In this document: positions 1 through 53,956 of the stretch, piece after piece
Position numbering within the stretch: position 1 is the first letter of the stretch
Layout of the letters: each line of letters starts with the position of its first letter
Source of the DNA: a virus
DNA length: 53,956 nt
Virus record (IMG/VR): IMGVR_UViG_3300032087_000093
Coordinates: 1 to 53,956 of that record
Strand: one strand, 5' to 3'
Translations under genes and position numbers: made by a program
The notes under the pieces: model-generated
Databases searched by the model: none
Told to the model about the DNA's origin: nothing
The model's input: the letters and a program-made list of their open reading frames with translations, nothing else

Positions 1-859
1 TGCGACCAAAAACGTGCAGACCACGAATAACGTCAGAGAACGACTCAGTTGAACGAACCACTTCGGTCTTAGCAATGTGCGAAGCAGTGGATGTGGACGA
101 CATGTGACCTGCGAGAATAACATTCTCAGAGGCATCAGTTGCCACACCAGACAGAGTTACCTGATCGGTGCCTGCTGTCGAATTAAGCGCAGTTGACTTG
201 TAACAGCGGAAACCAGCAAGGGTGCCCGGAATTGCAAGACCGTTACGCAGTGGTGAAGTTGCATCGCCGGTTACCTGTACTTCAGCCATCTTATTACCGG
301 CTTGGAACATCTTCTCGTAGAAGATCGGCGGTGCTACGAACCAGCGATTCTCTTCCGGCACGGACTGATCGTCGAGCGTACGTGCCATCAGCAGCATCAG
401 GTTGATGCCTGCATCGTCGGTTTCTACGTTGATTGGAGCAGATGCCGTACCCAGAGCAGAGTTGGTAGTGGTCAACCCGCCAGAGAGTGAGGCATCGTCA
501 GCACCTGCGATACCTGCGCCATCGGAGATAGCCTGCAGGACGTTCGCGTCGTACTTACGCTTCAAGGCAAATGCACCAGATGAGGTAGCAAGTGCTTCGA
601 AGTTTACGTGCGAGTGCCGCTCTTCGATGTCGTCGATCTTAAACGCAAAAGCGTTTGCATTATCGACAACCATCGTGATTTGATCGTCAGCCAAGTCTTG
701 TGGATTCACAACGGAGCCGCGTGAATATGACGAGACAGTGACTGTTGGTTCTTTGATGATGCGAACCGTGTCGCCAAAGTTTTCAATTTCGCCCGCGTAG
801 TCGGTATTTGTAATGTCTTCTACAACCGAAGCACGACGGAAGAACTTGAGAACCTTTTG
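1..859. repeat. Left terminal near-repeat (matches 53098-53956)
   Basis: Bases 1-859 align without gaps to 53098-53956. The first 80 or so bases are identical; elsewhere about one base in twelve differs in the stretches compared, mostly at silent codon positions of the capsid gene. It marks closure of a circular or terminally redundant genome assembled from two strain variants. Confidence 0.85.
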
Positions 860-928
860 GCTGAAAATTTCCGGTGCGAAGTTACCGGAAGGCAGGTTAT
901 TATAACCTGAAGCACTATTGAATGCCAT
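1..928 (-). CDS. Major capsid protein, 5' part (cut by the window edge)
   Basis: This is the N-terminal 309 codons of the major capsid protein. The start ATG at 928 follows an AGGAAGG ribosome site. The reading frame is still open at base 1 and continues in sequence found at 53097-53048, giving a 325-residue protein when the contig is closed. Supporting evidence is position: it lies directly after the scaffold-like gene in a portal-scaffold-capsid order, and the length suits a small HK97-fold coat protein. I identify no catalytic motif. The right end of the window carries a second, slightly different allele of the same gene; the two differ mainly at third codon positions (for example Ser versus Thr and Pro versus Ala near the N-terminus). 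Capsid identity is inferred from context. Confidence 0.8.
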   Translation of the reverse strand, partial: MAFNSASGYNNLPSGNFAPEIFSQKVLKFFRRASVVEDITNTDYAGEIENFGDTVRIIKEPTVTVSSYSRGSVVNPQDLADDQITMVVDNANAFAFKIDDIEERHSHVNFEALATSSGAFALKRKYDANVLQAISDGAGIAGADDASLSGGLTTTNSALGTASAPINVETDDAGINLMLLMARTLDDQSVPEENRWFVAPPIFYEKMFQAGNKMAEVQVTGDATSPLRNGLAIPGTLAGFRCYKSTALNSTAGTDQVTLSGVATDASENVILAGHMSSTSTASHIAKTEVVRSTESFSDVIRGLHVFGR

Positions 929-957
929 TGGTTCTTTCCTTCCTGTTTGAGGTTAGG

Positions 958-1821
958 TTAGTTGTTGGGGTCGATCCGTCCCTCTTGACGTGCAGCGTCG
1001 AGTTCCTCTTCGAGTCTCTCGAACTCCCACGGCTTGAGGCTGCGGATTTCAGAAGACTTCCAGATGCGCTTCTCTCCGCCCTGTTCTGCAACGATGTCCC
1101 TAGCTTTAGGGGCACGTACAGAAGTTGCAGCATCGTTTTTCGCTCTGCTAGTCTTCTTTTTTGAGATTCCTGCGTCTGCTTTGTACAGATCAAGAACTCG
1201 TGAGGCCCAACGAGCGTCGGTATTGTTTTTGTAGATACCATCCGAAATAGATTCGGGTTGCTCTTGTAGCCAAGCTAAAAACTTGTCGTCCGATTTGATC
1301 GTATCGAAGTCAGGGTGATTAGCTGTTAGTTCGCGGTAAGCAGCCTGTACTACCGTTTCCTTCTCACGCTCCTTGATAACCTTCAGTTCTTTCTGGAGTT
1401 CGTTGGTGCGTTCACTGGCTTGCATCGCTGCTACAGTTTCTACTACACCATACACATCAGGGTATTGCGCTTTGAATTCTTCCAACTCTTCAACTGTCTT
1501 CGGCATAGGCACGTTTGCCTGTTTCGTTGCCGCTTCTAGCTGTTGTCTTTCCGCCTGAAATTCTGCGAGTTTTGCATCGTAGTGCCGCTTCAAGTCATCG
1601 TATCGCTTCTTGTAGTCGTGATCCGGTTTCTCTTGCGTCGTCTCTACAAAGCTTGTAGATTCAGGTTGGTCGGTATCTTCGCTTGCTTCTACCTCCGGGG
1701 TATCGTCGTCGTCTTTGTAAACGTCCTCACGATAGTTGCCTTTGTAGAGAGTATCGCTATTGATAGTTCCGAAAGAGTCGTTCGGCTTGTTGGCTCTTGC
1801 GCCACGTACTTGTTTTGCCAT
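958..1821 (-). CDS. Probable head scaffolding protein
   Basis: This 287-residue protein is acidic and rich in charged helices. Residues 75-160 are dominated by K, E, Q and A with coiled-coil character. There is no signal peptide or membrane segment. Its place between the virion genes downstream of the portal and the capsid gene, plus its composition, fit a scaffolding protein that guides procapsid assembly and then leaves the head. The C-terminus (KPWEFERLEEELDAARQEG) is a charged helix of the kind that contacts coat protein in other scaffolds. The start ATG at 1821 follows GAGGTAATAAA. A candidate promoter lies just upstream. No scaffold sequence motif is universal, so this rests on context. 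Confidence 0.65.
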   Translation of the reverse strand: MAKQVRGARANKPNDSFGTINSDTLYKGNYREDVYKDDDDTPEVEASEDTDQPESTSFVETTQEKPDHDYKKRYDDLKRHYDAKLAEFQAERQQLEAATKQANVPMPKTVEELEEFKAQYPDVYGVVETVAAMQASERTNELQKELKVIKEREKETVVQAAYRELTANHPDFDTIKSDDKFLAWLQEQPESISDGIYKNNTDARWASRVLDLYKADAGISKKKTSRAKNDAATSVRAPKARDIVAEQGGEKRIWKSSEIRSLKPWEFERLEEELDAARQEGRIDPNN

Positions 1822-1842
1822 TTTATTACCTCTGGTTAGCGG

Positions 1843-1866
1843 GGCTACTTTGGCTTGTAGGTAGCC
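1843..1866 (-). other. Hairpin in the leader of the scaffold gene
   Basis: GGCTAC (1843-1848) pairs with GTAGCC (1861-1866), and the flanking AGC/GCT can extend the stem. No T-run follows, so it is not a typical terminator. It may stabilise or regulate the scaffold-capsid message. Confidence 0.3.
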
Positions 1867-1882
1867 GCTCCGGTTGTGTCAG
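1854..1882 (-). promoter_or_regulatory. Candidate promoter for scaffold and capsid
   Basis: Read leftward: CTGACA at 1882-1877, a 17-base spacer, then TACAAG at 1859-1854, upstream of the scaffold gene. The -35 box is 5/6 and the -10 box about 4/6 to consensus. Confidence 0.4.
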
Positions 1883-1909
1883 GGCCGCGTTGCGGGTAGC
1901 TGACGAATT

Positions 1910-3148
1910 CTATTTATTAATGCCCAATTCTTTTTTAGCAGCGTAGTACTTTTGCATTGACGCATCATTGCCAAAGTGTTTTCGCACCAAGTCTTCTTCC
2001 GACTTGCTCATTCCTGCTTTGTATCTCATGTACAAACCAGCAAGGGTGGGGTAGTGCTTTTTATGTTCTTCTAGGGGTATATTGCCGTAACCTAATCCCC
2101 GATACTTAGCTTTTTCTTTTTCTGAGGCGTTTGTCTTTTTAGATGATCCTTCTGGACCTACGTAAATATCTCCATATTTTTTTACGTTAAGTGCGTTACG
2201 CCCTTCTGCAATTAATTTTTCGTAATATTTTTTAAGTCCCGGCTCAGTTTTAAATGCTAGGTCTAGTTCTCCAAACCTGTCAGTTTTCATAGCCTCTAGT
2301 GTTTTCTTTGTAATTTGAAGGGGGCCAAATGCAGAAGATTCTTTGCCTGTTTTATCGGACCGTGTAAAGAAATACCCTTCGTTTCGATCCTCATACCCCC
2401 TAGTTTCTACAAGAGTCAGGGCTTTTTGCACTGCTCCTATATCAATATCATTAACAGTATACGGGGGTAATCCTCCTGAATCGTACTCTTTCTGCTGTAT
2501 AAAGCCTGAGGGAGTGGGCGTTGTTACATTCAAGCCTGACTTCATTAGTTCGACTGCAGAAAGCGGCCCAGCATAACGAAGCATACCTCCGCTATTGTAT
2601 CCCCCTATAAATCCTCCCTGCGCTGCAGCCTGACGGCGTTCCACTTCGGGCTTGCCCCTGTTGTTTTCTTTTTCTAGGGCAGCGTATCCGCCAAATTTGC
2701 CGATATCGTCTACGTCGATAACGTATTCGCCCTTAGAGAGGGCTACGTCCATCATCTTGCCACCCTTTGCAGCCTTGCGTTTTTGTGGGCCTTTGGGTAG
2801 CTTGCCTTCTTTTTGTAGGCGTTCTGTGGTTGGTGCGTTGAGAACAAACGATCCTACACGGACACGGTGGTTCTCTGTGTCGGCAACTGTAGTGCCCTTT
2901 GCATAGTTCTGGGGTGGGCCGTCTACGAAGCCGGTAGACTGTATAGGGTCAACTTTGCCACCTTTGTTTTTTTTTACGATGCCGCCCTTGCGGTATTGAT
3001 CCACATCCATGCCATCGAATAATTCTTCCCCAAGAACACCCCGCACAACTCGTGCAGCAGGTGTTTCCATAAAGTCTTGCAGTACAGCGTAGTCTTTTTT
3101 GTTTAGTTTCTTTACGCGACTCAAAACTCGCTGCTGATACTTATTCAT
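1910..3148 (-). CDS. Virion protein with a lytic-transglycosylase-like C-terminal domain
   Basis: This 412-residue protein starts at ATG 3148, which overlaps the TGA of the preceding gene as ATGA; that overlap is why I prefer it to an upstream start at 3199. The N-terminal half has Gly/Lys-rich linkers. Residues about 236-390 resemble soluble lytic transglycosylases: a helix ending in LVET with Glu248 as candidate catalytic acid, then SSAFGPLQIT (271-280), which matches the family's G-x-L-Q-I/V signature. Such domains are carried in virions to open the peptidoglycan locally during DNA entry. This fits a structural protein better than a lysis enzyme, because a separate lysozyme gene sits at 49805-50320. 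The middle segment (SKGEYVID) recurs in phage internal proteins. Confidence 0.6.
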   Translation of the reverse strand: MNKYQQRVLSRVKKLNKKDYAVLQDFMETPAARVVRGVLGEELFDGMDVDQYRKGGIVKKNKGGKVDPIQSTGFVDGPPQNYAKGTTVADTENHRVRVGSFVLNAPTTERLQKEGKLPKGPQKRKAAKGGKMMDVALSKGEYVIDVDDIGKFGGYAALEKENNRGKPEVERRQAAAQGGFIGGYNSGGMLRYAGPLSAVELMKSGLNVTTPTPSGFIQQKEYDSGGLPPYTVNDIDIGAVQKALTLVETRGYEDRNEGYFFTRSDKTGKESSAFGPLQITKKTLEAMKTDRFGELDLAFKTEPGLKKYYEKLIAEGRNALNVKKYGDIYVGPEGSSKKTNASEKEKAKYRGLGYGNIPLEEHKKHYPTLAGLYMRYKAGMSKSEEDLVRKHFGNDASMQKYYAAKKELGINK

Positions 3149-4605
3149 TTCTTTAGACACAGAACAATCCTTCCCACAGCGTAGCAAACAGGCTCCCAAA
3201 ACGCTCTTTCGATACGTCCTATCGGATGACGTTTACCCTTCTTCTGCATCCAAATGTCTGCAGTGCGACGACGAGCAATCCCTTCCAATATATTACGAAC
3301 AAACTTGCGAGGCCTAGTAACGCCGCCGTATCCGTATGTTACGAGGGGCTGAAAGATAGCGTGATATCCTGCTTGATACTCAGGAGCCATGTCACGACTG
3401 TGTGCCAGCCAAATAGCTTGACGGAACGAGCCAAAACCGTAGGCTTGGTTCATGGCTGTGCAAACAATTTTGCCGCCACCGCCATCGTCGTCATCGTCGT
3501 CCGGTGAAGTGCCACCTCCCGGCGCACCTCCGGGACCACCATATGGATCGTCTGGGCCGCCTGCATAGGGTGGAGGCGAGGACGGGGGAGGTGCGCTTGA
3601 TGATGTATCGTCATCGTCGTCCGGTGAAGTGCCACCTCCCGGCGCACCTCCGGGACCACCGTAGGGATCGTCTGGGCCGCCTGCGTAGGGTGGGGGCGAA
3701 GGCGGGGGAGGAACAAAGGAGTCATCGTCCGGTTGAGACGGAGGGCTTGGGTCCATTCCCGGATCACCCGGATAAAAATCATCTGGTTGAGAGGCGGGAG
3801 GAGAAGTCGGAGGAGGAACAAAGGGATCATCTACACCGGGGCGGAAGTCTCCTGCCCCCGCATCATCCTCTGGCGGAGTAATGCCTGTATCAGGGTCTGG
3901 ATCATCATCAAAATCAGGCAGTGGGGGCTGCGGAACAGGAGTAGCAGGAGTATCTGTATCAGGGTCAAAGTCTCCCGCACCCGCATCACTCTCTGGCCCT
4001 GTAAGACCTGTGTCGGGGTCTTCATAGTCTGATCCCGGAGGAACAGCAGGATCAACAGGAGGCTGATAGTTCATGGCAAGAAGCTGATCTATAATTTGTT
4101 TTCTCTGTCCGGCAGTCAAGCCCTCTGGGAGTACGCCTGAAAGTACGTATCCACCAAAAGGTCCGGGTGATACGCCAATAATGCGATTACCCAACATTCC
4201 TACACCGTATCCAGCTTCTCCTGCTCTCATTTTATTTTGAATGTTGGTAAGATTTTTTTTAGATATCGCTGATCCCGCAGCGATAAATGGATTAAATCCC
4301 AGAGGGGATAGTCCTGCTCCCAGATACTTATCCATACCTACAAATCTGTCGCCTACGTCGGCTCCGATACCCGTTACGTCTAAGGCTCCGGTGTAGTAAG
4401 TTTCGCCGTCTTCTCCTCCCACGCTCGTGCCAGAGTAAAATGAGTCAGGACTTGTATAGTCTGGTGTGGGACGAAAACGATCACTGATGTCCATCCGTTC
4501 TTCGTCGTCAAACGGACTGGGAGCCTTCACTGTTGGCCGCGTCACACCGGGAGTCGTGCCCAGTAATGCGCCTGATGCAATATTTTTTAAAAACTGTGAA
4601 GCCAT
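3145..4605 (-). CDS. Proline/aspartate-rich virion-associated protein with internal repeats
   Basis: This is a 486-residue protein of unknown function. Residues about 185-375 are low-complexity, built from Pro, Asp and Gly, and include two near-perfect 40-residue repeats (the 120-bp DNA repeat listed separately). The C-terminal 110 residues are ordered and look conserved, with FGSFRQAIWLAHSRD followed by an aromatic stretch and a basic, cysteine-containing tail. The start ATG at 4605 overlaps the TAA of the 75-residue gene upstream (TAATG), and its TGA overlaps the next start. The acidic, proline-rich middle suggests a flexible linker. A head or ejected protein is likely from its place in the head operon. 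Confidence 0.6.
   Translation of the reverse strand: MASQFLKNIASGALLGTTPGVTRPTVKAPSPFDDEERMDISDRFRPTPDYTSPDSFYSGTSVGGEDGETYYTGALDVTGIGADVGDRFVGMDKYLGAGLSPLGFNPFIAAGSAISKKNLTNIQNKMRAGEAGYGVGMLGNRIIGVSPGPFGGYVLSGVLPEGLTAGQRKQIIDQLLAMNYQPPVDPAVPPGSDYEDPDTGLTGPESDAGAGDFDPDTDTPATPVPQPPLPDFDDDPDPDTGITPPEDDAGAGDFRPGVDDPFVPPPTSPPASQPDDFYPGDPGMDPSPPSQPDDDSFVPPPPSPPPYAGGPDDPYGGPGGAPGGGTSPDDDDDTSSSAPPPSSPPPYAGGPDDPYGGPGGAPGGGTSPDDDDDDGGGGKIVCTAMNQAYGFGSFRQAIWLAHSRDMAPEYQAGYHAIFQPLVTYGYGGVTRPRKFVRNILEGIARRRTADIWMQKKGKRHPIGRIERAFWEPVCYAVGRIVLCLKK
3491..3711. repeat. Tandem 120-bp repeat inside a virion gene
   Basis: Two copies, 3491-3591 and 3611-3711, are spaced by exactly 120 bp; the first 50 bases are identical. 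They encode two copies of a Pro/Gly/Asp-rich segment (YAGGPDDPYGGPGGAPGGG). Confidence 0.9.
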
Positions 4606-4832
4606 TACTCTTTTGCTCTTACTGCTGCATCATAATCAGCCTTGAGGCCCTTGATCTGTTCCAGTGAAGTTATCCTCCCCTGCAGCCGGAACACTTCCAG
4701 TTCCGATTGTGCCGCCACCAACGCCCGAAGCGTCATCTGGATTTGCTCCCGGAGGTACTCCTCCAAGCTGTCCCACGCCTCCTTGTTCGCCACCAGTGGG
4801 CTGACCTTGCTGGCTTGCTTCTTGTTGAGCAT
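4605..4832 (-). CDS. Small helical protein overlapping the portal gene out of frame
   Basis: A 75-residue, mostly helical protein with no recognised motif. It lies out of frame over the last 197 bases of the portal gene. Three signs show it is real: a good AAAGGA site seven bases before ATG 4832, a TAATG junction with the next gene, and a sequence with normal protein-like composition (alternating hydrophobic and charged helices). The portal tail in the same stretch is instead low-complexity Gly/Gln/Pro. Other podoviruses often carry a small head-closure or adaptor protein next to the portal, but I cannot assign a role. Confidence 0.7.
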   Translation of the reverse strand: MLNKKQASKVSPLVANKEAWDSLEEYLREQIQMTLRALVAAQSELEVFRLQGRITSLEQIKGLKADYDAAVRAKE

Positions 4833-6756
4833 TGGCTAGTCCTTTCAACATCTCTGCAAAAATCTGTGCCTCATTCATGTCGTTTACGAGGCTGTCCGGA
4901 TCGATGTCCTGTGCTATGGCAAGTTCACGCATAAGGTTTGGAATCTTGATGAATGGTGCTAGCATTGGGTTCGATACGGTCTGCAGCAGGGTGGTAAGTC
5001 TCTGACTGCGTACTTCCTTCTGCATCACTGCAGCTACACCACGAGGCTTGATCTCTAAGTCACCCTCAATCTCCGGTGAAGAATCGTTGAACTGCATGTT
5101 CCACTGGAAGTATGCCTCACCCAGCGGCTTGAGAAGCTGGTCATCTATGTTCTTGATGACTGTCTTCAAGGACAAACTGGCCCCACCTAACAGCATAGAC
5201 AGACCTGACGCGGTGCGTCCCGTGCCAGTTACGCCTGTCTGACCGTGCATAATCGACGGCAGTCCTGTCTCTTCGTCAGCAAGCTGTCGGCTAATCTGAT
5301 ACATCTGAATATTCTCAGGTGCCGTATTTGGAAACTTGAGGCCATTGATTGCTGTGCCGGTAACGCCTGACTGTCTGCGGAATATCTTGCCGGGGAAGAT
5401 ATCCATGTTCTGTCCGGGAACCAACGATGCTTCATCAACATCGAACACAAGATTGCCAGCAAGAGCGAGGTTGTCAATTGCCATACGAACGTGGCCGTTC
5501 ATCAGCAGTTGAGCGTCTTCCATGTTTTCTGCTACGCCAACACCCCACACTTGGTATGGATTGATTTCGTATGGAAAGACTTGATAGGGTATGCGGGCTG
5601 GTGTGAAGGGATTTAGGACACAGCGAAGAATTATGGTTCCGCATGTCCAGACGTTCACCTGTACCTGTTCAAACTCACTCATGTCCGAAGGGACATCTAA
5701 GCCAGATTCTCGTGCTAGTTTGGCATCTAGGAAGCCCCAGTATTCTAGGATTTCGTAACGGCTATCCCCTACGTAGGGTTCTGTCTCTTCCTCACGAATC
5801 GTATCTTCGTAGTACTTGTCTTCGTAGTTAGGCCCTTTTGCTAGACACTCTTCAATAGCATCAGCGTAGAAGTGGGGCTGTGTTATTAGGTTACGAAGTT
5901 GTTGACGGTTCATACGGTGTCGTTGGATTACGTACTCGCAGTCGTCAATACTTGTAGCTGACGGATCAGGATGAAAATCCCACGCAGATACGTGTTCTAT
6001 GCGCGGTACAACCCGCTCGTATGGATTGTACATACGTCCCTCTGGGCCGTTCTCCCAGCGGTGTATTCGCTTGTAGTGATTAAATGGTCCCTTGACGATG
6101 CCCGTACCCAAGAGTGCGGACTCGAAGATAGCACTGCGTAGTACGTTCACTGCGCGAGTGTCGAGAAGTTGATCGTGAATCATCTTCTCCATGTTTAGTG
6201 CGGCATTTTGTGCAGGCTTAATTTGGGGTTCGCCGACAAGGGCTGGTCCCTCAGACAAAGGGGCATTTCCGTACTTGCCTGCTAGACCGCCCAAGAAGTC
6301 TCCAGATGGTGTAGCCTGTGTAGCACCAAATGGAAGTTCCCTTCCATCACCGGCAAAACCATACGGGTCTTCCTGTGGCTGCATCTGATCTAGGGGAGTG
6401 GTTAGATGCGCAAACTCCGATATACCTTCTGGTATAGGAGTCGGTTCTATGACCAGTGGAAACTTTTTGTTGGCAAAGAGGATGTCTACAATCTGTCCGT
6501 ATGCAGCAAGAACCTTAGTCTTTGTGATCTTGATAAATACCCTCGACTTCTCGCTGTCACGATACTGTGTAGTAGAATCATAGATGCCTCGAAAGTTCTT
6601 ATACGCTCTCAGCCATCGCTGTTCGTATGAAAATCTTCCGTTCTCTGCCTCGTCGAACCGTGTCTTGACGTACGCTGCCAACCCCGGCATCTGCTCTTCG
6701 GGTTCGACAAGGGGTACAGCAGTATCGTCTGCAGGTTCTAAAAAGTTATCGGACAT
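4636..6756 (-). CDS. Portal (head-tail connector) protein
   Basis: This 706-residue protein matches the podovirus portal type in length and arrangement. It has an N-terminal helical clip region (RFSYEQRWLRAYKNFRG), a long middle with aromatic and acidic stretches, and a helical C-terminal part. In the mature head a portal ring of twelve copies forms the DNA channel and docks terminase and tail. The last 70 residues are Gln/Gly/Pro-rich low complexity and coincide with the overlapping small gene at 4605-4832, so they may be a late extension. The gene follows the terminase and recombinase-like genes and a 72-residue protein in one leftward operon. Confidence 0.85.
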   Translation of the reverse strand: MSDNFLEPADDTAVPLVEPEEQMPGLAAYVKTRFDEAENGRFSYEQRWLRAYKNFRGIYDSTTQYRDSEKSRVFIKITKTKVLAAYGQIVDILFANKKFPLVIEPTPIPEGISEFAHLTTPLDQMQPQEDPYGFAGDGRELPFGATQATPSGDFLGGLAGKYGNAPLSEGPALVGEPQIKPAQNAALNMEKMIHDQLLDTRAVNVLRSAIFESALLGTGIVKGPFNHYKRIHRWENGPEGRMYNPYERVVPRIEHVSAWDFHPDPSATSIDDCEYVIQRHRMNRQQLRNLITQPHFYADAIEECLAKGPNYEDKYYEDTIREEETEPYVGDSRYEILEYWGFLDAKLARESGLDVPSDMSEFEQVQVNVWTCGTIILRCVLNPFTPARIPYQVFPYEINPYQVWGVGVAENMEDAQLLMNGHVRMAIDNLALAGNLVFDVDEASLVPGQNMDIFPGKIFRRQSGVTGTAINGLKFPNTAPENIQMYQISRQLADEETGLPSIMHGQTGVTGTGRTASGLSMLLGGASLSLKTVIKNIDDQLLKPLGEAYFQWNMQFNDSSPEIEGDLEIKPRGVAAVMQKEVRSQRLTTLLQTVSNPMLAPFIKIPNLMRELAIAQDIDPDSLVNDMNEAQIFAEMLKGLANAQQEASQQGQPTGGEQGGVGQLGGVPPGANPDDASGVGGGTIGTGSVPAAGEDNFTGTDQGPQG

Positions 6757-6765
6757 GTCGCTTCC

Positions 6766-6984
6766 TTAGTAGTCGCGTTCGTCTGCCATCTTAAACAGTG
6801 AAGCCTCTACAGTTGGCTTGGTTTGCTTTTTAGGCATAGCTTCGATCATCGGTCCTGTCTGAACACGAGTATCAAATTCCAAGCTTTCACGATAGAGAGA
6901 GGATGCACCCTCGTCCTTATCGACGCTTGTCTTGTCAGCGTTCATAATGTACGCTGCACCAAAGTTGTAGTTGTTACCGGCCAT
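6766..6984 (-). CDS. Small protein of unknown function before the portal
   Basis: A 72-residue soluble protein with no known motif. It starts with a Gly/Asn-rich stretch and has no membrane segment. It sits nine bases before the portal gene and 19 bases after the recombinase-like gene, so it is co-expressed with head genes and could be a minor head protein. The start ATG at 6984 follows a GGAGGC-type ribosome site. Confidence 0.6.
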   Translation of the reverse strand: MAGNNYNFGAAYIMNADKTSVDKDEGASSLYRESLEFDTRVQTGPMIEAMPKKQTKPTVEASLFKMADERDY

Positions 6985-7003
6985 TCTTGCCTCCGTTGAG
7001 TGT

Positions 7004-8929
7004 TTAGCGGACTACGCCGCCGTAGAGAAACGATGGTGCTTGATCCATCGCGGTTGTTTCCCCTCGCATCGCATTAGCGCGGGCTTCGGGAACTGGTACG
7101 AACCCTTGTGCAGCCATGTCAGGCGCAGGGGGTGCGGGATCGGGAATTTTCGGGGCGGGCGCATCTGCGGCCTGTTGGCTGAAATCAATTCGGGGAACCA
7201 TGCCCAGCACAGAAGCCATTTGGAGTGCTGTCTTTCCTGCTCCCTCCGGATCAGCGACAGCACCCGTAACCATTTCGCCAACGACGCCTGCGCCACCTCC
7301 CATGCGAGACACAAAACTATCCTCAGGCTGTCCCGTCAGTTCTGACGTAAAGGTGCGGCCTTTTTGTTCTGCAATGTCATAGCTTTCTTTGTCTACAACA
7401 CCACCAATCAAGTCAAACAGCGGGCCGGGGGCGGACTTGGCCATAGCAAGCCCCGTAGTTGCTGCTGCTATAGCACTAGATTTGAGAGTCTTCTTAGCTG
7501 AAGAGAACTCTTCTGCCATATCAGCTAGGAAGTCATCAAACATTCCTGATGCTTGTTCTTTTTTTGCCGCTGCTGCTGCCTCTTTACTCTGCGCCTTTGC
7601 AACAGCGAGTGCCTCACTCTTTGCTACAGCCTGATCAATTTTTTCTTGGTCTATACCGGCCCGCGTTTCTACAGCAGCACTCTCGTCAAGAGCAGCCTGT
7701 AGGTCAGAAGCTGCTGCACTCGCTCTTAATTCAGACCGTCTAGCATTCCTAACTTCGTCGATAAGTTCAACATCAACTTCAGTTAGTGGTCCTACATTTT
7801 GATTAGCAGGAGTAGGAACAACATCAGAGCCGCGAGGTAAAACCTGAAGTTTAGGTGAACCTACAGCAGTTAGGTTGTTTGCAGAAACATTCAAACTAGC
7901 AGGCAGTTCGTTTAAGGTTTCTAAGCCCATTACTTCGGCCATCATGTTGTGAAGGCCATTGAGAGCTTGTCTTTCCGCACTTCCCTCGCCAGTTTCAATC
8001 GGAGATATGTAATTTGCGGCAGTCATTTTTTTGACTGACCCCATCATCTCATCGTAAGAGGCATGTCCCATAACTGTACTTACGGGTATACCCATGTTGA
8101 GTTCGCCAACCATAAGAGACGGAACAATCTTACGTATATCACTCGCACCAACAAAGGGACGGGGCTTCCCTCCCCCTAGTATCTTTTCGTACTGTTTAAA
8201 CTGATCCCTTATTCCGCCTGCTACTTTTGTAGCTGTGGTCATTTGCGCCGTTGTACGATCAAATATTACGGACTGGCCGTTTGCTACGGCTGCAGCGTGT
8301 GCGTCTCTGAGTATCTCTAGGGCAACTTCGGGAAGTTGAATTGCCCCCCTAATTTTATTACCCCTTCTCCACTCTTCTTTAAATTGTCCTGTTTCGAAAT
8401 CAAAATCATCTATACCTATTTTTCCTACTTCTCCCGGACGAAGGGGCACAAGGAAATTAAACGCTACGGCAGCGCGGGTTTGAGGATCGGGGATTGCATT
8501 AATACCCTTGATAAATGCGGGTATAGCATCTTGAGCGGGAGGAACAGCTTTGGGCTTCACACGAGACTGCCCAGCTTCGCTGGTGCCACGAGGCTGCACG
8601 GCAGTAGCCAATTCTAGTTCAGTCGCTCTTCCTGATGCCCCATACCCAATCTTGTATGAATACTCCGCACCCTCTTCAGATTGTGCAGCAAGCTTGCGGA
8701 GTTGCTGTTCAGCAGCACCTAGTTCGACGAACTGAGCATTCTTACCCTGCTCGTTAAGATCACGAAGAAATTTATCAGTTGATACAGTTGACCAGTTGTC
8801 GTCTAGGCCATACCCCATCGCTTTAATTCTGTTGAGTGTAGCACCGGGATTTTTCCGAATAGAAAGAGCCTCACGAATAGTAAGCGTACCATCCGCAGCC
8901 TTCGCTCCTATTTCAATCTTGCTTGCCAT
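7004..8929 (-). CDS. Tyrosine-recombinase-like domain fused to a long virion-type C-terminus
   Basis: In this 641-residue protein, residues about 130-310 look like the catalytic domain of tyrosine recombinases. VPLRPGEV carries box I Arg164, Lys192 lies in the following beta-turn, ASDIRK carries box II Arg266, VMGHA carries His289, and ANYIS carries Tyr307. The usual box II His is Ser263. The next 330 residues are Ala/Glu-rich helices and a Gly/Pro-rich tail unlike any integrase. The gene abuts the terminase stop codon (no gap) and precedes the portal, so it is expressed with late packaging genes, not in a lysogeny module. It could be an ejected recombinase, a resolvase acting during packaging, or a domain reused structurally. 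The motif reading is mine and unchecked. Confidence 0.6.
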   Translation of the reverse strand: MASKIEIGAKAADGTLTIREALSIRKNPGATLNRIKAMGYGLDDNWSTVSTDKFLRDLNEQGKNAQFVELGAAEQQLRKLAAQSEEGAEYSYKIGYGASGRATELELATAVQPRGTSEAGQSRVKPKAVPPAQDAIPAFIKGINAIPDPQTRAAVAFNFLVPLRPGEVGKIGIDDFDFETGQFKEEWRRGNKIRGAIQLPEVALEILRDAHAAAVANGQSVIFDRTTAQMTTATKVAGGIRDQFKQYEKILGGGKPRPFVGASDIRKIVPSLMVGELNMGIPVSTVMGHASYDEMMGSVKKMTAANYISPIETGEGSAERQALNGLHNMMAEVMGLETLNELPASLNVSANNLTAVGSPKLQVLPRGSDVVPTPANQNVGPLTEVDVELIDEVRNARRSELRASAAASDLQAALDESAAVETRAGIDQEKIDQAVAKSEALAVAKAQSKEAAAAAKKEQASGMFDDFLADMAEEFSSAKKTLKSSAIAAATTGLAMAKSAPGPLFDLIGGVVDKESYDIAEQKGRTFTSELTGQPEDSFVSRMGGGAGVVGEMVTGAVADPEGAGKTALQMASVLGMVPRIDFSQQAADAPAPKIPDPAPPAPDMAAQGFVPVPEARANAMRGETTAMDQAPSFLYGGVVR

Positions 8930-10600
8930 TTAGTATCCGAATACTTCGTCTTGGACTTGGTGAACTTGGTTCTTGATCGCATGGAGTTGCTGGTGTATCG
9001 AAGCGTAGCCACTCATGCGTGTCATCATTCCGTAGCGCAGGGCATCGTATGCGTGGTCTTCTGCCTTCGTATCTACGTCTTCGCTGTTCGTCTTGGAGAG
9101 TGGTATGCCTGCAATTTGCTTGACGATGTTCTGACACGATGAGAAGAAGCGTAGGCGTGGCTCTTCTGTGTATGGATCGTCAGCGAGGCGGCGGTGTATT
9201 TCCATCTTTCCTTGAATGCGATTGCGGTCTGATGGAGTCCAGCGCACACCCTCACGCATCATCACTTCTGCAATTGACGGCCCGAAACCCGTCTTGTTCC
9301 AACATGACGAGTCGAGGACCGTGTAGTGAGGTAGAGGGTCTAGTTGTTCCGCTTCTAGTATTCTAGCGGCTAACTCCTCTGCTGTCAAGTGCTTTTGGTA
9401 TAATTCTCTGTATATCCAAATATTGTTGTCCCAGTCGATAGCACCCCAGAGAACACAGGATGGTGCTGCGTATCCGTAGTCGGCCATACGTATGCGAGGC
9501 CAGTTCGTTGGCAAGTCGAATGCTTCGACAACATGCTTGGATCGTGAAAATTCTGGGAAGGCCGCTCCCTCCGCCACGTCCCAATCCCCTTCAAGAAGCC
9601 TCTTCCGCTCGACTTCCGGGAGCGACCTGAGCATAGCCTCGTACTGGCCGTCTGCCATCAGGTAGGGATTGTCAGTCAGCCTTGCTGGTACGAACTTGCG
9701 GTAGAACAGGGGCTGACCAGCCTTTTCGTGACCCGCAGGCCACACAAAGGGATTTTTTGTTTCTACGTCGAAGGCAGGAAAAGGCTTGTTCTCTGGTGTT
9801 CCTTCGATGTAGGTCTTCTTGACCCACCAACCACCCACTCCTCCGGGGTTGGCTGTGCAGCGCATGTACAGGTGTTGCTGGAGTTCAGGATCAGTAGCAC
9901 GAAGGCGAGAACGCAGGTAATCCCAGACATAAGGTGTGGGGTACTGCGTAATCTCATCGATGCCTATCCAGTTGAATGCCTGTCCCTGAAAGCGGGTTAC
10001 GTCCTTGTCTTTGTCGAGGTAAGTGAACCAGATGGTTGCACCAGAGGGAAAGACCCACGTAGACTTCGACTCACGAAACTTCGCACCGGGAAATGCCTTG
10101 ACGTATAATTGACGTGACTTATCGATCAGTTCGGTTAGTTCGTCGAGAGTACGCCTAAGAAGAAGCCCACGATGATTAGGGTTGTGGCAGAAGCGCAGAG
10201 GATCGGCCAAGAGAGCGAAACTCTTTCCGCCACCCGCTGCTCCACCATAGAGAACATCTCGTTCACTCGAACTGAGAAACTCTTCTTGGGGTCCACTGTT
10301 GGGACGGAATACGATCTGTGCATCATCCACCAAATCTGCAACGGCTGCAGGCAGGTCATCCAGATCACCCTGATCAACGACTGTCGTATCTTTTCCAACA
10401 AGGGCCTTCTCCACTTTGCCTATTTTGGTTTCGAGTTTGCGGGCGTAGCGACGTTTGTCCTCTGCCGCCTTCGTTGTCTTGGCTGCACGACGCTTGGCTG
10501 CGTTGAGTTTCTTTTGGGCAGCACGTCGGGCACGTTCCTTTGTAGACAGGTTGTACGTGGCTTTGGGTGCGTTGGGGTCTTTCTTAGGACGACCCGCCAT
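8930..10600 (-). CDS. terL: Terminase large subunit (packaging ATPase-nuclease)
   Basis: This 556-residue protein is the motor that cuts and pumps DNA into the head. The N-terminal 60 residues are basic. The ATPase has Walker A GGAAGGGKS (119-127) and Walker B WIGIDE (211-216), with Glu216 as catalytic base. The C-terminal RNase H-like nuclease shows candidate metal-binding acids at MADYGY (Asp374), TVLDSS (Asp430) and EDHAYDAL (Asp515/Asp519). All core motifs are intact and the length is normal. It overlaps the small-subunit gene by 17 bases. Confidence 0.93.
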   Translation of the reverse strand: MAGRPKKDPNAPKATYNLSTKERARRAAQKKLNAAKRRAAKTTKAAEDKRRYARKLETKIGKVEKALVGKDTTVVDQGDLDDLPAAVADLVDDAQIVFRPNSGPQEEFLSSSERDVLYGGAAGGGKSFALLADPLRFCHNPNHRGLLLRRTLDELTELIDKSRQLYVKAFPGAKFRESKSTWVFPSGATIWFTYLDKDKDVTRFQGQAFNWIGIDEITQYPTPYVWDYLRSRLRATDPELQQHLYMRCTANPGGVGGWWVKKTYIEGTPENKPFPAFDVETKNPFVWPAGHEKAGQPLFYRKFVPARLTDNPYLMADGQYEAMLRSLPEVERKRLLEGDWDVAEGAAFPEFSRSKHVVEAFDLPTNWPRIRMADYGYAAPSCVLWGAIDWDNNIWIYRELYQKHLTAEELAARILEAEQLDPLPHYTVLDSSCWNKTGFGPSIAEVMMREGVRWTPSDRNRIQGKMEIHRRLADDPYTEEPRLRFFSSCQNIVKQIAGIPLSKTNSEDVDTKAEDHAYDALRYGMMTRMSGYASIHQQLHAIKNQVHQVQDEVFGY

Positions 10601-10997
10601 CGATCACGACCTCTTTCTTGGGTGGCAGCAGGACAACGCCGTGTACTGCAGCTACGTTGTGGTTGATTGTCTCCTGCTGCTTCACTCCTACCCTGTTTAA
10701 GAGGCTCTCAGCAGCCTTGAGACGCAGATCATCACCGCGTTCGGGGGCGGGGTTGTCAATTGTGTCTACGAGGCGTGTAGCGGCCTTGTAGGCATTCATA
10801 GACAGGATGTCTTTCGTGCGATCTACGATCTCTTCAGCGAGTGTTTTGCGTAACCAGACTGCACTGCCCTTCGAGTAGCCCGCATCTACGGCTGCTTGGG
10901 TTACGTTGCCACCGTTTTCGAAGAGAATGTCGAGGAATTGCGTCTGTTGGGGCGTCAATTCACGCTTTTTTGGTGTTTGTTGGGGCAGGAGGTTCAT
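10584..10997 (-). CDS. terS: Probable terminase small subunit
   Basis: A 137-residue protein with an N-terminal helix-turn-helix region (LTPQQTQFLDILFENGGNVT then AAVDAGYSKGSAVWLRKTL, residues about 15-55), typical of small terminases that recognise the packaging site. A helical oligomerisation region follows, then a C-terminal tail that would contact the large subunit. It directly precedes and overlaps terL, the standard order. It is identified by fold-like features and position. Confidence 0.8.
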   Translation of the reverse strand: MNLLPQQTPKKRELTPQQTQFLDILFENGGNVTQAAVDAGYSKGSAVWLRKTLAEEIVDRTKDILSMNAYKAATRLVDTIDNPAPERGDDLRLKAAESLLNRVGVKQQETINHNVAAVHGVVLLPPKKEVVIDGGSS

Positions 10998-11000
10998 AAC

Positions 11001-11201
11001 TTAAGTCGATTCCTGTTTGGCAGGGGTACAAGTCGCGGCTACGATGACTTTTCCGGGCGTAACTGCGCGTATTTCACCTATCATCTGGACAACACGGGTC
11101 GCACAGTCACCCTCGTCGAGGTACGGACCCTTGATATCGGTGAATTGTGTGCATTCGTTGGGGCTGTGAAGCCAACAAGCGAATATCATAGCCGTGAACA
11201 T
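11001..11201 (-). CDS. Small cysteine-bearing secreted-type protein, first gene of the packaging operon
   Basis: A 66-residue protein. A short hydrophobic N-terminus (MFTAMIFACW) suggests export or a membrane anchor, followed by a small domain with Cys17, Cys33 and Cys58; the last two frame a D-C ... C-x-P-K pattern also seen in the 62-residue protein at 49432-49620. Function unknown. A disulfide-bonded periplasmic protein, such as a superinfection or lysis accessory factor, is possible. The start ATG at 11201 follows AGGA. It is three bases upstream of terS and is the first gene after the strong leftward promoter at 11321-11349. Confidence 0.65.
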   Translation of the reverse strand: MFTAMIFACWLHSPNECTQFTDIKGPYLDEGDCATRVVQMIGEIRAVTPGKVIVAATCTPAKQEST

Positions 11202-11320
11202 AGCTGTTTTCCTAGAAGTGAAGAAGGGTGAGACGCATTCATGTCCGCTACCACTGGGTTAGTACAACTGAATTGTCGTGTAGTGGGGTGGTCCGACATA
11301 AAAATGCGGCTCACGTCAAC

Positions 11321-11349
11321 AGTATAGGGACTTTTTACATGTGTGTCAA
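11321..11349 (-). promoter_or_regulatory. Strong leftward sigma70-type promoter for the packaging operon
   Basis: Read leftward: TTGACA at 11349-11344, exactly 17 bases, TATACT at 11326-11321. The -35 box is perfect and the -10 is 5/6. It would drive the secreted protein, terminase, portal and head genes after a leader of about 110 bases. Confidence 0.8.
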
Positions 11350-11358
11350 CTTTTTTTC

Positions 11359-11387
11359 TTGACAAAATTAAAATCAGACTGTACTAT
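11359..11387 (+). promoter_or_regulatory. Strong rightward sigma70-type promoter with no gene in front of it
   Basis: TTGACA at 11359-11364, 17 bases, TACTAT at 11382-11387. The boxes are as good as those of the divergent late promoter, yet every gene to the right until 16409 is on the other strand. It may make a noncoding RNA ending near 11652. Confidence 0.7.
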
Positions 11388-11393
11388 GGGCAT

Positions 11394-11652
11394 AGGCCCG
11401 CGGGGGTAAACCCCATAGGTACCCTCCGACAACCATCGGGTACTCCCCAACGTATCCTTTTTACTCATATTGATTACTATACTCGACACAATTGCTGTCG
11501 GGATTGCATACAGATACTGGTACTCCCCCGGTGGCCTTAGCGACCCCTATGGGCCGTTCCCCATCGGTGATGCCAAGGTGGCCAACAATTCGACAAACCC
11601 AAACAAAGCCCCGCCGGATTCACTCTTGCATGTGCGTCTGGCTCTTTTTTTT
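11394..11652 (+). ncRNA. Possible structured noncoding RNA of about 260 nt
   Basis: Predicted from a good promoter (TACTAT box ending at 11387), several GC-rich hairpins (GGGG/CCCC at 11403-11414, GTACCC/GGGTAC at 11419-11443, ATGGG/CCCAT at 11549-11564) and a terminator-like end (GCCGGA/TCTGGC plus eight T, 11613-11652). No open frame with a ribosome site fits it. I know of no matching RNA family. This is inference only. Confidence 0.35.
11613..11652 (+). terminator. Candidate rightward terminator
   Basis: GCCGGA (11613-11618) pairs with TCTGGC (11637-11642, one G-U pair) around an 18-base loop, followed by TC and eight T (11645-11652). The stem is modest. Confidence 0.4.
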
Positions 11653-11791
11653 ACCATCCGCCGACAATTTGTCATGTGCCTTACTTCATGGGGCGTGTGT
11701 CACGGGCAAAAAGCGCAGCAATCCCCGAACAAGTAACCCGCCAGATTATCCCGCCTAAACAAACCCGTGCGGTATTTACTGGCATCCGCAC

Positions 11792-11824
11792 AAAAAAAGA
11801 CCCCCGCCACTAAGGGACGGGGGC
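11792..11824 (-). terminator. Strong leftward terminator of the early operon
   Basis: Read leftward: CCCCCG (11823-11818), an 11-base loop, CGGGGG (11806-11801), then TC and seven T (11798-11792). It ends transcripts of the 11879-16270 operon before they reach the terminase promoter. Confidence 0.88.
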
Positions 11825-11878
11825 AAGGTTGGGAGGAAGATTGCCGGGATATTAGCCCCTCACCGGCAGGGTAACTCT

Positions 11879-12100
11879 TCAGTCGTCTTTCGAGACTGTA
11901 AACTGTGCGGACGCAATAGAGCGGGGGCTGCTGCTCATCCACTTCTGCAAGCCGATTGCATCCATGAAAGTATCTAGGGCATCGATCTGGCTTTCAATGC
12001 CGGTAATCATTGTCCGGATTGTGCGGATTTCCTGTTCGGTAATCGCGAATACCTTCCTAGCTTCAGATGTAGTCAGTTCGTTTTTGATTTGTGTATTCAT
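11879..12100 (-). CDS. Small helical protein, last gene of the early leftward operon
   Basis: A 73-residue, mainly helical protein (EARKVFAITEQEIRTIRTMI) with coiled-coil character across residues 10-55 and a polar, Ser-rich tail. No known domain is recognised. The start ATG at 12100 follows AGAGGA with good spacing. The gene sits alone between a leader that contains a GC hairpin and the strong terminator at 11792-11824, so its level may be set separately from the rest of the operon. Confidence 0.7.
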   Translation of the reverse strand: MNTQIKNELTTSEARKVFAITEQEIRTIRTMITGIESQIDALDTFMDAIGLQKWMSSSPRSIASAQFTVSKDD

Positions 12101-12131
12101 TGTTATAGTTCCTCTTTACCTAGATGTGTGA

Positions 12132-12161
12132 GGCGGGCAACCGCGCCCGCCCCTGATTATA
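12132..12161 (-). promoter_or_regulatory. Perfect -10 box followed by a GC hairpin in the leader
   Basis: Read leftward: TATAAT (12161-12156), then GGCGGGC (12151-12145) pairing perfectly with GCCCGCC (12138-12132) across a six-base loop. The -35 region is weak (GCAAAG at 17 bases). The hairpin lies at the expected 5' end of the message for the 73-residue protein. Confidence 0.4.
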
Positions 12162-12169
12162 AGCACAAG

Positions 12170-12562
12170 TCATGCAGCCTTTGCAAGCCGATAAATCTTG
12201 GCATATCCCCCGCGATGATTGCCGGTGTTGCGCCTGTCGATCTGATAGCCCATCTTTTCAAGCTGCCAGAGATAGGTATAGACGGTTTCTTTCGTGATCC
12301 GCAAATTACCGGCAAGGGTAGGAACCGCGATATAGCCAGCCTCTAAGAACCGAAGCATCTTCTTCTGTGTTGAATTCAAGCGGACAGTTACAACGTCTTT
12401 CGGCTGCAGGCCGGATTCGTGCAGCGGCTGGCTTGTTTGTTCAGCGAACAATTCGCCCCGCATCTTGCTTATGATCCGGTCCCGCTCGTCACTCCTAATA
12501 GCAAGTTCGAAACGATCAGCCAGTGTCTTCAGTTCTGAGAGTAGTTCTGGTGGATACTTCAT
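12170..12562 (-). CDS. Winged-helix DNA-binding protein, probable phage regulator
   Basis: A 130-residue protein. The N-terminal third is helical. Residues about 60-125 form a winged-helix pattern: a helix (TQKKMLRFLEAG), a helix-turn-helix (VPTLAGNLRITKETVYTYLW) and a basic wing with GNHRGGYAKIYRL. This architecture suggests a transcription regulator. An operator-like inverted repeat at 13750-13764, within the promoter of the DUF932 gene in the same operon, is a candidate target, but that link is speculative. The start ATG at 12562 has a weak ribosome site. Confidence 0.7.
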   Translation of the reverse strand: MKYPPELLSELKTLADRFELAIRSDERDRIISKMRGELFAEQTSQPLHESGLQPKDVVTVRLNSTQKKMLRFLEAGYIAVPTLAGNLRITKETVYTYLWQLEKMGYQIDRRNTGNHRGGYAKIYRLAKAA

Positions 12563-12594
12563 TGCGTGTGTTCTTTCTGCCCATCGGGCATTGC

Positions 12595-12675
12595 CTAGCC
12601 GAAAACAGCTAGAATGATTAGGACCAGTAGAACGATCCAGACAAGTTTAAACGTAGATGCAATTATGTCATGCAT
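12595..12675 (-). CDS. 26-residue single-span membrane peptide
   Basis: A tiny gene starting with ATG at 12675, directly abutting the TAA of the DUF932 gene, and ending at TAG 12597-12595. The product begins MHDIIASTFK and continues as an uninterrupted hydrophobic helix (about 15 residues rich in Leu, Ile and Val), so it should insert in the inner membrane. A GGAAGGG stretch lies 13 bases upstream, and coupling to the preceding stop is likely. Phages use such miniproteins to alter host membranes or membrane proteins; the target here is unknown. Confidence 0.65.
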   Translation of the reverse strand: MHDIIASTFKLVWIVLLVLIILAVFG

Positions 12676-13683
12676 TTAGGACGCTAACCCTTCCAAGTAC
12701 TGCCAAGACGGACCACCAACAATGGCCCGCACTTGGTCGTTGCGTGTGTACCTTTTCCGCTCGTTGCGGCCAGTTTCACGGGTATCTGGCAAATGTGTTG
12801 CCCAGTGTGTAAGCGCATTGTAACCCGCCCACAAGGTCGATCCCAACTCGCGCTTCTCTTCGTTGAACCGCTCCAACATGTAGTTCAAGCGGCGTTCATT
12901 TACCGACAAGCGTTCGTCAGTCTTGGCAGCTTCTGTATTCTTTTTGCAGATCGATTCCTTGAGGATGTCGGAAAATTGCTGGTTGGTCAGGCTGGCATTG
13001 CGCCACCGCATCATCTGCTCTTTCTGACCAGACCACATGCTAAGGCCCATCGTTGCCTTGCCAATCATCGCTTCCGCCGACACGTGGCCCCGATGAACCT
13101 TACGCTGGTGATAGGCTTTCTCACCGCCGAAAACGAGCGTATTGCGGCACAAGTCACGATATGCCCCGCTGAATATCTGCAAGGCCCAAGACATATCAAC
13201 ACTGTTGAACATATCCATCCGGCAGCGTACTACATCGTCACCACCGGCCAACGTCTTAGAGCGGGCCTGTAGATCATGGAAGTAGATTGTCCGGTGAACC
13301 CGTGCCCCCTCTTCATAGATGCGATCCACTACTTCGACATTGTCCAACGGCAAGTCAGAAGCTGCCAGTAGGTCAGCTTGTGCCTTGAACAGCGTGTCAT
13401 GCGGTATGAGTGCGTACGACTTGCCGACGGGCCGGACGTTGAGCAGCCCGCCCGTAGCCTTGTTCTGCAATGCGTGGAAACCATCAAGCGGGCGTGGCTC
13501 GACAAACTCAACATCTTGATGTGTATAGGTCGTCTGTGCCTCAATCGGAACCCGCCGTATCTGCCCGAATTTTTCGTATAGGCTCACATCGTCAATGCGC
13601 TTATGCGTCACCCATATATTGTCGCCCCGTGCCTTCGAACGGCTGGCGGCTTGGTCTTCAATCGGTATCAAATCGAGTGGCAT
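12676..13683 (-). CDS. DUF932 family protein
   Basis: This 335-residue protein matches the DUF932 phage/plasmid family: an N-terminal strand-rich part with VRPVGKSYALIPHDTLF, a central segment with the family-type FSGAYRDLCRNTLVFG, and a basic helical C-terminus. Members are common in phages and plasmids of proteobacteria. Their function is not established, although a link to DNA metabolism is often supposed. The start ATG at 13683 follows AAAGGGG. The gene has its own candidate promoter with an embedded inverted repeat (13736-13764) in a 252-base upstream gap. Confidence 0.75.
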   Translation of the reverse strand: MPLDLIPIEDQAASRSKARGDNIWVTHKRIDDVSLYEKFGQIRRVPIEAQTTYTHQDVEFVEPRPLDGFHALQNKATGGLLNVRPVGKSYALIPHDTLFKAQADLLAASDLPLDNVEVVDRIYEEGARVHRTIYFHDLQARSKTLAGGDDVVRCRMDMFNSVDMSWALQIFSGAYRDLCRNTLVFGGEKAYHQRKVHRGHVSAEAMIGKATMGLSMWSGQKEQMMRWRNASLTNQQFSDILKESICKKNTEAAKTDERLSVNERRLNYMLERFNEEKRELGSTLWAGYNALTHWATHLPDTRETGRNERKRYTRNDQVRAIVGGPSWQYLEGLAS

Positions 13684-13735
13684 AACATGCCCCTTTCGTC
13701 ATTGTTGTGTGGCTGGCGTTGGTGCCAGTTCGTGA

Positions 13736-13763
13736 ATCATGGCACAAAGTTTGCAGAGTGCAA
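13736..13763 (-). promoter_or_regulatory. Promoter of the DUF932 gene with an overlapping operator-like repeat
   Basis: Read leftward: TTGCAC (13763-13758), 16 bases, CATGAT (13741-13736). The perfect inverted repeat TTTGCA-GAG-TGCAAA (13750-13764) covers the -35 box, as expected for a repressor site. Confidence 0.5.
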
Positions 13764-13890
13764 AACATTTTTTGCCCGATCCGGAAGCTGGCGGGCTGGC
13801 CCCATCGACTCGCCGCCCGCCCGATCAATCCGCCAGTCCTGCCCCGCCCCCGAACGGACGCACACAAGAAACCTTTAATTGATCCCCAAA

Positions 13891-13941
13891 CTGTTAAGCA
13901 ATGCGCTGACAATATTTTGAAGCATGGGGCTGACATTATTT
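13891..13941. repeat. Imperfect direct repeats with a CTGACA core, downstream of a small gene
   Basis: CTGTTAAGCAATG (13891), CTGACAATATTTT (13906) and CTGACATTATTTG (13930) are spaced 15 and 24 bases apart. They lie in noncoding sequence just after the stop of the 205-residue gene and share the core found in the 14749-14793 array. Confidence 0.5.
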
Positions 13942-14553
13942 GATGCCCCAACGATCCCGCCAGACGCGCCAAGTAATAGCCTGTAGCTGGTATGGCATCA
14001 GGCCAAGCTGCCGCGCTGCCTCTTCATATGCAGCCTGTAGGGCGCGGTATTCACGGACGCCAATATTCGATCTGTCGTCAGTCAATCCTACCTTTTCATC
14101 ATAGGCAATGTTGCGCGCGTGACCATCGATTGTGACGTTGAATTCACCCATGATATCGCAAAAAAACGACGTGATCTTTTGCCCCTTGAGCATCGTTTTT
14201 GCCGTGTCGTAGTCCGGACGCGCTGCCAAGATGTCCCAAGCCTTCTGTTTCATCTTGTGATAGGTCGAAACCTTCACAGCGTCGATCCCGTCACCCCGCA
14301 GAAAAGCACCGATCAAGGCATCAGCGTTTATGACATTGCGTGACCACTTGTTATTCGGGGAAAGCGCAGCAATAACGGCCACCACCAAGTAAACAGCGAT
14401 GTCATACTTGGCCGCGATATCATATGCCGCACACTGTGCAGACGAATACCAAGCCATACCGCCCGCCCGCTGGTCATCGTCTGCTGTCTTGTAACATGCA
14501 ACGATGTTTGCGATCATGCGTTCGTGATCAACCAGTGTTGTTTGTTTTGTCAT
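13936..14553 (-). CDS. Unknown protein with a helix-hairpin-helix glycosylase-like pattern
   Basis: This 205-residue protein resembles a group of phage proteins without a known role. It has ALSPNNKWSRNVINADALI in the middle, then MLKGQKITSFFCDIMG and VTIDGHARNIAY near residues 120-150. The G-x-K-x-x-F and V-T-I-D-x-H elements recall HhH-GPD base-excision glycosylases, where a Lys and an Asp act in catalysis. The rest of that fold is not obvious, so this is a structural hint, not an assignment. The start ATG at 14553 follows AAGGGA. The gene is near the end of the early leftward operon. Confidence 0.6.
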   Translation of the reverse strand: MTKQTTLVDHERMIANIVACYKTADDDQRAGGMAWYSSAQCAAYDIAAKYDIAVYLVVAVIAALSPNNKWSRNVINADALIGAFLRGDGIDAVKVSTYHKMKQKAWDILAARPDYDTAKTMLKGQKITSFFCDIMGEFNVTIDGHARNIAYDEKVGLTDDRSNIGVREYRALQAAYEEAARQLGLMPYQLQAITWRVWRDRWGIK

Positions 14554-14591
14554 CGTGTTTTGTCCCTTCGTTAGAAAACGATATCGGAAAC

Positions 14592-14792
14592 CTACGGACG
14601 GTAGCCAGTGTGGTCAAGTCTTTTTATTTGTTGTCCCTTTTCGTGCAGCCAGCACGACGGACAACGCAACGCCCCGCCCTCGTTCGTCATAGCTGGCTCA
14701 CCGCACTTGTCGCACTTGTAGTCAGGGGACAGGGTTGTGTGCTTGTCGCTGACAAAATTACGACTGACAAAATTAGGGCTGACATTATTCAA
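14592..14792 (-). CDS. Small zinc-ribbon protein (TTG start)
   Basis: A 66-residue protein with two CxxC knuckles, CDKC (27-30) and CPSC (44-47), separated by 13 residues: a zinc ribbon. I chose TTG 14792 because AGGAG lies exactly seven bases before it; the first in-frame ATG (14870) lies inside the upstream 55-residue gene, in a frame that looks unnatural there. The N-terminus holds three five-residue repeats (NNVSP, NFVSR, NFVSD) encoded by the 15-bp DNA array. Such ribbons often bind nucleic acid or modify RNA polymerase. Confidence 0.6.
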   Translation of the reverse strand: MNNVSPNFVSRNFVSDKHTTLSPDYKCDKCGEPAMTNEGGALRCPSCWLHEKGQQIKRLDHTGYRP

Positions 14793-14793
14793 G
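14749..14793. repeat. Three 15-bp tandem repeats with the core CTGACAAAATTA
   Basis: CTGACAAAATTACGA (14749), CTGACAAAATTAGGG (14764) and CTGACATTATTCAAG (14779) have an exact 15-bp period. They overlap the start of the zinc-ribbon gene and the end of the 55-residue gene. Similar cores occur at 11358, 13906, 13930 and 16345. Confidence 0.8.
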
Positions 14794-14952
14794 GTCTGGC
14801 TCCTGTGGTTCGGCGTGGTCCTGTTGCCATTTGAGTTGCAGTTCGTCGTACACTTCAGCCACAGTTTCACCGTGCTTGTCCATGAATTCCTGTCGCGTCA
14901 TGTACGCGGCGTCCTCTTCCATCTCAATCATCCAGTCGGATACTTTACCCAT
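14785..14952 (-). CDS. Small acidic protein of unknown function
   Basis: A 55-residue acidic protein beginning MGKVSDWMIEMEEDA and ending with a Glu/Gln-rich tail. It is helical, with no membrane segment and no known domain. The start ATG at 14952 lies within the last bases of the upstream zinc-protein gene (8-base overlap), and an AGGA site sits eight bases before it. Its stop lies five bases beyond the TTG start of the next gene. The tight coupling on both sides is the main evidence that it is real. Confidence 0.65.
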   Translation of the reverse strand: MGKVSDWMIEMEEDAAYMTRQEFMDKHGETVAEVYDELQLKWQQDHAEPQEPDLE

Positions 14953-15271
14953 TGCGTGTTCCTACCTTTGTCTCATAGTTTTCAATGTCACCGATCACGT
15001 CATCAATCCTGCCATATGCCAAGTCGAGGTCGCTGTCAATGAGGTCAATGTCTTCGAGTGCGTTCTTTGCCTGCGTGAGAAAGGCACGGATCACTGTCGT
15101 CTGTGTTAGCTTGGCGCGGTACACTTCACCACCACCGTGACACTCTGTACAGTAGTACACCGTGCCAACAATCTCACCACCTCGTATAGGGTCCGGTACT
15201 GCCTTCTCGCCCTCGACTTTACCATAGCCGCCACACTGCCAGCAGTGACACGACTCGACGTGGTACTCCAT
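14945..15271 (-). CDS. Free-standing DnaJ-type zinc protein with two CxxCxGxG-like motifs
   Basis: This 108-residue protein has CWQCGGYG (Cys10/Cys13) and CTECHGGG (Cys41/Cys44), the pattern of half a DnaJ zinc module, followed by a helical C-terminal half (residues 60-105, acidic). ATG 15271 is preferred because GGGAGG lies eight bases before it; an upstream GTG at 15310 has no such site. The phage DNA polymerase carries the same kind of module as an insertion (residues 134-166), so the two proteins might share a partner. It is not a chaperone: there is no J domain. Confidence 0.7.
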   Translation of the reverse strand: MEYHVESCHCWQCGGYGKVEGEKAVPDPIRGGEIVGTVYYCTECHGGGEVYRAKLTQTTVIRAFLTQAKNALEDIDLIDSDLDLAYGRIDDVIGDIENYETKVGTRNG

Positions 15272-15310
15272 CAGCCAAACCTCCCGCTGTCCATTACCAG
15301 TTGATACCAC

Positions 15311-15571
15311 TTAGTCATCGCTGGGCACCTCTTCTTCAATCCACTTGTAGTCTGCCCACCAGTTTCTTCGGCCTTGCTCATTATGAGGCTGAAACAGTCC
15401 AAAGCGATTGCCCAGAAGACTGTCTGCACCATCCAGACTGCGAACAATACTGTAGTCAATATCACACTTCTCGTCTGTGGCCCTGTTGAAATCCTTAAGG
15501 GCGTTAATGATGGTGCGAACCTGTTCTAGCTGCCACTCGTCGAGTTCGATAGTGATCTTTTTCTTTTCCAT
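15311..15571 (-). CDS. Small protein of unknown function
   Basis: An 86-residue protein starting MEKKKITIELDEWQLEQVRT, a strand then helix resembling the start of ribbon-helix-helix proteins, but followed by an unusual aromatic C-terminus (NWWADYKWIEEE). I chose ATG 15571 because AAGGAG lies nine bases before it; the open frame extends further upstream without a good site. It lies after the terminator at 15641-15679, so it needs its own promoter (candidate at 15611-15639). Confidence 0.65.
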   Translation of the reverse strand: MEKKKITIELDEWQLEQVRTIINALKDFNRATDEKCDIDYSIVRSLDGADSLLGNRFGLFQPHNEQGRRNWWADYKWIEEEVPSDD

Positions 15572-15610
15572 GCTGCCAATCTCCTTGTGTGTTGGCGTTG
15601 CGATACATAA

Positions 15611-15639
15611 CCCATATTGGTAAAAACAATGGGCGTCAA
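15611..15639 (-). promoter_or_regulatory. Candidate promoter restarting the early operon after a terminator
   Basis: Read leftward: TTGACG (15639-15634), 17 bases, TATGGG (15616-15611). The -10 is weak. It lies just past the T-run of the terminator, where a new start is needed. Confidence 0.4.
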
Positions 15640-15640
15640 G

Positions 15641-15679
15641 CAAAAAAAGAGCGGGGCCAGAAAAATCCAGCCCCGCTCT
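15641..15679 (-). terminator. Strong leftward terminator inside the early operon
   Basis: Read leftward: AGAGCGGGGC (15679-15670), a 12-base loop, GCCCCGCTCT (15657-15648), then seven T in all. The 10-bp stem is perfect. It separates three promoter-proximal genes from the other nine. Confidence 0.92.
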
Positions 15680-15707
15680 CCACACACACAACAACGAAAG
15701 TGTATCC

Positions 15708-15965
15708 CTACGAACTACCAACCTCGTAGGGAATACCCAGTTTTACCAAGACGTGACGATGCTTGTCAAGCCATCGTTTACACTCCTGTTCGTTTTTGCC
15801 GACAAATATTGTCACAAGGCGCAGATAGTCTACAGCCTGCTTCCTCTTGACAAGTTCGCGGCTTGTCTCCCCGATGCGTACGGACGACACTGGAGCGACA
15901 ACTTCCCACCGCCATCGATTGACAATCCCTATCTCTAGGGGTTTAGTTTTCAGGTTGTTCTTCAT
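15708..15965 (-). CDS. Small basic protein of unknown function
   Basis: An 85-residue basic protein: a strand-rich N-terminus (LEIGIVNRWRWEVVAPVSS), then a helix with many Lys, Arg and Gln. No known domain. ATG 15965 is preferred over GTG 15968 because AGGA lies at the right distance. It overlaps the end of the ribbon-helix-helix gene by 23 bases and is followed by the strong terminator, so it is the third and last gene transcribed before that stop. Confidence 0.65.
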   Translation of the reverse strand: MKNNLKTKPLEIGIVNRWRWEVVAPVSSVRIGETSRELVKRKQAVDYLRLVTIFVGKNEQECKRWLDKHRHVLVKLGIPYEVGSS

Positions 15966-16152
15966 CACTGTCCTCGTCTAGGGCGTCCAAGTATATGTCG
16001 ATGCCCTCACGCATCAAGTCAGACACAGCGACTTGTTCCCTGCTTGTCTTCTGTAAGCGTTCGGAGTGTGCAGCCAGTCTGTCGTACTGACTGACTGACA
16101 TTAACAGACTATAGGTCTTTGTCGGTTCGTCGATCTTGGCTGGTCTTCCCAT
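15943..16152 (-). CDS. Ribbon-helix-helix DNA-binding protein
   Basis: A 69-residue protein with the CopG/Arc pattern: a basic N-terminal strand (PTKTYSLLMSVSQ), helix A (YDRLAAHSERLQ), a turn, and helix B (VAVSDLMREGIDIYLDAL), ending in an acidic tail. RHH proteins bind operators as dimers through the strand pair. It is the second gene of the early leftward operon, next to the divergent control region, so it may regulate the palindrome at 16316-16352. ATG 16152 follows AAGGA by eight bases and is preferred over GTG 16155. Confidence 0.7.
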   Translation of the reverse strand: MGRPAKIDEPTKTYSLLMSVSQYDRLAAHSERLQKTSREQVAVSDLMREGIDIYLDALDEDSDEEQPEN

Positions 16153-16270
16153 CACGAATGTCCTTCTTGGCTTGTTTGTCTTTTTCCCTAGTACGTTTGT
16201 CAGGTATGACTTGTTTACCGTACTTACGTAACTGTTTAGCTATAGGGTTGATTCTATTGATCCTTTTCAT
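16109..16270 (-). CDS. Very basic 53-residue protein, first gene of the early operon
   Basis: A 53-residue protein, about 40 percent Lys and Arg (MKRINRINPIAKQLRKYG then a stretch dense in KDK and KKD), probably a nucleic-acid or ribosome binder. It is likely expressed first after infection. The start ATG at 16270 has AGGGG eleven bases upstream. Its last 44 bases overlap the ribbon-helix-helix gene in another frame. No family is recognised. Confidence 0.6.
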   Translation of the reverse strand: MKRINRINPIAKQLRKYGKQVIPDKRTREKDKQAKKDIRDGKTSQDRRTDKDL

Positions 16271-16303
16271 AACAGGGTATCCCCTATAGGGTGTTGTTCT
16301 TTG

Positions 16304-16332
16304 TATGTAATCGATTTGTCAACAGGGGTCAA
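16304..16332 (-). promoter_or_regulatory. Candidate leftward early promoter
   Basis: Read leftward: TTGACC (16332-16327), 17 bases, TACATA (16309-16304). The -35 is 5/6, the -10 weak. It would start transcripts about 27 bases before the first early gene. Confidence 0.45.
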
Positions 16333-16352
16333 GTGATTTTTTGTGTTGACAA
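16316..16352. repeat. Perfect 9-bp inverted repeat in the early control region
   Basis: TTGTCAACA (16316-16324) and TGTTGACAA (16344-16352) are perfect inverted copies separated by 19 bases. Each arm contains a TTGACA box facing outward. It is operator-like; the ribbon-helix-helix or winged-helix protein could bind it. Confidence 0.7.
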
Positions 16353-16374
16353 TATTTGCCATGTGGATTACCCC
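16346..16374 (+). promoter_or_regulatory. Candidate rightward promoter of the replication operon (weak -10)
   Basis: TTGACA at 16346-16351, 17 bases, TACCCC at 16369-16374. The -35 is perfect, the -10 poor, so an activator may be needed or the true start may differ. Confidence 0.35.
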
Positions 16375-16408
16375 AGTGTCATGTCTCTTGACAAAAAGGA
16401 ACACAACG

Positions 16409-17215
16409 ATGAAGTCACCAGCTTGGTTAGCAGGGTATGTCGAGACACTCGACTTTCCTGCGCTGACAAAATACCGATCCGACTGTCCTGTCTGTGGTAA
16501 GAAGAACACATTCAGCGTGACGGACGACGGCATGCAACGTATGTGGTACTGTTTCCACGCTGACTGCAACGTGTCAGGCCGCACTGGCATCACCCTGACA
16601 AAGGAACACGCAAGCCGTGCCCTGCGTCACTCGCAGGCTTTGGTGCCTGCTCCTTCCCGTACTAATAACACTTACGAGATACCTGACACATTTGTCAGTC
16701 TTTCCCGTAACTTAGATGCTGAACTGTACGTGAAGCGTGTCAATTCGTACGATGCGTACCTGTCTGGCAGGGCTGACATTCGTTACGACTTCAAGCGTAA
16801 TCGTGTTGTCTTTCTTGTCAAGGACGGTAACAAAGTTGTAGATGCAGCAGGGAGATCGATTGATGCTAGAGGCCCTAAGTGGTATCGTTACGGTGATAGT
16901 AAGAGACCTTTTGTTTGCGGAATTGATACTTGTGCTGTTGTCGTAGAGGACTGCGCCAGTGCGTGTGCTGTGTCGAACAATGCGACGGGCGTGGCTCTCT
17001 TGGGTACTAATCTTCTTACCGAACACATTGACGTTTTGAAACAATATGACCGTGTGTTCATCGGACTTGACAAGGATGCCACTGACAAGGCTATAGGTAT
17101 GGTACGTACGCTGCACACGCACGTGCCGACACGACTGATGGTTCTTCGAACCGATTTGAAAAACATGCAAAGGGACGAACGGGATGACTTCATACGATCC
17201 TACATCGATAGATAA
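16409..17215 (+). CDS. DNA primase (zinc-binding plus TOPRIM, T7 gp4-like N-terminal half)
   Basis: This 268-residue primase makes RNA primers for lagging-strand synthesis. A zinc module with Cys26, Cys29, Cys48 and Cys53 (CPVCGKKN, CFHADC) is followed by a TOPRIM domain with VVVEDCASA (Glu180) and GLDKDA (Asp221, Asp223), which bind catalytic metal. In T7 the primase and helicase are one protein; here the helicase is a separate gene that overlaps by 32 bases. ATG 16409 is preferred because AAGGA lies nine bases upstream; a longer frame from 16343 begins inside the promoter region. It is the first gene of the rightward operon. Confidence 0.9.
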   Translation: MKSPAWLAGYVETLDFPALTKYRSDCPVCGKKNTFSVTDDGMQRMWYCFHADCNVSGRTGITLTKEHASRALRHSQALVPAPSRTNNTYEIPDTFVSLSRNLDAELYVKRVNSYDAYLSGRADIRYDFKRNRVVFLVKDGNKVVDAAGRSIDARGPKWYRYGDSKRPFVCGIDTCAVVVEDCASACAVSNNATGVALLGTNLLTEHIDVLKQYDRVFIGLDKDATDKAIGMVRTLHTHVPTRLMVLRTDLKNMQRDERDDFIRSYIDR

Positions 17216-18413
17216 ACAGATACTTGGCTTCTGCCTGAACTTCGAGTTTTTCTCGAAGGTGTCCAACACAGTGACACGTGACATGTTCACGAAAGAAATG
17301 CGTGACGTATTCGACGTGATAACCTACACGCACACCACCTACGAGTGCGACATCACTGTAGGCGAACTGTCAGTCCTCTTCAATGACCGCAACCCTGCTA
17401 TGCCGGACTCGACACGAGAGCGGGCACAGGAACTGATTCTCACCCTAGACGAGGGCAACCCACACAACACGGACATGCACCTCGACATGGTGCGTAACTT
17501 CTGGCTGCGTGACCGTGCCCGGATTATCGGCGAGAAGGCCATTGAGATATTCACAGGCGAGAGCGAGGACTTTGGTGAGTTGCGGTCTATGGTCGAGTCT
17601 GTCGAGGACGGACGCATGTCTGACCGCACCACCTATGAAGAGGTGACGGACAGCCTCGACGAACTGCTCGACGCGAACACCGGAGAGCCTGACTTCCCTT
17701 TTGAGTTCGGCCTGATCAACGAGCGTGTGGCTGGCCTCGACAGGGGCAACTTGGGTATCATCTTTGCTCGTCCGGAAGTGGGCAAGACGACATTCTGCTG
17801 CTTCCTAGCCGCTTCGTATGTGCGGGCCGGACACAAGGTTGTCTACTGGGCAAACGAGGAGCCTGCTGAGAAGATCAAGATACGTCTCATACAGTCGTTC
17901 TTCAACATCACACGCAAGGAACTCGACGACAACCGCGCCAAGTACACACCGATGTACGAGCGGGATGTGATGCCGTACCTTAAAGTGATGGCCGCTGTGG
18001 GCATGGGCGTCGAGGAGGCGGACTCGTATGCAAAGCTGAACAAGCCGGACATCATGTTCATGGACCAGCTTGACAAGTTTCGCATATCCGGCGAGTACAA
18101 TCGGGGTGACGAGCGGCTCAAGGAGACGTATGTTCACGCACGTGAGATTGCCAAGCGTAACAAGATGCTGGTGTGGGCTGTCAGTCAAGCGTCAAACGAC
18201 GGACATGACCGTCAATTTATTGACTACAATATGATGGACAACTCGAAGACGGGCAAGGCCGGTGAGGCCGACATCATCATCGGCATCGGCAAGACAGGAG
18301 CGAGTGACGTAGAGAATATCGTGCGGCACATCTGCATTTCAAAGAACAAAATCAACGGATGGCACGGACCTATCAACGCACAGATTGACGTGCATCGTGG
18401 AGTGTACTACTGA
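17184..18413 (+). CDS. Replicative DNA helicase, DnaB/gp4 type
   Basis: This 409-residue protein is the ring helicase that unwinds the fork. An N-terminal helical domain (1-150) resembles that of DnaB. The RecA-like motor has Walker A ARPEVGKTT (195-203), the WANEEP segment (222-227) supplying the catalytic Glu, Walker B IMFMDQLD (290-297) and the WAVSQASN sensor. It pairs with the primase encoded just upstream. Its stop overlaps the ATG of the HNH gene (TGATG). Confidence 0.9.
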   Translation: MTSYDPTSIDKQILGFCLNFEFFSKVSNTVTRDMFTKEMRDVFDVITYTHTTYECDITVGELSVLFNDRNPAMPDSTRERAQELILTLDEGNPHNTDMHLDMVRNFWLRDRARIIGEKAIEIFTGESEDFGELRSMVESVEDGRMSDRTTYEEVTDSLDELLDANTGEPDFPFEFGLINERVAGLDRGNLGIIFARPEVGKTTFCCFLAASYVRAGHKVVYWANEEPAEKIKIRLIQSFFNITRKELDDNRAKYTPMYERDVMPYLKVMAAVGMGVEEADSYAKLNKPDIMFMDQLDKFRISGEYNRGDERLKETYVHAREIAKRNKMLVWAVSQASNDGHDRQFIDYNMMDNSKTGKAGEADIIIGIGKTGASDVENIVRHICISKNKINGWHGPINAQIDVHRGVYY

Positions 18414-18823
18414 TGAAGTTTGGGGATGTGGCACCAGACGGGCGAGTATTCATAGGGTATCGTCTTAAAAAAAGAAAAGACGGTACTTTCAGAAAGCAAG
18501 TACGATGGGTTTCACCTGCTTACTACGAAAGAATGAGAACAAACATCAATAAACGAAGATTGTGGAAAATAAGGAGAAGGAGACACTGGCTGAACAACTA
18601 TAAAATTAAAAAAGGTTGTGAAAGGTGTGGCTATAACACCCACGGTGTCGCATTACACTTTGATCACATAGAGCCGCCAAAGAAAGTTGATCAGGTATCT
18701 AAGATGCTAAAGGGAGGAAGAAGAAAGTTGATTGAGGAGGTTAGGAAGTGCAGAGTGTTATGCGCCAACTGTCACGCGATAAAAACATGGGAGGATATAC
18801 AGAATGAACGTACTGACGTTTGA
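18413..18823 (+). CDS. HNH homing-type endonuclease
   Basis: In this 136-residue basic protein, CERCG (Cys69, Cys72), HFDHIEPP (Asp84, His85) and CANCHAIKTWE (Cys117, Asn119, Cys120, His121) form the zinc-held HNH catalytic core. Free-standing HNH enzymes in phage replication operons usually act as homing endonucleases. The gene is visibly more AT- and AGA-codon-rich than its neighbours and sits exactly between helicase and exonuclease with overlapping ends (TGATG before, 20 bases after), which suggests later insertion. No intron is seen. Confidence 0.85.
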   Translation: MKFGDVAPDGRVFIGYRLKKRKDGTFRKQVRWVSPAYYERMRTNINKRRLWKIRRRRHWLNNYKIKKGCERCGYNTHGVALHFDHIEPPKKVDQVSKMLKGGRRKLIEEVRKCRVLCANCHAIKTWEDIQNERTDV

Positions 18824-19382
18824 CGTGGAGACAACTCACACGCACAAGACAGGTGGCGGCACCACTGCCCTGCCCTACTTTGGCAACAGTCTCGTAGCGA
18901 TAGGATACAAGTGGCTGGTTAGTACGGTCACCTACGACTGTTACTATCACTCTACGGAGCAGGCAACACCCGATGCGTTCGGCAAGTTTCAACTGGCACT
19001 GAACCACGCAGACATACTCATCGGACAGAACATCAAGTTCGACTTGCAGTGGGTACGTGACTGCGGGTTCGTATACAACGGAGATATCTATGATACTATG
19101 GTTGCGGAGTATGTTCTATCCAAAGCGAGACGATGGCCTCTTGGACTTGCTGCTCTTGCAAAAAAGTATGACACGGTGCAAAAAGAGAAAGACCTCGTTC
19201 AGCCGTACTTGGACGAGGGTAAGACGTTTTATGATATACCGTGGGAGATAGTACGCGAGTATGGCATCGCTGATGTCATAAGCACCGAACAGGTCGCACT
19301 CAAACAACTGGATGCCTTTGGCACTACATTCGAGGACTTATACAATGAACGACTTACTACCGACACTGCGTCTGTCGCTTGA
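18804..19382 (+). CDS. 3'-5' exonuclease (proofreading domain of DNA polymerase I type, separate gene)
   Basis: This 192-residue protein is a DnaQ-type exonuclease with all acidic motifs: ExoI FDVET (Asp7, Glu9), ExoII NIKFD (Asp80) and ExoIII YGIAD (Tyr153, Asp157). In family A enzymes this domain is normally the N-terminal part of the polymerase. Here it ends at 19382, and the polymerase starts in another frame at 19345. It should supply proofreading in trans or through a complex with the polymerase. A sequencing indel that split one gene cannot be excluded. Confidence 0.85.
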   Translation: MNVLTFDVETTHTHKTGGGTTALPYFGNSLVAIGYKWLVSTVTYDCYYHSTEQATPDAFGKFQLALNHADILIGQNIKFDLQWVRDCGFVYNGDIYDTMVAEYVLSKARRWPLGLAALAKKYDTVQKEKDLVQPYLDEGKTFYDIPWEIVREYGIADVISTEQVALKQLDAFGTTFEDLYNERLTTDTASVA

Positions 19383-20880
19383 GATGACTGACACGCTGGC
19401 CCGTATCGAACGCAACGGACTACGCATCAACCTAGATACCCTAGACCAGATAGAGAAGCAGTATCAGGATGAATTCGATGCACTCGAACTGCGCCTCAAC
19501 GACATGGCGCGTGAGGCTATGGGTGACACACCTATCAGCCTGACCAGCCCCGACGACAGGTCGATGCTGCTCTACTCACGCAAAGTAAAAGACAAGAAGA
19601 CGTGGTCGAGCATATTCAACTTAGGCATGGAGCGGCGTGGTGCTACGATGAAGCCAAAGCAACGTACTCGCATGTCAGGAAAAGACTTTCGTCTCGCTGT
19701 ACGTAACAACACCGATGTCGTATATAGAACAATTGGTGAGAAGTGTGCGGGCTGCTTGGGTTTCGGACGTGTACACCTCGTACGCAAGGACGGTACACCA
19801 AGCAAGGCACCACGCATCTGCAAGGCTTGTGAGGGCAAGGGCGTGGTCTATCGTCCGACAAACGAGGTGGCTGGCTTCAAGGTGGTGCCGCGCAACGTGC
19901 GTGACGTGGCGGCTGCTGGCTTCAAGACGGACAAGGACACACTGGCCGAACGTGAACTCGAACTGTCGGGTCCGGCTCGTGACTTCGCATCAGCATACGT
20001 ACGCTATAACGCTCTTCGCATGTACTTGGGAACTTTCGTAGAGGGAATGAAAAACAATGTCGATGATCACGGAATCGTACATCCGGAATTTATGCAGTGT
20101 GTTACGGCGACGGGTCGCCTTTCGTCTCGTAACCCGAACTTTCAGAATATGCCACGTGGTAATACCTTCGAAATACGCAAAGTTGTCGAGAGTCGCTTCG
20201 AGGACGGCAAGATCATTGAGGGCGACTACTCGCAACTCGAATTCAGAGTGGCAGGATTTCTAGCCCACGACGAACAGGCCTATGCTGACGTGAGGGCTGG
20301 CACGGACGTACACAGCTACACGGCAGGGGTGATAGGCTGCTCACGTCAAGAAGCGAAGGCACACACCTTCAAGCCTCTGTATGGTGGCACTACGGGCACA
20401 GAAGCCCAGCAACGCTACTACAGGGCCTTCAAGGAGAAGTATGGGGGTGTAGCCCTCTGGCACGAAGACCTGCAGCGAGAGGCCGTTGAGCGGCGAGTAG
20501 TCACCCTTCCGTCTGGCAGGCAGTATGCTTTCCCCGATGCGCGTTGGACAAAGTACGGCACGGCTACACACCGCACAAACATCTGCAACTATCCTGTGCA
20601 GGGCTTTGCAACGGCTGACTTGTTGCCCGCTGCTCTCGTCCGGCTCGACAAACTATTCATGGAAAACGAACTGCAGTCGGTGATATGCAACACGGTTCAC
20701 GACTCTATCGTGATCGACTGTCATCCTGACGAAAAGGACATTGTTGTCAGGCTGATGCGAGAGGCTATGCTGTCCCTGCCTGAAGAGACGATGCGTCGGT
20801 ACGGCATAGAATATGACATGCCCGTCGAGATTGAAATAAAAATGGGCGATAATTGGCTTGACTTGGCTGTAGTCGATTAG
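19345..20880 (+). CDS. Family A DNA polymerase with a DnaJ-like zinc insertion
   Basis: This 511-residue polymerase domain has motif A GDYSQLEFRV (293-302), motif B RQEAKAHTFKPLYGG (334-348) and motif C VHDSIVID (451-458). Phe342 aligns with E. coli Phe762. Residues 134-166 hold two motifs, CAGCLGFG and CKACEGKG, of the DnaJ zinc-finger kind, a hallmark I recall for HMO-2011-type phages. ATG 19345 is chosen for the GAGG site before it and the match to the usual linker; the frame is open from 19312. The proofreading domain is encoded by the preceding, overlapping gene. Confidence 0.92.
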   Translation: MNDLLPTLRLSLEMTDTLARIERNGLRINLDTLDQIEKQYQDEFDALELRLNDMAREAMGDTPISLTSPDDRSMLLYSRKVKDKKTWSSIFNLGMERRGATMKPKQRTRMSGKDFRLAVRNNTDVVYRTIGEKCAGCLGFGRVHLVRKDGTPSKAPRICKACEGKGVVYRPTNEVAGFKVVPRNVRDVAAAGFKTDKDTLAERELELSGPARDFASAYVRYNALRMYLGTFVEGMKNNVDDHGIVHPEFMQCVTATGRLSSRNPNFQNMPRGNTFEIRKVVESRFEDGKIIEGDYSQLEFRVAGFLAHDEQAYADVRAGTDVHSYTAGVIGCSRQEAKAHTFKPLYGGTTGTEAQQRYYRAFKEKYGGVALWHEDLQREAVERRVVTLPSGRQYAFPDARWTKYGTATHRTNICNYPVQGFATADLLPAALVRLDKLFMENELQSVICNTVHDSIVIDCHPDEKDIVVRLMREAMLSLPEETMRRYGIEYDMPVEIEIKMGDNWLDLAVVD

Positions 20881-20926
20881 TAAGATCAGTCTACAACCAT
20901 TCTAACGTAAAGGAGATCGTGAGATC

Positions 20927-21802
20927 ATGTTAGGGACAGAAATAGTAAATATGATGGACAACGACTTGGACAACATCGTAGCGGCGATGTCGAGTGACAA
21001 CGTCGAAGATATGATGAAACTTACTGGTCAGGGCGGTGGATCGACTGAGAAAGTCGGACTGCCCCGCCTGAATATCAACTACGATCAGGAGACTGATGAC
21101 GGTCAGACCCTCGTGCGAGGCGACTGGAAGATGTTTCTTGACGGACGTTTCATCTACGCCAAAGAGGTGAAGCTTCGGGCGTTGCTGCGTACCTACGAGT
21201 ATTCTATGTGGGACTCTGAGGCCAACGAGGGTAAGGGCGGCTTCTCATGCAAGTCAGTCCAAAAGAACACACTGGGCGGAGACTTCCCCGACACGCAGGG
21301 CGGCAACAAGTGCGGACGTTTGTCACGTGACGAAGAGGAAGCCCTAGATAAGGATGATGTTCGTTACCTGACTTCTCGTGCTGTCGTCTGCAATCAGGTA
21401 ATCTACGGACGCATCAGCGGGTCATTCCGTACGTCCGATGGTACGCCTGTTGAGGTGAGCGAGGAGCCGGTGATTGCTTACTTCAAGCGGTCAGGGTTCA
21501 AGCCTATCGCCGACTTCATTCAGGGGCTTACCAAGCAGAGCAAGCTGATGGCGCAGACAAACATCTTGCTGCGTACCAATCGGCAGAAGAAGGGCAGCGT
21601 GACCTACTGGACACCGATGCCTACGTTCGATAGCACTGTAGCTATTACGGACGACGATAAGGAACTGTTGGGGACTTTCGTAGAGACTGTGAAGGGACAC
21701 AACGAAAACGTAATGAATGGACACAGGGAAGCATCTAAGCTTATGTCAGACGATAGCGACATCGATCTGGCGGCGGATTTCAAAGATGCTGACGCTGCTT
21801 AA
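20927..21802 (+). CDS. Unknown protein, possible single-strand DNA-binding protein
   Basis: A 291-residue soluble protein. The central part (50-235) looks strand-rich, and the C-terminal tail is strongly acidic (DDSDIDLAADFKDADAA). An acidic tail and a place between DNA polymerase and a recombination nuclease recall T7 gp2.5-type single-strand binding proteins. No SSB motif is recognised, so this is inference from context. The start ATG at 20927 follows AAAGGAG by eleven bases. A 46-base gap after the polymerase gene is the largest in this operon. Confidence 0.5.
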   Translation: MLGTEIVNMMDNDLDNIVAAMSSDNVEDMMKLTGQGGGSTEKVGLPRLNINYDQETDDGQTLVRGDWKMFLDGRFIYAKEVKLRALLRTYEYSMWDSEANEGKGGFSCKSVQKNTLGGDFPDTQGGNKCGRLSRDEEEALDKDDVRYLTSRAVVCNQVIYGRISGSFRTSDGTPVEVSEEPVIAYFKRSGFKPIADFIQGLTKQSKLMAQTNILLRTNRQKKGSVTYWTPMPTFDSTVAITDDDKELLGTFVETVKGHNENVMNGHREASKLMSDDSDIDLAADFKDADAA

Positions 21803-22679
21803 CATTCAGGACTACATGTCTAAGGCTCTGCGTGGGGAGGTTGCGATCTCCCCCGCAAGTCTTTCTGAGTTTGTAGACACCACAAAGTATTCTGTAGAGC
21901 GGCAACTCACGGACAAACGCGGTGAGTATCGCATACGTATGTCCGGATTGGGCCGTCCGCTCTGTCAGCAAGTCCTTGAGAAGAAGGGCCACAAGGAGTC
22001 GATGCAGTACAATACGCTGTTTCGTTTCTTGTTTGGAGACATAACAGAGGCTATCCTGATGCTTGTCATGCGGGAAGCCGGTGTAGACATCGTAGATGCT
22101 CAACGACAGGTCGAACTGACGCTGGGGGATCACACAGTCAGGGGCACTCTCGACGTTATCATACGTGACGAGACAGGCACAGAGAAGGTGTGGGACATCA
22201 AGTCCGCAAGCGACTGGGCCTTCAAGAACAAGTTTACTGGATTCGGCGGCTATGACTCCCTGAAGAATGATGATCCATTCGGGTACGTCATGCAGGGCTT
22301 CCTCTATGCTGCAGCTACGGACATGCCCTTCGGTGGCTGGATCGTAGTCAACAAGTCTAGTGGTGAGGTGGCTATCGTCGAGGCACCTGAGTGGCAGGAA
22401 GAGGACCGTGTCAAATACTTGGCAGATGCAGTAGAGCGCGTCAAGTTCTTGACAGACCCTGATGTCGAGGAGTTCAAGCCCTATCCCGACGAGTTCGAGA
22501 CGTACCGCCGTAAGGGTGAAACCCTGCGTACGGGAAACAAGGTGCTGTCGAAGGAGTGCAACCTCTGCGGATTTCGCGAACACTGCTGGCCCGATGCAGT
22601 CCTACACGCCCGTGTGACTTCACAGGCTAAATCTCCGCCCCAAGTCTGGTATACCAAGCTAAAAACAAAGGAACTGTAA
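21786..22679 (+). CDS. RecB/Cas4-like exonuclease with a probable iron-sulfur cluster
   Basis: This 297-residue PD-(D/E)XK nuclease has Glu88, Asp123 (RGTLDVII), Asp137-x-Lys139 (WDIKS) and Gln170/Tyr174 (VMQGFLYA) in the family order. One Cys near the N-terminus (Cys60 in GLGRPLC) and three near the C-terminus (Cys258, Cys261, Cys267) match the Fe-S cluster layout of Cas4 and AddB. It probably degrades host DNA or processes ends for recombination, as T7 gp6 does in the same genome place. ATG 21786 lies within the end of the preceding gene. Confidence 0.85.
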   Translation: MLTLLNIQDYMSKALRGEVAISPASLSEFVDTTKYSVERQLTDKRGEYRIRMSGLGRPLCQQVLEKKGHKESMQYNTLFRFLFGDITEAILMLVMREAGVDIVDAQRQVELTLGDHTVRGTLDVIIRDETGTEKVWDIKSASDWAFKNKFTGFGGYDSLKNDDPFGYVMQGFLYAAATDMPFGGWIVVNKSSGEVAIVEAPEWQEEDRVKYLADAVERVKFLTDPDVEEFKPYPDEFETYRRKGETLRTGNKVLSKECNLCGFREHCWPDAVLHARVTSQAKSPPQVWYTKLKTKEL

Positions 22680-22680
22680 C

Positions 22681-23061
22681 ATGCCCTACCTCTTCGTTCG
22701 AGACTACGAGGTAGAACTGATGGAGATGAACAAAGACCTTCATCACGTGTATGTCGAGTCGCACAGGGCTAGTGGAGGTGAGCGTAAGCTTGTTCGTTTG
22801 CGTTTGAATGAGCGGGCACTGCCCCTCACTCTACGCGACAACTACAGTGACTTGGGCGCACTCACGTCGGACACTGAGAAACGAGACATCACCACACTCG
22901 AATCTGAACTGCAGAAGATAGGCAGACTCTCACACTCTGGAGTTATTGTATGCGTCCCACTGAATCGTTTGACAAACGAACTGTCTACAATAGAAAGACT
23001 TTCCCCAAGAGTGGCAGGGTACGTGATACAAAGAATGGGATCAATAGGAATGCAAATATGA
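22681..23061 (+). CDS. Unknown protein before endonuclease I
   Basis: A 126-residue protein with no recognised motif. It has an N-terminal strand-rich part, a basic segment (ERKLVRLRLNERA) and a helical second half. There is no membrane segment. It starts one base after the exonuclease stop and its TGA overlaps the endonuclease ATG (ATGA), so the three are probably co-translated. A role in DNA metabolism is likely from the operon only. Confidence 0.6.
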   Translation: MPYLFVRDYEVELMEMNKDLHHVYVESHRASGGERKLVRLRLNERALPLTLRDNYSDLGALTSDTEKRDITTLESELQKIGRLSHSGVIVCVPLNRLTNELSTIERLSPRVAGYVIQRMGSIGMQI

Positions 23062-23447
23062 AGCGGGGCAATCGCAAGGCTGGGTTCCGGTCTAATTTTG
23101 AGTTGGGTATAGCAAAAAAACTCAGCAGCAAAAAAATTCCGTACGAGTACGAGCAGATGCGACTCACGTACATACCCAAGCCTCGCACCTACACTCCAGA
23201 CTTTCACCTCACCAAGCACAACATAATCATTGAGGCGAAGGGCTACTTCGACAAGGGGGACAGGGTCAAGATGCTTCTGATCAAGGAGCAGCATCCTGAC
23301 TTGGACATTCGTATTGTCTTCTTGAATGCACGTAATAAAATTTACAAGGGCAGTAAAACCACGTATGGTGCGTGGGCCGACAAGAACGGGTTCGAGTGGG
23401 CAGAAGGCTCTATACCAGAGGAGTGGCTAAAAGATGACGACGATTGA
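23058..23447 (+). CDS. Endonuclease I, Holliday-junction resolvase (T7 gp3 type)
   Basis: This 129-residue resolvase cuts branched DNA before packaging and helps degrade host DNA. Candidate catalytic residues Glu15 (SNFELGIAKKL), Asp48 (TYTPDFHL), Glu59 and Lys61 (IIIEAKGYF) match T7 Glu20, Asp55, Glu65 and Lys67 in order and approximate spacing. ATG 23058 overlaps the preceding TGA and follows AGGA; the frame is open from 22950, but that region duplicates the previous gene's territory. Confidence 0.88.
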   Translation: MKRGNRKAGFRSNFELGIAKKLSSKKIPYEYEQMRLTYIPKPRTYTPDFHLTKHNIIIEAKGYFDKGDRVKMLLIKEQHPDLDIRIVFLNARNKIYKGSKTTYGAWADKNGFEWAEGSIPEEWLKDDDD

Positions 23448-23778
23448 TGAGGGTGAATTTGAAAAGGCAACCCTGATGCCTAACCGCTGGTACATCATCC
23501 TGCGTAAGATCGACGAGGAAAGCTTCCAAGTATCTGCGTACGATACGACAACGGAAGAAGATGACGAATTCTACGAGGCCGGTACGATTGTAACAAACGG
23601 CATGATGGAACTCCTAGAGTCTGACTTTGACAGGGTCATGGAGGCGGGTCTCGCTCGTCTTGCGTTTGACAACGTCAAGGAAAAGTTGCTTAATGAAACA
23701 AGCAACGATGATGGTCCGACTGTAAAGCACGAGGACGGCACCAACATAGTCAAGATAGACTTTGGAAAGACGCAGTGA
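23434..23778 (+). CDS. Unknown acidic protein
   Basis: A 114-residue acidic protein. An N-terminal strand-rich half (RWYIILRKIDEESFQVSAYD) is followed by a helix and a polar tail. No known family is recognised. It overlaps endonuclease I by 14 bases, and its TGA overlaps the next ATG. Acidic small proteins in this place may mimic DNA or inhibit host nucleases, but nothing in the sequence proves it. Confidence 0.6.
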   Translation: MTTIDEGEFEKATLMPNRWYIILRKIDEESFQVSAYDTTTEEDDEFYEAGTIVTNGMMELLESDFDRVMEAGLARLAFDNVKEKLLNETSNDDGPTVKHEDGTNIVKIDFGKTQ

Positions 23779-24035
23779 TGAGACACGAGGCATACATGAG
23801 AGAGCAGGCTACAAAGAATGATAACGTCAACAGTCCGGCACACTACAATCAGGCAGGTATCGAATGCCTTGATGCAATCGCAGCGGCGACGGGTGATGGG
23901 TACGAGTACTACCTGCAGGGGAACATCATCAAGTACCTCTGGCGGTACAGATACAAAAACGGAATCGAAGACCTCAAGAAAGCACAGTTCTACCTGAACA
24001 GATTGATCGCAACAAAGGATGATAACAATGAATAA
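23778..24035 (+). CDS. DUF3310 family protein
   Basis: An 85-residue protein matching the phage DUF3310 family: NSPAHYNQAGIECLDAI near the N-terminus, then NIIKYLWRYRYKNGIEDLKK and a final helix. The conserved His and Trp/Arg residues are present. The family is common in phages next to nucleotide genes and is sometimes labelled a nucleotide kinase, without firm proof. The start ATG at 23778 overlaps the preceding TGA. It comes just before ribonucleotide reductase, which supports a nucleotide role. Confidence 0.8.
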   Translation: MRHEAYMREQATKNDNVNSPAHYNQAGIECLDAIAAATGDGYEYYLQGNIIKYLWRYRYKNGIEDLKKAQFYLNRLIATKDDNNE

Positions 24036-25956
24036 TTTGCTACCAACACCATACCAAGAATTTATACATAAGTCGCGCTATGCACGGTGGATTGAGGAAG
24101 AAGGGCGTCGTGAGAACTTCGACGAAACCGTGTTCCGCTACACAAATTTTATGGCAAACCACGTAAAGAAAAATCACGACTTCGAGATACCGGATCGTGA
24201 CCTGCTCGACATCCACGATGCCATTCTCAGCCTAGAGATCATGCCATCCATGCGGGCTATGATGACTGCAGGACCGGCTCTCTCACGGGACAATATCTGC
24301 GGGTACAACTGTTCGTACATACCTGTCGATCATCCACGTGCGTTCGACGAGTGCATGTACATCCTGATGTGCGGCACTGGTGTCGGCTTCTCTGTTGAGC
24401 GTGAGAACGTCGATAAGCTGCCGATCATCTCCGACAACTTCAGCAAGTCCGACACAGAGATAAACGTAGCTGACTCGAAGCCGGGATGGGCCAGAGCATA
24501 CCGCGAACTCATCGCCCTGCTCTACGCTGGTCAGGTACCCCGCTACAACGTAGATGGTGTTCGTCCTGCTGGTGCGCGGCTCAAGACTATGGGTGGACGT
24601 GCGTCGGGGCCACAGCCGTTGGTTGACCTGTTCAACTTCACCATAGACACGTTTACAAAGGCGAAGGGACGCAGACTCTATCCTATCGAATGCCACGACA
24701 TCATGTGCAAGGTTGGTGAGGTTGTTGTCGTCGGCGGTGTACGTCGCTCTGCCCTGATCTCCCTGTCGAACCTCAACGATGATCAGATGGCACACGCCAA
24801 GTCGGGGCAGTGGTGGGAGCATGAGGGTCAACGCGCCCTAGCTAACAACTCTGTAGCCTACAAGAACAAACCAGAGATGGGTACGTTTATGCGGGAGTGG
24901 CTTGCACTCTACGACTCGAAGTCGGGAGAGCGTGGCATTTTCAACCGCGAGGCAGCAGACAAGCAGGTTGCCCGTAACGGACGACGCGAGACAGGATATA
25001 TGTGGGGCACGAACCCGTGCAGCGAAATCATCCTGCGTCCCTACCAGTTCTGTAACTTGTCGGAAGTTGTCGTGCGTGAAAGCGACACGCTAGAAAGCCT
25101 GAAGAAGAAGGTACGCCTAGCAACGATCTTGGGCACCCTGCAGTCCACACTCACTGACTTCAAATACTTGAGGAAGATATGGAGAGACAACACGGAAGAC
25201 GAACGATTGTTGGGCGTTTCCTTGACTGGTATCATGGATCATGGCGTCCTCTCAAAGACTACGGACTCAAAGCGTTGGCTAGAGGAGATGCGCCAAGTTG
25301 CTATCGACACGAACCTCAAGTATGCAAACATGCTTGGAATCCCACAAAGCAGTGCTATTACTTGTGTCAAGCCATCGGGCACTGTGTCACAACTCGTAGA
25401 CGCCGCCAGCGGAATTCACGCCCGTCACAGTAAGCACTATGTGCGTACGGTGCGGGGTGACTCGAAAGACCCCCTGACGCAGTTCCTTATGGACTCTGGG
25501 GTGCCTGCTGAACCGGACATCACGAAGCCTGACTCTGTTGTAGTGTTCTCGTTCCCTATGCAGTCGCCGTCTAACGCTATCACACGGACAGACATGTCCG
25601 CTGTCGAACAGCTTGAGTTGTGGAAACTCTACGCCCTACACTGGTGCGAACACAAGCCGTCTATCACCGTCACCGTCAAGGAGGAGGAGTGGATGGACGT
25701 GGGTGCGTGGGTGTATGAGAACTTCGATGTGGCGTCTGGTGTGTCGTTCCTGCCCTTCTCTGATCATACGTACCAACAGGCTCCATATCAGGACATCGAA
25801 CCTGACGAGTACCTTGAGTGGAAGGATCGGATGACCTACGTCAACTTGGACTGGTCCCGCCTCACAGACTTCGAACGCGAAGACAATACGACAGGCTCAC
25901 GTGAACTTGCGTGTACTGCTGGTGCGTGTGAAGTCGTGGACTTGAGTGCAGCGTAG
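24028..25956 (+). CDS. Class II (adenosylcobalamin-dependent) ribonucleotide reductase
   Basis: This 642-residue single-chain enzyme reduces ribonucleotides to feed DNA synthesis. The active-site strand NPCSE (Asn329, Cys331, Glu333) carries the thiyl-radical Cys. Cys91 or Cys95 in NICGYNCSY is a redox-pair candidate, and the C-terminal CTAGAC (Cys629, Cys634) is the thioredoxin-recharged pair. There is no separate small subunit and no glycyl-radical motif, so the class II B12-dependent type fits. The host must supply cobalamin and thioredoxin. ATG 24028 follows AAGGAT and overlaps the preceding stop by 8 bases. Confidence 0.92.
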   Translation: MNNLLPTPYQEFIHKSRYARWIEEEGRRENFDETVFRYTNFMANHVKKNHDFEIPDRDLLDIHDAILSLEIMPSMRAMMTAGPALSRDNICGYNCSYIPVDHPRAFDECMYILMCGTGVGFSVERENVDKLPIISDNFSKSDTEINVADSKPGWARAYRELIALLYAGQVPRYNVDGVRPAGARLKTMGGRASGPQPLVDLFNFTIDTFTKAKGRRLYPIECHDIMCKVGEVVVVGGVRRSALISLSNLNDDQMAHAKSGQWWEHEGQRALANNSVAYKNKPEMGTFMREWLALYDSKSGERGIFNREAADKQVARNGRRETGYMWGTNPCSEIILRPYQFCNLSEVVVRESDTLESLKKKVRLATILGTLQSTLTDFKYLRKIWRDNTEDERLLGVSLTGIMDHGVLSKTTDSKRWLEEMRQVAIDTNLKYANMLGIPQSSAITCVKPSGTVSQLVDAASGIHARHSKHYVRTVRGDSKDPLTQFLMDSGVPAEPDITKPDSVVVFSFPMQSPSNAITRTDMSAVEQLELWKLYALHWCEHKPSITVTVKEEEWMDVGAWVYENFDVASGVSFLPFSDHTYQQAPYQDIEPDEYLEWKDRMTYVNLDWSRLTDFEREDNTTGSRELACTAGACEVVDLSAA

Positions 25957-25966
25957 GGGGTGGACA

Positions 25967-26182
25967 GTGGGAAAGCTTACTGTAGAGTGTATAGAGGAAC
26001 ACGAAGACGGTTCAGCCACCGTAGTGTTTGAGTGTGACGATGACACGAGAAAACAACTCATCAACGAGGGACTTATCTCGCTCCTCAAAAAAGCCGTTGA
26101 TATGGAAGCAGGAGAAGGGATGGATTCAGTACAATCCGCCTCGAAACCACCCCTGCTACAAAGAATGGAGAGAGAAAGTTGA
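25967..26182 (+). CDS. Small acidic protein of unknown function (GTG start)
   Basis: A 71-residue protein: strands (GKLTVECIEEHEDGSATVVF), an acidic loop, then a helix (NEGLISLLKKAVDM) and a polar tail. Such small proteins follow the reductase in many marine phages, but I know no function. GTG 25967 is chosen for the GGGGG site six bases before it. The stop TGA overlaps the TTG start of the next gene. Confidence 0.65.
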   Translation: MGKLTVECIEEHEDGSATVVFECDDDTRKQLINEGLISLLKKAVDMEAGEGMDSVQSASKPPLLQRMERES

Positions 26183-26667
26183 TCGAAGTCAAGATAACAC
26201 CTGAGATCATAGCCCGTGCCAAAAAGAAAGCTGCCACTGTAGGCAATCTACAGGGCAGCATCACGGGTAGCTTGAGTAATGTCGTCGGTGCGATAGGTGA
26301 GATCATCGTAGCCGATATCATCGACGCAGACCAGTCGAACACCTACGACTATGATTTGGTGAGGGACGGGGAGCGGATCGACGTGAAGACGAAACGCTGC
26401 AACACACGTCCCCTTCCACACTACGACTGTTCGGTGGCTGCACACGGAGCCAAACAGGACTGCGACAGTTACGTGTTTGTACGCATCCTGACCGATTCAT
26501 CGCAGGCGTGGATACTTGGTAAGATTCCGAAGCAAGACTTCTACACAAAAGCGACGAAATACCAACGGGGCGACGTAGACCCCGCAAACGGCTTTGAGTT
26601 CAAGGCCGATTGTTACAATCTACCTATTAGTGAGTTGTCCGATGTCAAACAAAGCGTCTCTGTTTAA
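26179..26667 (+). CDS. PD-(D/E)XK nuclease-like protein (TTG start)
   Basis: In this 162-residue protein, GAIGEIIVADII (Glu41) followed by YDYDLV (Asp59) and RIDVKTK (Asp68-x-Lys70) follow the restriction-endonuclease-like fold seen in resolvases and Mrr-type enzymes. The rest of the chain is mixed strands and helices without a further domain. It starts with TTG 26179, overlapping the preceding TGA, with a purine-rich AGAGAGAAAG before it. It may cut host or branched DNA; the substrate is unknown. Confidence 0.65.
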   Translation: MIEVKITPEIIARAKKKAATVGNLQGSITGSLSNVVGAIGEIIVADIIDADQSNTYDYDLVRDGERIDVKTKRCNTRPLPHYDCSVAAHGAKQDCDSYVFVRILTDSSQAWILGKIPKQDFYTKATKYQRGDVDPANGFEFKADCYNLPISELSDVKQSVSV

Positions 26668-26857
26668 GTTCGAAGCGAATCTTCTTACCAATGGAAAGGT
26701 CGAGTTGCTTTGTGAATCTGTTAAGCCCGAAGAGTTCGAGGGCGTGATCAGCAAAGGGTTGCCGGAGTACGATGGTGGGCACTCCATAGCAACCCTGCTG
26801 AGATATCTGAAGTCTTGGTCAAACGAGGCTATGGATAAGTCGGCCAGATATATCTAG
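26642..26857 (+). CDS. Small protein of unknown function, last gene of the replication operon
   Basis: A 71-residue protein starting MSNKASLFKFEANLL, with a strand-turn-strand start and a helical end. No known domain. ATG 26642 lies within the end of the nuclease-like gene (26-base overlap) and has no strong ribosome site, so coupled translation is likely. Its TAG shares four bases (CTAG) with the stop of the convergent virion gene, so there is no space for a terminator between them. Confidence 0.6.
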   Translation: MSNKASLFKFEANLLTNGKVELLCESVKPEEFEGVISKGLPEYDGGHSIATLLRYLKSWSNEAMDKSARYI

Positions 26858-27153
26858 CTTTTACCCTTGCCATCTGCAGCATAGAACGGCACCCTCTCAC
26901 CGGCATCATTCGTGACCATCTTTAGTTTGCCTCCGCCTGCCATCATCGGCATATTTGGCATCTTCGGCTGCTGCATCGCCTGATTCTGCATCATGTTTTG
27001 TTGTTTCTGCGTTGTAGTCATCATGCCCCCCGCTTGAGCCTTCTTGCGGGGTTTCTTTTTGGTGGTAGCCATGCCGCCGTACATCATCGGCTTACGTCTT
27101 GACATGCCCCCATACATCATGGCCTTGCGCTGGCCGTTGTTGTACATTTTCAT
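26854..27153 (-). CDS. Met/Gly/Lys-repeat small basic protein
   Basis: A 99-residue protein built of repeats such as KAMMYGGM and KPMMYGGM in the first 30 residues, then Lys-rich and Gln/Met-rich stretches and a short ordered C-terminus. No known domain. The composition recalls the 73-residue protein at 51624-51845. It may bind DNA in the head or help assemble internal proteins. ATG 27153 follows AGGAG by seven bases and is preferred to an in-frame upstream start. It is the last gene of the late leftward block. Confidence 0.6.
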   Translation of the reverse strand: MKMYNNGQRKAMMYGGMSRRKPMMYGGMATTKKKPRKKAQAGGMMTTTQKQQNMMQNQAMQQPKMPNMPMMAGGGKLKMVTNDAGERVPFYAADGKGKS

Positions 27154-27169
27154 CGGTTCTCTCCTAGTT

Positions 27170-30100
27170 TTAAGGTTGCCCAAATAGTCTCTGAGCGTCT
27201 GTTTCTGGTGCTGGATCGGTTCGTGGTATTACAAGGTCTTGGAATGCAAAGCCCAAGTCTGCCCTAGATCGGATGGTTCTGCTATCGTCTGTGGTTGTAG
27301 GTCCACCCATAGTGAATTCGTAACCAGTGCCTGTTCGTACTCTGAGTGGTTCTGGCTGGTGCGTAGCGTTGTAGCGTTCAAGTCCGATGGATAGCATCTG
27401 GAACATCTGCTTGTTCTTTTCGAATGGCAAGGGCTTTCCTGTGCGGACCATCTCCATAAACAACTCACCAACTTTAGGATTCTGAATGATTTGCGTCAGC
27501 ATGGACATATTTCTGTTACGCATCTGTTGGAGGACAGCCTCCGTACCAACATACCTGAAGCTTACAACGCCGCGATTGATTGCATAGAAGCGGCTTATGT
27601 AGCTTTCTACGGAGAATGCACGGGGTATGCCCGTAAACCTGACGCGGTTATCAAGTTTAGTCTGTTCCTCTGCCATAAAAGCAAGGACTGACTTGTATGT
27701 CTTGTATGCTTCCGGACCTACAGCGTCCTCTACTGCCCTCGCTACGGCAGGATCGTTGATTCCCAGAAGAGAGTTTAACTGGTTCATGTCTACGTCGTAG
27801 TCAGGGGTCAGTCTCTCTGCACCACCTACCATAGTCTTGCCGGTGTTTGCGGTGAATGTTCCAGTTGCCTTGAAGGCTCTATTGGTGATGGCTTCACTGA
27901 CAACAGAACGCATTACTTCTGATATCTCGTCATCATTCAGCTTGCCAACGGTCTTGAGGTGATTCTTGAGAAGGGCTATCCTCTCTGGACCGCCCCCAAC
28001 TAATACGTCTGCAGCCTTCACAGCGTCGAGATTTTCAGGACTGTATCTGCGTAGAAACTCTATGGAGGTCTGTACGCCGCTCTTGACTACGCGAAGCTGC
28101 CTGCTGACCTCCCCTGCATTTTCTTTCGCTGCCTTTTTCATCATCGACTGAGCGTTTGCAAAGGCAATCTCACCGACTGTGTCTTCAGAGAATTCCATCA
28201 TGTGTCTGAATATTTTGTTGGTGTTCATAAGGGCGACGACATTGCCGTCTGCGTCTATGCCAGTGAACAACTGTTCGTACTTCGAAGACATGTCCTCAAA
28301 TTGTTTGAAAGTAAGATCGTCGCGTTTCAGAGAGTCCATGATCCACTGCCTATACGTAGCAGCTATAGACTCCTTAACAAAACGTCCCTCTAGTGTTCGT
28401 AGGTCAATTCTTCGTGTACCGTCCGGCTGCAAAGTTCCCACAGCTTTTACAAGTCGTGCAAAGTCTCTGTCTGCTACTGCCTTGTCCTTGTTAGTCCACG
28501 TAGCCACATCAAGCCACGTAGTTGGGGGGTTGTCGCCATAATCCATTCCGCCGGGGTTGTCTACGGTTCTGCCTTTAAATACTCGCGGCTCTCCCTTGAA
28601 TGTATTCGTGCCCAACCAAGTTGATACCAGAGGGTTGCCTCCCTCCCAGCGATTCATAAGGTTACTCCAGCCTTCATCGGCAACACGCAAGGCTTGACGA
28701 ACCGGCATGTCTACTTGTGTACCGTCTGGCAGAGTTACTGCTGCTATCAAGTCACCAGCATCTATACGGTTGCCTTGAGAATCGGTTACGGTAAAGTTGC
28801 CCAGAGCCTCGTCGGCTGTCAACTTGAGCCTCTTGTAGTCGGCCTGTGCAGCGTTATTTTTTGCCTTGCCTGCTCTAAACGACAGTTGTCCCAAGCTTTC
28901 GCGGGCTTCTTTAATTTGCAAGAAGTCTAGGGGAAATACTTCTACGTCTATCCCCCTTGCAGCATTCTCGTCACGCATAAATTTGACGACTGCAAGAGAC
29001 TCAGGTACGCCTGTTGCTAGTTGATTTCCTGCACGAGCCTTAGTAGCTTCGATAATGTCCTCTACCTCGACGCCTCGCTTTGCAGCAAGAATAGAAAGTG
29101 AGTTTTCCGCTGCACCTGTAAGTGTTCTCAAAAGCTTGTTCATGCTCCCCGTGTTCACGGAGTTCGGATTCATAGCTACCAACAGGTCTATGTTTTCGTC
29201 CTTGCCCATGACGGAGAATATGTCATCCAGAAGCTTGCCGCCGTCTGATGTGGCGATTCCCATGACTCGTTGACCATCCGGCCCCGGCATACGGAATATC
29301 TGTCCGTTTAGACTTTTATATGGCAGGGAAGCATTTTGATATGCCGTAGAGCGGAGGTTCTCCATGCCCAGTGCAAACAAATCAGATGGTTTTCTGTAGA
29401 GAGGAAGTACACCATCTTCTGCAGCGTCAGGGAAAGCATCGGGAGTGATCCTTTTAACATCCTGCCCTGTAGGCAACGCCCTGCGAACAACAGTCTTCAA
29501 CTGGGATGTGATCTCATCAGAGAAAGCGTCAGACGTTGCTTCAATCTGTTGACGCACCTCTACACCCTTTGCCGGATCGATGAATTGAACGCCATCTCCC
29601 TTGAGACGAGCAATTACTGCAGGCATGTTTTCGAATGAGTCGGGCGACATGTGATGGGCAAGACCCGTTTGATCACCCCTAATCGTAGCAAGTGCTATTT
29701 CCACTCCATTATTTTTTACAAACTCCATATCAGCATCTAGCTGACGTATCTTGTTTTCGGAGTTTTCAAGAGCAGCTTGTACGGTATCATACAGTTTTTT
29801 GACTCCAGAACCTTCCTCACGTGCTTGGGGATTTGATCCCAGCCTTTCAAACAAAGAACGAAGTTCTGCTGTAAGTTGTCCTTGCGATAGTCGAATGTTT
29901 TGCAATTCGCGGGATGCCAGATCAAAGCCTGCCGTTCCCGGAGCGTCCAAGTCCATACGCATACCCTCTTCGAGAGTTTGCAGGATAGACAGCTTGAATA
30001 TGTTAGCTGCTGACTTGTTGGTAAGTTCTGCTGGAACGCCTGCCCGTACTAGTTCTGCGGACAACTCGTCAAAATACTTTACACGAGCCATAACACCGGC

Positions 30101-32164
30101 AACAAAGTCGGGGTCCATTTTTTTCATGTTTTTGCCTAAACGAATGGCGTTCATCAGGTCTTTGGGTGTTGTATACGAACTTGTACCTATTGCTCCCCGC
30201 ACCAAGTCTTTGACGAATACGGCAGCAGTTCCCGCTTTGCTTGCGCCATACATACTTATTCCCGCAAGACTACCGATTAACTCCCACAGCATCATGTCGC
30301 CACCGTAGTTTTGACCTACGATGTTTCCAGCGGCACCACCCAGTATGACCGTAGCGTCAAGCTTTGTCGATGTACGCATAAACGCAGGAACTTCAGACAT
30401 CGCCACGATGCTGCGTAGTTCGTTTTTGCTTCGATCAATCTGTCGTGTAAGTTCGTCCAGTCTTGCTTGATCGGCAAGAGATGTGGTCTTTCCACTATCT
30501 TTAATCCGCTGCCGAATTGCGGCACGTTCTTGAATCTTGCCCCTACGATAGGCTATAAACTTGCCCACCTCTTCCCGCTTGCCGACTGCCAGAGCAGCAT
30601 CTTCAAGCTGGAAGCCCGCCTTGAGGGCACTGGTGGTTCTGAATCCATTGATGAATGATATAGGTTTGGCGGCAACCCCTGCAGCAAAAGCGATAGGCTT
30701 CCCTGCTAGAGGAACATACATAAGCATATCATGTATGACATCACTCTTGACTGTGAAGGTTGTGTTTGTAAAAGGAATGTCAACTTCTTGTTTACGTTTT
30801 GCTTGGTAGCGCAGCAGGATGTCATCCGGAGTAGCGTCTGGAAACTTTTTTCGCATGTCGTTTGCAAACAGCTTGAAACGCTGCATCTCTTTTGCGCCAC
30901 GCAAAGATTGCGCAAGTCGTGTAACTCCCAGAGTAAACTTGGCCTCAACCGCAATGTTTGCCAATGCAGTCGCAGGACTAGAGTAGAAGCGAGAAAGTTG
31001 TTCAGCCTGATCGTATGTGATGTCGAGGCCCAGAGCATCGTAGTGGTCTTGAATCGTATCAGGGAGACGAGGCAACCACCTGTCATGCAGGGCTTCTCTT
31101 CCCTGCGGTGTACTCAGGTTGTAGCCGCCAATGCCCTCGAAGTTAAGCTGGGCGTTCCACAGTGTAAGTGCCTCGAATCCCTCGCCTAGCACCCACGTTC
31201 CCATGTCCACACCAAAGCGAAGGGCTTCCGTAGGAGACGCGGCAAGGATAGACTTATCGCCGTATGATATACTGGACCCCAGAAGAGTGCCTTCTAGTTG
31301 TGGTATGACTTGCTTCAAAGATAGACGATGCTTGAGGACGCCTGCAATGTTACGTTCACTCATGCCACGCTGACGGAAGTAACGAACAAACTTGTTGGCA
31401 AACAACGCATCCAGAGTCTGTTTGTCGTGTCCTGCAACAAACAAGTCAGCACTACCATCTTCCCGCTCAATGAACGGAACATTCATTTCAAGGTACTTTT
31501 CGATTTCTTCTGGCTGACGAGTCCACTGCTCTGTGATTGCTTGGTACGGAATCTCTTCTCTGTCAACTAGAGTGCGTCCATCGCTTGTCTTGAGTTCAAA
31601 CTCTAGGGTTTGAGCCTTGTTCTCCTCAAGCAGGCGGACTCGCTCTTCGAAGGATATCGGACCAAGTGCAGCTAGGGAAAACTTTTTAGTTGGGTACTTC
31701 CCGTCTGATCCTTTTTCAGCCTTTGTGTCTTTCGCTAAAAACGAAGTGGCACCCATGACCATATTCTTGTAAGCTTCTTCGTCTACACCAGCGGCAGCGA
31801 ATGCTTCCTTAGATGTGACGATGAAATCGTCGGGTTCAAACTTCGACTTGTCTAGGACGTTCTCCCGCATACTTGTAAAGCCGGTGCCCAGTATGGATGG
31901 CTCTATGGTCTTTACAGATTCACCAGTCAAGACCGGAGACACGGGAGCCTTCTTGTCTACGGACATGGGGACGTATCCCAAGCCGGACATCTGCCCCGGA
32001 AGCCTATACTCCGAAGTCTTGAGGTCAGGACGAGGTGCAGGTTCGGCGGGAGTCTCTGCCGATATAAACTCTTCTAGTGCAGCAGCTTTAGTCGCTTCAT
32101 CATCCGGCTCATCGGCGGGGGGCTGCGGTAGAAAAGTATTTGCGCCTTGTGGTTCTTCTGCCAT
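27170..32164 (-). CDS. Giant internal virion protein (probable ejection protein)
   Basis: At 1664 residues this is the largest product. Podoviruses of T7 type carry one or two such large internal core proteins that are ejected and span the cell envelope to guide DNA entry. Consistent with this, it has an acidic N-terminus, long helical regions and hydrophobic patches near residues 320-335, 480-505 and 610-660 rich in Gly and Ala. I see no transglycosylase motif here; that activity may sit in the 412-residue protein. It is tail-adjacent in the operon with other internal proteins. Assignment is from size, composition and order. Confidence 0.65.
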   Translation of the reverse strand: MAEEPQGANTFLPQPPADEPDDEATKAAALEEFISAETPAEPAPRPDLKTSEYRLPGQMSGLGYVPMSVDKKAPVSPVLTGESVKTIEPSILGTGFTSMRENVLDKSKFEPDDFIVTSKEAFAAAGVDEEAYKNMVMGATSFLAKDTKAEKGSDGKYPTKKFSLAALGPISFEERVRLLEENKAQTLEFELKTSDGRTLVDREEIPYQAITEQWTRQPEEIEKYLEMNVPFIEREDGSADLFVAGHDKQTLDALFANKFVRYFRQRGMSERNIAGVLKHRLSLKQVIPQLEGTLLGSSISYGDKSILAASPTEALRFGVDMGTWVLGEGFEALTLWNAQLNFEGIGGYNLSTPQGREALHDRWLPRLPDTIQDHYDALGLDITYDQAEQLSRFYSSPATALANIAVEAKFTLGVTRLAQSLRGAKEMQRFKLFANDMRKKFPDATPDDILLRYQAKRKQEVDIPFTNTTFTVKSDVIHDMLMYVPLAGKPIAFAAGVAAKPISFINGFRTTSALKAGFQLEDAALAVGKREEVGKFIAYRRGKIQERAAIRQRIKDSGKTTSLADQARLDELTRQIDRSKNELRSIVAMSEVPAFMRTSTKLDATVILGGAAGNIVGQNYGGDMMLWELIGSLAGISMYGASKAGTAAVFVKDLVRGAIGTSSYTTPKDLMNAIRLGKNMKKMDPDFVAGVMARVKYFDELSAELVRAGVPAELTNKSAANIFKLSILQTLEEGMRMDLDAPGTAGFDLASRELQNIRLSQGQLTAELRSLFERLGSNPQAREEGSGVKKLYDTVQAALENSENKIRQLDADMEFVKNNGVEIALATIRGDQTGLAHHMSPDSFENMPAVIARLKGDGVQFIDPAKGVEVRQQIEATSDAFSDEITSQLKTVVRRALPTGQDVKRITPDAFPDAAEDGVLPLYRKPSDLFALGMENLRSTAYQNASLPYKSLNGQIFRMPGPDGQRVMGIATSDGGKLLDDIFSVMGKDENIDLLVAMNPNSVNTGSMNKLLRTLTGAAENSLSILAAKRGVEVEDIIEATKARAGNQLATGVPESLAVVKFMRDENAARGIDVEVFPLDFLQIKEARESLGQLSFRAGKAKNNAAQADYKRLKLTADEALGNFTVTDSQGNRIDAGDLIAAVTLPDGTQVDMPVRQALRVADEGWSNLMNRWEGGNPLVSTWLGTNTFKGEPRVFKGRTVDNPGGMDYGDNPPTTWLDVATWTNKDKAVADRDFARLVKAVGTLQPDGTRRIDLRTLEGRFVKESIAATYRQWIMDSLKRDDLTFKQFEDMSSKYEQLFTGIDADGNVVALMNTNKIFRHMMEFSEDTVGEIAFANAQSMMKKAAKENAGEVSRQLRVVKSGVQTSIEFLRRYSPENLDAVKAADVLVGGGPERIALLKNHLKTVGKLNDDEISEVMRSVVSEAITNRAFKATGTFTANTGKTMVGGAERLTPDYDVDMNQLNSLLGINDPAVARAVEDAVGPEAYKTYKSVLAFMAEEQTKLDNRVRFTGIPRAFSVESYISRFYAINRGVVSFRYVGTEAVLQQMRNRNMSMLTQIIQNPKVGELFMEMVRTGKPLPFEKNKQMFQMLSIGLERYNATHQPEPLRVRTGTGYEFTMGGPTTTDDSRTIRSRADLGFAFQDLVIPRTDPAPETDAQRLFGQP

Positions 32165-32165
32165 G

Positions 32166-35100
32166 CTAGTTTCCTTGAAGTCGCTTGCGGGTAGTCTCTA
32201 GTAATTCAGGAGGGATGTCGTCGATACTTTCGTATTTATCTCCCGGTCCTCTACGCATGTTGAGACTGTCGAGAATGACTTTGTCGTCTACTTGAACACC
32301 CTCTGGTCCTGATCCACGAATTCTGGACGCAACCGTTGCCGCGTTGATCGGACGATGATATCCACGTGGATCGTTGTTGACTGCTGACATTGCCTTTACG
32401 AAGTAGTAGCCTGCAGATTCTTGCGGGTTTTGCGACATCTGGTAGTCCATGTCTGTAGCAATGTCCTGAGAAATACGTTTGATCTCTTCGAGAACTGCCA
32501 CCTGAGACTGGGGTGTGGCTGTAAATTTCTGACGCAGAGCCTTCAGAATGATGGCAACGTCTTGGTCAGAAATCGTGCGTCCACCGGTGCCGCCCTGCAT
32601 CGTAGCTGACAGTTCGTAGGCAAGAGACACAATATAAAGTTGACGGCTGGCATACAAACGCTTAACTTCGTCGTCTTTTATATCTGCAGCTTCTGCGGCA
32701 ATATCATCAATAATACGTTCGATCTCGCGTCTAGCAGCCTTTTCTTCTGGTAGATCGAAGTTGGGCGGCTTGGCTGTAGGGTCGTCTGCACGATATCTTT
32801 CGTAGATGCTATTTGCGTAATCATTCAAATTACCCTTGATTTCATTTGCAAGTGTTTCTGCATCTCCTATGTTGAGAGCGGTCTTGACCCTGCTCAATCC
32901 CTCACTGCCCAAGTAGAACAGGCCGTCCACAGTCAGTTCGATATCCCCGACAGCTACAGAGCCTCTGTATCCACCCTGTCCCCCGTTTGCATTGTAGTCA
33001 AACAGAGTGTTGATCATCATGTTGGACAAATTGATAACGCGATAGGCACTGTTCTGTTTAGTCGATAACGACTGATAGTTCTGTTCAGTGATCCTAGTAG
33101 AGAACTCGCCGATGCCGTTACGCATCGCTGCTTGCTTGAGGTCGGGCGGAATGAACGAAGTTCCGTTCATGGGATTACCTACAACGCCGCCAATCAGAGG
33201 AGTCACAGCAGTTACGAGGTCAGACAAGCTTTCTCCGGAGCCGATGAACACCCCTGCCATGTATTCAAAGTCAGCAGACTTGACGGCTGCTCCGTTTGCA
33301 GCGTCAACAAAAGTCGTGAACATAGTCTTGTTGCCAGCACCCGGAAGTTTCTCAGAACTCATCTTGATCCATGCGTCTAGGATAGGCTGTGATCTTTCGA
33401 ACGCAACTACGCCATCGACCATCACGGGCTGGCCGTTTTGGTCGTACTTCTTGCTCATCAGGTCCATGATGTCAAGCTTAGTTTTGTTTTGTACACCATC
33501 ATTTACAGCAATCAAAATCGGGTTCAATGTCTTGGTAACAAAACTTGAATACTTTGCGGGAATATTTCCACCCACCACTGTAGTGGACGATCCGGACTCC
33601 ACAGGATTTTCCCTAGCGTTGTCTTCGTCTATGGTTGTTGGATTCGTGCTGGTTACGGCAACAACGGGAACGTCACTAGCAGCCCCCAAGCTAGCTAAAC
33701 GATCACTGACAGTACTTATCGTATTTTGTATTCGTGTGGTTTCTATTTCGGTCAGGTACTTTTGCATACCCGGAACAGCGAATATCCGGGGGTACACGCT
33801 CTTTACGTGAGCAGCAAGGCTCTTGTTACGGAAAAGACTTTGTCCTGTTTGTTCCCTGCTTTGTGTGTCAAGTAAGTTTAAGTGGCTGACTACGAGAGGA
33901 CCGAATGCGTTGATGTATTCGTCGGCCTGTCCTTCGTCAACGAGTTGCTTCAAGTTGTCTGGGTTGAGATTTCTGTTCATCCGTGCCAGTTGAACGCCTT
34001 TGTCTAGGTCTGCAGGCGCACCCAGATACACGTCCGTTCCCTTGATCTTCATGGGTACGTTCATGGATGCAGCTATCTTAGCCTCACCTAGAAGTGTAGT
34101 TTCTGAACCCGTTACGTTCACTTCGCCTGTCGTGGGGGAAATGGTTCCTTTTCTACTAGATGTTGCTGACTCGATTTGCGTTTGCGTAGCATCTTCTATC
34201 GGCACATTCGTGAAGTCGGGACCGGAAATGAGTTCTACTTCGCGACTTTCAACTGCATTGTCAAGAGAAACAAAGCCACTGCTGTCTCGCTTACCCATGC
34301 CTGCAAACTCGAATCCAGACACTCGTCCAAATCTGCGTTCTAGTCCGGCCTGAGTAGGTGCAGTTATTTCCACACGACTACCATTCGCATCAGTTATGTA
34401 GCCGACTGCTACGCGGGTTTCCCCGTAGGTTACGCCCTTTACTATTGAACTTGTTATTTCACCGTTTACAGTCTTGACTTCCTTGTCCACAACTGTAATT
34501 GCAGAAGGGGAAATGCCGTTTTCTCGTGCAATCAAGGCAATGTCTGCGGGGTCTTGATCCGTTAAAACAGTGTTGTCCGGAAGTACCATATCAACAGCAC
34601 TTTCTATAACTTCTACGTCTGGAGGGGTATAGCTGTTTTTTAGTGCCCTGTCGATTACCTCGCCAGTGTATTTGTCCTTTTCAATACCGTAGGTGTAGTG
34701 TACAACATCATCCTTATTTAAACCTAGTTTGTTTAATTCAACTAGAAGTTCGTCGTCCGTAACATTTGTAACAGTCCTAGTGCCACCTGTTTTAGTGGGC
34801 AGAACCGCTGTAATTAGTTCAGATTTTATTGTATCCGAACCTGTTCGAATGCCCGTGAATTCACTTACCGTCTCTTCACCACCGGTTTTTTCTCCTGAAG
34901 CAGTTACAGTGTAAGATACTGTTTGGATTTTGTTGCCGGTTTCCCTTGCAATAGGCGCAACTTTCGTGAGCGGACCCTGCACAATTTTGTTGTTGGCATC
35001 GACGGTGCGAAACTCTTGTTTGGTCCTGTATCCACGAATAACGGAAACGTCTTCAGGGCTGTAGATGGTGGGACCATTTTTGCGGTTTGTATGGCCTATT

Positions 35101-35657
35101 GCTGGTCCCGTAATTTTTGACGAGACGCCCGGACCACTCAAGTCAAGTTGCATCAGAGGCGGCAGACTTGCATTCTCTTGTAGAAGCGTGTTTTTAATTT
35201 CTGTTGTTGTACGGGGTGTACCACGAAAATTGTACAGAGGAATGTTGGGGTCAGGTGTATATTCAGAATTCAGATTAAACTTGTTGCCGTCCTGTCCCGG
35301 ATTGTAGCCCAAAGCGGTAGCAAGCTGTGTCCATTCCGGTCCCGGAGATTTTGTCGTCTCTGGCCCGAAGGACGTAGTGTACTCAATGTTACCGCTGCCG
35401 TCGCCCCACATATATGTGCGTACACCCAGCGCACGTTGTTGATCCAGAGCCTTGCGGTCTGCCGCTGCTGCAGCTACTGCAATTTCCTTCTGACCGATAA
35501 AACTCTGCTTTGCCGCCTCTACATCTATCGTGTCCTGTTTTTCTTGTGCTTTTGCAGCAGCCTCTGCCAGAACTTTAGCAGCAGCAGCCTCGTCGTCCTG
35601 CTTCTTCCTATATCCGCTGGCAACAAACAATCCCAGTTCTAATAAAGCTTTGCTCAT
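32166..35657 (-). CDS. Large internal virion protein
   Basis: A 1163-residue protein. It opens with an Ala-rich coiled coil (residues 20-75, many AAA and KAQEK). A long strand-rich and polar middle follows with many Thr/Val repeats, and a helical last third. No enzyme motif is recognised. It sits directly upstream of the 1664-residue protein (one-base gap) and downstream of two small virion genes, the place where T7-like phages encode core proteins. It probably forms part of the ejected complex. Confidence 0.6.
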   Translation of the reverse strand: MSKALLELGLFVASGYRKKQDDEAAAAKVLAEAAAKAQEKQDTIDVEAAKQSFIGQKEIAVAAAAADRKALDQQRALGVRTYMWGDGSGNIEYTTSFGPETTKSPGPEWTQLATALGYNPGQDGNKFNLNSEYTPDPNIPLYNFRGTPRTTTEIKNTLLQENASLPPLMQLDLSGPGVSSKITGPAIGHTNRKNGPTIYSPEDVSVIRGYRTKQEFRTVDANNKIVQGPLTKVAPIARETGNKIQTVSYTVTASGEKTGGEETVSEFTGIRTGSDTIKSELITAVLPTKTGGTRTVTNVTDDELLVELNKLGLNKDDVVHYTYGIEKDKYTGEVIDRALKNSYTPPDVEVIESAVDMVLPDNTVLTDQDPADIALIARENGISPSAITVVDKEVKTVNGEITSSIVKGVTYGETRVAVGYITDANGSRVEITAPTQAGLERRFGRVSGFEFAGMGKRDSSGFVSLDNAVESREVELISGPDFTNVPIEDATQTQIESATSSRKGTISPTTGEVNVTGSETTLLGEAKIAASMNVPMKIKGTDVYLGAPADLDKGVQLARMNRNLNPDNLKQLVDEGQADEYINAFGPLVVSHLNLLDTQSREQTGQSLFRNKSLAAHVKSVYPRIFAVPGMQKYLTEIETTRIQNTISTVSDRLASLGAASDVPVVAVTSTNPTTIDEDNARENPVESGSSTTVVGGNIPAKYSSFVTKTLNPILIAVNDGVQNKTKLDIMDLMSKKYDQNGQPVMVDGVVAFERSQPILDAWIKMSSEKLPGAGNKTMFTTFVDAANGAAVKSADFEYMAGVFIGSGESLSDLVTAVTPLIGGVVGNPMNGTSFIPPDLKQAAMRNGIGEFSTRITEQNYQSLSTKQNSAYRVINLSNMMINTLFDYNANGGQGGYRGSVAVGDIELTVDGLFYLGSEGLSRVKTALNIGDAETLANEIKGNLNDYANSIYERYRADDPTAKPPNFDLPEEKAARREIERIIDDIAAEAADIKDDEVKRLYASRQLYIVSLAYELSATMQGGTGGRTISDQDVAIILKALRQKFTATPQSQVAVLEEIKRISQDIATDMDYQMSQNPQESAGYYFVKAMSAVNNDPRGYHRPINAATVASRIRGSGPEGVQVDDKVILDSLNMRRGPGDKYESIDDIPPELLETTRKRLQGN

Positions 35658-35658
35658 T

Positions 35659-36204
35659 CTACTCTACCTTATCTTTGGGCGTGTTAAGAAACGAAGCAGG
35701 GGATTCTGCTTGGGGGTATACGACTTCTACGGACGACTTCTCTTCTGCAGCCATACGTATATCCTCGTTTATCTTTTCGTTCATAGCTTTGTACAGTTCC
35801 GGATTGCGATCCTTCGCAATGTTAAAGAAGGTTGCATCCTCAACTTCACCCTCAGATACTTTCGGATCAACAAACATCTGTGGTTCGAAGCCCTCTTGAA
35901 GGGCCATGTCAACCAGAGCAATACCAAGTGCAGGCTTCATAAGTTCAGCAACGTCAGGGGTAACTGCCCCCGCCATGAACCCCTTGAAGGCAAGCTGCTC
36001 AACAATCTCCTCGACAGTGATGCCAGCCAACATCAGCTTGAGCATGTCGTCACGAGCAGGCCCATTCGATATCATCTCTAATGCGTGATCTATAGCATCA
36101 TCCGGATTCGGGAATTGTGGTGGCTGTTCCCACTTCCACTTGCCGGGTGGGTCTGTGAGAGAGTTGCCCGGAGGAACGGCTAGGGCTGTGATTTTGTCCA
36201 TCAT
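35659..36204 (-). CDS. Small virion-associated protein of unknown function
   Basis: A 181-residue soluble protein with a helical middle (VEEIVEQLAFKGFMAGAVTP) and an acidic C-terminus. No known domain. The start at 36204 overlaps the TGA of the preceding gene (ATGA). It lies among internal virion genes, so it may be an internal or assembly protein. An ATG one codon further in could equally be used. Confidence 0.55.
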   Translation of the reverse strand: MMDKITALAVPPGNSLTDPPGKWKWEQPPQFPNPDDAIDHALEMISNGPARDDMLKLMLAGITVEEIVEQLAFKGFMAGAVTPDVAELMKPALGIALVDMALQEGFEPQMFVDPKVSEGEVEDATFFNIAKDRNPELYKAMNEKINEDIRMAAEEKSSVEVVYPQAESPASFLNTPKDKVE

Positions 36205-36815
36205 GCGCTTGTCAATCCTTTATACTGCCGTCGCTTTGCACTTGTGCTTTGTGCAAGTCCCGCAGTCGATACAGATGACGCTGCAGGCAGTCGTGAAGCA
36301 GCAGGCAAGCCCATCATGCGAACCTGCTTTGCCAGATACTGTTGCATAGCTTGGCTTTGTAATGCGGACGATACTTGTGAGCCATTGCCAATGGGAATCC
36401 TGCCGATTTGTCCCGGCTGAAAATTGCTGTCCGTTCGAATTCCGCTGGCTGTTATTTTGCCGGGGCTAATCGCTCTGTCAAACCGCTGTGCTGCACTCAA
36501 ACTTTGCACTGCCCCTATAGCCGCCTCTGCATCACTAGACTGGCCTATGCCCAAGAAGCTGCCGGTTTCTGTAATCGCTTTGCCTAGTGTTGACTGTCCG
36601 AATGAGGTGCTTTGAAAGGGCGTTATGTTGAACTTATTGAACACTCTTCCAGCAAAAGTATCATCGGTGTATGATGCACCTACGTAATCTCCTGCACCGC
36701 CATAGCCGCCTAAACTTTGCTCTCCAAAAAGATACCGACTGCCAAAGTAGCCCGCACCAGCCAATGCTGCTATCTTCAGCGTCTTACCGCCTACAAGCTT
36801 AGACAACCAACTCAT
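36201..36815 (-). CDS. Small Gly/Ser-rich internal virion protein
   Basis: In this 204-residue protein, an N-terminal hydrophobic patch (LKIAALAGAGYFGSRYLFG) could contact membrane. The rest is Gly, Ser, Gln and Ala rich, with a basic C-terminus. This composition suits a small ejected core protein in the style of T7 gp14, which sits in the outer membrane after ejection. Sequence similarity to gp14 is not visible, so this is positional inference. Confidence 0.5.
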   Translation of the reverse strand: MSWLSKLVGGKTLKIAALAGAGYFGSRYLFGEQSLGGYGGAGDYVGASYTDDTFAGRVFNKFNITPFQSTSFGQSTLGKAITETGSFLGIGQSSDAEAAIGAVQSLSAAQRFDRAISPGKITASGIRTDSNFQPGQIGRIPIGNGSQVSSALQSQAMQQYLAKQVRMMGLPAASRLPAASSVSTAGLAQSTSAKRRQYKGLTSA

Positions 36816-36818
36816 TAC

Positions 36819-38177
36819 TTATCTCCAGATTTTATCAATTATTTCATGCTTTAAGAAGTCATCATACTTTGTATCGTATGCTGCTTCGTTCGCAGCAATT
36901 GCCGCAGCCTGCATAGCGGCATTGTGTGCGCGATCCTTTGCATTTTCAGAAATCTTCATAGTCCACGCAGCTTTGTCGCGGTAGCGTTGCCACAGAGAAT
37001 TGAGGGCGTTCTGTTGAATGCCCAAAAGATTCAGAGCGTTCTGCCTGTTTGCTTCGTTCTGTGCGGCAGTGTTGCGTGTGTTTACAGTGCGTCTCCACAC
37101 AGCGTTGCTCTGGTCAATTTCAAGCTGCATGTTCGCATTGAATTGATCAGAGGCAGTTTCCATCTGTGCATTGAACTGCGCGATTGCAACCTTTTGGTTT
37201 GAATTGAATTGTTTAACAGCTATGTCACGGTTGATATTCGACGCCTCAATTGACGCGCCCATCTCTGCAAAGAACGTGTTAATTTCGTTTTCGGACTTGG
37301 CGTTGAATTGTTTGGCTGCATTGTCTGCAGCCTGATCAGCCAAAAGAGCCTGCAACTTAGACTGATATGTCAGGTTGTTGGACTGCTGCTCGTTCGTCAG
37401 ATTTTGCATATCCATGCTTAGGAATGCTTTGGCGTTGTTTACAGCGGCCTGTTGACGATTGTTCAAATTCGCCATGTCCATCTGTAAGACAGCAGCAGCA
37501 TTCTGCAGAGCGGCTTGCTGTTCATTGTTTAGATTTTGCAACTGAATCGTAGCGTACTTTTGTGCATCCTGCGCGGCAATCGGAATACCTGACTCCATCA
37601 TGGCTTGCATGGTGGCAGCAGCAGCCATAGAGGACGAACCCAAGCCACGAGACTGCATCATAGCAGTGACCTTGCGAACGGCAGGAGCAGCCCATGCGGG
37701 TGGGGGACCACCCTCTTCGATGCCCTTAAACAACTCTGCAAGTTGGTAACGAGTAGTTGCGCGAGGATCGAGTTCTTGGGTGGCAGCTTCGGCAAGGGCC
37801 TCTTTGGATACGACACCCTGCGCCGCAGTCATAATTGACCCTTCTGACAGTTGCCCTTTTGCTGCTTCTGCTTTGCCTACATCGGCTGCTTTTGTGGAGG
37901 TGTAGGATGCAGGATCAAATTCTTCCGGCTTTTCTTGATCTTCAGACTTAATAGCAGCGGGAGTTTGTACCTTTGTTGGATCATCAATCAACTTGTCCGT
38001 AGTTTTAAGTAATTCGTTGTCTTGAACGTCTTGATCTTCCGGCTCTATCTTTGTGCCGGTGGGCAGAGCCGGTTCTATGGGACTGCCATCGGCGTCCTTT
38101 GCGAGGCCCGCCTGCTTCTCCATAGATTCAACAACATCTTTATCCCTTTGAGAAATGTTTTCGTCTTCTTCTGCCAT
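36819..38177 (-). CDS. Repeat-rich helical internal virion protein
   Basis: A 452-residue protein with an acidic N-terminal 110 residues, then a long helical rod. Repeats such as NLNNEQQAAL, NLNNRQQAAV and NLTNEQQSNN are spaced about 26 residues apart (200-270), and QFNA/QFNS units about 15-20 apart follow (300-365). Such Asn/Gln-rich coils occur in structural proteins of marine podoviruses. It has no membrane segment. It is probably part of the internal core or a tail-associated rod. The start overlaps the stop of the 70-residue gene by one base. Confidence 0.6.
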   Translation of the reverse strand: MAEEDENISQRDKDVVESMEKQAGLAKDADGSPIEPALPTGTKIEPEDQDVQDNELLKTTDKLIDDPTKVQTPAAIKSEDQEKPEEFDPASYTSTKAADVGKAEAAKGQLSEGSIMTAAQGVVSKEALAEAATQELDPRATTRYQLAELFKGIEEGGPPPAWAAPAVRKVTAMMQSRGLGSSSMAAAATMQAMMESGIPIAAQDAQKYATIQLQNLNNEQQAALQNAAAVLQMDMANLNNRQQAAVNNAKAFLSMDMQNLTNEQQSNNLTYQSKLQALLADQAADNAAKQFNAKSENEINTFFAEMGASIEASNINRDIAVKQFNSNQKVAIAQFNAQMETASDQFNANMQLEIDQSNAVWRRTVNTRNTAAQNEANRQNALNLLGIQQNALNSLWQRYRDKAAWTMKISENAKDRAHNAAMQAAAIAANEAAYDTKYDDFLKHEIIDKIWR

Positions 38178-38389
38178 TACCTAAGTCCCATAAATACTGA
38201 TACCACCATTGCAATCACGAGCATGGTGCTACCCATAATCATCGCTTCCAGCCGCCACATGCGCTTGTCCAACGAGTCTAGCTTGCCATGAACCAACTCA
38301 CGGAACATGGCACACTCCTTCTCGTGCGCTTCTAGCTGCAACTGTGTCTTGAGTTCCTGTTCCATGCGAGGTTCCGTGGTGAGTTTCAT
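38177..38389 (-). CDS. Small membrane protein with a coiled coil, holin/XhlA-like
   Basis: A 70-residue protein. The N-terminal 45 residues form a charged coiled coil (ELVHGKLDSLDKRMWRLEAM), then one membrane helix (IMGSTMLVIAMVVSVFMGL) ends the protein. This layout matches XhlA-type accessory holins or tail-linked membrane proteins. It lies between the fibre genes and the internal virion genes, far from the lysis cassette, so a virion or anchoring role is also possible. Confidence 0.5.
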   Translation of the reverse strand: MKLTTEPRMEQELKTQLQLEAHEKECAMFRELVHGKLDSLDKRMWRLEAMIMGSTMLVIAMVVSVFMGLR

Positions 38390-39594
38390 TATTCAGCAGC
38401 TTCCAGTGCGGTCAGTCGTGTCTCAAGGTCGGCACGTTGCGTCTCAAGTGCTGTGATTTTTGCTTGCTGTTCTTTGATTGCGGCAGTCAGCAGAGGAATG
38501 ATGTCTGTGTATTGTAACCCAAGCGTTCCAATATCGTCATCCTGTACGTTTACAGCTTCTGGCAAAACCGCTTGTACATCCTGTGCAATCAAAAACACAC
38601 GGCGGGTATTTTCTTCATCTGCTTTGTATTTACCAATAACAGACCGAAGTGATGAAATCTTTTCAACTGCATCTGTAATGGGTTCAATAATGTCTTTGAC
38701 TCGTTCGTCAGATGTTGCTGTCCAGCTTGTGGCACCGTTGACCATATACTGACCAACATTATCACTATCCCGCACAATGTAAAAAAGATTGCCGCCTGAT
38801 TGGGTTCCAACACCCCATCTCGTTGCACCAGTCAAAATCAGGTTTGAATTTGTTGAGTTTGTTGTAGAACCCACCAGCAAGTCGCCGCTGCTGTCGATGC
38901 GCATGCGTTCGGAGGCACCAAAGTGAAAACTAAACGCATTGTCTGCATCTTTAACACGCAACTCTGCATAATCAGAACCACCTTGAAGTCTAATATTGCT
39001 TTCAGATGCGTTATTAATGTGCAGTTGACGACTAGGCGAACTCGTGCCAATGCCCACATTCCCGCCGCTTGTGATGCGCATATGTTCAGTAGAGCCAGCA
39101 GCATTGCGAAATAGTTTATTTTCAGCGTTTAAAAAAATATCACCGCCTGTATCAGCGGTAATATTAAAAATTCCGCTGTTTGTACCACCCGTAGTAATTG
39201 TATGGGTTGCCCCTACTCCACGACTAGATACGAAATTTACAGTAGCATCTGTGGATGATACATCCACGCCTGTGCTGGTGGTGGCGAGTTTGGCGGAGTT
39301 ATCATGATACAAAGTGATTGCGCCATCAGTATTAAAGGTAGCAAGTGTTTCTAATCCAGACTTTTGAAACTCAATAGAAGTACCGTCTGTATCTAGTATT
39401 AACTTACCAGTTCCATTGTCTTTGATTACGGAATTTGACCCATCATGATAAATCTGCAAGTCATTACCTGCACCAAACTGGACCTTGCCATTGTCCGCAA
39501 CGGACATGTCATTTGACAACACAATGTCATCAAGTGTCAGGGTGCCGGTGATGTCCTTATCTGCACCGTCAGCTAGGTCTCTTGCTCGTGTCAT
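38389..39594 (-). CDS. Tail fibre/spike with a self-cleaving S74 chaperone tip
   Basis: This 401-residue protein has an N-terminal part with strand modules (LTLDDIVLSNDMS, then QIYHDGSNSVIKDNGTGKLI) and repeats of RMRIDSSGDLLVG. The C-terminus from about residue 290 is an intramolecular chaperone of peptidase family S74, with the TSDERVKD motif giving the Ser-Lys dyad that cuts the chaperone off after trimer folding, then a coiled coil. The mature part should be a trimeric receptor-binding fibre. Its ATG overlaps the TGA of the 644-residue fibre gene. Confidence 0.82.
   Translation of the reverse strand: MTRARDLADGADKDITGTLTLDDIVLSNDMSVADNGKVQFGAGNDLQIYHDGSNSVIKDNGTGKLILDTDGTSIEFQKSGLETLATFNTDGAITLYHDNSAKLATTSTGVDVSSTDATVNFVSSRGVGATHTITTGGTNSGIFNITADTGGDIFLNAENKLFRNAAGSTEHMRITSGGNVGIGTSSPSRQLHINNASESNIRLQGGSDYAELRVKDADNAFSFHFGASERMRIDSSGDLLVGSTTNSTNSNLILTGATRWGVGTQSGGNLFYIVRDSDNVGQYMVNGATSWTATSDERVKDIIEPITDAVEKISSLRSVIGKYKADEENTRRVFLIAQDVQAVLPEAVNVQDDDIGTLGLQYTDIIPLLTAAIKEQQAKITALETQRADLETRLTALEAAE
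38870..38910. repeat. 41-bp fibre block, copy 1
   Basis: Near-identical to 40582-40622 and 43271-43311 (one to three mismatches). It encodes RMRIDSSGDLLVG in the 401-residue fibre. Confidence 0.9.
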
Positions 39595-41525
39595 TCTGCG
39601 TTCTCCAGTGCGGTAAGTCGTGTCTCAAGTTCTTGGATGGTTGCCACAAGTAGTGGCACCAGCTTTGACTGGTCAATGCCCTGATAAACAGGGTTGCCAT
39701 CATCATCGACTTCGTTGTGTGCGCCTGTAATTGCTTCCGGCACAACGGTCTGCACTTCATGTGCGAGGAAGCCGTCAACGGTTGTGTCGGCGTCTGCAAT
39801 GAAGTTGAAGCGGACAGGGTTGAGTTGCTTGAGGCGTGTTGTTGCGCCTGTCATATCAACTACGTTTTCTTTTAGGCGGTGGTCTGAGGATGTGTTATAG
39901 GCTGTTGCTGAAGCGGTTACTGATATGGAACCCACAGTGGTGTTGTCTTTGCGGAATAATGCAATGTCGCCGTCACTGCTTCGGCGGTTCAAAAGCAATG
40001 GTGCATCATTGTTTCGGGTTGCGACCAAAACATTACTTCTATTCAACTCAATGCCATCGGTAGCTGTATTCTCTACCGTTTTTCCAGTCATTACCGTGCC
40101 ATTGCTGTCGATGCGCATACGTTCTGTTGCGGTATTACCATACTCACCTGTGTAAAACCTAATTGGACTGGAGGCATGACCGCTTGTAATACCCAAGCTA
40201 CCTGCCGATGCTGTGTTGCCTGAGATAGAAGATTGCCCACTTAGAAAAGCGGTGCCAGAGAGGTAGAGGTCTTTCCAGCGAGTGCCACCCGCACCCAAGT
40301 CGAGAGCATTGTCCCAACCTGCACCAGTGCTGTTGTTCGCAGGGTCGACGCTGTAACCAGTGCCAACTTTTAAGCCGCCATATGTCGGGTTTTTGAAGAA
40401 TGGTCTGCCGCCGTTGGTGCCAATACTCCCCACAGTAACGTCATCTTTGCGTAAATTAATTATTTTCCCGTCATTGGTTGTTCTATTAAGGTCTAATGCA
40501 ATGTTACTATCTACAGAAATTCCTGTTTCACCTGTAGGTCTTACATCAAATCCATTTGTGTCAACTCCAATTGCAGTCTTTCCCACCAGCAAGTTGCCGC
40601 TGCTGTCGATGCGCATGCGTTCTGCTTGTCCATTAGTGCCAAATTGCATTGAATTGTCAGAATGGTCATATCTGATGCGTCCTGCGGCAGAATCGCCATT
40701 ATCTGCAAAAAACAAACTTGCTTTGCTAGTATTGCCAGCGCCTATTGTAATGCCAGCGTCACCAGAACCTTCAACAAACAATTCGTCACCAGAACTGGCT
40801 ACCGAAGAGCCTGATGAAGCGGTTTGGATATGTGCTTTTGCACTAAGCGAACTCGTCCCGATGCCCACGCCGCCACCAGCATCTAGGATAATATCAAAGT
40901 TAGTATCAATCGTTACATCAGTGCTTGCAGTTGCGTTTGTTATTGTATCAACAGCTAGACTGCCTGTCACTTGCGCGCCAAAAGAAGCGGTGGCGAGTTT
41001 TTTAGCACTATCGTAGTAAAGTTCTGCGGCACCATCTGGCACAGCCGCAATCATTGTTTCAGTATTTGCGGGATTAGACACAATAAAGTTCTGCGCTAAT
41101 ATCTTTAAATTTCCCGTACCTTGATCACTTAGAAAAGATGTAGACCCATCATGAAAAATCTGCAGGTCAGACCCAGCACCGAAGATGGCCTTGTCGTTGT
41201 CGCCAAGTGTTAGGTCACCGCCACTAATGTTGAAGTCACCGTTTACACTGCCACCAAACACACTGAATGTATCGTACACGACAATCTCAACCACATCCGA
41301 TGCAGTCAGGGCAGCAAGGCTACTGATTGTATTCGTTGATGGCGTGGCTGTGTAATCTGTGCCACTTACGAGGGCAACACCATTCAGGCTCACGTCTACG
41401 TAGTTCGCATCCGTGAACGACAGGCCAGTCACCTGTGCTGGCGCAAGCGAAGTCTCACCGCCTGACGCAGTGAAGTAGTATCGACTGCGTACAGCCTGAG
41501 ATGGTGTTTTACCCAAGTATGCCAT
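39591..41525 (-). CDS. Tail fibre with an S74 chaperone tip (large)
   Basis: In this 644-residue protein, the N-terminus (AYLGKTPSQAVRSRYYFTA then an Ig-like strand domain to about residue 95) resembles the part of marine podovirus fibres that attaches to the tail. A long beta-repeat region with many TERMRIDSSG units follows. The C-terminal 110 residues are an S74 chaperone with SSDHRLKEN giving the Ser-Lys dyad. Together with the 401-residue protein it would form the host-recognition apparatus. Confidence 0.82.
   Translation of the reverse strand: MAYLGKTPSQAVRSRYYFTASGGETSLAPAQVTGLSFTDANYVDVSLNGVALVSGTDYTATPSTNTISSLAALTASDVVEIVVYDTFSVFGGSVNGDFNISGGDLTLGDNDKAIFGAGSDLQIFHDGSTSFLSDQGTGNLKILAQNFIVSNPANTETMIAAVPDGAAELYYDSAKKLATASFGAQVTGSLAVDTITNATASTDVTIDTNFDIILDAGGGVGIGTSSLSAKAHIQTASSGSSVASSGDELFVEGSGDAGITIGAGNTSKASLFFADNGDSAAGRIRYDHSDNSMQFGTNGQAERMRIDSSGNLLVGKTAIGVDTNGFDVRPTGETGISVDSNIALDLNRTTNDGKIINLRKDDVTVGSIGTNGGRPFFKNPTYGGLKVGTGYSVDPANNSTGAGWDNALDLGAGGTRWKDLYLSGTAFLSGQSSISGNTASAGSLGITSGHASSPIRFYTGEYGNTATERMRIDSNGTVMTGKTVENTATDGIELNRSNVLVATRNNDAPLLLNRRSSDGDIALFRKDNTTVGSISVTASATAYNTSSDHRLKENVVDMTGATTRLKQLNPVRFNFIADADTTVDGFLAHEVQTVVPEAITGAHNEVDDDGNPVYQGIDQSKLVPLLVATIQELETRLTALENAE
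40582..40622. repeat. 41-bp fibre block, copy 2
   Basis: Second copy of the block at 38870-38910 (one mismatch to copy 1), in the 644-residue fibre gene. Confidence 0.9.
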
Positions 41526-41526
41526 G

Positions 41527-41751
41527 TTATGCTACCTCTGCAGCTTCTTCCTCGTCAGTCTGCTCTTGTACAGACTTGATAAGTTCATTGGTGAACACGT
41601 TCTGTGCAGCTTGCACTTGGTCGAGTTCAAAGCGAATGTTCGCAGACTTGTTCTGACATGACCGAATCTGGTTAATCAGATAGGTCTGCTGCTCATTCAT
41701 GTCTTCCGGCGCATAGTCCTTGCCGTCGATTGTGATTACATTCTCAGTCAT
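41527..41751 (-). CDS. Small coiled-coil protein next to tail fibres
   Basis: A 74-residue protein: an N-terminal strand pair (VITIDGKDYAPEDMNEQQTY) then a long helix (residues 30-65) with coiled-coil spacing and an acidic tail. Similar small proteins follow fibre genes in many phages, and a fibre-assembly role is plausible but unproven. It is one base from the fibre gene. A CAT-box start at 41751 has a GGAGTAA ribosome site. Confidence 0.6.
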   Translation of the reverse strand: MTENVITIDGKDYAPEDMNEQQTYLINQIRSCQNKSANIRFELDQVQAAQNVFTNELIKSVQEQTDEEEAAEVA

Positions 41752-41760
41752 AGTTACTCC

Positions 41761-42117
41761 TTACCATCCAGACGGAAGACGATTACCCATTGCTGGGGAT
41801 GCCATTTCCGTGATTTGTGCATCAAGACTTGCCTGTACCTCTGCCTCTGTCTGGGCGAGATGTTCAAGTGTCTTGGTCTTGCACCAGTCTTTTGTCACGC
41901 TGTTGAACGTAACGAAGTCGGGGTCATCTGCTTCGGGCGTTGTAAGACCTGCTGTGCCATACATGCTGGCTGTCAGGTAGTTGCCGTCTGCGTCTTGTTC
42001 AGAGTCACTGACTGCTGTTACACGCCAGTGAATAGTTGAAATCACGTCGTCGTGACCATTCTGTGCAGTGTTGTGGACATCCAGTGTAGGGAAGTCCCAT
42101 GTGTATGTATTGGCCAT
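41761..42117 (-). CDS. Probable tail-fibre-associated protein
   Basis: This 118-residue protein begins ANTYTWDFPTLDVHN and has a strand-rich N-terminus with a WRVTAVSDSEQDADGNYL segment, typical of a group of small proteins (DUF7936-like, from memory) found beside fibre genes in marine phages. The C-terminal half is helical. It probably helps fold or attach a fibre. The start ATG at 42117 follows AAGGAG. Confidence in the role is modest. Confidence 0.6.
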   Translation of the reverse strand: MANTYTWDFPTLDVHNTAQNGHDDVISTIHWRVTAVSDSEQDADGNYLTASMYGTAGLTTPEADDPDFVTFNSVTKDWCKTKTLEHLAQTEAEVQASLDAQITEMASPAMGNRLPSGW

Positions 42118-42129
42118 CGTAAAACTCCT

Positions 42130-43821
42130 TTAACAAGCCATCAGGACGCAAGGCACAAGGTAGCTGCCATCGTCATAGGTATGTGAAACATTGGTGCTGG
42201 TCACCTTTGCAATCGTCTTGCTGCGAACAATGTCGTCGCCCTGCGGCTTGGCTGTGCCGTCACCTGCCGACATCAGCAAGTCGCCTCGTGCCACTGTCGT
42301 GCCGCTGGCAATACGGATGACCATATCGCCGGTCATTGCGATGTTCATGTCGGCGGTGTAGTCAGTATCGTCATCATCCCAGTTGACGAACACGCCAGCC
42401 ACATTGGCATCACCCTCGACAGACGACACAGCCATACAGTTAAGCTGCTCGTTGTCTTCGGTCACGCCGTCCTTTGTCCACTCTGCCATCTGGTCAAGGT
42501 TGGTCATTACAGTGCCTTTAACAAGGCCATCTATGCGATTGCCGTCAGTGGCTTGTGACCAGCGGGATAGGTGACCACCGTTGTACGATACGGTTGTGCC
42601 AGATATAGAAATGGTTCCTTCTGTTGTATCTGCGTGTCTAAATTGAGCAAGGATTCCATCAGAAGACTGTCTGTTCAAATATAGAACAGGGTCGCCACTA
42701 TTCGTAGCAGACACAAACCCTTCATTAGTTCCTATACCGATTGATACGCCATTAGTTGAAGATGCAGATACAGTCTTTCCAAACAGCACGTTATTAGTTT
42801 CAATACGCATACGTTCTGTGCCATCAGTGCCGATTACTATGGGGTTTGAACCTGTGCTTGTAATGCCACCTGTAGAACCTAAAACATCAGCACCAGTAAA
42901 AACAGGGTATGTGCCGCGTGACCTAGTAGAACCTGATAATTCTAGGTTTTTGAAGCGGTGAGAAGGGTCGCCAAGACTGATTGCATTATCTCTTGATGCA
43001 GGTCCAGATGGGTTCCACGGTATAATATAGTCAGAACCGCCAGCAAACAATACACCGACATCATCATTTCCAATGAATAGGTCACCGACGTTGTCAGTCC
43101 CAATACTCCCCACTTTGGTGCCGTCTTTTTTAAATGTTGCAATCTCACCATCAGATGATTTGCGGTTTCCAACGAAAGGAGCGTACCCGCTTACACTTGA
43201 TTGAAGTTGACCAACAGCAGTTAAAGAATGACCCACTATATTATTATCAGCAGGATAGACATTAGTGCCACCCACCAGCAGATTGCCGCTGCTGTCGATG
43301 CGCATGCGTTCTGAGGATGCACCACCGCCACTATTGGTGTGAAAAGTTAACTGAGTGCTTCCACCTCCGCTATAAGAGCCAACAGTAGCAAGACCACTGT
43401 CTGTTTCATAGTAAAGCTGAATGCCGTTTACGGAGCCTGTCGTGTCGAACGATGCGGTGCTGCCAGAGATACCTATCTGGCCGCTGCTGTCGATGCGGGC
43501 GGCTTCTGCATTTGCTGTGTAAAAGCGTGTAGCAGTATTTGTTCCACCTAAGAAAAACTCATCACCACTAAGCCCAACCCAAGCCTTTTTAGTGTTGCTG
43601 TCAGTTTCACTCAATATAAGCAGTGGTCTTGTGCCGGAAATATCAACTACAGGGCTGCTGCTACCACTGAAACTAGAACCGTCAGGAGACGCGGTGCCTA
43701 TTCCCACGTTATTATTGGTCGAATCAACGACAAGCGTAGTGCCGTCAATCTGAGCATCGCCAGTGACAGTCAGTTCATCTGCCGTGTTGAACCGTGTGAT
43801 GCCAGCACCAATGTAACCCAT
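42130..43821 (-). CDS. Tail fibre without S74 tip
   Basis: A 563-residue fibre. The first 450 residues are the same kind of repeat-built fibre as the two S74 proteins: VGIGTASPDG, SSERMRIDSSGNLLVGG and similar units. The last 110 residues form a different, strand-rich tip with no Ser-Lys dyad (ending GSYLVPCVLMAC). The protein may be a second fibre or spike. Its start overlaps the stop of the 109-residue gene by one base. Confidence 0.72.
   Translation of the reverse strand: MGYIGAGITRFNTADELTVTGDAQIDGTTLVVDSTNNNVGIGTASPDGSSFSGSSSPVVDISGTRPLLILSETDSNTKKAWVGLSGDEFFLGGTNTATRFYTANAEAARIDSSGQIGISGSTASFDTTGSVNGIQLYYETDSGLATVGSYSGGGSTQLTFHTNSGGGASSERMRIDSSGNLLVGGTNVYPADNNIVGHSLTAVGQLQSSVSGYAPFVGNRKSSDGEIATFKKDGTKVGSIGTDNVGDLFIGNDDVGVLFAGGSDYIIPWNPSGPASRDNAISLGDPSHRFKNLELSGSTRSRGTYPVFTGADVLGSTGGITSTGSNPIVIGTDGTERMRIETNNVLFGKTVSASSTNGVSIGIGTNEGFVSATNSGDPVLYLNRQSSDGILAQFRHADTTEGTISISGTTVSYNGGHLSRWSQATDGNRIDGLVKGTVMTNLDQMAEWTKDGVTEDNEQLNCMAVSSVEGDANVAGVFVNWDDDDTDYTADMNIAMTGDMVIRIASGTTVARGDLLMSAGDGTAKPQGDDIVRSKTIAKVTSTNVSHTYDDGSYLVPCVLMAC
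43271..43311. repeat. 41-bp fibre block, copy 3
   Basis: Third copy of the block at 38870-38910 (two mismatches to copy 2), in the 563-residue fibre gene. Confidence 0.9.
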
Positions 43822-44150
43822 CAGGTAATCTCCAAGATTGACAGAGCCACGTCAGCAGATGATGCCGTGTTGCTCGTTACTTTCAATACGTCACTTGCGT
43901 TCATCACAACCTTTTGTTCACCCCCAACGACAACAAGGCTACTACCCACCGGAACGGGTGCAGCCTTGATGAGATATACGTTGTCGCCGTCATTGTTCTC
44001 AAGCTGCACATCCACCTCAATCTGTGAGGACACGATGTTGGCAACAGTGAGGCCAATGATGGTGGTTTCGGTTGCTGATGCACCGGTGTGTACAGTGGCA
44101 GCAGATGTGCCTACACCGGTGTCAGTAACGAGTTTAAATGCGTTTGCCAT
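43821..44150 (-). CDS. Small beta-rich tail or fibre-associated protein
   Basis: This 109-residue protein is almost all beta strand (IIGLTVANIVSSQIEVDVQL), with Gly/Val-rich turns. Such compact proteins often cap or link fibres. It is the first gene after a promoter that matches consensus perfectly at 44171-44199, so it and the downstream fibre genes may be strongly expressed. It has the same strand-rich character as the 119-residue protein at 48104-48463, but I see no clear identity. Confidence 0.6.
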   Translation of the reverse strand: MANAFKLVTDTGVGTSAATVHTGASATETTIIGLTVANIVSSQIEVDVQLENNDGDNVYLIKAAPVPVGSSLVVVGGEQKVVMNASDVLKVTSNTASSADVALSILEIT

Positions 44151-44170
44151 AGCTAACCCTCTTCGGATAC

Positions 44171-44199
44171 ATTATAGATTATTTTTAGCAGGTTGTCAA
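44171..44199 (-). promoter_or_regulatory. Perfect consensus sigma70-type promoter inside the tail gene block
   Basis: Read leftward: TTGACA (44199-44194), 17 bases, TATAAT (44176-44171). Both boxes are 6/6. The TGA of the preceding gene is part of the -35 box. It faces the fibre genes. Confidence 0.88.
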
Positions 44200-45905
44200 C
44201 CCAAAGCAATCGCTAGAGCCACAGCTTCGTTTGACGCCGCAGTCTGTGCGAAGGCAGTAGTTGCGATAGTTGTGTTGCTAGTGCCAGCAGCCTGTGTTGT
44301 GGCAGTAACAGCACTGGACAGTGACCCACCATTAATTGTCGGGCTAGTCAGTGTTTTGTTAGTTAAGGTTTGTGTGCCGGTCAGAGTTGTGACAGTGTTA
44401 TCAATAGCAACAGTAAGCGTGTTACCAGAACCTGACGTGTCAATACCTGTGCCACCGGCAATGTCCAGTGTCTCGCTGTCAAGGTCAATGCTTAGTGCGC
44501 CGCCACTGTCGCCCTGAAAGTCCAAGTCTTGTGCAGTGACTTGCGCATCAATGTAGGTCTTGATTGCCTTCGCAGAGGCGAGGGTATCATCCGAACCGGA
44601 CACAGACGACAGGTCAGTATCCAAAACACCCGACGCGAGGTCAGCAACCTCTAGGTTTGTGATGCTGTTGCCCGTACCATTAGCGTCGATGGTCTTGTTT
44701 GTGAGTGTGTCCGTTGTGGCACGACCTACGAGTGTGTCGCTACTGGTTGGCAGGGTGATTGTACCAGTGTTGCTTATAGATGAAATGACCGGGGTGGTCA
44801 GTGTTTTGTTCGTAAGCGTCTGCGTACCAGTGAGGGTGGTTACAGTGCTGTCGATTGCAACAGTCAGTGTGTTGCTCGAACCTGATGTGTCGATGCCCGT
44901 GCCACCAGCGATATCAAGAGTTTCGCTGTCAAGGTCAATGCTAAGTGCCCCACCACTGTCACCCTGAAAGTCGAGGTCCTGTGCAGTTATCTGTGCATCC
45001 ACGTACGCCTTGATGGCTTTGGCAGAGGCAAGAGTGGTGTCTGTTCCAGCAACACTAGACAGATCAGTGTCGAGTACACCCGACTTGAGGTTGTCCACTT
45101 CAATGTTGGAGACAGTGTTGTTGTCTACATCAATTGTCTTGTTTGTCAGGGTCTTTGTGGTTGCGGCGAGATACGTGTCGAAGGTATCGACTGTAGTCTG
45201 ACGCATTGTGCCGCCATCGTTGGTTACGATACCGTCACCCCCCGCTACGGCTGTCGTGCCAGCAGACGTGCCACCATCCATCAGATTGAGTTCTGCGGGA
45301 GTGGCAGTTACGTTTGTGCCGCCGATGTCGAGGGTTGTCATCGACACTTCGCCAGCAACAGTCAAGATGCCCGATGCGAGGGTCATCAAATCCGTATCGC
45401 TGGTGTGACCGATAGTTGCGCCGTCGATGTTGACGTTGTCGATAACAGCCTGTGTGATTACGCTGTTTGTGCCAAGCGTTGCACCATCTATAGAGCCGCC
45501 GTCAATGTTGGCTGTATCCGCAACCAAGCTGTCGATATTAGCTGTGCCGTGTATGTGCAGGTCTTTGAACTGCTTGCTCGACGAACCCAAATCGATATCG
45601 TTGTCGGTTGTTGGCTCAACTACGCCATCCTTGATAACAAGCTGTTCGACTGACGAACTGGATACGTCAACAGAAAACTCAATCTGATTGTTAGGATTGT
45701 CGATAACAACTTTGTTTAGAGGTGTTGTAACTCCGGGGTCACCAATAAGTCCGATGACCGGACCCTCACCCGCTGTGCCATCATGTTTATGGCCGCTAGA
45801 GTTATTGAACGAAGCAAGAAGCTGGTTAAACTCGTCGTTAGAATCTGCTGCATCAATAACGTCGCCATCAACATAGGTTGACTGTCGTGCGGAATATCCT
45901 GCCAT
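44196..45905 (-). CDS. Repetitive tail fibre/appendage protein
   Basis: A 569-residue protein. The N-terminal 60 residues (SARQSTYVDGDVIDAADSND then HKHDGTAGEG) resemble the attachment region of phage fibres. The rest is repeats of TLTNKTI and DTDLSSV units. A 150-residue segment is duplicated (276-371 matches 426-521 almost exactly), as listed separately. There is no S74 tip. It probably forms a long triple-beta fibre, perhaps the proximal part that carries the other fibres. It abuts the tail tube gene with no gap. Confidence 0.75.
   Translation of the reverse strand: MAGYSARQSTYVDGDVIDAADSNDEFNQLLASFNNSSGHKHDGTAGEGPVIGLIGDPGVTTPLNKVVIDNPNNQIEFSVDVSSSSVEQLVIKDGVVEPTTDNDIDLGSSSKQFKDLHIHGTANIDSLVADTANIDGGSIDGATLGTNSVITQAVIDNVNIDGATIGHTSDTDLMTLASGILTVAGEVSMTTLDIGGTNVTATPAELNLMDGGTSAGTTAVAGGDGIVTNDGGTMRQTTVDTFDTYLAATTKTLTNKTIDVDNNTVSNIEVDNLKSGVLDTDLSSVAGTDTTLASAKAIKAYVDAQITAQDLDFQGDSGGALSIDLDSETLDIAGGTGIDTSGSSNTLTVAIDSTVTTLTGTQTLTNKTLTTPVISSISNTGTITLPTSSDTLVGRATTDTLTNKTIDANGTGNSITNLEVADLASGVLDTDLSSVSGSDDTLASAKAIKTYIDAQVTAQDLDFQGDSGGALSIDLDSETLDIAGGTGIDTSGSGNTLTVAIDNTVTTLTGTQTLTNKTLTSPTINGGSLSSAVTATTQAAGTSNTTIATTAFAQTAASNEAVALAIALG
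44343..45080. repeat. Internal duplication with a 450-bp period in a tail fibre gene
   Basis: Copies at 44793-45080 and 44343-44630, offset by exactly 450 bp (150 codons), encode nearly the same 96 residues, including AQDLDFQGDSGGALSIDLDS. Confidence 0.88.
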
Positions 45906-47438
45906 TTATCGTCTCCCTCCCGGAGTAAATTCTAGTTGGTAGCCCTTTATAGAAAACGGGGAAAGGCCACTGCTGTCGTCCACGCGGACGCCCACTGTAA
46001 ATCCTGATCCCTCTACGGACTGCCTAACCAGAGGTGCGCCTGACGATCCATACACTGCAGTAGCATACTTACTTACAGGATCGCCGTAGATAGCCGCACT
46101 ACCACCTGTCAACAAGTCATATTCTGGCGGCTGGGGTGCTGTAGATGATAAAAAGTCATAACGAATACGAAACTTAGAACTCATAGTGCCTTCGTTTTCA
46201 TAGTTCCAGATGATTCTTTGCATCATCTTTCGTATACCAGCATCTCCCATATTTAGGTCAGGGGATCGATATCGTGCAGGTATGCTCGTCCCATCAAAAT
46301 CATTGCCATCGTCATGCTTGTATACGTAACCGTCGTGACCGCCGTGAACAATTGTTTCGGTACTGTCAATGAACCCAGAAGCCATGCAGGCAGGCTTAAT
46401 GCCCTGCAAGTCTGCGTACTCAAATCCCATACCTCCACCCTCTGCGGCCTGTTTCATCACGGCAGCTACACCCTTTGCTCCCGTTTCCACAGTAGCGTCT
46501 GCAGCAAAGAATATGCGATACTGACTCTTATTACGAATGACTGTTGATGAGATTCTGTCGAGACTGATGTTAGTGAGCAGGAGTCTGTCCTGTATCTGCT
46601 TCGACACGGTACCAAGTTCTACGTCTCCGATACGGGCCGTACCAGCAAGAGTTCGAAGACCATCCGGGGCAAGGTAAATAATATCACCGCCAAGTTCTTG
46701 GATGCTGTGCTGACTAACACATCCAATTCGACGTGTTACAGGCTGCAGTTGAAAGTCAGCAATGGACGTACCAGTAAGTTGATGAATCTGATCTTCGCAG
46801 AAAATAAACAACGAGTTACGAAAAGTAACTAGCTGCACGACTGCACTATCAACCTTTATAGACCCAGCACCGTTTGCTGCAGAAAAATCTGTTTCGCTAA
46901 AGGGCGCAGAAAACACGATCTCTTGCGGATTCGACGACATGCCAGCAAAAAACATGTGGTTCTTGTGCAGGGCTACGGTAGATGGGTCGGCGGGTGCGTT
47001 TGTTGTACTTACGGCAGTTACAGAGGAGTTGTCGAATATGGCAGCGTTATTTGCGCCATCCACGTATATTATCTTTTCGTTGTTGTCAAAATTGTAAACA
47101 ACAAAGCTGTAACGACCTGCGTTAGTTCTACCAGTCTGTATCTCTGTCCACGATCCGGTAGTGCCGCCCTTAAAAACCTTTGTGCCTCGTGCAGCAATAA
47201 TGTTGCCCTTGTAAATAGCAACACCTAAAACTTTTTCATTAGCTGCAGAGGTTTGAGGAACGATGTTTGAGTTGTACTTGGAAAATCCGTTTATTCTTCT
47301 ATATCCACCAGAAATATCCGGCTCAAAATTTACAAGTTCTAGGGCTGCTCCGGGAGGCATAGAGAAAGAATCCCGGTTTAGTATTAAACCGCCGCCCAGT
47401 TTTACAACATACGGACTTAGCAGGGAAGTATCTGGCAT
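45906..47438 (-). CDS. Tail tubular protein B-like (tail nozzle)
   Basis: A 510-residue, beta-rich protein with the appearance of T7 gp12-type nozzles: an N-terminal VKLGGGLILNRDSFSMPPGA segment, then propeller-like strands with SNPQEIVFSAPFSETDF and TRRIGCVSQHSIQELGGDII. Nozzles form the hexameric lower tail tube and join to fibres. It follows a gp11-like protein in the usual order with a one-base overlap. Length is shorter than T7 gp12 (about 790), as in many marine podoviruses. Confidence 0.75.
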   Translation of the reverse strand: MPDTSLLSPYVVKLGGGLILNRDSFSMPPGAALELVNFEPDISGGYRRINGFSKYNSNIVPQTSAANEKVLGVAIYKGNIIAARGTKVFKGGTTGSWTEIQTGRTNAGRYSFVVYNFDNNEKIIYVDGANNAAIFDNSSVTAVSTTNAPADPSTVALHKNHMFFAGMSSNPQEIVFSAPFSETDFSAANGAGSIKVDSAVVQLVTFRNSLFIFCEDQIHQLTGTSIADFQLQPVTRRIGCVSQHSIQELGGDIIYLAPDGLRTLAGTARIGDVELGTVSKQIQDRLLLTNISLDRISSTVIRNKSQYRIFFAADATVETGAKGVAAVMKQAAEGGGMGFEYADLQGIKPACMASGFIDSTETIVHGGHDGYVYKHDDGNDFDGTSIPARYRSPDLNMGDAGIRKMMQRIIWNYENEGTMSSKFRIRYDFLSSTAPQPPEYDLLTGGSAAIYGDPVSKYATAVYGSSGAPLVRQSVEGSGFTVGVRVDDSSGLSPFSIKGYQLEFTPGGRR

Positions 47439-48100
47439 CAGACGGCTCTCATGTAGTCCTTACGGTTAATTAATTCAATACGCATACGAGATAAGCCCTC
47501 CGTGTAGTCACGAAGAGCAAGCTGTGAAAATTGCACGTCAGAACGAAGCATGTGTGCGTAGTATCGTGCGCGATTTACAATTACGTCGTGAAACCGTTCC
47601 GGAATAGTGGGTGTATCTGTATTTGCAGTCATATCACTAACTGTCTTGTAGTAGTAGTACCTGATTATGTACGTAGACTCGTCCGGCACAGGAGACAGTC
47701 CCAGTTTTTGATCTGGCGTTTTGTAAATAAACTCTGGCAGGGCACGTGAACTTGTATCAGGATTCGTATCTGCTTCATTGCGTCGATCTAAGTATTCATT
47801 AAATGAAAGGTATCTTAATTTTTTTTCTGATGTGGATGCGGATTCTTGTACGGTAAAGCTGTCATAATCAACAGTCTTCGCATTTGACTCTCTGGCATAT
47901 TCTGCTGTTCCAGCAGTAGTCGTAAAAGACTGACTAACAACAGTGAACGGCCACTCGACTTCTGAGTTGATGATGTCACGTTGAGCCTTATTTACAAAAT
48001 CAGTAACAGATGTTTGAATACCGCGTGTAGAAGCTACGTTGGTAATCACCACCTCGTTGATTTCTAAAAGAACAGCATTGCAAAGTTCGAGATAGTTCAT
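47438..48100 (-). CDS. Tail tubular protein A-like (head-tail adaptor)
   Basis: This 220-residue protein is related in layout to T7 gp11 and P22 gp4 adaptors: helices (DFVNKAQRDIINSEVEWPFT) with a strand-rich middle containing SPVPDESTYIIRYYYYKTV, then a helical end with HDVIVNRARYYAHMLR. The adaptor ring of twelve binds under the portal and holds the nozzle. It is the typical neighbour of the nozzle gene. Confidence 0.8.
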   Translation of the reverse strand: MNYLELCNAVLLEINEVVITNVASTRGIQTSVTDFVNKAQRDIINSEVEWPFTVVSQSFTTTAGTAEYARESNAKTVDYDSFTVQESASTSEKKLRYLSFNEYLDRRNEADTNPDTSSRALPEFIYKTPDQKLGLSPVPDESTYIIRYYYYKTVSDMTANTDTPTIPERFHDVIVNRARYYAHMLRSDVQFSQLALRDYTEGLSRMRIELINRKDYMRAV

Positions 48101-48103
48101 GTC

Positions 48104-48463
48104 TTACCTGTTAGGTTCGTAAAATTCTTCGGCAGCAACGACGACTGTCAGAGTGTTAGCAGTGCCTGCAGCTACAATAATCTTGTCACCCGCGTGGCAG
48201 TAGAGGGGCTTGTCTACTGTAAAAATTGACTCCGATCCCTTGCCTGCCACTGCGTGGGACGAAAACAATGTGTGAGTAGTCGAAGTATCAGCCTCGTGAA
48301 ACTTTAGAGTGTAGTTACGATTACTCGCATCGGAGTTGGTCAGCAGGACGTGTTCTATGTGGGACGAAAAGTTTGCTGGAACAACGTAGCAGTCGGTATC
48401 ATTAGTGTTTGTCAGGGCCGTTGCACGGGTAACAAACTTCGAGCCTCCGTTTAATACTGGCAT
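48104..48463 (-). CDS. Small beta-rich virion protein
   Basis: A 119-residue beta-sandwich-like protein (HIEHVLLTNSDASNRNYTL) with no catalytic motif. It probably is a minor tail or head protein, since it sits three bases from the adaptor gene. The start ATG at 48463 has a weak ribosome site. Its composition recalls the 109-residue tail protein, which may be a distant relative. Confidence 0.6.
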   Translation of the reverse strand: MPVLNGGSKFVTRATALTNTNDTDCYVVPANFSSHIEHVLLTNSDASNRNYTLKFHEADTSTTHTLFSSHAVAGKGSESIFTVDKPLYCHAGDKIIVAAGTANTLTVVVAAEEFYEPNR

Positions 48464-48475
48464 ATCTAGTACCCG

Positions 48476-48682
48476 TTAAGCTTCGCTATCCAAGACTTCG
48501 AGTGCTGCCAGTTTGTCTTCAGCATCCGCCCAAGCTTGGACTGCTTTGTCCATTTCTTCAAGCAAATCCGGGTGTTCACCGATGCCAGCAGGATTGTTCG
48601 TGTAATTCGCATATACAAAGAGTGCATCCTTCTGTTGGGCTTCGTACTTGTGCTTCAGTGCCTCGTAAGCAAGTCGTTTCAT
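48476..48682 (-). CDS. Small helical protein of unknown function
   Basis: This 68-residue protein is almost wholly helical with coiled-coil spacing and a Trp-containing acidic C-terminal half (KAVQAWADAEDKLAALEVL). No known domain. ATG 48682 follows GGGAGA by five to six bases and is preferred over an upstream in-frame ATG that lies in the promoter leader. It is the first gene after the promoter at 48702-48730, ahead of the tail genes. Confidence 0.65.
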   Translation of the reverse strand: MKRLAYEALKHKYEAQQKDALFVYANYTNNPAGIGEHPDLLEEMDKAVQAWADAEDKLAALEVLDSEA

Positions 48683-48701
48683 GTCAGTCTCCCTGTACAA
48701 C

Positions 48702-48730
48702 ATTATACACCTATTTTAAGTATTTAGCAA
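48702..48730 (-). promoter_or_regulatory. Promoter ahead of the tail tube genes
   Basis: Read leftward: TTGCTA (48730-48725), 17 bases, TATAAT (48707-48702). The -10 is perfect; the -35 is 4/6. It starts in the gap between the membrane protein and tail blocks. Confidence 0.7.
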
Positions 48731-48733
48731 GTT

Positions 48734-49432
48734 TTATTTTTTTTGTGACTTGCGGATTGCTTCGAACGTCTCTTGGATGCTTGGTGGTTTGGTTTCGTTA
48801 GGGCTATAACGACACTGAAACTCGCGTGGGAACCACTCGTCCATACGAAAAAATATAGTGTCTACAGTGTTGTTTACGCCGTGATAGACGCACACCCGCT
48901 GCTTGTCTACGGTGGTGCATCCCTTCAAACGACAGGTAACATGCGTGGGGTCTGCTGCGTGAGCAACCTGCCCCTTGAGAAACATAGCAAATCCGTACAG
49001 CATTGCTGCACCGATACAACCCATAAGGGTCCACGCAACGACTTCTACGAACTTCTGTCTGCGTTCACGCTGCTTGTAGAGTGTTTCCTTGCGCTGCTTA
49101 CGTATCTGGCCTTCCATTGCCACCAGCGAATCCCACTTAGACTTACCCATAGTGAGGCTTATCCACTGCTGCAGTTCGTATCGCTGCTGCTTTGCCTTCT
49201 CCTTGTTGGCAAAGGCGGCTATGGCTTCCTGCTCCACCGTCTGCCCAGCAAACAACTTCTTGAATATCGGCGGGTTCTTGGCTTCCTTCTCCGCCTGCTC
49301 CAAGTCAGACATGGCACCCATCCAACGTGACAGGTCGCCCGCCATCTGTTCGATATCTCGACCTACGGCAAAACCCTTCTTGATTGCAGAAAAAGCTGCC
49401 GAAGCAGTTGCCATTGCAGAAATGGGGTCCAT
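48734..49432 (-). CDS. Membrane protein with a cytoplasmic coiled coil and a cysteine-rich outer domain
   Basis: This 232-residue protein has a helical charged region (40-130, with KQRKETLYKQRERRQ), one membrane helix (VVAWTLMGCIGAAMLYGFAMFL, about 131-152) and an outer domain with Cys167, Cys172, Cys181 and Cys207, probably two disulfides. It lies at the start of the lysis block. A spanin-like or envelope-linked role is possible, but no spanin signature is present. ATG 49432 overlaps the preceding TGA; a longer frame from 49522 has no support. Confidence 0.6.
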   Translation of the reverse strand: MDPISAMATASAAFSAIKKGFAVGRDIEQMAGDLSRWMGAMSDLEQAEKEAKNPPIFKKLFAGQTVEQEAIAAFANKEKAKQQRYELQQWISLTMGKSKWDSLVAMEGQIRKQRKETLYKQRERRQKFVEVVAWTLMGCIGAAMLYGFAMFLKGQVAHAADPTHVTCRLKGCTTVDKQRVCVYHGVNNTVDTIFFRMDEWFPREFQCRYSPNETKPPSIQETFEAIRKSQKK

Positions 49433-49620
49433 CAGTATACTTTCGTGTTGTTGTCGATTAGTTTTGGTAGACAGTAGGAGGTTATCTTTTCTCCCTGCTT
49501 GTGCAGGACTTGGGCGTACCATACGCAGTCGTTGAGGTCTGCAAAGTACATGTCGCTGCTGACCAGTTGCCTGTCTTCTCCCGTGCCCAAGAAAACGAAC
49601 AGGAGAAAGACGTGCTTCAT
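49432..49620 (-). CDS. Small secreted-type protein with two cysteines
   Basis: A 62-residue protein: a short signal-like start (MKHVFLLFVFLG), then a small domain with Cys32 and Cys50 in the pattern D-C, 17 residues, C-L-P-K. The same D-C to C-x-P-K pattern occurs in the 66-residue protein at 11001-11201. Probably periplasmic with one disulfide. Overlapping ends on both sides show it is part of the lysis block. The role is unknown. Confidence 0.6.
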   Translation of the reverse strand: MKHVFLLFVFLGTGEDRQLVSSDMYFADLNDCVWYAQVLHKQGEKITSYCLPKLIDNNTKVY

Positions 49621-49805
49621 GTCGTCTTTACAATACCAATCATTTTAGCAAGGTCTTTCTTCATCTCTGTACCTACAGCACCGCCACGACGAGGATTTGT
49701 CATGTAGTATTTATCATCGTGCAGCATCTCATACACTCCGGGGTTTTTATTAGATTTTTCTGCGCTAGGCTGCGCTTGTCTTCCGCGAGAGGGTTTATCT
49801 TGCAT
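49617..49805 (-). CDS. Small basic protein of unknown function
   Basis: A 62-residue basic protein with a polar first half (PSRGRQAQPSAEKSNKNPG) and a second half containing YYMTNPRRGGAVGTEMKKDL. No known domain or membrane span. It overlaps the next gene by four bases and the lysozyme gene by one base, so it is translated with the lysis genes. Confidence 0.55.
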   Translation of the reverse strand: MQDKPSRGRQAQPSAEKSNKNPGVYEMLHDDKYYMTNPRRGGAVGTEMKKDLAKMIGIVKTT

Positions 49806-50320
49806 TAAAATTCTCCCTTCTTCATCGCGTCCGAAAGCTTAACAGCCCGCGATTTTACCTGTTTTGCCCAACGCGAATCGAGCATCTCGACGGATGCGGT
49901 GTGGAAGTCTCCTGCCTCAATACCAGCCCACATCTTCTTGAATTTACACAGGCGAGGCACACCCATGTTGAATGCCATGTCCATCACGATCAATTGACGC
50001 ACAGCGTCGAGGTCGTACACACATGGCTTGGCCCGTGCCAGTTCGTCCTCTACGATTGCAATGTCATTGCTGGCTAGGTAGTACGCATCTGCTTCCGTGA
50101 TGCCGTGTTCGTAGACAGCATCGATAGACGGAAAGTCCATGTGGTCAAGTTCGGCCTTGCTGATGCCCCGTCCCTCTAGGTTGCGTCCTATGCCAATCGT
50201 ATCAATGCCCAAAGAATCTTTGTACACCCTAAGTTCTAGGCCCTCGTGCAGACGTAGTTTGCTAACAAACGTGTTGAGATCATACTTCATCCTGCGAGTT
50301 GCATCATGCGCGTTCATCAT
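49805..50320 (-). CDS. Endolysin, T4-type lysozyme (glycoside hydrolase 24)
   Basis: This 171-residue lysozyme cleaves peptidoglycan at the end of infection. Glu26, Asp35 and Thr41 (HEGLELRVYKDSLGIDTIG) have exactly the spacing of T4 lysozyme Glu11, Asp20 and Thr26, and IGIGRNL follows as in the family. There is no signal peptide, so release should depend on a holin, two candidates for which lie directly upstream. Two adjacent ATG codons (50320, 50317) follow GGAAAGAG; either can be the start. Confidence 0.9.
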   Translation of the reverse strand: MMNAHDATRRMKYDLNTFVSKLRLHEGLELRVYKDSLGIDTIGIGRNLEGRGISKAELDHMDFPSIDAVYEHGITEADAYYLASNDIAIVEDELARAKPCVYDLDAVRQLIVMDMAFNMGVPRLCKFKKMWAGIEAGDFHTASVEMLDSRWAKQVKSRAVKLSDAMKKGEF

Positions 50321-50546
50321 CGTACTCTTTCCTGCTTTCTACTTTGTTTTCGCCGCCCATCCAGATACCAAACGCACCTGTCATGGCTCCCATCACAACG
50401 CTTACAAATGCGGACTGTGCTGCAGTGGGGCTGTCCAAGTTCATAAACCACTCTGCACAACGCCAACTCATCAGAGTCATCACAAGCATCATAAAACGCG
50501 GCAGAAGTTTCCACTTGGATATACGCTCAAAAGTAACGTCGGCCAC
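50304..50546 (-). CDS. Probable holin, two membrane spans
   Basis: This 80-residue protein has a basic start, membrane helix 1 (LLPRFMMLVMTLMSWRCAEW), a polar turn (LDSPTAAQ), helix 2 (SAFVSVVMGAMTGAFGIWMGG) and a charged tail. This is the class II holin layout with both ends inside. It directly precedes and overlaps the lysozyme gene by 17 bases. Holins make holes in the inner membrane at a set time. Confidence 0.72.
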   Translation of the reverse strand: MADVTFERISKWKLLPRFMMLVMTLMSWRCAEWFMNLDSPTAAQSAFVSVVMGAMTGAFGIWMGGENKVESRKEYDDERA

Positions 50547-50548
50547 GC

Positions 50549-50932
50549 CTACTTCTTCCCAAAGAACTTAGTAGCACTACGAATGCCAAATGAGGCAGCA
50601 ACGATAACGCCAAGACTATACTGATACCATTCTGGCATAGCTTCGAGTTGTTCGAATCCGTGTTTGACGACATCTTCCATCCCCGGTATGAATGCCAGTA
50701 TAAGTGGCACACTAAATAAAATTACGAGCCACTCGTCTTTCCACGACGACGCACTGCCCTTAACAGCTTCCAAGTCCCAGTCGATTTCAGCATTCGCTTT
50801 GCGTTCGTACACAACCGCTTCAGCCTTCTTCTTAGCAACTTCAGCCTCAGTCTTAGCCTTACCCTTTTCAACGTGACCCTCCAGCCATGTGCCCGCAAGA
50901 CTTGCTACGGGACCGATTAGTAGGTTTAACAT
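50549..50932 (-). CDS. Holin-family (3-TM type) or membrane scaffold protein
   Basis: A 127-residue protein: a first hydrophobic patch (LLIGPVASLAGTWLEG), a charged helix (GKAKTEAEVAKKKAEAVV), then two membrane spans (LVILFSVPLILAFIPGM and YSLGVIVAASFGIRSATKFF). The W-x-D-E-W-L start of the second span fits the holin_3TMs family known from gene transfer agents. ATG 50932 follows GAGG. It may be the main holin or an antiholin beside the two-span protein. Confidence 0.65.
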   Translation of the reverse strand: MLNLLIGPVASLAGTWLEGHVEKGKAKTEAEVAKKKAEAVVYERKANAEIDWDLEAVKGSASSWKDEWLVILFSVPLILAFIPGMEDVVKHGFEQLEAMPEWYQYSLGVIVAASFGIRSATKFFGKK

Positions 50933-51210
50933 TTCCACCTCTTCCGTGCTTGACGTAGACGACTGTTCGGATTCTTTGCCGCCTTTGGGAACTTCTTCAT
51001 CTGCCCTGCAGAACGCGCACAAAACGACTTGCGACGTTTAGCTGCCTTACTTCCGGGCTTCACCTTGCCGGTAACTGCAGTCTTCAACTTGCTGCCGGGG
51101 TTCTTCTTGCGGTATGCCGCTACCCCAGCCTTCGTCATACCCGCACCCTTCTTGGTAGGACGAAAGTTTTTCTTGTTGCGGGCGGGCATGTTGTCAGGCT
51201 TTCTTGCCAC
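50926..51210 (-). CDS. Small basic Lys/Arg-rich protein (DUF6321-like)
   Basis: A 94-residue protein, about a third Lys and Arg. KGAGMTKAGVAAYRKKNPGS and KAAKRRKSFCARSAGQMKKF are the conserved-looking stretches of a family common in marine phages (DUF6321 from memory, unchecked). It is probably a DNA-binding virion or host-takeover protein. I prefer GTG 51210 with GGAAGAAG upstream; ATG 51189 is the alternative. It overlaps the preceding gene by 17 bases. Confidence 0.62.
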   Translation of the reverse strand: MARKPDNMPARNKKNFRPTKKGAGMTKAGVAAYRKKNPGSKLKTAVTGKVKPGSKAAKRRKSFCARSAGQMKKFPKAAKNPNSRLRQARKRWKC

Positions 51211-51442
51211 TTGACTTCTTCCTTTTTCTGCCCGAAGCAGTAACAGACCAGTTCACTCTGCGTGGTCCGGTCTTCTTAGATGCTTCTTTCTTGGTTATGC
51301 GCTTGGCAACTTTGGCTGGCCTACAGGCAGGGTAGGGCCGCTTCTTCTTTTCTGATCCGGAACGACCACACTTCTTGCCGGTCTTTACATCCCGCCAGTC
51401 TTCCTTGAACCACTTTGTTAAGCCGCCCTTCGGTTTAGCCAT
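51194..51442 (-). CDS. Small basic protein with cysteines (DUF5872-like)
   Basis: This 82-residue protein contains KGGLTKWFKEDWRDVKTGKK, then CGRSGSEKKKRPYPACRP, and a basic end. The pattern resembles a family of small Lys-rich phage proteins (DUF5872 from memory, unchecked). Cys25 and Cys40 may bind zinc or pair. ATG 51442 overlaps the TAA of the preceding 59-residue gene (TAATG). The function is unknown. Confidence 0.65.
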   Translation of the reverse strand: MAKPKGGLTKWFKEDWRDVKTGKKCGRSGSEKKKRPYPACRPAKVAKRITKKEASKKTGPRRVNWSVTASGRKRKKSSGKKA

Positions 51443-51621
51443 TACGCATACGTCCCGCCACGCTTCTTATACGTGCGAACAAGCCAAGCATTTGCATACG
51501 CTGATGGATAAACATCGAACTTCTTCTTTGCCTCTGCCTTCACACGAGCGTAGAGTGCCTTGTTCTTGGGAGTTGCGCCCTTCGACTTCTTCTTGGGCTT
51601 GGGTGGTGCCTTCTTTGCCAT
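51442..51621 (-). CDS. Small basic protein, 59 residues
   Basis: This protein starts with a Lys/Pro-rich tail (AKKAPPKPKKKSKG), then has a helical core with KFDVYPSAYANAWLVRTYKK and ends RGGTYA. The core sequence is familiar from small proteins beside the two basic genes on either side in marine phages. The start ATG at 51621 is in a normal place three bases after the preceding stop, and its stop overlaps the next ATG. Probably binds DNA; the role is unknown. Confidence 0.65.
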   Translation of the reverse strand: MAKKAPPKPKKKSKGATPKNKALYARVKAEAKKKFDVYPSAYANAWLVRTYKKRGGTYA

Positions 51622-51623
51622 GA

Positions 51624-51845
51624 CTACGCCATCTTTACGAGTTTGTAGCCCATCTTCTTGGCTGCTGCACGAACTGCTGACAGAGACATGGTTTTGCCAC
51701 CTTTAGCCATGCCCTTTGACTTCATAGCCTTGCCACCACGAGCCATGCCCTTTGACTTCATACGTCCGCCACGAGCCATGCCCTTTGCTTTCTTCTTTGC
51801 ATTGCCACCACGGGCCATGCCCTTACTCTTCATCATCTTCTTCAT
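51624..51845 (-). CDS. Repeat protein of KGMARGG units
   Basis: In this 73-residue protein, about half is repeats of MKSKGMARGG with small variations, followed by a helical end (LSAVRAAAKKMGYKLVKMA). It is strongly basic. ATG 51845 follows GGAGAGTGACA; the frame is open from 51959 but that part duplicates the upstream gene. The repeats recall the KAMMYGGM protein at 26854-27153. A DNA-compacting or assembly role is a guess. Confidence 0.6.
   Translation of the reverse strand: MKKMMKSKGMARGGNAKKKAKGMARGGRMKSKGMARGGKAMKSKGMAKGGKTMSLSAVRAAAKKMGYKLVKMA
51705..51830. repeat. Four imperfect DNA repeats coding KGMARGG
   Basis: The unit CCATGCCCTTTGACTTCATA and variants recur at 51705, 51741, 51774 and 51812 with a spacing of 33-39 bp, all in frame within the small basic gene. 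Confidence 0.8.
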
Positions 51846-52512
51846 TGTCACTCTCCGCATAAAGGTTGTCGAATACCCGTGTCGTATCGCTGACGTAGTT
51901 CGGGTCTTGTTTGGAATGATGAACCCACTGACTAGGAGTGAAGTCCGGCGCACCCTCACCTGTTACGAACCAAGCAGGGTTTGTTACTCGTACCCGATTG
52001 TTGGGCAGGGCGACCATGTTGCCCGTCCAGTCACCAGCATCTAGGAGTTCGAGTACATGACTCTGTTTGTGTTGTGCTGGGTCGTCTGCTACTTCGCTGT
52101 CTGTATAGTCTACGGTGAAGTAGTACTTGGCGGGGTAGAACTCCCCGTCTATCTTTGCGTACCACGGGCAGGGTGTAGCCCTGTTGAGTACAAATACTGA
52201 GTGGTGATGTGACTGACAGTCCCACGGCTGTGCCAAATAAGTAGGAATAGGTTCAGGCCAGTCATCTAGGGGTGTGTCTCCCACTAGGGCAGTCAGGGGC
52301 ATCCGTGCCCACATAGCCCCACCATGTACGTTTTCGTCAGTTTCTTCACACCCTGTAAACAAAACTTGAAATGATAGGGTACGCATTGGTAGAGTAGTTA
52401 CACCGATTACCATAGCGTGTAGGTACTCACCGTGGTATCTGTCGTGATTGGTTGTGTATTCTCTGCGTACCCAAGCCTTGAAGTAGGGAATATTGCTTGT
52501 GATGTAGTTCAT
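51823..52512 (-). CDS. Conserved-looking phage protein of unknown function
   Basis: A 229-residue soluble protein, mixed strands and helices, rich in Trp, Tyr and His (SNIPYFKAWVRREYTTNHD, QSHHHSVFVLN, PCPWYAKIDGEFYPAKYYF). It has an acidic tail. Similar proteins occur in marine podoviruses next to head genes, but I cannot name a function. ATG 52512 follows GGAGG; a GTG two codons earlier is also possible. It is the first gene after the promoter at 52552-52580, and its last 23 bases overlap the repeat protein gene. Confidence 0.65.
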   Translation of the reverse strand: MNYITSNIPYFKAWVRREYTTNHDRYHGEYLHAMVIGVTTLPMRTLSFQVLFTGCEETDENVHGGAMWARMPLTALVGDTPLDDWPEPIPTYLAQPWDCQSHHHSVFVLNRATPCPWYAKIDGEFYPAKYYFTVDYTDSEVADDPAQHKQSHVLELLDAGDWTGNMVALPNNRVRVTNPAWFVTGEGAPDFTPSQWVHHSKQDPNYVSDTTRVFDNLYAESDNEEDDEE

Positions 52513-52551
52513 CGTCACCTCCAGTAGAGTTTACCCCGGCGGGGATGAACG

Positions 52552-52580
52552 TATATACCACAGATTAAAAGAAAGGTCAA
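52552..52580 (-). promoter_or_regulatory. Leftward promoter for the second late block
   Basis: Read leftward: TTGACC (52580-52575), 17 bases, TATATA (52557-52552). It starts transcripts just after the hairpin that follows the head genes, about 40 bases before ATG 52512. Confidence 0.7.
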
Positions 52581-52602
52581 GGGGGCAAGTTGCCCTGCCC
52601 CC
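52581..52602 (-). terminator. Hairpin after the capsid-decoration genes (attenuator or weak terminator)
   Basis: Read leftward: GGGGGCA (52602-52596), an 8-base loop, TGCCCCC (52587-52581), followed by TTGACCTTTCTTTT. The 7-bp stem is strong but the T-run is interrupted, so part of the transcripts may pass. The -35 box of the next promoter begins at its foot. Confidence 0.6.
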
Positions 52603-52611
52603 TCGTATTAC

Positions 52612-53034
52612 TTAGGCGAACGAAGCCGCTGTCTCTGCAGTACCAAGTTCTGCAATCACTGCGAACACACGTACCTTGCCGTCGAATGTTGCCGTGTTAG
52701 CAATCAAGTCGATGGTGTCGGCAGCGGTGTACAGCTTTGCAGTACCGGCTGCATTGTTGATCTCGTGCCCAGTAGCAGTACCGGACAGAGCAGCAACATA
52801 GAGATCATCGTCAGTGTCGTCACCAAGATCAAGGACTGGCGAACCAGTTGATGCTACGGTGAGGACTTCCACGCCTGCCATGAGGACAAGAGTGTTTGCG
52901 TTCATTTCGAATACCTCTACGGAATCCGAAGTAGTCAGGCTGGTAGTTGAGAAGTCGAGAACGACCTCAATGATCTGTGGCTTGATGCCAACAGGTACGC
53001 CAGCAACAGCACCAGTTACGGTATAAGTAGCCAT
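52612..53034 (-). CDS. Small beta-rich head protein (possible capsid decoration)
   Basis: This 140-residue protein, mostly strands (VTGAVAGVPVGIKPQIIEVV), is Thr/Ala-rich with an acidic loop (LDLGDDTDDDLYVAALSG) and no enzyme motif. It lies 13 bases downstream of the major capsid gene in the direction of transcription, where phages often encode a decoration or capsid-fibre protein. Function is inferred from place. The start ATG at 53034 is preceded by GGAGG. Confidence 0.6.
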   Translation of the reverse strand: MATYTVTGAVAGVPVGIKPQIIEVVLDFSTTSLTTSDSVEVFEMNANTLVLMAGVEVLTVASTGSPVLDLGDDTDDDLYVAALSGTATGHEINNAAGTAKLYTAADTIDLIANTATFDGKVRVFAVIAELGTAETAASFA

Positions 53035-53047
53035 CTATCTAGCCCTC

Positions 53048-53956
53048 CTACGCGAAGTCGATGACGCCGCGAACGACAGCTTCTGGGCGCAGAACTTTGC
53101 GACCAAAAACGTGCAGACCACGAATAACGTCAGAGAACGACTCAGTTGAACGAACCACTTCGGTCTTAGCAATGTGCGAAGCAGTGGAGGTGGACGACAT
53201 GTGGCCAGCAAGAATCACATTCTCAGAGGCGTCAGTTGCCACACCAGACAGAGTTACCTGATCGGTACCTGCTGTTGAGTTAAGCGCAGTAGACTTGTAA
53301 CAGCGGAAACCAGCAAGGGTGCCCGGAATAGCAAGACCGTTACGCAGTGGAGAAGTAGCGTCACCAGTTACCTGAACTTCAGCCATCTTGTTTCCGGCTT
53401 GGAACATCTTCTCGTAGAAGATTGGTGGTGCTACAAACCAACGATTCTCTTCAGGCACAGACTGATCGTCCAGTGTACGTGCCATCAGCAGCATCAAGTT
53501 GATGCCAGCATCGTCAGTTTCTACGTTGATAGGAGCGGATGCAGTACCCAGCGCACTGTTTGTGGTGGTAAGACCACCTGACAGTGAAGCGTCGTCAGCA
53601 CCAGCGATACCTGCGCCATCAGAGATAGCTTGCAGGACGTTTGCATCGTACTTACGCTTCAGAGCAAATGCACCTGATGAGGTAGCAAGTGCTTCAAAGT
53701 TTACGTGCGAATGCCGCTCTTCGATGTCGTCAATCTTGAACGCGAAAGCGTTTGCGTTATCGACAACCATCGTGATTTGATCGTCAGCCAAGTCTTGTGC
53801 GTTTACGACGGAACCTCGTGTATACGAACTGACTGTGACTGTTGGTTCTTTGATGATGCGAACCGTGTCGCCAAAGTTTTCAATTTCGCCCGCGTAGTCG
53901 GTGTTTGTAATATCTTCTACAACCGAAGCACGACGGAAGAACTTGAGAACCTTTTG
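53048..53956 (-). CDS. Major capsid protein, 3' part (second allele, cut by the window edge)
   Basis: The frame is open from the window's right edge to TAG 53050-53048 and encodes the C-terminal 302 residues of the capsid protein. Bases 53098-53956 match the left-end copy without gaps, with mainly silent changes; the last 16 residues (ending VVRGVIDFA) are found only here. Segments include the MFQAGNKMAEVQVTGD and DVIRGLHVFGRKVLRPE stretches. Taken together with 1-928, one complete 325-residue gene is obtained. Confidence 0.8.
   Translation of the reverse strand, partial: QKVLKFFRRASVVEDITNTDYAGEIENFGDTVRIIKEPTVTVSSYTRGSVVNAQDLADDQITMVVDNANAFAFKIDDIEERHSHVNFEALATSSGAFALKRKYDANVLQAISDGAGIAGADDASLSGGLTTTNSALGTASAPINVETDDAGINLMLLMARTLDDQSVPEENRWFVAPPIFYEKMFQAGNKMAEVQVTGDATSPLRNGLAIPGTLAGFRCYKSTALNSTAGTDQVTLSGVATDASENVILAGHMSSTSTASHIAKTEVVRSTESFSDVIRGLHVFGRKVLRPEAVVRGVIDFA
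53098..53956. repeat. Right terminal near-repeat (matches 1-859)
   Basis: This is the partner of the left terminal copy: same length, no gaps, scattered substitutions. The presence of differences argues against a true identical terminal repeat and for two strain variants meeting at the contig ends. Confidence 0.85.

Follow-up and report, generated by a model that had tools for sequence, protein, structure and literature searches.

The packaging operon of an uncultured HMO-2011-type podovirus encodes a 641-residue protein whose residues 1-345 are, near certainly, a tyrosine recombinase with a core-binding and a catalytic domain. The gene is best explained, at slightly better than even odds (about 0.52), as coding for a catalytically competent recombinase that would be expressed late and docked in the virion, probably to be ejected along with the DNA. 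A sequence-only reading of the same DNA had proposed an ejected recombinase, a concatemer-resolving enzyme tied to packaging, or an exapted fold in the virion. The operon position, the coiled-coil tail and a terminal motif common to virion proteins indirectly favour the first of these; late expression, virion docking and ejection are inferred.

Source phage and operon

The DNA analysed here, called the window, is positions 1 to 53,956 of IMG/VR record IMGVR_UViG_3300032087_000093 and is a complete or near-complete genome. Its TerL is 57% identical to that of Roseobacter phage CRP-603 and its portal protein 54% identical to that of Pelagibacter phage HTVC104P. Positions 1-859 overlap positions 53098-53956 at 91% rather than 100% identity. 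Since the ends overlap over 859 bases the map closes at about 53.1 kb; the genome maps circularly, and its assembly probably joined two population variants. The minus strand at 3145-4605 encodes a protein rich in proline and aspartate with internal repeats, and the counterpart region varies among otherwise near-identical relatives. A search for RNA families returned none.

The operon has the order terS-terL-recombinase-p72-portal (Table 1). The gene had been described as lying between terL and portal with no gap; it does abut terL, but 247 bp separate it from the portal gene and contain the conserved p72, which the sequence-only reading had overlooked. The 72-residue product of p72 shows 72% mean column identity over 30 sequences, and no relative of it was found in 50,697 phage records. 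The C-terminal MAxExDY end is the sole part of p72 common to HTVC033P gp78 and gp79. The recombinase gene is taken to be expressed late because the strongest promoter-like site on the minus strand lies upstream of terS, and this site probably reads into it. Clear genes are lacking from about 1.2 kb upstream of terS (11000-12170), where promoter-like sites stand back to back near 11320-11390 and a strong terminator-like site occupies 11800-11824 (minus).

Table 1. Coordinates of the recombinase gene, its domains and associated features in the window
Feature	Position	Strand	Remarks
P0001, tyrosine-recombinase/coiled-coil fusion, 641 aa	7004..8929	minus	
N-terminal helical domain, residues 1-83	8681..8929	minus	place of the lambda Int core-binding domain; AlphaFold2 helices, high confidence
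Catalytic domain, residues 132-333	7931..8536	minus	R164, K192, S263xxR266, G288-H289, Y307
Long helices, residues 384-478	7496..7780	minus	probable coiled coil
C-terminal tail, residues 605-641	7007..7117	minus	QGFVPVPEA and PSFLYGG motifs
terL	8930..10600	minus	stop codon touches recombinase start; 5' breakpoint of swaps
terS	10584..10997	minus	opens packaging operon
p72, 72-aa ORF	6766..6984	minus	separates recombinase gene from portal across the clade
portal	4636..6756	minus	N-terminus MSDNFLEPADD; short motif type as in recombinase tail
Sigma-70-like promoter, TTGACA-17-TATACT, 11/12	11321..11349	minus	upstream of terS; called from the consensus match alone
181-aa protein	35659..36204	minus	adjoins giant inner-virion genes; C-tail PASFLNTPKDKVE, recombinase-tail motif type

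This arrangement is constant. All 142 IMG/VR loci with both terL and portal of the clade, the window included, carry a single ORF of 530-816 residues immediately after terL, followed by p72 and portal, so that in every one of them the gene occupies the terL-portal interval rather than a lysogeny module. These loci were picked because they resemble terL, portal or the recombinase gene of the window, and universality therefore holds for the window's clade. A reverse search with the recombinase domains alone yields 84 further loci, all with terL and/or portal/p72 adjoining. The slot gene is absent from the isolated HMO-2011-type relatives CRP-345, CRP-603, CRP-3 and HMO-2011, where terL adjoins portal. 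It is also missing from HTVC115P and HTVC033P, which have small ORFs in the interval, from phiM6, which has an unrelated gene set there, and from L211, a related phage contig in a Blastopirellula MAG. The TerL of this contig (L211:6747-9338) contains an apparent intein-like insertion.

Identity of the recombinase

Single sequences of the slot protein are poorly recognized by standard searches. P0001 alone matches PHROG 1 (integrase) at E=2.4e-5 and has no credible match in Pfam, the PDB, phage records or plasmids; three diverged relatives likewise find no credible match in 50,697 phage records. The Pfam Phage_integrase family is matched individually by 17 of 59 relatives, and single-sequence Pfam scores for slot recombinases lie mostly under the cut-off. 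Family profiles (hmmsearch) bear out the recombinase assignment that the sequence-only reading had proposed. They match the XerC-like archaeal protein 4a8e (E=1.8e-11), XerD (5dcf, 1.8e-10) and Tn1549 Int (3e-10), and also XerH, XerA and lambda Int, the last across both domains, with positions 45-332 of the A3 profile aligned. Protelomerase and topoisomerase IB are other conceivable identities; the profiles favour Xer/Int.

The predicted fold points the same way. An AlphaFold2 model of residues 1-345 has a mean pLDDT of 81.5, and its best PDB matches by Foldseek are tyrosine recombinases. These are XerH, Tn1549 Int, lambda Int and Cre, all matched at a probability near 1 but with modest TM-scores of about 0.4. 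The loop-helix that bears Y307 (residues 292-314) is modelled at pLDDT below 50.

Active site and selection

The catalytic residues reported from the sequence (R, K, SxxR, GH and Y in the order of tyrosine recombinases) are present as described, with D264 and I265 completing the S-D-I-R box. In an alignment with 58 diverse relatives, which has 15% mean column identity, the invariant columns are just M1, R164, R266 and Y307. Among 103 sequences, counting those relatives whose sequence reaches the column, R164 is found in 103/103, R266 in 95/95 and Y307 in 93/93; a few A3 rows that seem to lack R266 or Y307 are sequences cut at 375 residues. Position 289, His in the window, is His in 59 and Arg in 34 of 93 relatives and nothing else. 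The beta-hairpin Lys is less strict, with K or KG near columns 189-192 in most relatives but not all.

The His of box II (HxxR) is absent. The window has Ser263, relatives have S, Y, T, K, E and others in this column, and no row of A1 has His. The same residue is missing in SSV1-type and pNOB8-type integrases, which carry KxxR or YxxR (PMC8371274), and as both variants are known in the superfamily Ser263 does not disqualify the protein from membership. Without the box II His, the enzyme might act only weakly or depend on a partner.

Within types, dN/dS of the enzymatic part is 0.02-0.07 for pairs with enough change to measure. This is as low as in terL, and the enzymatic part has the lowest values. 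The recombinases of a type evolve under strong purifying selection, and the active site is under selection. The suggestion that the protein might be an exapted, non-catalytic virion component that keeps the recombinase fold is scarcely tenable and strongly disfavoured. Apart from the start Met, only catalytic residues form invariant columns, R, R and Y persist in all relatives at 13-15% overall identity together with H or R at 289, and the enzymatic part has the lowest dN/dS. What speaks for such an exaptation is the loss of the box II His, the position, the coiled-coil tail and the shared terminal motif.

Exchange of recombinase types

The 114 unique slot proteins form one linked homologous set. 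Clustered at 50% identity over their first 400 residues they give 37 groups, and terL and portal are mostly more than 70-75% identical among clade members. Identity in the N-domain does not track identity in terL (Spearman rho 0.014, compared with 0.18 for terL against portal; the pairs are not independent, so only the effect size counts). In 75 pairs terL is at least 93% and portal at least 90% identical, yet the N-domains are less than 30% identical, and groups with terL at least 97% identical hold up to five types in five loci. The four loci L013, L027, L030 and L031 have flanking DNA that is 96-98% identical and carry three unrelated recombinase types; the pairs L039/L040 and L090/L129 repeat the pattern. 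Breakpoints lie at the terL stop and inside or at the end of the recombinase ORF. Near-identical flanks around unrelated enzymes indicate that the diversity is old and exchanged rather than the product of fast mutation. Judged by these comparisons, the slot enzyme is universal in the clade and is exchanged among close relatives as tens of diverged types.

No obvious co-swapped site is seen in the flanks compared. L050 and L052 were compared over about 34 of their 53 kb, and they differ in several further segments as well. Two candidate sites were rejected. One is the near-palindrome AGTAT-TCGG-ATACT at the terL stop, which codes for VFGY, the conserved end of TerL; for the other, similarity in the terS-terL interval, considered as a co-inherited recombination site, is independent of recombinase type. 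This interval (e.g., in L013, L027 and L103) is a second variable slot that ranges from -13 to about 1200 bp. The lack of an obvious co-swapped site would suit a target that lies beyond the phage genome, within the gene or in stretches other than those compared. Swaps of what would be DNA specificity, with no visible co-swapped site, are hard to reconcile with an enzyme whose target is a fixed site in the phage, which counts against the preferred account.

The C-terminal arm and the virion

The sequence-only reading had described half of the protein as structural-looking. As a description of the C-terminal half this is fair, in that it comprises a coiled coil and low-confidence Ala/Pro-rich sequence, but no homology to structural proteins stands behind it. 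Tail residues 605-641 are near-identical in close relatives whose recombinase domains are unrelated. An F-[LIMV] pair occurs in the last 22 residues of 95 of the 114 slot proteins and is missing from 19, while shuffled tails carry it in 16 cases on average and 27 at most. Nearly all members have the same motif type at the portal N-terminus (xxDNFLxP), and the C-tail of the 181-aa protein has it in 14/14 loci examined (PASFLNTP, PQGFIATE, PSFLTMGE). In the recombinase-less relatives checked, five portals lack it at the N-terminus and three homologues of the 181-aa protein lack it in the C-tail. That virion proteins unrelated to one another carry such a terminal motif suggests that they dock to one partner in the particle, the motif itself being only two to three residues long. 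Proteins distantly related to the 181-aa protein occur in HMO-2011-type, Rhizobium, Vibrio and Aeromonas phages, where they are annotated only as hypothetical; the C-tail of the 181-aa protein varies among the motif types found in the recombinase tail. Two other explanations of the tail were dismissed. Constraint at the DNA level finds no support in the tail, which has synonymous changes and resembles a recombination flank; for a membrane-spanning segment the hydrophobicity is only marginal, with values above 1.6 in 10% of proteins.

A virion-borne recombinase would work as follows. The enzyme would be made late from the terS-terL-recombinase-p72-portal operon, and residues 1-345 would cut and rejoin DNA via Y307. 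The C-terminal 300 residues would form a coiled-coil arm, and its F-[LIMV] end would most likely dock the enzyme in the procapsid at or near the portal. The docked enzyme would then be packaged, ejected with the genome and act on DNA as the next infection starts, candidate targets being the incoming phage genome (for circularisation), the host chromosome and competing DNA. Recombination exchanges the whole enzymatic module between phages, and with it presumably the DNA specificity; the neighbouring genes are kept, as is the extreme end of the C-terminal tail in close relatives. The fuller proposal of a polymorphic virion-delivered system, with a recombinase in each particle and tens of types passing through one slot above a constant anchoring tail, is tentative and put at somewhat under even odds.

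In a more aggressive form of delivery, the ejected recombinase would attack plasmids, prophages, co-infecting phages or host loci, and its types would reflect competition among phages. The exchanged enzymatic domain, the purifying selection and the constant extreme tail do resemble polymorphic delivered effectors, as many as five types coexist in five loci with near-identical terL, and a cognate site is not seen in the phage. Against this, no target or immunity gene has been identified, p72 is conserved across types and hence is not a type-matched immunity protein, and tyrosine recombinases usually need paired sites. Such an effector is considered very unlikely.

Relation to known systems

The nearest relatives of the slot protein are of the Xer/integrase type (XerD/XerH/XerA, Tn1549 Int and lambda Int; PF00589, DNA_BRE_C), with which it has in common the fold, the two domains and the R-K-xxxR-H-Y order. 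It differs from them in an added C-terminal arm of about 300 residues, in its place in a packaging operon, in a box II Ser (Tyr, Thr, Lys or others in relatives) and in Arg at position 289 in about a third of relatives. The archaeal SSV1-type and pNOB8-type integrases, also without the box II His, are true integrases of archaeal elements and have no virion-type arm.

Integrases of the same superfamily occur in the related phages CRP-1, CRP-2, CRP-3 and HMO-2011. Their genes, which in CRP-3 encode 357 aa, sit upstream of replication and have no counterpart here, and in these phages no gene lies between terL and portal. Their existence lends some weight to the idea that the clade consists of temperate phages whose prophage integrase has moved into the late operon and changes its att specificity by allele exchange. 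Integrases are among the closest biochemical relatives of the slot protein, other HMO-2011-type subgroups have a tyrosine integrase with CRP-3 integrating at tRNA-Met (PMC9038755, PMC6918029), and changing att sites would suit modular exchange. However, the match to the CRP-3 integrase is weak (over box II-GH-Y, hhalign E=0.0017 at a probability of only 16%), and room for attP is scant, with 0-6 bp to terL and about 20 bp to p72. The window has no tRNA T-arm of the kind that an attP, typically close to int, usually matches, and only two weak ones occur in 114 genes. No provirus of the clade was found via p72 or terL in 84,980 species genomes, among which the hosts may be absent. Neither the window nor 12 long phage records has another PF00589 gene, the hits in those records being the slot gene itself, and no repressor or excisionase is recognisable. 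A relocated integrase, perhaps with a hidden, non-tRNA attP elsewhere, is judged quite unlikely.

The other precedent lies in an unrelated virus realm. Baculovirus VLF-1 is a nucleocapsid protein of the tyrosine-recombinase family that takes part in genome packaging (PMC11654684). The slot protein would resemble it if, as inferred, it resides in the virion; VLF-1 is one conserved protein, whereas the slot genes form a swapped set. Phage phiCbK, not known to be temperate, also has a tyrosine recombinase, gp143, thought to resolve multimers (PMC3556154), but this is a 208-aa catalytic core in the replication module. In line with what has been proposed for these two proteins, the slot enzyme might act with terminase and portal in the producing cell, resolving multimers or branches or preparing genome ends, with any presence in the virion at most incidental. 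It shares an operon with terL and abuts it exactly, and every clade member examined has the enzyme. A housekeeping role predicts a conserved enzyme and site, as against 37 swapped types in near-identical genomes; HMO-2011-type relatives without the enzyme still package DNA, and no site is swapped along with it in the compared flanks. This packaging role is regarded as unlikely, and a virion-borne, probably ejected recombinase is preferred.

Implications

According to the authors of the baculovirus structure, tyrosine recombinases of other virus groups have not been implicated in virion formation or packaging (PMC11654684), and VLF-1 is the one case of such a role found in the open-access literature. 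The slot recombinase would be a second case, and one directly open to test. A tyrosine recombinase in a phage is read as a sign of lysogeny, and enzymes of the slot type are missed by profile scans or misfiled. The tens of diverged enzymes, presumably differing in specificity, are a new source of recombinases for biochemistry. If the enzyme is virion-borne, the clade would supply the first phage particle in which a tyrosine recombinase is known, and likewise the first whose DNA specificity can be exchanged. A widespread type of marine phage would then deliver a DNA-rearranging enzyme at entry, which would matter for the circularisation of genomes, for superinfection and for oceanic gene transfer.
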